From the NCBI GenBank assembly GCA_021325075.1, contig JAJPHX010000041.1, forward strand, positions 1 through 32,883: 32,883 nt of DNA, given 5' to 3'. Below the pieces are notes generated by a model. That model worked only from the letters and a program-made list of their open reading frames with translations, was not told where the DNA came from and did not search any database. Positions within the stretch are counted from its first letter, which is position 1, and every line of letters begins with the position of its first letter. The DNA is from Nitrososphaeraceae archaeon (GTDB lineage: Archaea; Thermoproteota; Nitrososphaeria; Nitrososphaerales; Nitrososphaeraceae). A program made the translations under genes and the position numbers. This document shows positions 1-32,883 of the stretch, in pieces.

Positions 1-1837
<1,837 letters not shown>

Positions 1838-1865
1838 AGTTTCACTCCAAGCTCTGCATTTTAAC

Positions 1866-3113
1866 CTAACTCGAATCCCGATAGCGCCTTTGCTCTTTTG
1901 TGATAGAGTCTATCCTGACGCCCATTGCGCCAAGTGCATATCTTGCAACGTCATTATCTATTTTTTCCGGCACTGCGTGCACCCTTGGTTCCATCTTGTA
2001 ATGGTTCTTGGCAACATGCAAGATGGACAAGAGCTGGTTTGCAAACGACAGCGCCATCACTTCCGGCGGGTGCCCTTCTGCAGCGACTAGGTTGACCACC
2101 CTTCCTTCCGACAGCAGGAACAGCTTTTTCCCGCTGATGCTGAAGCGCTCGACGTTTGGCCGCACTTTGGCCGGCCTGCTTGCATTATACAGATAATCTG
2201 CGTCAATTTCGACGTCAAAGTGGCCGGCGTTTGCAAGAATCGCGCCGTCCTTCATTTTTGCAAAATGCTCCTTCCTTATCACGCCCGTTTGGCCGGTACA
2301 GGTCACAAATATGTCGCCGTAGGCAGAAGCGTCAGATAACGCAGTCACCTCAAAGCCGTCCATCTTGGCTTCAAGTGCCCTGACTGGGTCAACCTCGGTC
2401 ACTGTCACGATTGCGCCCATGCCCCTTGCGCGCGAGGCCACCCCCTTGCCGACCCAGCCATAGCCGCACACTATTACGCGCTTGCCGGGCAGAAAAACGT
2501 CAGTCGCCCGCAAGATGCCATCAAGCGTGCTCTGGCCGGTGCCGTGCCGGTTGTCAAACAGGTATTTCGTGCGGGCATTGTTTACTGCAATGACAGGATA
2601 CATCAGCCTGCCCTGCTTTTCCATCACAGCCAGCCTCTTGACGCCAGAGGTTGTTTCCTCCGTGCCGCCGACAATGCTTTTTGCTCTGGCTCTGTGGGCA
2701 GCGACATGCAGGTCGCCTCCGTCATCTGTAACTATCGCCGGCTTGAAAGAAATGACTTGCTTGATGCATTGTTCGTATTCTGATTTTGTTTCGCCACGCC
2801 ACGCGTACACATCCACGCCTTTTTCATAGAGAAATGCTGCAATGTCGTCCTGTGCCGACAGCGGGTTTGCAGCGCAAATGGCAACATCCGCGCCCAGAGT
2901 CTTTGCAGCCATGACCAAGACGGACGTCTCTTTTGTGATGTGCAGGCAAAACCCAATACGCAATCCTGCAAGCGGCAGGCCGCGCTCGTTTTTTGCCCTT
3001 ATCTTTTCAACTATCGCCATGCGCGCCTGCGCCCACTCAAAAGACAGTCTGCCACTGCTGGCAAGCTTTGCATCAGCTATTTTGCCGGCCACAAATGGAG
3101 CATCTTCGCACAT
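1866..3113 (-). CDS. ahcY: adenosylhomocysteinase (S-adenosyl-L-homocysteine hydrolase)
   Basis: 415-aa ORF: FCLHITKETSVLVMAAKTLGADVAICAANPLSAQDD, DDGGDLHV, VCGYGWVGKGVASRARGMGAIVTVTEVDP. Confidence 0.96.
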   Translation of the reverse strand: MCEDAPFVAGKIADAKLASSGRLSFEWAQARMAIVEKIRAKNERGLPLAGLRIGFCLHITKETSVLVMAAKTLGADVAICAANPLSAQDDIAAFLYEKGVDVYAWRGETKSEYEQCIKQVISFKPAIVTDDGGDLHVAAHRARAKSIVGGTEETTSGVKRLAVMEKQGRLMYPVIAVNNARTKYLFDNRHGTGQSTLDGILRATDVFLPGKRVIVCGYGWVGKGVASRARGMGAIVTVTEVDPVRALEAKMDGFEVTALSDASAYGDIFVTCTGQTGVIRKEHFAKMKDGAILANAGHFDVEIDADYLYNASRPAKVRPNVERFSISGKKLFLLSEGRVVNLVAAEGHPPEVMALSFANQLLSILHVAKNHYKMEPRVHAVPEKIDNDVARYALGAMGVRIDSITKEQRRYRDSS

Positions 3114-3123
3114 GCAATAAAAG

Positions 3124-3639
3124 CTACTGGTTCTCGTACTCTTCTCTGAACTTTGCCCTGCCCCTTCTCATGATCGCAAACAGTCCCAGTATGACAGCAA
3201 TCCACACAATGCTGAACATGATGTTAGTGGTGCTGACGTAGAGGTACGGCATCGCGTCGATGAGGTCTTCCTGTATCGCCTTGAGCGACAGGTGCATGTC
3301 TGTCATGCCGGTGTTGTACTCTGTGCTGTACTGCTCTAGCGACGATATCGAGTTGGCGCGTGAGAGTATGCTGTTGAGCTCCTTCTGGATGAGGCCAAAG
3401 TCAGTCCTTGCAGTGGGGAACGACCACACTGGGTTGCCGCTATCTGGCAGTTCTCTCTGGGCCTTTGCGACGTAGCTTGCCAGCTCTTCAGGAGTCTGGG
3501 CGGTCTCGGCCCTGTTGAGGTAGCCTAGCGCGCTGTCAACAGGATAGATGGCCCTATCGTACCCATAGTACGCCATGGCTGCGCCGATTATGATAAGCGC
3601 CAGAACGCCTGCCATCATGAGCTTGTACGAAGACGTCAT
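3124..3639 (-). CDS. membrane protein of unknown function
   Basis: 171-aa ORF with hydrophobic segments at the N-terminus (LMMAGVLALIIIGAAMAYYGY) and C-terminus (TTNIMFSIVWIAVILGLFAIM). Confidence 0.75.
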   Translation of the reverse strand: MTSSYKLMMAGVLALIIIGAAMAYYGYDRAIYPVDSALGYLNRAETAQTPEELASYVAKAQRELPDSGNPVWSFPTARTDFGLIQKELNSILSRANSISSLEQYSTEYNTGMTDMHLSLKAIQEDLIDAMPYLYVSTTNIMFSIVWIAVILGLFAIMRRGRAKFREEYENQ

Positions 3640-3757
3640 AGAACCGACGGGCGATATGGACCCCTGAGCGATATTTAGGTGTGGCGGAATATTGCTCTAT
3701 AAATTCCCGGATAAGCATTTTATAACCAGATTTCTTACAGCAGGGTGATTGGCACTC

Positions 3758-4054
3758 ATGAAGGTCGCCCAGCGGGGCGAAATAAAGGAAAACGGCGGTA
3801 AGGAGCTCAACATCAACGGCACGAGGGTTGCCCTCTTTTACGCAAAGGGCAAGTACTACGCGATTGAGGCGCTCTGCCGCCACCAGGACGGCTCGCTTGC
3901 ACCCGGCAAGATAGACGGCGAGGTCGTCGAGTGCCCGCTCCATTCGTGGCACTACAACATCAGGACCGGCGAGCTTTTGGACTACCTTGAAGGAGTGAAG
4001 CTGACCACCTACAAGGTGGACGTCAAGGGAAACGACATCTATATCGAAGTCTAA
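3758..4054 (+). CDS. Rieske [2Fe-2S] ferredoxin-like protein
   Basis: CRHQDGSLAPG...CPLHSWHYN gives the CxH...CxxH Rieske ligands. The ORF track starts at a TTG (3749); ATG at 3758 is a more natural start. Confidence 0.9.
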   Translation: MKVAQRGEIKENGGKELNINGTRVALFYAKGKYYAIEALCRHQDGSLAPGKIDGEVVECPLHSWHYNIRTGELLDYLEGVKLTTYKVDVKGNDIYIEV

Positions 4055-4091
4055 AGGTAAAATACCGGGCAAACCTGCTTCCATACCGGCC

Positions 4092-5480
4092 GTGAAATTA
4101 TACAACACGCTCACCCGGCAGATCGACGAATTGCAGCCGCAAGACAGCACCGTCAGGATCTACGTCTGCGGGGTCACGGTCTATGACAATTCGCACATCG
4201 GCCATGCAAGGACTGTCATTGTCTTTGACGTCCTCCGGCGGTACCTGATGTCAAAAGGCTACAAGGTTGTCTTTGTCCAGAACTTTACAGACGTTGACGA
4301 CAAGATAATCAACAGGGCAAAGGCGGAAGGCAAAAAGGCAGAAGAAATTTCAAAAAAATACATCGACAGTTATTTCCGGGATTTTGGCGGGCTGAACGTG
4401 CTGCCCGCTGACTACCATCCAAAGGCTACAGAGCACATCGATGAAATGATCCAGCTCATCAAAGGCTTGATCGACAAAGGTCACGCCTACCTCACGCTCA
4501 ATGGCGTCTACTTCCGGGTCAAGTCTTTCCCGGGGTACGGCAAGCTGTCAAGAAAGCCCGTGGAAGAGCTGGAGTCAGGCGCAAGGATCGAAGTTGACCA
4601 GTCAAAGGAGGACCCGCTTGACTTTGCGCTGTGGAAGTTTTCATTCGAAGACCCGGCGTGGAATAGCCCGTGGGGCAAGGGGAGGCCGGGCTGGCACATC
4701 GAGTGCTCTGCCATGTCGCTGAAATATCTGGGCGACACGTTTGAGCTCCACGGAGGCGGCCATGATCTGGTGTTTCCACACCACGAAAACGAGATAGCGC
4801 AGTCGGAATCCTACACGGGCAAGCAGTTTGCAAAGGTGTGGATGCATTCCGGTATGGTGACAATAAATTCGCAAAAGATGAGCAAGTCGCTTGGCAACAT
4901 TGTGACTATCGAGCAGGCGTTAAAGAGCTGGGGCATGAACTCTCTTCGGCTCTACTGCCTGTCGGTGCACTACGCTAAGCCACTTGACTACACCGATGAC
5001 CTGCTGAAAGAATCGGTGCAGAGGTGGCGCCAGATAGAGACATGCGCATACGAGCTGCGCTCTGCATCCGGCAGCGGAGGCGAAGTCGACAGCATCCGCA
5101 AGACATGCGATGAATCACTGAAAGCTTTTGGAGCCGCGATGGACGAGGACATGAACACTTCACTTGCGCTGACCGAGTTCCTGAAGCTTGTGACAAGGAT
5201 AAACCAGTATGCCGCAAGCGACAAGCTGACAAAGGACATGGCTGATGCCGCGCTGCCTGCTTTTGACAAAATAATGGACATCCTTGGGCTCAGGGTCATC
5301 GAGCCTGATGACGGGGAAAGGCAAGAGATCGAAGGACTGGTGGCAGATCGTAACAGGCTGCGGGCAGAGAAAAAATTCAAAGAAGCCGACGAGCTCCGGA
5401 AAAAGCTGCTTGACCGCTCTGTAGAGCTGATGGACCATAAAGGGCGTACTGTCTGGGTCAAAAGGGAAAGGACAGCATAA
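4092..5480 (+). CDS. cysS: cysteinyl-tRNA synthetase
   Basis: 462-aa ORF: VYVCGVTVYDNSHIGHARTVIVFDVLRRYL, FVQNFTDVDDKIINRA, GWHIECSAMSLKYLGDTFELHGGGHDLVFPHHENEIAQSE, KMSKSLGN. GTG start. Confidence 0.96.
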   Translation: MKLYNTLTRQIDELQPQDSTVRIYVCGVTVYDNSHIGHARTVIVFDVLRRYLMSKGYKVVFVQNFTDVDDKIINRAKAEGKKAEEISKKYIDSYFRDFGGLNVLPADYHPKATEHIDEMIQLIKGLIDKGHAYLTLNGVYFRVKSFPGYGKLSRKPVEELESGARIEVDQSKEDPLDFALWKFSFEDPAWNSPWGKGRPGWHIECSAMSLKYLGDTFELHGGGHDLVFPHHENEIAQSESYTGKQFAKVWMHSGMVTINSQKMSKSLGNIVTIEQALKSWGMNSLRLYCLSVHYAKPLDYTDDLLKESVQRWRQIETCAYELRSASGSGGEVDSIRKTCDESLKAFGAAMDEDMNTSLALTEFLKLVTRINQYAASDKLTKDMADAALPAFDKIMDILGLRVIEPDDGERQEIEGLVADRNRLRAEKKFKEADELRKKLLDRSVELMDHKGRTVWVKRERTA

Positions 5481-5549
5481 TTTTACACGTTGGTGCAACA
5501 AGATGTACTCGTGCGCTAATGTGGTTGCATGCCACGGTAATGGCGTAGA

Positions 5550-5867
5550 ATGAAGATAGTGGACGGAAAGCGCATGGGCTCAGTTACCGTCTTTGAGGAC
5601 ACCCTAATGCTTGCAGAAGTTGTAGGCGATGTCATACTCAACAATGGCCACCTCGAGCTCAAGGGCAAGGTCCTTGGCAACCTCTACGTGCGCAAGGGGA
5701 CGTGCAGGATGCTCGGCATCGTCCGCGGCAACCTCGAGAATGAGGCTGGCGACGTCGAGGTCTTTGGGACCGTCCACGGCAAGGTCGTCACAAAGAACGG
5801 CTATACCTACGTCAACCCCGGAAGCAAGGTCGGCACCATCGAGAATGCGCCGATCAGCGGCGCCTAG
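5550..5867 (+). CDS. bactofilin-like (polymer-forming cytoskeletal, DUF583-type) small protein
   Basis: 105 aa of short beta-repeat character: VVGDVILNNGHLELKGKVLGNLYVRKGTCRMLGIVRGNLENEAGDVEVFGTVHGKVVTK. Confidence 0.65.
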   Translation: MKIVDGKRMGSVTVFEDTLMLAEVVGDVILNNGHLELKGKVLGNLYVRKGTCRMLGIVRGNLENEAGDVEVFGTVHGKVVTKNGYTYVNPGSKVGTIENAPISGA

Positions 5868-6055
5868 CCCTGTTTTATCTTCTCAAGGTCCTTCTGCAGT
5901 AACTCGATGGTTTTCGGTATCTCTTTCTCGGCGCACTCTAGGCAGACCTGCTGCAGCGACAGCGGGTAGGTGAAATATTTCTCGTTGAGGGCAATGTCGC
6001 GCTTACATGACACGCATTTTTTCATCTTGTAAGGGTCAGTGTTCTTTACTATCAA
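5864..6055 (-). CDS. small zinc-finger protein
   Basis: 63 aa with CVSCKRD...CLECAEKE (two CxxC pairs). The stop overlaps the convergent bactofilin-like gene and the 5' end overlaps the 6052-7314 stop. Confidence 0.7.
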   Translation of the reverse strand: MIVKNTDPYKMKKCVSCKRDIALNEKYFTYPLSLQQVCLECAEKEIPKTIELLQKDLEKIKQG

Positions 6056-7314
6056 ACGTCCACTATTTCTCCCTGGTCAGGAGCGCGCGCGTCATAGCCA
6101 TATTTCTCTTTGATTTCCTCGGCAAACTTCACGCATGAGGGTCCGTCGCCGTGCACCGTGAGCACCTTCGGGTTGCCCTTGATGCGATCGAGTATCTCAA
6201 ACAATTCATGCCTGCTGTTGTGCCCGGAGAACTCGAAGCGTTTGACATCCGCGTAGCACTTCTTTATCTTGCCGTCGATGTTGGCCATCTTTTTGTCAAG
6301 GAGCATCCTACCCGGCGTCCCTTCTCCCTGGTACGAAACAAGCGCGATGCCGTTCTTGTCGCTGTCTGCTATCTGCTGCGTGTAGAAAATGGCAGAGCCC
6401 CCGACTAACATTCCTGCCGGCGAGATTATGGCACACGGCTCATTTACCACCTTGCGCCTCCTGCTCCATCCTTGAATCCATTCCGCCTCTCCAACCGCCT
6501 TTCTGAACAGCTCGGGATCCCGGAGGTAGGCCGGGTGGCTGCCCATTATCTGGTTGGCCTTGAGCGCCATGCCGTCCATCACTATCTTGTGCTTGAAGTT
6601 GTAAGCCTTGAGAACGCAGGCAATTTCCTGCGCGCGCTCTACAGAAAACGACGGGATGAAAAGCGTGCCCCCGCGCTCTATCACCTCGTTTGCAAACGCT
6701 ATCAAATCCTTTTCAGCCTCTTCGCGGGGCTGCTGCTCGTTCTGGGAGTACGTGCTCTCTATTATCATCATGTCTATTTCGCCAAAGTCGAGATCCGCCG
6801 GGCGCAAAAGCTTTGACCCGCGGGTGTTGATGTCGCCGGTGTAGAACACCTTCTTGCCATCGTGCTCTACAATGACAGTCCCGCCGCCCACCACGTGCCC
6901 CGACTCGTGCAGAGTCACCTTGGCGTCGTTTACCATGTACGGCTCTCTGTACTGCAGGTGCTTTGAGCTCTTTAGCATCGTCATAAGATCGAGATACTCA
7001 AAGGGCAGGTAGAACCCGGACAGCTTTATCATATCTTCAATCAAGAGCTCGGACAGCTCAAAAGTGGGAAGAGTCCCAAGCGCCGGGATGTCTGTCGACC
7101 CAGACAGATAAAGTGACGGTACAAAGCCGGAATGATCAAGGTGCGCGTGCGTGATAACTACGGCATCAACTTCTTTTGGCTTGATGTGCATAGGGAATAT
7201 CGGCTCCCTCTTTAGCAGGACGCCATAGTCCATGAGTATGTTTGTGTGGTCGCAATTTACTAGAAACGCTGAGCGGCCGACCTCTTTGGCCGCTCCCATA
7301 ACCTTTACTTTCAA
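6052..7314 (-). CDS. metallo-beta-lactamase / beta-CASP family RNA-processing exonuclease
   Basis: 420 aa: VITHAHLDHSGFVPSLYL, ESGHVVGGGTVIVEHDGKKVFYTGDINTRGSKLL, ESTYSQNEQQPREEAEK, SFSVERAQE, CAIISPAGMLVGG, SGHNSRHEL, VHGDG. Confidence 0.92.
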   Translation of the reverse strand: MKVKVMGAAKEVGRSAFLVNCDHTNILMDYGVLLKREPIFPMHIKPKEVDAVVITHAHLDHSGFVPSLYLSGSTDIPALGTLPTFELSELLIEDMIKLSGFYLPFEYLDLMTMLKSSKHLQYREPYMVNDAKVTLHESGHVVGGGTVIVEHDGKKVFYTGDINTRGSKLLRPADLDFGEIDMMIIESTYSQNEQQPREEAEKDLIAFANEVIERGGTLFIPSFSVERAQEIACVLKAYNFKHKIVMDGMALKANQIMGSHPAYLRDPELFRKAVGEAEWIQGWSRRRKVVNEPCAIISPAGMLVGGSAIFYTQQIADSDKNGIALVSYQGEGTPGRMLLDKKMANIDGKIKKCYADVKRFEFSGHNSRHELFEILDRIKGNPKVLTVHGDGPSCVKFAEEIKEKYGYDARAPDQGEIVDV

Positions 7315-7359
7315 TTTGTTTTACTGTTAAAACTCAATCCATAAGCGCTTTAAATCTTG

Positions 7360-8157
7360 CTAATTCCACTGCACCTGCCAGAGCGGTTCCGGCGCAGCAG
7401 GGTTTTCCAGCTTTTGCAAATATTGGTAGCCGCATTCGTCAAGCACGTATTCAAAATCGTAGCGGCCTGCCGGCTCTTTTTCAACCTGCTTTTTGATTGC
7501 TTCCCTGATAGCATTGCTCTTGTGCGGCCTGCAATACACGTACCAGAGGTTGTGCGCGCCTCTCAACTTGGCTAGTCTCCCGCGCTTGTCCTCCGGCATC
7601 TTTGTGTAATGCCTGTTCATGACCTCGGTGTTGACATCCTCCCATGAGGGAGTCCTCCACCATGCAACTTTCTCAAAGCCATGGCCGTCAAATTCTGCGG
7701 CCAGGCTGATCCCCTGATCAAGCGTCGTGACAATGACATCTGTGCTTTTCGCCACCGCATCGCGAAAGTCCTGTCCCGGCTCCATCCACCCGACAAAGAT
7801 CAGGTCGTACTTCCTGTCTATCCAGTGCGCGTCAGATACCGTGATATAGTCAGGCTTTTCCGTGCCAAGGCCGTAGAAAATCCCCGCGTCCTTTTCGATG
7901 CCCTGCGCGTCTGGAAGGAACTCCCTGATTCTTTTCAAAAAGTCGCCGTAGCCGCAGCCGACATCAAGGTAGCTCGGGCTTGGCGCTATTGACTTGGCGA
8001 TTGCGGCAACTCGCAATACATCGACCTTGCGGTAGGCAAAGTACGTCCCCCTAAAGAATGGAAAGCTGTAGCGCTCGTGGTGCGGAGATTTTGCATTTGC
8101 CCGGAACTGCGCCAGAGCCTGCCTTGCCTTTTGCAGATCGTCGAGGTTGAACGGCAT
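7360..8157 (-). CDS. SAM-dependent methyltransferase-like protein (paralogue 1)
   Basis: 265 aa with YLDVGCGYGDFLKRIREFLP (motif I) and FVGWMEPGQDF; closely similar to the upstream ORF. Confidence 0.75.
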   Translation of the reverse strand: MPFNLDDLQKARQALAQFRANAKSPHHERYSFPFFRGTYFAYRKVDVLRVAAIAKSIAPSPSYLDVGCGYGDFLKRIREFLPDAQGIEKDAGIFYGLGTEKPDYITVSDAHWIDRKYDLIFVGWMEPGQDFRDAVAKSTDVIVTTLDQGISLAAEFDGHGFEKVAWWRTPSWEDVNTEVMNRHYTKMPEDKRGRLAKLRGAHNLWYVYCRPHKSNAIREAIKKQVEKEPAGRYDFEYVLDECGYQYLQKLENPAAPEPLWQVQWN

Positions 8158-8969
8158 CAGTCAAACCTTGCTTCCCACAGCTTTTTGCTGTTTGTCAGGG
8201 CGGGCAGCTCCTCCATGTAGCGAAAGCCGCATTCGTCAAGCACGTCTTCAAAGTCAAACCTCTGGCCGGGTTCCTCCTTTTCAAGCCACGACTGCAAAGC
8301 TGATTTTACCCTGCCTGCAATTTCCGGCTTGGCGTAAACGTACCAAAAGTTGTGCGCCGTGCGAAGCTTGGCTAGCTGTTCCTTTTTTGCAGGATCAAGC
8401 CCAGGCGTGTAGTAGCGGTTCATGAGCTCTGCGTTGATGTCTATCCAAGATGGCGTTCTCCACCACGCGACCCTCTCAAATCCAAACTCGTCGTACTCGC
8501 ACCCCCCGTTGATGCCGCACTGGCCGCCTGCGTCAAAAGTGGTGATCACACATTTCGCACTCTTTGCAACAAACCTCCTGAAATCCTGCCCCGGCTCCAT
8601 CCATCCGACAAAGGCGACGTCGACCGGCGTCAAGCTTTCGACCGGCGTCAGGTCGATATAGTCAGGCTTTGCAACCTGAAACGCGTAAAAAATGCCTCCT
8701 TCCTTTTCTATCCCCGTCGCGCCGGGCAGGTAACCGCGTATTTTTTTCAAAAAGTCGCCGTAGCCGCAGCCCACGTCGACATAGCTTGGGTTGTCCGCAA
8801 CGGATTTTGCTAATGCCGCCACGCGAAGCACATCGATCTTGCGGTAGGCGAAATAAGAGCCGGCGAAAAACGGAAAGATATACCGGGCATGGTGAAGCGG
8901 CGGGCCGCGGGCCAAGAACTGGCGATAAGCTTGGTGGGCGCTCTGCAGCTTTTGGATCGCGAAAGGCAT
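8157..8969 (-). CDS. SAM-dependent methyltransferase-like protein (paralogue 2)
   Basis: YVDVGCGYGDFLKKIRGYLPGATGIEKE, FVGWMEPGQDF. The paralogue's MPFNLDD supports MPFAIQK (8969) as the start rather than 8987. The stop overlaps the downstream start (ATGA). Confidence 0.75.
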   Translation of the reverse strand: MPFAIQKLQSAHQAYRQFLARGPPLHHARYIFPFFAGSYFAYRKIDVLRVAALAKSVADNPSYVDVGCGYGDFLKKIRGYLPGATGIEKEGGIFYAFQVAKPDYIDLTPVESLTPVDVAFVGWMEPGQDFRRFVAKSAKCVITTFDAGGQCGINGGCEYDEFGFERVAWWRTPSWIDINAELMNRYYTPGLDPAKKEQLAKLRTAHNFWYVYAKPEIAGRVKSALQSWLEKEEPGQRFDFEDVLDECGFRYMEELPALTNSKKLWEARFD

Positions 8970-9207
8970 GCAGATCCGTACTTGCAATCCCTATATTTTT
9001 ACTGCGTTGCGAAAACCGTCACGGTTGTATATAACGGCGTTTGCAAAAACCCAGCTTTGTTAAATAACTCGATTTTGAAGGTGACTTTTTTAACAGAATA
9101 CCGATTATTTTAACAAAAATGTTCTATGGGCAGAATTGACCTTTTTGCTGGTCGAAGGTGCGGCGGGGAAAATAGTGCTGCTGCACAAATGATCGAATTT
9201 GCTTATT

Positions 9208-10428
9208 TTACGGTTTGCTTCGAACTACCAAAATCCTCTTAATAACTCTTAGTCCAAAAGAACTGAATAATAGCAACAGATAGCTCGCAATAACTATCTC
9301 ACTCTCTATTTCGAGGGTATGAGCACGCGCCTCCAATGGGCTGGCGCGAAAGTGCCAAGAAGTAATTCCATTTATTATCATATTTTGTATTTGTCGATCA
9401 TATTCTGGATCTATTTGTGGAATAGTATTAATTAACAATCTCGCTGAATGCAAGAACAAGATAGGGCTTAATCCAATTATTATAAGTCGGAAAAATTCAT
9501 ATCTCGATATGGGAGTTGAAACCGATCTAGCGGTGTGCTTCAATTTCAGAAAAAGAAAGATTCCTATTAGACTTATGGATCCTAATATGTAAATGCCTAG
9601 TCCAATGGCATACCAAATTTCCAAAATATCAAATATTGGAGTCATGCCGACGATCAGTTTATTCAAAGCAATTATCGTGGCACCGCTCCAACTAAACATG
9701 GGATTCAATATGGTGCTAAGATTAAGAGTAAAGAACCCGATAAAAAAGACCAAACAATATCCAATAGAGACCCGATTAGTCAGAACTGATGAATCATTAT
9801 TCGCAGGCATGTAATTAACAGTCTTTGTCAATACCCTTGTAGTCCTTGATGCCCACGCGTTTGGTAATCTTGGGGAAGTAATTTTGCTAAAAACGCTTAC
9901 AATCCCACTTAGGTGCCCAAGTCTATAAGCAAGAACGAAAGTTGTGATAAGATATGAAACAGATAATATTGTGCTAAGAATTCGTTGCTCTACAGTTATC
10001 CCAAGAAATAGCTGAAGGGAGTCGAAATTCTCCACTCCAGCTGGCCAATATTCAGGTCCTGAATTGGCAAAGATAGCCAAGAATAGTCCTGAGCGGCCTA
10101 ATACCATAAAAGGAGAAAAACCAACTAGAGTAAGTAAGACCTTCTCAAGTAGTCTATTATCTCTAGTTCTAGGAGGATAATTGATGAAATTATTTCCGAA
10201 AGTTCCCAATGCTATTATTGCAGACAGGATGAAAATGACGAAGGCAAGTGCATACCATGGTTCACGTAATTCGAATGGATCTGAACCATTGTGTGATAAC
10301 TGAACGAATGCCTCGCCAACGGCATAGGTCCAGTCATATGGATAGTGTGCTAGAAAGAAAATTGTGATTGAGAAAGTAGCTGTAAACAGTCCAAAACAAT
10401 ATGCTAGTAACCAGATCCTACGAACCAT
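9208..10428 (-). CDS. polytopic membrane protein of unknown function
   Basis: 406-aa ORF with many hydrophobic segments (LLAYCFGLFTATFSITIFFLAHY, ALAFVIFILSAIIALGTF, YCLVFFIGFFTLNLS, GIYILGSISLIGIFLFL). A/T-rich accessory codon usage. Confidence 0.8.
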   Translation of the reverse strand: MVRRIWLLAYCFGLFTATFSITIFFLAHYPYDWTYAVGEAFVQLSHNGSDPFELREPWYALAFVIFILSAIIALGTFGNNFINYPPRTRDNRLLEKVLLTLVGFSPFMVLGRSGLFLAIFANSGPEYWPAGVENFDSLQLFLGITVEQRILSTILSVSYLITTFVLAYRLGHLSGIVSVFSKITSPRLPNAWASRTTRVLTKTVNYMPANNDSSVLTNRVSIGYCLVFFIGFFTLNLSTILNPMFSWSGATIIALNKLIVGMTPIFDILEIWYAIGLGIYILGSISLIGIFLFLKLKHTARSVSTPISRYEFFRLIIIGLSPILFLHSARLLINTIPQIDPEYDRQIQNMIINGITSWHFRASPLEARAHTLEIESEIVIASYLLLLFSSFGLRVIKRILVVRSKP

Positions 10429-10523
10429 TCCTTTATCCTACCATGTCATGGTCGCATTATTAAGGAAGTATTTTGAGAAAGTGCGGCGAGTGAGGCTGCT
10501 GCAAATGACCAATTTATCATTGG

Positions 10524-10736
10524 TTAGATATTTTCGCTCTGAAGTTTGAAATACTTGGAATATTCTTCCTCCAACAATTTTTGATTATGACAGACAAGAT
10601 GTGAATAGCCCCGTCGTTTGATGCTTCCAGACTGCTTATCGATGACATGCATTGAAGCATACTCTTCTTTATCAAGATTGAATTCACTGTTGCAGATTTC
10701 GCATTTGACAATACGAGGCGCTGCGGGGCGATACAT
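10524..10736 (-). CDS. small zinc-binding protein
   Basis: 70 aa: IVKCEICNSEFNLDKEEYASMHVIDKQSGSIKRRGYSHLVCHNQ (CxxC...CxN). Confidence 0.6.
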   Translation of the reverse strand: MYRPAAPRIVKCEICNSEFNLDKEEYASMHVIDKQSGSIKRRGYSHLVCHNQKLLEEEYSKYFKLQSENI

Positions 10737-10849
10737 GATGAGCTATCTTTGCATGACAGGGTATTAGCTTAAAAAGATTAGCTTAAGCTATCTTATTTTT
10801 GAAGCAATTGATAGTATAAGGTCTAGAGGGACGGAGAAGAGATTTAAAT

Positions 10850-10872
10850 AAAGTAATACTAAAGTAATACTA
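10850..10872 (+). repeat. two abutting 11-bp direct repeats AAAGTAATACT ending at the start codon
   Basis: aaagtaatactaaagtaatacta, immediately before ATG 10872 and just downstream of a TATA-like tttaaata. Confidence 0.8.
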
Positions 10873-11057
10873 TGGGGGTAAAAAAGGCCAAATCTGCTGA
10901 AAGGTCTTTTGTTCTCAGACTTCCTGAAGAACATGCAGCGGCATTAGAGGGCTTGGTTAAAGCAGGATTGGCAAAATCCACTAATGATCTTGTTGTTAGG
11001 ATTATAGCGTCTTTTCTTAAAGATATGAAGAGGAAAGCAGAAGATGCCAAGCGATAA
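10872..11057 (+). CDS. small ribbon-helix-helix-like protein
   Basis: 61 aa: KSAERSFVLRLPEEHAAALEGLVKAGLAKSTNDLVVRIIASFLKDMKRK, a beta strand plus two helices as in RHH proteins; leaderless-type start. Confidence 0.6.
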   Translation: MGVKKAKSAERSFVLRLPEEHAAALEGLVKAGLAKSTNDLVVRIIASFLKDMKRKAEDAKR

Positions 11058-11241
11058 TGAAGGTTCAGCTCTTGGTGCATTAATAGGACTTGGAATAGCT
11101 TTGCTAGGAGCAGTTGTCGTTGCCTCAATAATTGACGACGCCACAAAGAAAAGAAAGTGGATATGTCCTGATTGCGGAGCCGAACTTCGGCAGGGAGTTG
11201 TCAAGTGCCCTAATTGTGGTATAAGGCTAAGGTGGGCTTGA
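11044..11241 (+). CDS. small membrane-anchored zinc-ribbon protein
   Basis: 65 aa: ALIGLGIALLGAVVVASII transmembrane stretch followed by CPDCGAELRQGVVKCPNCG; overlaps the preceding ORF. Confidence 0.7.
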   Translation: MPSDNEGSALGALIGLGIALLGAVVVASIIDDATKKRKWICPDCGAELRQGVVKCPNCGIRLRWA

Positions 11242-11248
11242 TAGCATA

Positions 11249-11269
11249 TTAGTATGATTATGATACTAA
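11249..11269 (+). promoter_or_regulatory. inverted repeat TTAGTAT-N7-ATACTAA upstream of a TATA-like element
   Basis: ttagtatgattatgatactaa (7-bp arms), followed by cttaaata at 11273-11280 and ATG at 11304. Confidence 0.55.
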
Positions 11270-11303
11270 AATCTTAAATAGCTGACATCCATTGCTATAG
11301 GTA

Positions 11304-11504
11304 ATGGCACAGCAAATAGTGCTTGAAAAGGAAAGGAAAAGACGCAAGTCTGCAGCCGAATTTTTACAATGGCTAGAATCAATAGGCGGTATCTTCGTTG
11401 CGATTGCTGAATTATTGAAATTTATTGGATGGACTATCATTAGAATTGCTCAGTTTATTCGCAATGTCATGGGATTAAATGATTGGAGGGAGCAATACAC
11501 ATGA
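11304..11504 (+). CDS. small hydrophobic/amphipathic protein
   Basis: 66 aa with [27 protein letters not shown]; the stop overlaps the next ATG (ATGA at 11501). Confidence 0.6.
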
Positions 11505-11869
11505 CACTTTACTATCCGCCCACTAGGCGATCATATGATTGGAATGAGGTCATTAACATGGTATTGCAATTACCAAAACATACTGATCTGAGAATGGAAG
11601 ACTGGATGGTACCGTTTCCTACTGAAGCAGGCTTTACCGAAAGACCTGCTGATCAAGATGGGCAGTCTGCTGATTATGGGATCAAGGTGAGGGATGGAAG
11701 GGCAATTCATGTCAAAGTATACGAAGGTTTCTACAAGGTTCATTGGGATGCACGTGACCCTATTACAGACCCGATTGGTCATTTGATATATGATGCAACA
11801 CATTGGATTGTCTTTGGTGCATTTGCAGCAGTGATATTGTATTCAATATTCAAGACATCAAGACGATAG
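11501..11869 (+). CDS. small protein with C-terminal transmembrane helix
   Basis: From ATG 11501 (preceded by ggaggg): [23 protein letters not shown]...[22 protein letters not shown]. Confidence 0.7.
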
Positions 11870-11941
11870 CATCCTTGGCGGGCGAAAATAACTGAAGGCA
11901 TTGATAATTTTTGTCATTTGGACATATGCAGATTGCGGGAT

Positions 11942-14900
11942 ATGTCACAGAATAACTCCGAATTATTTATCTATGACATTCTTTATCGCCTAATTAGGCA
12001 AATGTCGTGTCCCCATTTCGTTGAAGGAAAGTGCAAAGTCATTAGCAACATTCCGCCGAAGGGATTCATAGAAGAATATTGTAATAGCGATGAAGATCAC
12101 TATGGAAGGTGCCCTCATTACGTCTTACGACAAAAAGCTGAGAACAAAGCCTTTGATCTTAGGCTTCAAACTGCGGGTTCCAAATATACGCGCCTAGCTG
12201 AAATGAATCTTGTATCAGTAATCAACGGCGTAGTTCGTCATATGATGCGCTTCATCGATAAGTGTGAAAGTTGCAAGGCAGCTCAGGCAAGTACCGCTTT
12301 GGATAAAGGAAGATTATGCAACGTACACGAATTTTATTTGCAAAAGACTGTCTACATGTTACAGGAAGTACATGGTTTCAATAATAAATCCCCTACTCCA
12401 TTCAGACCTATACAGCATGGACCTGTAAGTGACGAAGTGAATCGCCTTGCAACACGACAGAAACCAATAACATCTTGGGCAGATTCGAAAATTGATGCTG
12501 CGGCACTGGAAGGCATTGAGAAAGGTATGTTCGACCAGCTTGTAATTAGATACGTGAATATGCCCTACAAACAACTCGAGACCCTCACAAGTGTAATTTA
12601 TGAAAAATCGGCGGCAAAACCGGAGCTTCCAGGCATCATTGAACAAATAAAAGAAAAATACAAGGAACAAGATGCGTTTGATAGCGAGGTAAAGCTTTTT
12701 GCCAATCCACTAAAGAAAGCCCTTGACGGAATCAAGGGAACTTTTGAAACAGTTGAACCGCTTCCAGTTGGAAGTTCTGGAATCCTTATCAAATTGAAGG
12801 AAAAACATCTTGCTGGCCAGGCAGGAAATGCCATTTATAGTGTCATGAAATTCCCTAGACCACGAGGTGGTGCATTTCGAATAGCTAATTTACAAATAAT
12901 CAAGGAAGAAGCTGATTTGTTATCCAGCTTGAATCACGACAGAATTGTAAAGGTCATTATGGCTGGAGAAACTGAATACGAAGGGCTACAATTGCCTTGG
13001 TACATTATGGAGTTTATTGGTCCCTCAAAGGATCTAGGTGGCTACTTGCAGACAATCAAGGAGAAAGGCCTAAGTCTTGCAACTTTTACGAGCATTATAA
13101 CAGATATTGCTTCAGCTCTTTCGTATTTGCATCAAAGCAAGATTGTGCACTGTGACATTAAGATGGACAACATTCTGATAAAGATGGATAATGACCACCC
13201 AATAGGCATGTTGACTGACTTAGGTTATGCACGTGCAAAAGACGGAGATCAGGAGGAAATAATAGCCATTAGGTTCGATGATGCAAATGCCCATCCATTT
13301 TTGAAGAAAAAACTTGTGAAATCATCTGACCCGGCTGCAGTTACTGCTAAAATTGCAAGGAAGGAGTTGGACTTTAGATTCGACTTGCACGCTCTTGGAA
13401 AAACCATACAATCAATGTTTGCTGTAGTGGATGGCAAAATAATTGATAGCAAAAGCCAAGAGTCCGTCGAGACTAGTTACGATTACAGATACTTGAACTT
13501 GCTAATGGCTCGGTTGATCTACTCAGGAGCATATCCCACAATAGATGATAAACCTAACGACCTTCCTTCGTTAAATAGACATTTCCAAGGACTGGATCAT
13601 GATGCTATGCGGGAGCTTGCATATGACTCTTCTAAGGATATGTATGAGGATCTTCTCAAACTCAGTGGGATCAGCCTTGAATCTTGGATACCAGAGCTAA
13701 ATCCCTTCGCACCGGATGTAATTTCTCTCGGTGCCAAAGAAACCAGAGTCGTCTTGACCAAAAGACTACTCAGGATACTAGAACATCCTGACTTTGACCG
13801 ACTTGGATCAATTAGTCAGCTTGGTCTGATAAATTTCGTATATCCTAGTGCTAAGCATACCCGATTTGAACATGCACTAGGTACGTATGCTCATGCATGC
13901 GAATACATTAGAAGCCTTTGGTATAACACCAACGATCCATTATTCAGATCAATAGTTCGCAAGAAGGACTTATACTCAATTATGCTTGCATCTTTACTGC
14001 ATGATTTAGGGTACTATCCAATGGCTCACGACCTAGAGGATTGCTCCAAATGGCGAACCTCGAATATTAAGCATGAAATTTTTAGTTGCAAGATAATATC
14101 CGAGGAAATGGCTACACAAATCCAAAACGACTGGCAACTCAATTCTGAAGAAGTAAATAAGATAATATGTGGTGACACGAATTCAATTGTAGGAAAAATC
14201 CTTCACTCTATTATTAGTGGACCAATTGATGCAGACAAACTTGATTATTTACTTAGAGATGGAATGCATCTCGGCTTGCCCTTTCCAGAGGGGATTGACA
14301 AGCAATGGTTGTTGAGGAATCTCACAATAGCATATGGGGAGTCGATAGTACCCGCGTTGGCAGTGACGAGCAAGGGAAAGGTCACAGCCGAATCACTAGC
14401 TACAGTTAGATTTGACATGTTTACCGTTGCATATTGGCACCATACTATTAGAGCAATAAAGACAATGTTAAGATATGCAGTTGATAGGCTCGATGCGGCG
14501 AAGAAATATGATGAAAATGAGTTCTATGATTGGGTACGTACCCTTCCATACGTAAAACCGAATTTTGAATTGGTAGAGAACGCCAGAAAAGGTATCATGT
14601 ACACCGATTATCTACTATTGTGCTGGCTAAGGGATAAGCTGGACAGTGAAGGTAAAGTAATGATCGATATGATCTTACAACGAAAATTATTCAAGAGGAT
14701 ATTAGTTCTAGATAGTACTAAGGAAGACACCCAAGCAATTCATACGCATCTTATCAAAGCGCAAGATTCTGACATCGAACGAATGCGTATAGATCTTGAA
14801 TCGAAGATCCGTGACGTTCTCGTTGGTACGAGTATAAAAAATATCGCTGACATTAAGCCCTTGGTTCTTATTGATGTGCCAAGGTCTCAAGCAGATCCGA

Positions 14901-15121
14901 ATCCACTTTATGCGGTAACTGAAATGGGATGCAATCCGATGTCCCAGAACTCAGTAGTATGGAAGGAGCTTGTTGAGAAGTTTTCGCAAACTGTTGAATC
15001 AGTTAGGGTTTTTGTTCACCCAGATATTGTACATACTCTCGAATCCGCCTTGCCCAACAAGGAGTTAGTGAAAATGCTTCAACAAGTTGTTCAGTCTCCT
15101 AGAGGATATAGGCGTCAATGA
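11942..15121 (+). CDS. multidomain protein: Cys-rich/Panacea-like N-terminus, Ser/Thr protein kinase domain, SAMHD1/dGTPase-like HD phosphohydrolase domain
   Basis: Kinase: VMKFPR (Lys), EEADLL (Glu), YLHQSKIVHCDIKMDNILI (catalytic loop), MLTDLGYAR (DFG-equivalent). HD: KHTRFEHALGTYAH, ASLLHDLGYYPMAH, GPIDADKLDYLLRDGMHLG. N-terminus: CPHFVEGKC...C...CPHYV and KTVYMLQEVHGF...FRPIQHGPVSDEV. The ORF track starts at TTG 11918; ATG 11942 is likelier. Confidence 0.88.
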   Translation: MSQNNSELFIYDILYRLIRQMSCPHFVEGKCKVISNIPPKGFIEEYCNSDEDHYGRCPHYVLRQKAENKAFDLRLQTAGSKYTRLAEMNLVSVINGVVRHMMRFIDKCESCKAAQASTALDKGRLCNVHEFYLQKTVYMLQEVHGFNNKSPTPFRPIQHGPVSDEVNRLATRQKPITSWADSKIDAAALEGIEKGMFDQLVIRYVNMPYKQLETLTSVIYEKSAAKPELPGIIEQIKEKYKEQDAFDSEVKLFANPLKKALDGIKGTFETVEPLPVGSSGILIKLKEKHLAGQAGNAIYSVMKFPRPRGGAFRIANLQIIKEEADLLSSLNHDRIVKVIMAGETEYEGLQLPWYIMEFIGPSKDLGGYLQTIKEKGLSLATFTSIITDIASALSYLHQSKIVHCDIKMDNILIKMDNDHPIGMLTDLGYARAKDGDQEEIIAIRFDDANAHPFLKKKLVKSSDPAAVTAKIARKELDFRFDLHALGKTIQSMFAVVDGKIIDSKSQESVETSYDYRYLNLLMARLIYSGAYPTIDDKPNDLPSLNRHFQGLDHDAMRELAYDSSKDMYEDLLKLSGISLESWIPELNPFAPDVISLGAKETRVVLTKRLLRILEHPDFDRLGSISQLGLINFVYPSAKHTRFEHALGTYAHACEYIRSLWYNTNDPLFRSIVRKKDLYSIMLASLLHDLGYYPMAHDLEDCSKWRTSNIKHEIFSCKIISEEMATQIQNDWQLNSEEVNKIICGDTNSIVGKILHSIISGPIDADKLDYLLRDGMHLGLPFPEGIDKQWLLRNLTIAYGESIVPALAVTSKGKVTAESLATVRFDMFTVAYWHHTIRAIKTMLRYAVDRLDAAKKYDENEFYDWVRTLPYVKPNFELVENARKGIMYTDYLLLCWLRDKLDSEGKVMIDMILQRKLFKRILVLDSTKEDTQAIHTHLIKAQDSDIERMRIDLESKIRDVLVGTSIKNIADIKPLVLIDVPRSQADPNPLYAVTEMGCNPMSQNSVVWKELVEKFSQTVESVRVFVHPDIVHTLESALPNKELVKMLQQVVQSPRGYRRQ

Positions 15122-15160
15122 GTATTTACGATAAAAATAAGCGCCCAAACTCTATCATAA

Positions 15161-16225
15161 TTAGATATCTTGTTCAAACTTTGGATTAACTCCAAGTTCC
15201 TGCATCTCCTGAATTACCACGCATATGTTATGACAAAGTATCTTCAAAAGTACTTCATTCAGCTGTGCTACCTTATCTTTGCTTCTTATATTATCCTTGA
15301 ACTTGGACTTGATCATGTGAAATACAGTTTCACAATTAGAACGTTGGTGATAGTGTTTCATGAAATCATCTTGGTTTAACATAAAGTAGTGATACATCTT
15401 TCTCCATGCGTTTGAGCCATTTGCATTTTGTACTGCATTCTTTCTAAAGGGAATGAAGGGCGTTGCTCCTAGCATGTCAACAAATCGATAATTGGCGCGG
15501 CTAGAATATGCCTTGTCGGCAAGAACCTCTTGAATGTCAAAACTCTTGGCTGTTTTTTCAACTAATGGAGGCAAGAAGTGAACGTCATTACGATTTTCTT
15601 CTGACAACTGAACTGCTGTAATAATGCCTGTTTTCACTCCGCAGATTATGTGCGCCTTGATCCAAGTGCGATACTTTGTGTCTTTTCCATGCTTGAAATC
15701 GAAATATCTTGCAAAGCGTGATGTCGAAAATCCACTGCTATCTACGGCAAAGTTCTTTTCTACAGTCCTCAGCGGTAGGCTGCTTATTGTTATCAGATCA
15801 TCTAATATTGGCATCAACTCTGGCTTTCTCATAAAGTTGCTAATTGACACATATGTGCAGGATGTTTGGATGTAACCTTCGGCCATTGCTTTTTGCATTG
15901 AAGCCATAAAGCGGCGTAATGAAAAGCCCGTGTAGGTCCGAAGTGCTGAAGCAAAAATCATATCAGCAATAGACAAACGCGGCCGACCACGTTCATACAG
16001 CGGCTGCTCTACAGTAGCGCAAATATCTGTTAGTATTTTCATGAATGTCAATTGCTCTGAGCATTTGGCTTCATTGTAAGCCTTCCAATCTTGGGAATAT
16101 GATCGTCTTTCTTTAGCAACATATGCTGTCAATTTTGTTTGCCCCCATTTCAGCTTGGGTAATGGAATTCGCTTTTTCCTCCGCTTTTTTGATAGGGTGA
16201 GCGATCGAGTTGTCATTTGTACCAC
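15161..16225 (-). mobile_element. DDE transposase of an IS5/IS4-type insertion sequence (CDS; element ends not resolved)
   Basis: 354 aa: FAVDSSGF (D), VLADKAYSSRANY (D), RSNCETVFHMIKSKFKDNIRSK (E); YERGRPRLSIADMIFASALRTYTGFSLRR. Confidence 0.88.
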
Positions 16226-16251
16226 GACTTCTGTCAGCAGAGCCTATGCCC

Positions 16252-16335
16252 ATTACCATTATACCACATTACCATATGTGGAATTGGTATAAGTAGTTTG
16301 TGGTAAATACCGCCAACTTTATTTACCATTATACC
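16252..16335. repeat. cluster of TTACCATTATACC direct repeats and ccacat/atgtgg inverted repeats
   Basis: ttaccattatacc occurs at 16253-16265 and 16323-16335; ccacat-taccat-atgtgg lies between; attaccat also at 16268. Confidence 0.6.
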
Positions 16336-16348
16336 TGATATTTGCTTT

Positions 16349-16507
16349 ATGAGCAAAAGTCGTGAGAAGGCCAAGACTTCTATAAACATTGACAAGCAGA
16401 CATGGCAGGACTGGATCAAGTACGTTGTAAATAAGACAGGTTCGGCGAGGAAGGTTAGTGAGGAGACAGAGAAGGCTATTCTAGAGTATATGAAAAAGCA
16501 TCCATAA
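16349..16507 (+). CDS. short ribbon-helix-helix-like protein (52 aa, below the ORF-track cutoff)
   Basis: MSKSREKAKTSINIDKQTWQDWIKYVVNKTGSARKVSEETEKAILEYMKKHP*, a strand-helix-helix pattern. Confidence 0.6.
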   Translation: MSKSREKAKTSINIDKQTWQDWIKYVVNKTGSARKVSEETEKAILEYMKKHP

Positions 16508-16537
16508 GATGATAAGGCTTTTATATATGATACATGC

Positions 16538-16572
16538 ATGTATAACTAGGATGTATGACATCAATGTATAAC
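16538..16572 (+). repeat. iteron-like array: three ATGTATRAC repeats at exact 13-bp spacing
   Basis: atgtataac at 16538, atgtatgac at 16551, atgtataac at 16564. Confidence 0.7.
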
Positions 16573-16588
16573 ATAAATGTTGTCGTTA

Positions 16589-16612
16589 TAGTATCACTTC
16601 TTAGTGATACTA
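16589..16612. promoter_or_regulatory. perfect inverted repeat tagtatcact-tctt-agtgatacta
   Basis: 10-bp arms separated by 4 nt, just upstream of ORF 16650. Confidence 0.7.
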
Positions 16613-16649
16613 GTAGGAAAAAGTACGGCGTTTATCGAAGGAGGAAATA

Positions 16650-17153
16650 TTGAAAATGCCACCTTTGAGAGTCCCAGACAATGTGAAGCTGATAGGAAAA
16701 GAGAAGGTGCTCAAAATGCCGCCGCAAGACCGAGAAAGGTATTATGAAAAAGTCATTCTTGATATCTTGCTTGCCAACAGAGAGGGTGCCACAGCAAACG
16801 AGATTTCCACCAATACAGGTTTTGCGGAACGGACTATCAAGGTTCACTTGGACAAACTGGCTGCACGTGGTGAAGCATACGCTGTATCAAGGGGCGGAGC
16901 TGCGTTCTACTTTGCGCGTGGACTTTCACAAGAAAAGGCTTTGACCATAAAATCAAAAACGAAGGAAGGGCTGTACTATGTCATAACAAACCTGAAAAGT
17001 GCAGATGGTGACTTTTTCTATATCCAGCAAAAGGAGCTTGACGAATATCGAGCTTTGCGAGTAAAAGGTGCAATAATGATAGCAAAAGCTGATGGACAGG
17101 ACTTTATAAAGCAGTTCCATACTCATATGGCTAAGGAGCTAGAACGGGAATGA
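16650..17153 (+). CDS. winged-helix/HTH DNA-binding protein
   Basis: 167 aa: VILDILLANREGATANEISTNTGFAERTIKVHLDKLAARGEAYAVSRGGAAFYFARG; the stop overlaps the next ATG (17150). Confidence 0.7.
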   Translation: MKMPPLRVPDNVKLIGKEKVLKMPPQDRERYYEKVILDILLANREGATANEISTNTGFAERTIKVHLDKLAARGEAYAVSRGGAAFYFARGLSQEKALTIKSKTKEGLYYVITNLKSADGDFFYIQQKELDEYRALRVKGAIMIAKADGQDFIKQFHTHMAKELERE

Positions 17154-17656
17154 CCAAGCTTTCCTTCAGCAAGACAGATTCCGATGGTGTCGTTAGTACT
17201 GGCAGGCTTATCATAGGCGATATTGTAATTGAAACGCCCGCGGTCTTCCCAGCTGTGCGAACCACCCAAGCTCCAAATGAGTTAGAGCTCCTGATCAATG
17301 AGAAGGGCAAATACATGCTAGAGCATGTAAACGGCGCAGTTCTCAGGCTTTATCATGTTCCCACATTGATTGAACCAAACACTGCAAGACTTGCAGCAGA
17401 AGAGCGGCAGCGGCAAGGACAAAAAACAATCGATGGTGCACCCATTCCTAGAAGCCCATACGGTACTTTCTACAATGACAGCCTGCCTATTTGCGATCCC
17501 TGTCTTGAATATACAAAAATCCTTAATTCAGAAATGGATAAGCGGATGGCTCGTGTGGAAGCAGTGCCAGTACTTCATACATATTTTGCACAGTTTGAGC
17601 GAAACAAGAACCTGCTAGAGAACCCTGATGACAAAGCGATACGTACGCTACGCTAG
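17150..17656 (+). CDS. TGT-like protein, N-terminal part (interrupted by an in-frame TAG)
   Basis: TGRLIIGDIVIETPAVFPAVRTTQAP...VNGAVLRLYHVPTLIEP resembles the start of tRNA-guanine transglycosylases (compare GRLETPHGVVETPAFVPVV of the TGT at 24346-25842). The TGT catalytic SDSGGFQ is not seen. Confidence 0.5.
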   Translation: MTKLSFSKTDSDGVVSTGRLIIGDIVIETPAVFPAVRTTQAPNELELLINEKGKYMLEHVNGAVLRLYHVPTLIEPNTARLAAEERQRQGQKTIDGAPIPRSPYGTFYNDSLPICDPCLEYTKILNSEMDKRMARVEAVPVLHTYFAQFERNKNLLENPDDKAIRTLR

Positions 17657-17659
17657 GCA

Positions 17660-18487
17660 ATGTATAACAATCTTTGGTTTGGCTCAAGCAAAGAAGCAAG
17701 AAAAGACAGAGATAGGATGCTAACTGACTTGACAAAGTATCAGCTTCAACACTTCCGCATATCCCTGCCCGGCGTACACATTGTTGAAACAATGGATGAT
17801 CTCAAAAGCTGTCTTGAGATTAACGACTTCTGTCAGACTTTGGCATACCAGGCGGAAAAAGAGCGCGTGACATACCTGCTATTCCATAGAAAAGCGATAA
17901 AGGATTCTGACATAATGGACAAAGCAATAGAATACCTACGCGAGAACAAACAATCGAAACTGAATGTCATTAAATTCAAAGACCTGGACCTGCACTGTCC
18001 TGTAGATTATAAGGCAAGAACTGCATTCAGGCGTTTCCTAGCAGACATAAACAGTATCAAAGAGGAGCAAAAAGATAGAGCATTCATGATGTTAGAAGCT
18101 GGAACGCAGTACTATGTATCGATGCAAGTCTTTGACATTGTCTCGACCACACTGACAGGCTTTGATCGTGACATTACTGGGGGCAAGAGAGAAGAGGGAA
18201 AGAAATACTATCCTCTATGGTACGATGAGGCAAAGATGTGGCCTAGACCCACAGACGATGCGCCAAAACCACACCCCGAACACTGTCATGTATGCGCAGA
18301 AACACAGAGTTTTGACAACCTTGATGACGATACAGTGGCGCGCAGGAAAAGATTACACCGGTTGAATGACCTAAGCAAAGACGCCAAAACGCTCTGTGAA
18401 GCAGTAACTGCAAAAGATGCAGCCCTGATTATGAAGCAGAGAGTAGCTTTTGCCGAGTTCTCTTATGCTAGAGACTTGATTTTTTAG
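17660..18487 (+). CDS. continuation of the interrupted TGT-like ORF, C-terminal part
   Basis: 275-aa ORF in the same frame as 17150-17656, beginning one codon after its TAG; contains HPEHCHVCAETQ. Confidence 0.55.
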   Translation: MYNNLWFGSSKEARKDRDRMLTDLTKYQLQHFRISLPGVHIVETMDDLKSCLEINDFCQTLAYQAEKERVTYLLFHRKAIKDSDIMDKAIEYLRENKQSKLNVIKFKDLDLHCPVDYKARTAFRRFLADINSIKEEQKDRAFMMLEAGTQYYVSMQVFDIVSTTLTGFDRDITGGKREEGKKYYPLWYDEAKMWPRPTDDAPKPHPEHCHVCAETQSFDNLDDDTVARRKRLHRLNDLSKDAKTLCEAVTAKDAALIMKQRVAFAEFSYARDLIF

Positions 18488-18600
18488 CTTTAGCCCATCT
18501 TTCTTTTTCTTAAATCGCATTATCACATCCAAAACATCATTACCCGATAACTCGATAGAACCAATTTTCCCTTTTCAATCAAGTTTTTCTACAAGTCTGC

Positions 18601-19389
18601 ATGATGCAACATAGGCAGACGATGACGTATATCATGTATGTTGACGAAAGCTACGATTCGAGTCGTAAGTTCGTTATTCTAGCGGGTTTCATAATTCCCC
18701 TGAAATTTTGGCATAAATTAGATAATGATTTGAAGCATCTAAAGCAGGAGTTTTTCCTTGACCGGCACATCAATCTGAAACACCTCCGAAGGCACAAGTA
18801 CGATGCGCATGGGCTTTGGGAAAAGTTATCAGAGAAACAAAAATGTGATTTTGATGATAAGTTATGGGGGATAATTGCGGCTCCTGAAAATACTGCCATT
18901 GTTGCGGTTATTAACAGGGAAAAAATGGAGAAGGACGATAAAAGCCTCCTCTTCTATCTGCCCTATAGTTTCATTCTTGAAAGATACGAATACTTCCTCA
19001 GTGAAAATCATACTATGGGGATTGTCATCATGGATAGGGCGAATAACAGCATGGAGATAAAGGATTTGTACTATTCTCATCGCAAGTTCCTGCGTGGTGG
19101 GATAGCAGTCAAGAAACTACCCGACCCTCCTATGAAAGGAAATATGATAAGGCTTGGTAAAAGCTACCAATACAAGCAGTTAACTCATGTATGTGAAGGA
19201 CTGGGATTCATGGACGATGATGATAGTAACTTCTTGCAGATAGCTGATCGTATTGCCTCCGCAGTCTCAAGCAAATTTAATCAAAATATCAACAAATGGT
19301 ATGACAGGTTGGAACCCATACTAAGAAAGGGTGATGATGGTAAGCCTGATGGCTATGGTTTGAAACTATTTCCATCGCCCGACACTTGA
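18601..19389 (+). CDS. DUF3800-family protein
   Basis: MTYIMYVDESYDSSRKFVILAGFIIPLKFWHKLDNDL...IVIMDRANN...LTHVCEGLGFMDDDDSNFLQIADRIASAV, matching the YVDES...ILAGFI...QIAD pattern. Confidence 0.8.
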   Translation: MMQHRQTMTYIMYVDESYDSSRKFVILAGFIIPLKFWHKLDNDLKHLKQEFFLDRHINLKHLRRHKYDAHGLWEKLSEKQKCDFDDKLWGIIAAPENTAIVAVINREKMEKDDKSLLFYLPYSFILERYEYFLSENHTMGIVIMDRANNSMEIKDLYYSHRKFLRGGIAVKKLPDPPMKGNMIRLGKSYQYKQLTHVCEGLGFMDDDDSNFLQIADRIASAVSSKFNQNINKWYDRLEPILRKGDDGKPDGYGLKLFPSPDT

Positions 19390-19392
19390 CAG

Positions 19393-19424
19393 CCCAAGAA
19401 TTGCGACACTGGTAATTCTTAGGG
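19393..19424. terminator. possible bidirectional hairpin between convergent genes
   Basis: cccaagaatt-gcgacactggt-aattctt-a-ggg: 7-bp arms plus 3 bp across a bulge, between DUF3800 (+) and the secreted protein (-). Confidence 0.3.
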
Positions 19425-19449
19425 TGTTTCTCCCAATAAGGCATTGATT

Positions 19450-20037
19450 CTAGACACAGCCGATGCTCCCATGAGTATGGTCAATACTCGTTGATAGAAT
19501 ATCAGTATCATCACAATCTACAATGAGCACTCCGTTATCCAATATGAACCCCGTCTTGTTATCAAAGTCGCCTAATGCATACAACGTGCCATCAGTTGGA
19601 ATAAGAATTGCACCGCGATTTACAAAGTGACCGCTAGCAGCAATATTTGTGAATGTTGTACCCGTAGCAATTTGACCATGAATTGTATTTCTTATGAAAT
19701 TGTAATTATCAAAGGTGCCATGACTTAGAATAAGTCCCTTATTGATGATATTGCCACTGTTCTGAAAGTCTGAAGTAAGTATTAGCGCATTACCAGTAGG
19801 AATTTCTAGTGTCAAGCCCAGAGTAAGAGTAAAGCTATTCACGGTGCAACTATGGAACTCCCTTGAATCAAGCGGGTAGTCAACTCGTTTCCAGTTTCCA
19901 CCAAAAAAGATACAACTCGTCTTGTTAAGCTTGATAAAAGTATCAGCGTAAGCTTGTTGTGCCAGCTGAGCGGGAAATAATAATAACATGAATAAGCTTA
20001 ATCCAACCATGTATGATAGTGCTGGTCGGTTAACCAT
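19450..20037 (-). CDS. secreted beta-repeat protein of unknown function
   Basis: 195 aa with signal peptide (LSYMVGLSLFMLLLFPAQLAQQAYA) and Asn/Gly-rich repeats (FQNSGNIINKGLI...FDNYNFIRN...GHFVNRGAI...FDNKTGFILDNGVL). Confidence 0.7.
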   Translation of the reverse strand: MVNRPALSYMVGLSLFMLLLFPAQLAQQAYADTFIKLNKTSCIFFGGNWKRVDYPLDSREFHSCTVNSFTLTLGLTLEIPTGNALILTSDFQNSGNIINKGLILSHGTFDNYNFIRNTIHGQIATGTTFTNIAASGHFVNRGAILIPTDGTLYALGDFDNKTGFILDNGVLIVDCDDTDILSTSIDHTHGSIGCV

Positions 20038-20160
20038 AACCGAAGGTAGAATCTACTATTAGTTAAGTATTCTTTAGAATTAGCAATAACAGCATCTACC
20101 ATGCGACTTGAACATTCAAGTTTAGACATGCAAACAATGGACAGTTTAGGTTTATGAAGC

Positions 20161-20724
20161 TCAGCGTAGTTTCAGTTGGATAAGTTTAAGCTCCCGATTC
20201 AATATTGAGTACGTTTTTGTAAAGTCGGTTGTCTCGTTCACGATATACTCTTCAATTGCGGGCCAGTTCATTTCATAATACCATTGAGCCATATTTGCTG
20301 CTCGTCCTGACTTTCCCAATAATCTCTGATATCCCTTGAATGATCCGTTATTTGCAATTACCAGAACATGCTTTAGGTCAATCATCGGCCTATGTCCAAG
20401 CTTCAAACCTTCAAGACCACAATATTGCTTAAGCTTGTATTTCATGAACTTGCATTCAAATGCCAAGTTATTGCCAACTGGAATAAACGCCCAAATCCCA
20501 TTATCAAGGAATATTTTCTTGAACATCTCAACTATTGCTCTTTCTGATGAGCCAGGCTCCCATTCTTTCAGAATTACTAGCTGCGCGCTCGCCGCACCAT
20601 CAAGCATCTGATATTGTATTGAAATGATCTTTGATTTGCAAGGGTCAAAGCTTGCGCCCGCATCATTGCGGTATTCGTCTAAGGGTACTGTTTCGATGTC
20701 GAAATAGTAGAGCGGCAAGCACAT
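20161..20724 (-). CDS. DEDD/RNase H-fold 3'-5' exonuclease-like protein
   Basis: 187 aa: LYYFDIETVPLDEY (Exo I DIE), IPVGNNLAFECKFMKYKL (NxxFE, Exo II-like), RPMIDLKHVLVIANNGSFKGYQRLLG. Confidence 0.65.
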   Translation of the reverse strand: MCLPLYYFDIETVPLDEYRNDAGASFDPCKSKIISIQYQMLDGAASAQLVILKEWEPGSSERAIVEMFKKIFLDNGIWAFIPVGNNLAFECKFMKYKLKQYCGLEGLKLGHRPMIDLKHVLVIANNGSFKGYQRLLGKSGRAANMAQWYYEMNWPAIEEYIVNETTDFTKTYSILNRELKLIQLKLR

Positions 20725-20881
20725 GGAGCATGATTACACTTGTATTTTAGCTTGAAAAAACGATTGATGTCGAGAAGCTGAATTATTTAACAGCGGAATT
20801 CGTTTTTTAACATAACGGCGTTGTTTAACAAAGCTCAAAAACCCAAAACGCTTATTAAGTTCGGTATCGCCAACTGGTGGT

Positions 20882-21100
20882 ATGGTTAGGAAATTCGACG
20901 ACTGGTGGAAAACAGTTCCAGCTGACTTGAAGGCAAAAGCTCGCAAGGGCGACGAGGCAAACAAGCCGTTGCTAAACCAAGTTAACTACGTTCTTCTGCA
21001 TCTTCACCTACAGGGCAAGCACGATGCAAAGCCATCCCATGAAGAGCTGAAGGATTGGCTGCACAGTGGCCAAGTAGACGTCCTCAGAATGAACAAATAA
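20882..21100 (+). CDS. small conserved-looking protein of unknown function
   Basis: 72 aa MVRKFDDWWKTVPADLKAKARKGDEANKPLLNQVNYVLLHLHLQGKHDAKPSHEELKDWLHSG; TATA-like ttattaag about 30 bp upstream. Confidence 0.6.
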   Translation: MVRKFDDWWKTVPADLKAKARKGDEANKPLLNQVNYVLLHLHLQGKHDAKPSHEELKDWLHSGQVDVLRMNK

Positions 21101-21246
21101 GATTTCTTTTTCCCTTTCTTTTCTATTTTCATCAGCAGAAGTGGACGCTCTTCACAACACAACAAGGGGATTGTTATAACAGCGTTTTGCAGCATCCATA
21201 GGGTTTAAATAGTTTCGAACAATACTGACGACTAAGTGAATTATAG

Positions 21247-21540
21247 ATGCCAATTGCTATACTTCCAGACGTCGATGAGCAAAGATGTATTGGCTGTGCA
21301 CTCTGTGTAGAGATTTGCACCGCCCTCGGTCCAGACGTTCTCAGAGTAAAACCAGTAGAAGGATGGAAGAGGGGTAAGGCATTCGTGTTTTATCCAGAAA
21401 GATGCATTTCAGACGGCGCGTGCATTGGCGTATGCCCAACACACGCTATCTTCTGGATGAGGCCGATGGAATACACAGCAGGACAGCCAGTTCCTCTGCA
21501 CAAGAACGGTGTGTTCAGCAAGGGCTGGGAAGAAGGTTAA
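21247..21540 (+). CDS. ferredoxin with two Fe-S cluster motifs
   Basis: CIGCALCVEIC and CISDGACIGVCP; TATA-like tttaaata upstream. Confidence 0.9.
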   Translation: MPIAILPDVDEQRCIGCALCVEICTALGPDVLRVKPVEGWKRGKAFVFYPERCISDGACIGVCPTHAIFWMRPMEYTAGQPVPLHKNGVFSKGWEEG

Positions 21541-21679
21541 GTCCCAACTAGAACCTCTTTTCTTTTTTCATTTTTATTTTAATCTACCAGTCAGCCGGCG
21601 CTTACCTGATCCTGTCAAAAATACCTGCTAAGTAAGTTATTGCTACCTGATTTAAATAATTAACCAGCCATATCTAAGC

Positions 21680-22600
21680 ATGGTCAAAACCAAATACTCA
21701 TCCGTGAACAATATTGATTCGATAAAATCCCGCTCTGTCCTCCGCGTCGTAAACAGCGCCAAGACGATAGAGGGCGAGGGCTTTGTGGTGCACAGGTCGT
21801 TCCCGACACACTTCCTTTCCGACTTTGACCCGTTCATGCTGCTGGACGAAATGGGTCCGATGGACCTCGCTCCCGGAGAAGCCAAGGGCGCGCCGGACCA
21901 CCCGCATCGCGGCTTTGAGACGGTGACGTACCTGCTTGACGGACGGTTTGAGCACAAGGATTCTCATGGGCACTCTGGCAAGCTCGAGCCCGGGGACGTG
22001 CAGTGGATGACCGCCGGAGCCGGCGTGATACACTCGGAAATGCCGGAAAAAGAATTTGCCAAGACAGGCGGGCGGCTGCACGGCTTTCAGCTGTGGGTCA
22101 ACCTGCCAAAGAAGGACAAGATGGCAAAGCCGCGCTATCAGGACATCAAAAGTGATAGAATACCTGTCGTCAAAAGCGATGACGGTCGCGTGCAGGCCAA
22201 GGTGATTGCAGGAGAAGCTTTTGGCAAGCATGCCGTGATGGATACGCGGACTCCTATAACATACCTGCACTTTACGCTCCAGCCAGGCGGCAAGGTAGTG
22301 CGGCCAGTGCCGCAAAACCACAACGCGTTTGCGTACGTTGTCGGCGGCAAGGGACTCTTTGGAGCAGACGAAAAGCCGGCGCAGCGGGAACAGGTCGTGC
22401 TGTTTGCCAATGATGGTAACGAAATATCAATTAAAGTGCCGGACGACGCGGCATCGCCACTGGACGTGCTTTTGATAGCCGGCGTGCCCCTGAATGAGCC
22501 GGTTGCCCGCTACGGGCCGTTTGTGATGAACACCAAGGAAGAGATCTATCAGGCAATAGGGGACTATAGAAGTGGCAGGATGGGCCAGATAGACTTCTAA
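21680..22600 (+). CDS. pirin family protein
   Basis: 306 aa: FDPFMLLDEMGPMDLAPGEAKGAPDHPHRGFETVTYLLDGRFEHKDSHGHSGKLEPGDVQWMTAGAGVIHSEMP. Confidence 0.95.
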   Translation: MVKTKYSSVNNIDSIKSRSVLRVVNSAKTIEGEGFVVHRSFPTHFLSDFDPFMLLDEMGPMDLAPGEAKGAPDHPHRGFETVTYLLDGRFEHKDSHGHSGKLEPGDVQWMTAGAGVIHSEMPEKEFAKTGGRLHGFQLWVNLPKKDKMAKPRYQDIKSDRIPVVKSDDGRVQAKVIAGEAFGKHAVMDTRTPITYLHFTLQPGGKVVRPVPQNHNAFAYVVGGKGLFGADEKPAQREQVVLFANDGNEISIKVPDDAASPLDVLLIAGVPLNEPVARYGPFVMNTKEEIYQAIGDYRSGRMGQIDF

Positions 22601-22711
22601 TTTTTTTAACGAGAGAAGCAGGTCAGTTCCTGCTTACCTAGACAGGTGTTGTTAACCTACTAAGTAACCAATTGCTACCATAGTTAAATGCAACTTTGCC
22701 GATAATAACGC

Positions 22712-23623
22712 ATGGCAAAATCTGCAAAGCAGTCGTTGCACAACCTGATAACCGACCCGGAGACAGGCGAGGTCATCAGCACAGACAGCGGGCAGGTTGT
22801 TGCAGACATTAATCTATCGTTAGAGCCAGAATGGCGCTCTTTTGATTCTGAAGGAGACCAGAGCAGGGCAGGAGCCCCAAGCTCGCTTGCCCGGCACGAC
22901 ATGGGGCTGTCTACAATGATAGGCAGGACCGACAGGGACGCCGGCGGCAATTCTATCGCTACCGACATGCGCTACCGGATGGAGAGGTTAAAGATGTGGG
23001 ACAGCAGGAGCAGGATGCATTCGCCGTCAGAGCGAAACTTCCAGCAGGCGTTCAGTCAGCTTGTCAAGGTAAAGGACAGGATGGGTCTGCCAGACTCGGT
23101 CATGGAAAAAGCCGCCTACGTCTACAGAAAGGCGCAGGAAAGGGGGCTTATCCGGGGCAGGACAATAGGCTCTGTCCTTGCCGCTTCAATATACATCGCA
23201 AGCAGGCAGATGGGCGTATTGAGAACGCTAGACGACATTTCAGCAGACAGCGGAATCAAGCCAAAGGAAGTCGGGAGATCATACAGGCTCTTGGTGTCAA
23301 GCCTTGACCTGAAGGTGCCAGTCATAGACTCCAACAAGTACGTGGCCAAGGTTGCAAACAGCACAAACTTGAGCGAGCGCACAAAGAGAAAGGCGCTAGA
23401 GATAATGGCAGAGGCGCAGAGCAGGGGAGTCTCTGTCGGCAAGGACCCGATGGGGATTGCGGCATCCGCACTCTATCTTGCGACCCGGTTCACAAGGGAG
23501 CTCAGGACGCAGGCCGACATCGCCAAGGCTGCGGGCGTGACAGAGGTTACCGTAAGGAACAGGTCAAAAGAGCTGAAGGTGCGCCTGCGAATCAAGGTTC
23601 CAGACATCGAAATCCCTGCATGA
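22712..23623 (+). CDS. transcription initiation factor B (TFB/TFIIB family) with degenerate zinc ribbon
   Basis: 303 aa: ITDPETGEVISTDSGQVVADINLSLEPEWRSF plus two cyclin-like repeats (AASIYIASRQMGV...DDISADSGIKPKEVGRSYRLL; AASALYLATRFT...TQADIAKAAGVTEVTVRNRSKEL). No Cys at the ribbon positions. Confidence 0.93.
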   Translation: MAKSAKQSLHNLITDPETGEVISTDSGQVVADINLSLEPEWRSFDSEGDQSRAGAPSSLARHDMGLSTMIGRTDRDAGGNSIATDMRYRMERLKMWDSRSRMHSPSERNFQQAFSQLVKVKDRMGLPDSVMEKAAYVYRKAQERGLIRGRTIGSVLAASIYIASRQMGVLRTLDDISADSGIKPKEVGRSYRLLVSSLDLKVPVIDSNKYVAKVANSTNLSERTKRKALEIMAEAQSRGVSVGKDPMGIAASALYLATRFTRELRTQADIAKAAGVTEVTVRNRSKELKVRLRIKVPDIEIPA

Positions 23624-23660
23624 AAAGCCTTATCTGCAATGACTTGCATATCGTCTAGCA

Positions 23661-23771
23661 ATGTGCGACTACATGTACTACGAGCACAAGCAAAGGGCAA
23701 AGATAAAGCTGCCAGAAGCCGAGCCAGAGCTTGAAAAAGTCGAAGAGCAGCCAGTGATAGTAAAAGCCTAG
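23661..23771 (+). CDS. very short protein (36 aa)
   Basis: MCDYMYYEHKQRAKIKLPEAEPELEKVEEQPVIVKA*; the stop overlaps the end of the convergent endonuclease V gene. Confidence 0.4.
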   Translation: MCDYMYYEHKQRAKIKLPEAEPELEKVEEQPVIVKA

Positions 23772-24349
23772 AGCCCTTTCCTTCTTTTTTGCGCCTTTGA
23801 ATTGGCGTCTGCAAGCCTCAATGGTTCCGTGCCAAGCTTCACGATTTCTATCGCAGTTTTCAGGCTTATCCTGTGGCCGACGCTTATGTACAGCCTGCCT
23901 AGCAGGTAGCCAAGGGCCTGGCCGCCAAGCTCGACAAATCCGTCGGGTTGGACAGTGCCGCATAGCCGGCTCTTTGCCACTCCTATCGCGGGCTTGTCCA
24001 GAGTCACGCCGACATAGCAGGCAAGGCCGCACCTCCTTGGGTGCAAGAGCCCATGGCCGTCTATCAACAGCAAATCATAATCATCCTTTAGCATTCTGAC
24101 TGTCTGGAAGATGGGCTCTGCCTCTCTCAGCATCAATAGCCCGGGTATGTACGGGTGCGTCACTCTAGTTTTGTTGTCAGCTGTTTCAATGATCTGGTTT
24201 TTTTCCATAACCAATGCGGAGCAATATGCGATATTGCCGTCATAGGCAACGTCTACTCCGCAGATGCGCTTGATCTCGCTAAAGTCATCATACGCAACTA
24301 CCTTTCCTGCAATTTCCTTCTGCAGCCTGACCGCGTCACCGTACTTCAA
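23768..24349 (-). CDS. nfi: endonuclease V
   Basis: 193 aa: ICGVDVAYDGNIAYCSALV, VTHPYIPGLLMLREAEPI, LLLIDGHGLLHPRRCGLACYVGVTLDKPAIGVAKSRLCG, VGHRISLKTAIEIV. Confidence 0.94.
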   Translation of the reverse strand: MKYGDAVRLQKEIAGKVVAYDDFSEIKRICGVDVAYDGNIAYCSALVMEKNQIIETADNKTRVTHPYIPGLLMLREAEPIFQTVRMLKDDYDLLLIDGHGLLHPRRCGLACYVGVTLDKPAIGVAKSRLCGTVQPDGFVELGGQALGYLLGRLYISVGHRISLKTAIEIVKLGTEPLRLADANSKAQKRRKGL

Positions 24350-25842
24350 AGCTCTAAAGTATCATCTACGACTCGTGCATTTAGCCTTGCAGCCGCCACT
24401 GCTTCTTTCATGAAGCCATCGGCTACTATTGTCACTTCGTCAAATCTGGATGCAAACCTGCTCAATGACTCGACAAAAGTGGGAAAATCCTGCGGCCTCT
24501 GGCCTGTCCTTGTAGCAAGGTTGTGCGACGCGGGGAACACATCAGATATTTCGGCCGGGATAATCCCGAGGAACGGGCTGTAGCTGCACACCTGCGCGTC
24601 AGGGAACTTTTTCACGATCTCCCTAAATCTTCTGGTGGAATAGAACGGGTGGAGCTCGCCTTCGGGACACAAGATTAATTTTTTCTTTGACGTCTTGAAT
24701 TGTTCAACCGCTCGCCTGAATCGCTTTGCCTCCGGCCTGTGCTGGTCTACCGGGCCGTAGAAAAAGATCGCCCTTTCCTTGAACATCGGCGTCCCGTCTT
24801 CAAGCATCTCGATGTCCTTGAAAAGCTGCACTGCCTCCATCAGCTTTGGGTGCGCTCTGGCCTTTTGGACAACGTATTCCCACAGTCTGCCGTCCATTAT
24901 CGCCTGCTTTACCGAGTCCACTTCCGCCTTTAGGATGTGCAGATTGTGCTTTGCAACCTCGATCACCCTCTCGTCATTCTGCATACCGCGGAGCTCCTGC
25001 AGGTTGTGCGAGCTGCAGACGGGACACTGGCAGGGCAGATATGTCAATTCATCCAGCCTGACTGTGCCATTTGGGGTCATGTACCTGCCGTCCTTTGCGT
25101 ACAGCATGTAGGAAGCCGAATCAAACATGTCGCAGCCAAGGGCAACTGCAAGCGGGATTGTCAGCGGGTGGCCTGCTCCAAACAGGTGCACCGGCTTTGC
25201 CGGGATGACTTTCTTTGCGGCGACTATCATTTTTGCAAGCGTCGCAAATTCATACGCCTCCATCACTTCAACCGGGCTTCCAAGCGCCATCAGCCTGAAG
25301 CCCATTTTGTCAAGCTCCCTTGCGGAGTGCTCCACAAGGTCAGAATGCTCTGCGCCCTGCACAGGTCCGACCCATATCGCGTCCGTGTCGCCTACGACGC
25401 GCAGAGTCTCCTTGCAGTTCTCCAGAGTGGTCGCGACATATTCCTTTGCGCGATGGTAGTCTAGGCCATAGCCAGTGGGCTTGTCAAGCGGGATCGGTAT
25501 GTCGCTTCCGATGTCTTTTTCAAACTGCGCCATGACAGCCGGCTCGACGTCTACGGAGCCGTATTCGATCACCTGGTAGCCGCCCGAGTCGGTCATGACC
25601 GCGCCATCATAATTTATGATGTCGTGGATGCCGCGTTTCCGGGCCTCGTCACCAAAGTGCCGGAGCGTGATGTAGGCATTCGTGATCACGATGTCAAAGC
25701 CCATCTTTTTTAGAAATTGCGTGCTGACGGTCTGTCTCACAGGGTGTACAACCGGCACAAAAGCCGGGGTCTCGACGACCCCATGGGGCGTCTCAAGCCT
25801 GCCTATCCTTGCAGCCAGATCCGAGTACCGGACCTCGAACAC
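24346..25842 (-). CDS. tgtA: archaeosine tRNA-guanine (preQ0) transglycosylase
   Basis: 498 aa: GRLETPHGVVETPAFVPVVHP, MTDSGGYQVIEYG, WVGPVQGAEHSDL, ALGSPVEVM, LFGAGHPL, DMFDSASYMLYAKDGRYMT, LPCQCPVCSSH. Confidence 0.95.
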   Translation of the reverse strand: MFEVRYSDLAARIGRLETPHGVVETPAFVPVVHPVRQTVSTQFLKKMGFDIVITNAYITLRHFGDEARKRGIHDIINYDGAVMTDSGGYQVIEYGSVDVEPAVMAQFEKDIGSDIPIPLDKPTGYGLDYHRAKEYVATTLENCKETLRVVGDTDAIWVGPVQGAEHSDLVEHSARELDKMGFRLMALGSPVEVMEAYEFATLAKMIVAAKKVIPAKPVHLFGAGHPLTIPLAVALGCDMFDSASYMLYAKDGRYMTPNGTVRLDELTYLPCQCPVCSSHNLQELRGMQNDERVIEVAKHNLHILKAEVDSVKQAIMDGRLWEYVVQKARAHPKLMEAVQLFKDIEMLEDGTPMFKERAIFFYGPVDQHRPEAKRFRRAVEQFKTSKKKLILCPEGELHPFYSTRRFREIVKKFPDAQVCSYSPFLGIIPAEISDVFPASHNLATRTGQRPQDFPTFVESLSRFASRFDEVTIVADGFMKEAVAAARLNARVVDDTLEL

Positions 25843-25844
25843 AA

Positions 25845-26258
25845 CTACTTCTTTGACTCCCTCATGAAATCGTCATAGATCTGCCTGACCCTGTCGGCAG
25901 ACAGCCCAGAGCCTTCCTCAACTCCCGCCTGCGTGACCTTTATCTTGTCCATGACGATTATCGCGCCGACGTCTTCGCGTATCTTGACAAGGCCGGGGAA
26001 CACCCGCGCCAGCCTCTCTGCAAGGGCCTTGAAGTCAAACGGCTTTTCCATCAGTCTTATCTCTTTTACAAACGCGCCGTTCAAGATCAGTTTCAGGATG
26101 CCGTGGCCTTCCACGTTGTCAATCACCACGTCAAGCTTTTCGTCAATGCCGGCGAGCGTGCCGTTGTAAACTTTGTTATCTGAAGTTTCTATGGAGACTT
26201 TTTTCCCAAGGAACTGGAGCGTCTCCTCTCCAAATTTGCGGGTAACAACTGCTGCCAT
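25845..26258 (-). CDS. Sm-like (Lsm) protein with C-terminal extension
   Basis: 137 aa: FLGKKVSIETSDNKVYNGTLAGIDEKLDVVIDNVEGHGILKLILNGAFVKEIRL. Confidence 0.8.
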   Translation of the reverse strand: MAAVVTRKFGEETLQFLGKKVSIETSDNKVYNGTLAGIDEKLDVVIDNVEGHGILKLILNGAFVKEIRLMEKPFDFKALAERLARVFPGLVKIREDVGAIIVMDKIKVTQAGVEEGSGLSADRVRQIYDDFMRESKK

Positions 26259-26296
26259 CCTGAACGGTATCTTGACGGTGGTATATATACGAATTT

Positions 26297-26815
26297 TTAG
26301 GCAAGTGCATCTTGCAAGCGTACAAGAGCAGCCTTCCAGTATGATCTCGCGCCCTCTACCTGCTTTGAATCTGCTAGCTTGCTGTGCTGCACAGCCACCT
26401 GGCTCTTTGATCCGTTCTTTTCATAGAAATTCACTTCGACGCTAGTGTTGTCATTCCAAGTGATCCGCATCGATTTTTCTTTTGTTGCCTTGTGGATAGC
26501 GAACCTGTCCTTGAGCCACTTGCTCCGCAATTTTTCGTCGCTCCAGTGTTTGTACATGGTGCTCAGCGGAACGTCAAATGTCTTGCTTGCGCTCACAGAG
26601 TAGCCGTCAGGCCTCTCGTGCTTTTCGCGCAGGCCGCGCTCCTGTTCGTAGGTGACTGTCACCATCTGGCTCCACCAGCCGGGCACACCCTGCTTTTCGT
26701 AGAGGTATCCTGCAATCTCTTTGTGGGTCATTTTTGTCGCGCCCATCCTGTCAAGGATTGAAAACCACTGCTGCCAGTTCTTGCCTGTCTTTGCCTGAAC
26801 AGCATCGTCGCTCAT
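26297..26815 (-). CDS. DUF4287 / SRPBCC-like protein
   Basis: TGKNWQQWFSILDRMGATKMTHKEIAGYLYEKQGVPGWWSQMVTVTYEQERG, then KTFDVPLSTMYKHWSD...SMRITWNDNTSVEVNFYEKNGSKSQVAVQHSKL. Confidence 0.75.
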   Translation of the reverse strand: MSDDAVQAKTGKNWQQWFSILDRMGATKMTHKEIAGYLYEKQGVPGWWSQMVTVTYEQERGLREKHERPDGYSVSASKTFDVPLSTMYKHWSDEKLRSKWLKDRFAIHKATKEKSMRITWNDNTSVEVNFYEKNGSKSQVAVQHSKLADSKQVEGARSYWKAALVRLQDALA

Positions 26816-26834
26816 GCGCGCCCTGCCCATACTG

Positions 26835-27015
26835 TCATCGCTGCCTGGCTTTCCTAAATATGTATAACACAGCTGCAGCTCCTGCTATCCCGATTCCTGC
26901 AATTGCGCCTATCCGGCCAGTCACTGTCCGGGCCGCATTCTGCGTGGGCTGGCCGCATGGAAGCCATCGCCGCAACGCCTAGTATGAACATAATGGGCAG
27001 GAGCCATTTTTTCAA
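26835..27015 (-). pseudogene. small secreted/membrane protein, possibly frameshifted
   Basis: The TTG at 27015 reads MKKWLLPIMFILGVAAMASMRPAHAE (signal peptide). The shifted frame reads QPTQNAARTVTGRIGAIAGIGIAGAAAVLYIFRKARQR* to 26835. Confidence 0.35.
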
Positions 27016-27042
27016 CGGTATTTTATCATCTGATCCTGTTAA

Positions 27043-27615
27043 TCAGTATTCAAAGAATTTCTGCATGTCGCCTTTTTCTGACACCATCGCCAGCCAGTCT
27101 ATCCCAGTTTTTTTCGGCGATTTTTTTTGCAGAGTGGATATTATTTCGCCAGCAGTTTGCTCTGGCGTCTTGCCGGTGGTGTCAAACTCGGCTACCTTGC
27201 GCTTGCCAAACGTCTTTAATGAATCATAAAGCGACACGCCGAGAATCTCGCTTGCCATGTTCTCGCGGCTCTTTTCTGCCGTGTATTTCCTCTTCTCAAA
27301 TGTTTTTTCAAGCTCGTAGGGCGACCTGCGCAGGACAGCTACCATGTCAACGCCGGCGGGCTTGAGCACGTACGGCGCAAGATGCCCGACTATTATCAGA
27401 TCTTTTTTTGCGGCAAGCGCCTTTGCAAGCAGCCTGGATAATTTCTTGGTGTCAACGTCAAGACCCTTGCTTGTCTTTTTTGCAATAGCGTTGTTGCCGA
27501 TTGCAACCTTGTTGATGTCGATTATTTCTGCATCAAGTTTTTCCGCGATTATCTTGGCGCTTGTGTGCTTGCCTACCCCCGGGTTGCCCGTGATGACTAG
27601 CCTGAAATGCTTCAA
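27043..27615 (-). CDS. AK6/Fap7-like adenylate kinase family NTPase
   Basis: 190 aa: LVITGNPGVGKHTSAKIIAEKLDAEIIDINKVAIG (P-loop), DVDTKKLSRLLAK, DLIIVGHLAPYVL. Confidence 0.85.
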   Translation of the reverse strand: MKHFRLVITGNPGVGKHTSAKIIAEKLDAEIIDINKVAIGNNAIAKKTSKGLDVDTKKLSRLLAKALAAKKDLIIVGHLAPYVLKPAGVDMVAVLRRSPYELEKTFEKRKYTAEKSRENMASEILGVSLYDSLKTFGKRKVAEFDTTGKTPEQTAGEIISTLQKKSPKKTGIDWLAMVSEKGDMQKFFEY

Positions 27616-27673
27616 CCATGCTGCATGCTGCCATGCGCTATTTGCATTTTGCTGTAGGTTTATCCGCCGGCTC

Positions 27674-27805
27674 GTGCCAGCATTATGTGTGCGCGCCTGC
27701 GAGTCCTGCGGCAGAGTAAGGTTCTACTCACTCAATTTCCTGTTCTCGAAAACCATCTGCAACGAGTGCTACCTGAAAATGAAGGAAAAAGAGAATAAAC
27801 GCTAG
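27674..27805 (+). CDS. short zinc-finger protein (GTG start, 43 aa)
   Basis: MPALCVRACESCGRVRFYSLNFLFSKTICNECYLKMKEKENKR*, with CxxC...CxxC. Confidence 0.55.
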   Translation: MPALCVRACESCGRVRFYSLNFLFSKTICNECYLKMKEKENKR

Positions 27806-28215
27806 CTCTGCGCGCTACCGCACTTTGTGCAGAACCTTGCATTGATTTTTAGCTTGTTGCCGCAAGAAATGCAGAATTTCCCTTCCGGCTCCAGAGTCTC
27901 CCTGTTTAGCGGCGTTAATTGCGGCGCCGTCTCCTCTGTCGGCATCGATGATTCGGCGCCCTTGTACATGTCGGTGACTGCACCACTTGGCCTGAACGAG
28001 TCGTCCGTGTCAGGCGCTAGCTCCGAGTCTTTTTTACCGCCCTTTTCTTCAAGATAGAGCAGTAGGCGCGGGCCCTGCCCTGTTCCGGCTAGGTTCACCT
28101 GTTCCCCGAGCCACAACGCAAACTTTCTCAGTGTCATCTCGGGAGTGGAAAATGTAAGCGAGTGAGTGGACATGTACTCCTCAGTGGCAGACCTGCCATT
28201 GAAAACCTTGGTCAT
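27802..28215 (-). CDS. protein with C-terminal zinc ribbon
   Basis: From MTKVFNGRSATEEYMSTHSLTFS: FCISCGNKLKINARFCTKCGSAQS at the C-terminus. Confidence 0.7.
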   Translation of the reverse strand: MTKVFNGRSATEEYMSTHSLTFSTPEMTLRKFALWLGEQVNLAGTGQGPRLLLYLEEKGGKKDSELAPDTDDSFRPSGAVTDMYKGAESSMPTEETAPQLTPLNRETLEPEGKFCISCGNKLKINARFCTKCGSAQS

Positions 28216-28244
28216 GGTTTTGGTTGTCCAGCCGTGGCTATTAA

Positions 28245-28745
28245 TTATTGCGAACGCCCGCACTTGCTGCAGAACTTGGCCTTTGCCGGTATGGAGGCGC
28301 CGCATATTATGCAGTTCTTTGTGCCTGACTGCGGCCTTGGAAGCTCGATCTCTACAGGCTTGAACGAGGGCTCTTGCATCTGGGGCGAAGGCATCGTATA
28401 TTCGCTTGAAGGTCCGGCCATGCCGCCTGCATTAACAAAGCCGCCCATGCCAAATCCAGCCTGCTGCCCCGACGGAGTCGGGGTTCCGCCTGTCGGGCTC
28501 TTGATGGTCGTGCCCTTTTCCATCGCGGTCTTTAATTCAAGTATTACGCGAACAGCAAGAAAGTTCATCGCGGAGGTAGCGACAAGGTACTCGCCTATCT
28601 TGGCAAAGAATTCCTTGTCATTCATCTTGCCCTGCTTGTACAGTTGGTTTGCGTCGATAAACGACTCGTACAAATTCTGCGTATCATTGACCAATAGCTT
28701 CAGCTTCTCAGTCAGACCGCCGAGGGTATCGACGCCAAAAGACAT
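28245..28745 (-). CDS. protein with C-terminal zinc ribbon
   Basis: 166 aa, C-terminal NCIICGASIPAKAKFCSKCGRSQ; adjacent to another zinc-ribbon gene. Confidence 0.75.
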   Translation of the reverse strand: MSFGVDTLGGLTEKLKLLVNDTQNLYESFIDANQLYKQGKMNDKEFFAKIGEYLVATSAMNFLAVRVILELKTAMEKGTTIKSPTGGTPTPSGQQAGFGMGGFVNAGGMAGPSSEYTMPSPQMQEPSFKPVEIELPRPQSGTKNCIICGASIPAKAKFCSKCGRSQ

Positions 28746-28800
28746 TGAAAAATGAAAAGCGAGCGGGCTTTAAAAATGATTGGTATGCCCGCTTGTTGTT

Positions 28801-30258
28801 TTAGTACTGGGTGCTTCCGCCGGTGTAGCCGTGCTCGTAGTTAGTGTTGCTGTAGCTGCTGTTATTGTTCTCGCCATAGCTGCGCCTGCCACCGCCGCCA
28901 TAGCTCCTGCGTCCACCGCCATATCCGCCACCGCGACTTCCGCCGCCATAGCTCCTGCGTCCACCGCCATATCCGCCGCCACTGCTGCCACCGTAGCTGC
29001 TGCGCCTGCCACCGTAACCTCCACCGCCGCCATAGCTCCTGCGTCCACCGCCATATCCGCCACCGCGACTTCCGCCGCCATAGCTCCTGCGTCCACCGCC
29101 ATACGACTGGCGCTGCTGCACCACTGGCACGGCAATTCCCATCTCATCGTTTAGCTTGCGTATCGGCAATTTTGTCTGGGCTAGTATCCTGTCAAAGTCG
29201 GCAACCCTGTCCTGCGACACAAGCGAGATGGCCTTGCCCTCTGCGCCTGCCCTCGCGGTCCTTCCGATCCTGTGGAAGTAGATGTTCGGGTCGTCTGGCA
29301 CGTCGTAGTTGATGACGTGGCCGACTGTCGGGACGTCGATTCCCCTTGCCGCAATGTCTGTCGCGACAAGAATTTCCTCGCTTCCCTTCCTGAACCTTTG
29401 CATCGAGTTGTCCCTCTGCCTCTGCGACAAATCGCCGTGTATTGTTACTGCCTTGAACCCTTCGCCCCTGAGGTTGTGCGATACTCTGTCAGCCCTCTGC
29501 TTTGTCGCTGCAAACACTATTGTTTGCTCCTTTGCGTCGTGGTTCTTCTTTATGAATTCGCACAGGTACTTGAATTTCTCGCGCTCTTCAATCACCAGGT
29601 ACGACTGGTCGATTGTTTCAAGCGTGATCTCTTCTTCGTTCAGCCTGATGTTCTCGACGTCGTCTTCCATGTACTCTTCTGCGAGCCTCAGTATCTCTGG
29701 CGGCATCGTGGCCGAGAAAAGGCAAGTCTGCCTCTTGTCGCTCACGTAGAACAGGATGAACTTGATGTCGTCAATGAACCCCATGTCCAGCATCCTGTCT
29801 GCCTCGTCGAGCACTACGAACTTGACGTCGTCTAGAATTATCGAGCCCTGCTTGATGTGGTCAATCAGCCTGCCTGGCGTCGCTACTATTATCTGCACGC
29901 CGTGCCTGAGCCTGTCCAGCTGGACTCCGATGCTCTGCCCGCCATATATCGCGGCCGTCCTGATTCCTGTGTACCTTGCGAACCGGTTGATCTCGTTTGT
30001 CACCTGCACCGCAAGTTCCCTTGTCGGGGCAAGTATCAATGCCTGCACTGGGCCGTTTGGCTTTATCTTGGCCAAAATTGGCAGACCAAAAGCTGCCGTC
30101 TTGCCGGTTCCTGTGTGCGCCTGGCCCACGACATCCCTACCCTGCAAAATAAGGGGTATGGCTGCCTCTTGTATGGGAAATGGCGCCTCAAATCCATTTT
30201 CGGAGAGTGCCTTTGTTAGTTCTGCACTCAATCCCAATTCCTGAAACGTTTTCGTCAT
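28801..30258 (-). CDS. DEAD-box RNA helicase with GGY/RGG-rich C-terminal tail
   Basis: 485 aa: AHTGTGKTAAFGLP, PTRELA, VLDEADRMLDMGF, SATMP, ATDIAARGIDVP, HRIGRTARAG, then GGGRRSYGGGSRGGGYGGGRRSYGGGG repeats. Confidence 0.96.
   Translation of the reverse strand: MTKTFQELGLSAELTKALSENGFEAPFPIQEAAIPLILQGRDVVGQAHTGTGKTAAFGLPILAKIKPNGPVQALILAPTRELAVQVTNEINRFARYTGIRTAAIYGGQSIGVQLDRLRHGVQIIVATPGRLIDHIKQGSIILDDVKFVVLDEADRMLDMGFIDDIKFILFYVSDKRQTCLFSATMPPEILRLAEEYMEDDVENIRLNEEEITLETIDQSYLVIEEREKFKYLCEFIKKNHDAKEQTIVFAATKQRADRVSHNLRGEGFKAVTIHGDLSQRQRDNSMQRFRKGSEEILVATDIAARGIDVPTVGHVINYDVPDDPNIYFHRIGRTARAGAEGKAISLVSQDRVADFDRILAQTKLPIRKLNDEMGIAVPVVQQRQSYGGGRRSYGGGSRGGGYGGGRRSYGGGGGYGGRRSSYGGSSGGGYGGGRRSYGGGSRGGGYGGGRRSYGGGGRRSYGENNNSSYSNTNYEHGYTGGSTQY
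28889..29103. repeat. pair of about 83-bp near-identical direct repeats encoding the GGY/RGG tail
   Basis: ccaccgccgccatagctcctgcgtccaccgccatatccgccaccgcgacttccgccgccatagctcctgcgtccaccgccata at 28889-28971 and 29021-29103. Confidence 0.85.
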
Positions 30259-30519
30259 TTTCTATTTTTCACTTTTGTGTTGTTTTTGTAGTTCTAAACT
30301 ACCGCAAAAGCAACGGAAGACATGAAAAGTTTTTTCCGTGCAGTTTTTCATGCACACTTGACAAATCCGCCGTAATACCTTTGTCTGCTCTTTGATAGAC
30401 CGGACGGAGATATAAGGTATACGGTGTGCATGTTTACGAAACTGCGGTAAGGTCAGACTTACTGACTTGGTCCTAAATCACTACCGTCTTTATTAGAGAG
30501 GCGTGGCATTATTGCTACT

Positions 30520-31395
30520 ATGAGCAGGATCGAAGGGCAGTTGTTCAGGATGAACCCGTCCATGAAAATAGGAGACGTCAGTCTGAACGTGTCGGATCTT
30601 TCGCGCTCGCTCGACTTTTACCAGAATATTCTGGGTTTCAAAATAATTGGAAAACCGTCAGGCGAGAAAGCATTGCTTTCCGCAGCCGGTGCCTCTTCGT
30701 ATCTAGTCGAATTGCTGCAGGTAAAGGAGAACCCTGAACCAAAAAGAGCAGGACTATACCACTTTGCGATATTGCTTCCAGAGAGAAAGTACTTGGCAGA
30801 TATGCTCCAAAATCTTCGCGAAAACCGCGATCAGGTGCATTTCGACGGCCTTGCAGACCATCTCGTGTCAGAAGCAATCTACCTACGCGATCCAGACTTT
30901 AACGGAGTCGAGATTTACAGAGACAGACCAGCGTCAGAATGGAGCTGGAGCGGCAGCCGGATAGAAATGGCAACGCTTCCCCTGGACACAAGTGACCTGC
31001 TCAGGGAATCAACTGATCAAGGCTGGAAGAAAATGCCGATTAAGACCACGATAGGCCATGTCCACCTACATGTTCGCAATGTAGCCAAGGCAATAAAGTT
31101 CTACAATGAAATTCTTGGGTTGAACTTGACTGCGACTATTCCAAGCGCTGCCTTTTTTGCAGCAGGCAAGTATCATCACCATATAGCAGCCAATACTTGG
31201 CTTGGAACCGATATTTCACCTGCTTCATCGGAAAGCGTCGGGCTGAATCATTTCAGCATCGTGATGCCAAATAAAGAGGAGTTTCAAAGACTGGCAGATC
31301 AATTGTCAAAGTCAGGAATGGCATCGACCATGTCCGAAAGATCAGGTTTTGTTTACGATATGGACGGAATCAAGATACAAGTGCAACACGGCTAA
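30520..31395 (+). CDS. two-domain VOC family (glyoxalase / extradiol dioxygenase-like) protein
   Basis: 291 aa: VSLNVSDLSRSLDFYQNILGFKI and TIGHVHLHVRNVAKAIKFYNEILGLNL; YHFAILLP, NGVEIYRDRP, NHFSIVMP. Confidence 0.9.
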   Translation: MSRIEGQLFRMNPSMKIGDVSLNVSDLSRSLDFYQNILGFKIIGKPSGEKALLSAAGASSYLVELLQVKENPEPKRAGLYHFAILLPERKYLADMLQNLRENRDQVHFDGLADHLVSEAIYLRDPDFNGVEIYRDRPASEWSWSGSRIEMATLPLDTSDLLRESTDQGWKKMPIKTTIGHVHLHVRNVAKAIKFYNEILGLNLTATIPSAAFFAAGKYHHHIAANTWLGTDISPASSESVGLNHFSIVMPNKEEFQRLADQLSKSGMASTMSERSGFVYDMDGIKIQVQHG

Positions 31396-31412
31396 GCGTG
31401 CGATTCTGATAA

Positions 31413-31568
31413 CTATTTGAAGACATTCGTGTGGCCATTCTTGCAGGTCCATTCCCCTTTCCAACTGCCCTTGATCCAGTCGACCTGCAAGTCATTCTTT
31501 TCCATCTTGCTGCTTCCACAAATTATGCAAGGAGGGCGAACCCGCATATTGTCAGCAAAGCCGGCCAT
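31413..31568 (-). CDS. small zinc-finger protein
   Basis: MAGFADNMRVRPPCIICGSSKMEKNDLQVDWIKGSWKGEWTCKNGHTNVFK (CxxC...CxxxH). Confidence 0.6.
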   Translation of the reverse strand: MAGFADNMRVRPPCIICGSSKMEKNDLQVDWIKGSWKGEWTCKNGHTNVFK

Positions 31569-31666
31569 AATTAGAGATACCTGTTTTATGCATATTAATT
31601 TGTCAGCTTGCATTACATCAATCTAAAATGCCAGGTTTAAATCCCTACCCTAGCGAGCAGTAATAC

Positions 31667-31978
31667 ATGCCTGACCCGTACGCCAAGCGCCTGCTGTGGT
31701 ATCTTTTTGCCGGCTCGCGGGGCGGCGAGAACCGGATCAGGATAATCGACCTACTAAAAGATCACCCGTACAACATGAACCAGCTTGCCGAGGCGCTCGG
31801 GGTAGACTACAAGGCCGCGCAGCACCACATCGGCGTGCTTGAAAAGAACAACATGGTCAGCAAGGCAGGCGAAAAATACGGCGTGCTTTACTTCATCTCG
31901 AACTATCTCGAAGCCAACATCGAGGCGTTCAACGAGGTCAGGGCGACGATAGAGAAACGTAGATCTGGAAAAAAGTAA
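31667..31978 (+). CDS. ArsR-like winged-helix transcriptional regulator
   Basis: 103 aa: RIRIIDLLKDHPYNMNQLAEALGVDYKAAQHHIGVLEKNNMVSKAGEKYGVLYFIS. Confidence 0.85.
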   Translation: MPDPYAKRLLWYLFAGSRGGENRIRIIDLLKDHPYNMNQLAEALGVDYKAAQHHIGVLEKNNMVSKAGEKYGVLYFISNYLEANIEAFNEVRATIEKRRSGKK

Positions 31979-32005
31979 ATAAGGCTAGTTCAATCGCGTA
32001 ATATC

Positions 32006-32326
32006 ATGTCTTTGCTGATGGACATCAGCTCCATTGTTGGCATGGCAAACATGGCGATACTTGTTGCCCTGCTCGCAGTATATGCAAACATATACAGCAA
32101 GACCAAGGCCACGTTCACGGTCGGCCTCATGATATTTGCCGGCATGTTGATGCTGCATAATGTGATAGCAGTCTATGGATATTTCGCGATGGCAAAGCTG
32201 TATGCTGATGACTTGCTGCCGTATTTTGTGGTGATACACATCGCCGAGCTTGGCGGCCTGATTGCTCTCCTGAAGGTCACTGTATGGCCTGAAGGAGTGA
32301 AGCAGCCTCCAAAAGCTGCGGAATAG
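32006..32326 (+). CDS. small membrane protein
   Basis: 106 aa with three hydrophobic segments (MANMAILVALLAVYANIY, FTVGLMIFAGMLMLHNVIAVYGYF, YFVVIHIAELGGLIALLKV). Confidence 0.75.
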   Translation: MSLLMDISSIVGMANMAILVALLAVYANIYSKTKATFTVGLMIFAGMLMLHNVIAVYGYFAMAKLYADDLLPYFVVIHIAELGGLIALLKVTVWPEGVKQPPKAAE

Positions 32327-32440
32327 ATACAATTGATGTCATAAAATGTGACAACATGAAACCTCTTGCCATATATTGTTGTAATTTGGTGCAAATCTGG
32401 AAAAAAGGATAAAAGCGAAATCGGCGAGCTCCCTCTTGAA

Positions 32441-32883
32441 TTGGTAGAAGCAAGCATTCTGGTATCTGCACTTGCGGGAGCCGGCTCGTTCTTCTCGCCT
32501 TGCATTCTGCCAATAATACCGGCGTTTGTCTCATATTTGTCAGGCACAACCCTCAGCGAGGTTTCCGGCCAGCAGAACGCCGGCGGCTCTTCAGTCACGA
32601 TCAAAAAGTCCACCCGGCTTAACATATTCCTAAACACCGTCTACTTTGTGCTCGGGTTCTCGCTGGTGTTTGCGGTCCTTGGAGTCATACTGAACAGCGT
32701 CCTTGCCAATGTCGGCACGGGCTTTCAGAGCACACTCCAGTCGATAGGTGGGATCGTGATAATCGTCTTTGGCGCGTACCTTATCCTGTCTACAAAGCTG
32801 CGCATCCTGAACTTTGAGAAAAAGATGACAAACATCCCGCGCTTCAAGACCAGCTACCTGACTTCGTTTGTGTTTGGCGCGGC
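32441..32883 (+). CDS. CcdA/DsbD-type cytochrome c biogenesis membrane protein (3' truncated by window; start uncertain)
   Basis: Frame from TTG 32441 reads LVEASILVSALAGAGSFFSPCILPIIPAFVSYLSGTTLSE...LNTVYFVLGFSLVFAVLGVIL...SIGGIVIIVFGAYLI. Confidence 0.8.
   Translation, partial: MVEASILVSALAGAGSFFSPCILPIIPAFVSYLSGTTLSEVSGQQNAGGSSVTIKKSTRLNIFLNTVYFVLGFSLVFAVLGVILNSVLANVGTGFQSTLQSIGGIVIIVFGAYLILSTKLRILNFEKKMTNIPRFKTSYLTSFVFGA

Follow-up and report, generated by a model that had tools for sequence, protein, structure and literature searches.

Of the described proteins that come closest to the one reported here, SAMHD1 is an HD hydrolase that is phosphorylated by separate kinases, none of them fused to it. 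The Clover system consists of CloA, a proven antiphage dGTPase with the metal ligands H69, H117-D118 and D242 and the dyad H126/E129, and of the nucleotidyltransferase CloB, and its control is ascribed to dTTP and the CloB-made p3diT, the word kinase being absent from the paper (PMC12265719). Panacea (DUF4065/PF13274), in turn, is an antitoxin domain (PMC8832971).

In the 32,883 nucleotides of DNA from a Nitrososphaeraceae archaeon that were analysed here (the window), one gene codes for a protein (P0001) that unites a kinase, an HD hydrolase of the SAMHD1 superfamily and a cysteine-containing N-terminus in one intact chain. With Clover it has in common an HD hydrolase with a dedicated controller and the same HD and H-x2-E arrangement, the ligands of the H...HD...D pattern being intact (H644, H687-D688, D765) and, together with the dyad H696/E699, spaced as in CloA (PMC12265719). 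However, the kinase of P0001 resides in the same chain, whereas the controllers of Clover are nucleotide signals, and among the island ORFs scanned no CloB-type nucleotidyltransferase partner was identified. Enzymes of the SAMHD1/EF1143/ZK177.8 type (COG1078-like) belong to the same HD superfamily, and their metal ligands, catalytic His and DxDKxDY-x2-RD signature are kept in P0001 and its fused relatives; the fusions differ in placing the HD domain behind a kinase and in two residue positions described below. Profiles of the antiphage kinases PD-T4-6, MAD6, Stk2 and MkoA match the kinase domain of P0001, but these matches are confined to this domain and leave the HD uncovered, and those to the PD-T4-6 and MADS kinases do not span the whole length of the system's kinase.

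A preliminary description of this DNA knew of no system with such an architecture, and no account of a kinase-HD combination was found in the literature searched. Taken singly, both domains are familiar; what appears to be new is their combination, together with its single origin, the marker residues and the mobile carriers.

Architecture of the fusion protein

The gene, the parts of its product and the ORFs preceding it are the following:

10872-11869, + strand: four small ORFs, overlapping or tightly spaced, that immediately precede the fusion gene (10872-11057; a zinc ribbon, 11044-11241; 11304-11504; 11501-11869)
11942-15121, + strand: kinase-HD fusion gene, a single uninterrupted frame which, read from the ATG at 11942, gives 1059 aa
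11993-12304, + strand: cysteine-containing module, residues 18-121, with C23, C31, C47 and a CxxC at 107-110 and with an archaeal homologue
12317-12664, + strand: putative, weakly Panacea(DUF4065)-like segment, residues ~126-241, by collinear landmarks and a weak profile match
12737-13540, + strand: protein kinase domain, residues ~266-533, by Pfam, the five-member alignment and Foldseek of a low-confidence model
13745-14530, + strand: HD hydrolase domain, residues ~602-863, by Pfam, PDB search by sequence, the five-member alignment and a profile search
14531-15118, + strand: C-terminal part, residues ~864-1059, common to all fusion members in the alignment

At its base composition a frame as long as that of the fusion gene would arise by chance with a probability of about 6e-32, and all kinase and HD motifs quoted in the preliminary description are present in it. 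Its true start is uncertain, since a TTG lies upstream in the open frame (11918) and Met21 (12002) aligns with the start of a short homologue from a different archaeal lineage within the phylum (L190). In the window the fusion gene closes a series of small, tightly spaced genes that share its strand, and with the four upstream ORFs it possibly forms one operon. Of 70 genomes of the family, 46 have a counterpart of the protein encoded at 11501-11869 or of its C-terminal part, and those in G227 and G327 are near full-length relatives.

The eukaryotic-like kinase signature is complete, comprising the VAIK Lys (K303), the alphaC Glu (E323), the HxD residues H403/D405, N410 and D426 of the DLG motif, and these residues as well as K407 are invariant across the five fusions found (see below). 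Residues 318-437 match the Pfam Pkinase model (E = 4.3e-16, 59.5 bits versus a curated cut-off of 31.7), the domain matches PknB of NCBIfam (3.5e-16), the middle region matches kinases in a PDB sequence search, and Foldseek with the full-length predicted structure, a model of low confidence (pLDDT 51), likewise led to protein kinases. The PADLOC defence-kinase models PD-T4-6 and mad6 also match this domain, yet such matches do not discriminate, as their strengths are of the same order as those to general kinases.

For the HD part, Pfam returned HD (PF01966) at residues 641-752 (E = 3.4e-5, 24.5 bits versus a curated cut-off of 22) and HD_assoc_2 (PF19276) at residues 785-863 (E = 1e-10, 41.9 bits versus 23.1). 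A PDB sequence search with the second half of P0001 led to the HD phosphohydrolases 2q14, 2hek, 2o6i, ZK177.8 and SAMHD1, and a profile built from the five fusion HD domains found 2q14 at 1.4e-33 and SAMHD1 at 8.5e-18. Matches in Pfam and to PDB sequences thus agree with the earlier reading of a kinase and a SAMHD1-type HD in one chain, and the contrary outcome, a protein related to neither kinases nor HD enzymes, was looked for in both and did not occur.

Residues R641, H644, H687, D688, H696, H711, D765, K766, D768, Y769, R772, D773, Y831, H833 and R837 are invariant across the five fusions, and one of them (L084) has no acidic residue at the +3 position of the dyad. The site of SAMHD1 H210, following HDxG, is occupied by Tyr (Y691) in P0001 and by Gln in the other four fusions, as opposed to His in 53 of 53 standalone HD loci compared (some of them redundant), and the SH that precedes the catalytic dyad of standalone HDs has become AH or GH in every fusion. 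With both of these canonical SAMHD1/COG1078-type features absent, the fusion HDs would, judged by sequence, constitute a distinct subfamily of the SAMHD1 superfamily rather than canonical members. Because the H210-site His is replaced in all five, substrate, activity or rate may differ from those of SAMHD1. Of the earlier label 'SAMHD1/dGTPase-like HD', superfamily membership and metal ligands could be upheld, but not the near-invariant His, which gives way to Gln or Tyr in all fusions found.

Residues 1 to ~215 occur in the archaeal copy alone and are absent from all four relatives, and the N-terminus is therefore not part of the family core; among plasmids, in the PDB and among viral sequences no relative of it was found. 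Residues 18-121 are 30% identical to their counterpart in L190 (E = 5e-13), and the cysteines listed above are common to both proteins, C57 not being shared. What had been described as paired CPH-x-C motifs proved to be CPH-x5-C and C-x9-CPH. As to the proposed Panacea-like character of the N-terminus, the landmarks LQK...HGPV...L..LT of the segment at residues ~126-241 do follow the Panacea order, and with a profile of nine Panacea proteins the segment outscored 200 shuffles, yet its E-value is 0.045, hhalign gives a weak match (E = 0.0045, probability 8%), Pfam searches of it gave no Panacea (PF13274) match, and the segment is missing from the four relatives. In L190 (7630-10132) the homologue of the cysteine module is encoded by a short and apparently truncated ORF; some 1.4 kb away lies an MNT-HEPN toxin-antitoxin-like pair, a naming read from the sequence, with nucleotidyltransferase-type PADLOC matches for MNT.

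The island carrying the fusion gene

In the assembly (1.58 Mb in 195 contigs), whose gene content points to an archaeon and probably to Nitrososphaeria, the fusion gene lies in a region of about 40% GC (roughly 9 to 21 kb), as compared to 51-55% outside. When aligned to two complete genomes of the same genus (G324 and G323), the window diverges near 9053 and rejoins at 20836, which is a single site in these relatives, and the flanking genes are contiguous there, i.e., the site is empty. The following features were delimited:

9044-9052, no strand: left copy of a 9-bp target duplication, CAAAAACCC
9053-20835, no strand: transposon-like island of 11,783 bp, defined by the empty site in G324 and G323, terminal inverted repeats (TIR) and target site duplication (TSD)
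9053-9064, no strand: left terminal inverted repeat, AGCTTTGTTAAA, with more TTTAACA motifs at 9089 and 9109
15161-16225, - strand: IS5-family DDE transposase, of which the genome has one copy
18601-19389, + strand: DUF3800 protein, island cargo (Pfam E = 1.5e-13; weak match to PADLOC PDC-M04A, E = 1e-4)
20824-20835, no strand: right terminal inverted repeat, TTTAACAAAGCT, with more TTTAACA motifs at 20786 and 20806
20836-20844, no strand: right copy of the target duplication, CAAAAACCC

The inverted repeats extend over 12 bp perfectly and over 25 bp imperfectly, and TTTAACA occurs three times per terminal 150 bp as opposed to once in the interior. Taken together, the 12-bp repeats, the 9-bp direct repeat and the empty site identify 9053-20835 as a transposon-like island, which is present as a single copy in the assembly according to a search by its left-end pattern. 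The transposase may be the mover of the island; terminal repeats of its own were not found nearby.

Two adjacent ORFs of 168 and 275 aa lie at 17150-18487, the former without significant match in Pfam, NCBIfam or PHROG and the latter without relative in the 69 other genomes of the family; an impression by eye that they are tRNA-guanine-transglycosylase-like is supported by no profile and was dismissed. Just within the right end (20161-20724, - strand) there is a fragment of a DnaQ-like 3'-5' exonuclease that resembles the N-terminal region of bifunctional exonuclease/DNA polymerases (NCBIfam E = 9e-7). Adjoining the insertion point, tandem duplicate methyltransferase-like genes (7360-8987, - strand) form a pair that is kept in the genus.

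Relatives of the fusion protein

The 69 other genomes of the family yielded weak kinase matches and no fusion, and a search of the phylum revealed, besides P0001, standalone HD genes only, with such relatives being near-universal (279 of 300 genomes). With P0001 alone as query, no fusion was found among plasmids, phages and viral contigs. An alignment of two sequences, P0001 and the HD protein of Thermomicrobium roseum, used as query brought up an 866-aa kinase-HD protein on a viral contig (L079, E = 5e-94), and further searches for viral members led to this contig again and to no other. From a scan of 85,462 species three more fusions emerged, in Phycisphaerales (L084), Verrucomicrobia (L085) and Acidobacteria (L086), to be read as at least three because the scan used exact kinase peptides.

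The matches of these four relatives begin between residues 216 and 263 of P0001 and extend to the C-terminal region, with 32-34% identity to P0001 and with the catalytic residues of both domains invariant in all five. Every member has kinase, HD and C-terminal part in a single chain, and these can be aligned from end to end; in Pfam, kinase and HD-associated region are recognised in all four relatives and the HD model exceeds its cut-off in three, L079 falling just below. The search for the same architecture, as suggested in the preliminary description, has shown the kinase-HD pair to be conserved in five distant proteins. Given four independent full-length relatives and the precise TIR/TSD junctions, P0001 is unlikely to be a chance fusion or an assembly artefact.

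In a maximum-likelihood tree of HD domains the five fusion HDs form one clade (100/99), which is adjoined by the standalone HD of Thermomicrobium roseum (95/96), and a single clade with archaeal, Planctomycetota, Verrucomicrobiota and Acidobacteriota members implies horizontal transfer. The archaeon's own standalone HD (L002) falls elsewhere in the tree. The fusion as a housekeeping gene was rejected, the standalone HD of the phylum being a separate and distant protein of which the same genome has one; the outcome that all homologues are housekeeping genes located outside islands was specifically looked for and did not occur.

Two of the five fusion copies are carried by mobile elements, and the expected mobile location was thereby borne out by the TIR/TSD island of the archaeon and by the phage contig of L079, where the gene is flanked by those for a terminase of the gpA type and a portal protein of the lambda type and runs on the strand opposite to them. 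Such a place and orientation, between head genes and on the opposite strand, is typical of phage cargo genes. The copy of L085 is located among ordinary genes, the contig of L086 comprises only 4.9 kb, and the copy of L084 starts 14 bp after a gene for an ImmA/IrrE peptidase, whose best PADLOC match is CapP (E = 1.9e-13), with RmrA as another close match.

Standalone HD genes on five plasmid or phage records have no kinase annotated adjoining them. On a Roseibium plasmid (L045, 267-3886), genes for a radical SAM protein, a 3'-5' exonuclease, an AAA ATPase and a standalone HD hydrolase form a compact run, possibly a defence-type operon. A standalone HD hydrolase gene of Klebsiella that lies between SDR and DJ-1/PfpI-type genes is shared by a plasmid, a phage record and a viral contig (L044, L048, L060), the HD region being identical in L044 and L060.

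Possible modes of action

That both active sites are conserved argues that kinase and HD both work, and the invariance of the metal ligands and the catalytic His over five distant proteins favours retained HD catalysis. The most parsimonious model takes the HD hydrolase as effector and the kinase as its regulator in cis; here we infer not only that the protein is catalytically active but also its substrate, its trigger, the direction in which it is regulated and its antiviral role. The substrates of the HD domain would be (deoxy)nucleoside triphosphates or closely related compounds, and the kinase, in response to a cue of stress or infection, would phosphorylate its own chain or a partner and so switch the hydrolase on or off. 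Depletion of nucleotides might then stall the replication of a virus or mobile element, or the cell itself, with the cysteine-containing module of the archaeal copy probably adding a sensing or restraining step. As a reading of the sequence, a (d)NTP hydrolase gated by its own kinase and acting as a mobile-element-borne stress or antiviral effector is quite conceivable, if short of probable. In its favour we also count the CloA-like spacing of the ligands, the single clade of the fusion HDs, the mobile carriers, the CapP-like peptidase gene preceding the L084 copy and the MNT-HEPN pair near the L190 homologue; against it stand the replaced H210-site His, the L084 dyad lacking its acidic residue and the ordinary neighbours of L085.

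The main rival reverses the roles: the HD pocket would bind and sense a nucleotide, e.g., an infection-altered dNTP, and switch the kinase, which would phosphorylate host targets and thereby arrest growth. It is kept alive by the altered H210 site, changed in every fusion as a sensing pocket might be, and accords with the allosteric control that nucleotides can exert on dNTPases (CloA, PMC12265719) as well as with the antiphage kinases included in PADLOC (PD-T4-6, Stk2, mad6), a broad group which the P0001 kinase matches; however, the invariant metal ligands and catalytic His speak against a mere sensor, and we consider this version somewhat unlikely. The same substitutions, i.e., Gln or Tyr where all standalone loci compared have His, and AH or GH for SH, would also fit an HD that hydrolyses a signalling nucleotide, a modified nucleotide or another phosphoester instead of dNTPs, but D765, K766, Y769 and D773, which we take to match D311, K312, Y315 and D319 of SAMHD1, are kept in all five, and such a substrate seems distinctly improbable.

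Finally, the protein might be a mobile regulator of metabolism or stress, serving nucleotide-pool homeostasis or signalling without antiviral role, for which transposon and phage were general carriers. The ordinary surroundings of the L085 copy are consistent with this, and the near-universal standalone HDs of the phylum indicate a domain family that is not defence-specific; the rare, patchy and phylum-hopping distribution of the fusion clade and the share of copies on mobile elements point the other way, and we regard it as unlikely.

If the HD domain is indeed an effector under its own kinase, a nucleotide-destroying immune enzyme and its controlling kinase would be one polypeptide, and control by phosphorylation could be tested in one purified protein, unlike in SAMHD1 with its separate kinases or in CloA with its nucleotide signals. 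The fusions would then join the HD-hydrolase effectors with a dedicated regulator, a categorically new mechanism being possible, and provide a new candidate antiviral component for an archaeal lineage whose defences are still little mapped. A bolder and rather doubtful extension is a one-protein immune switch, in which a remodelled SAMHD1-like hydrolase tethered to its kinase was spread among archaea, bacteria and phage by mobile elements and fitted with lineage-specific front sensors, here cysteine-containing and possibly Panacea-like, restraining a toxic core in cis. For finding further members, HDxG[QY]Y-x2-[AG]H can serve as marker motif of the fusions.
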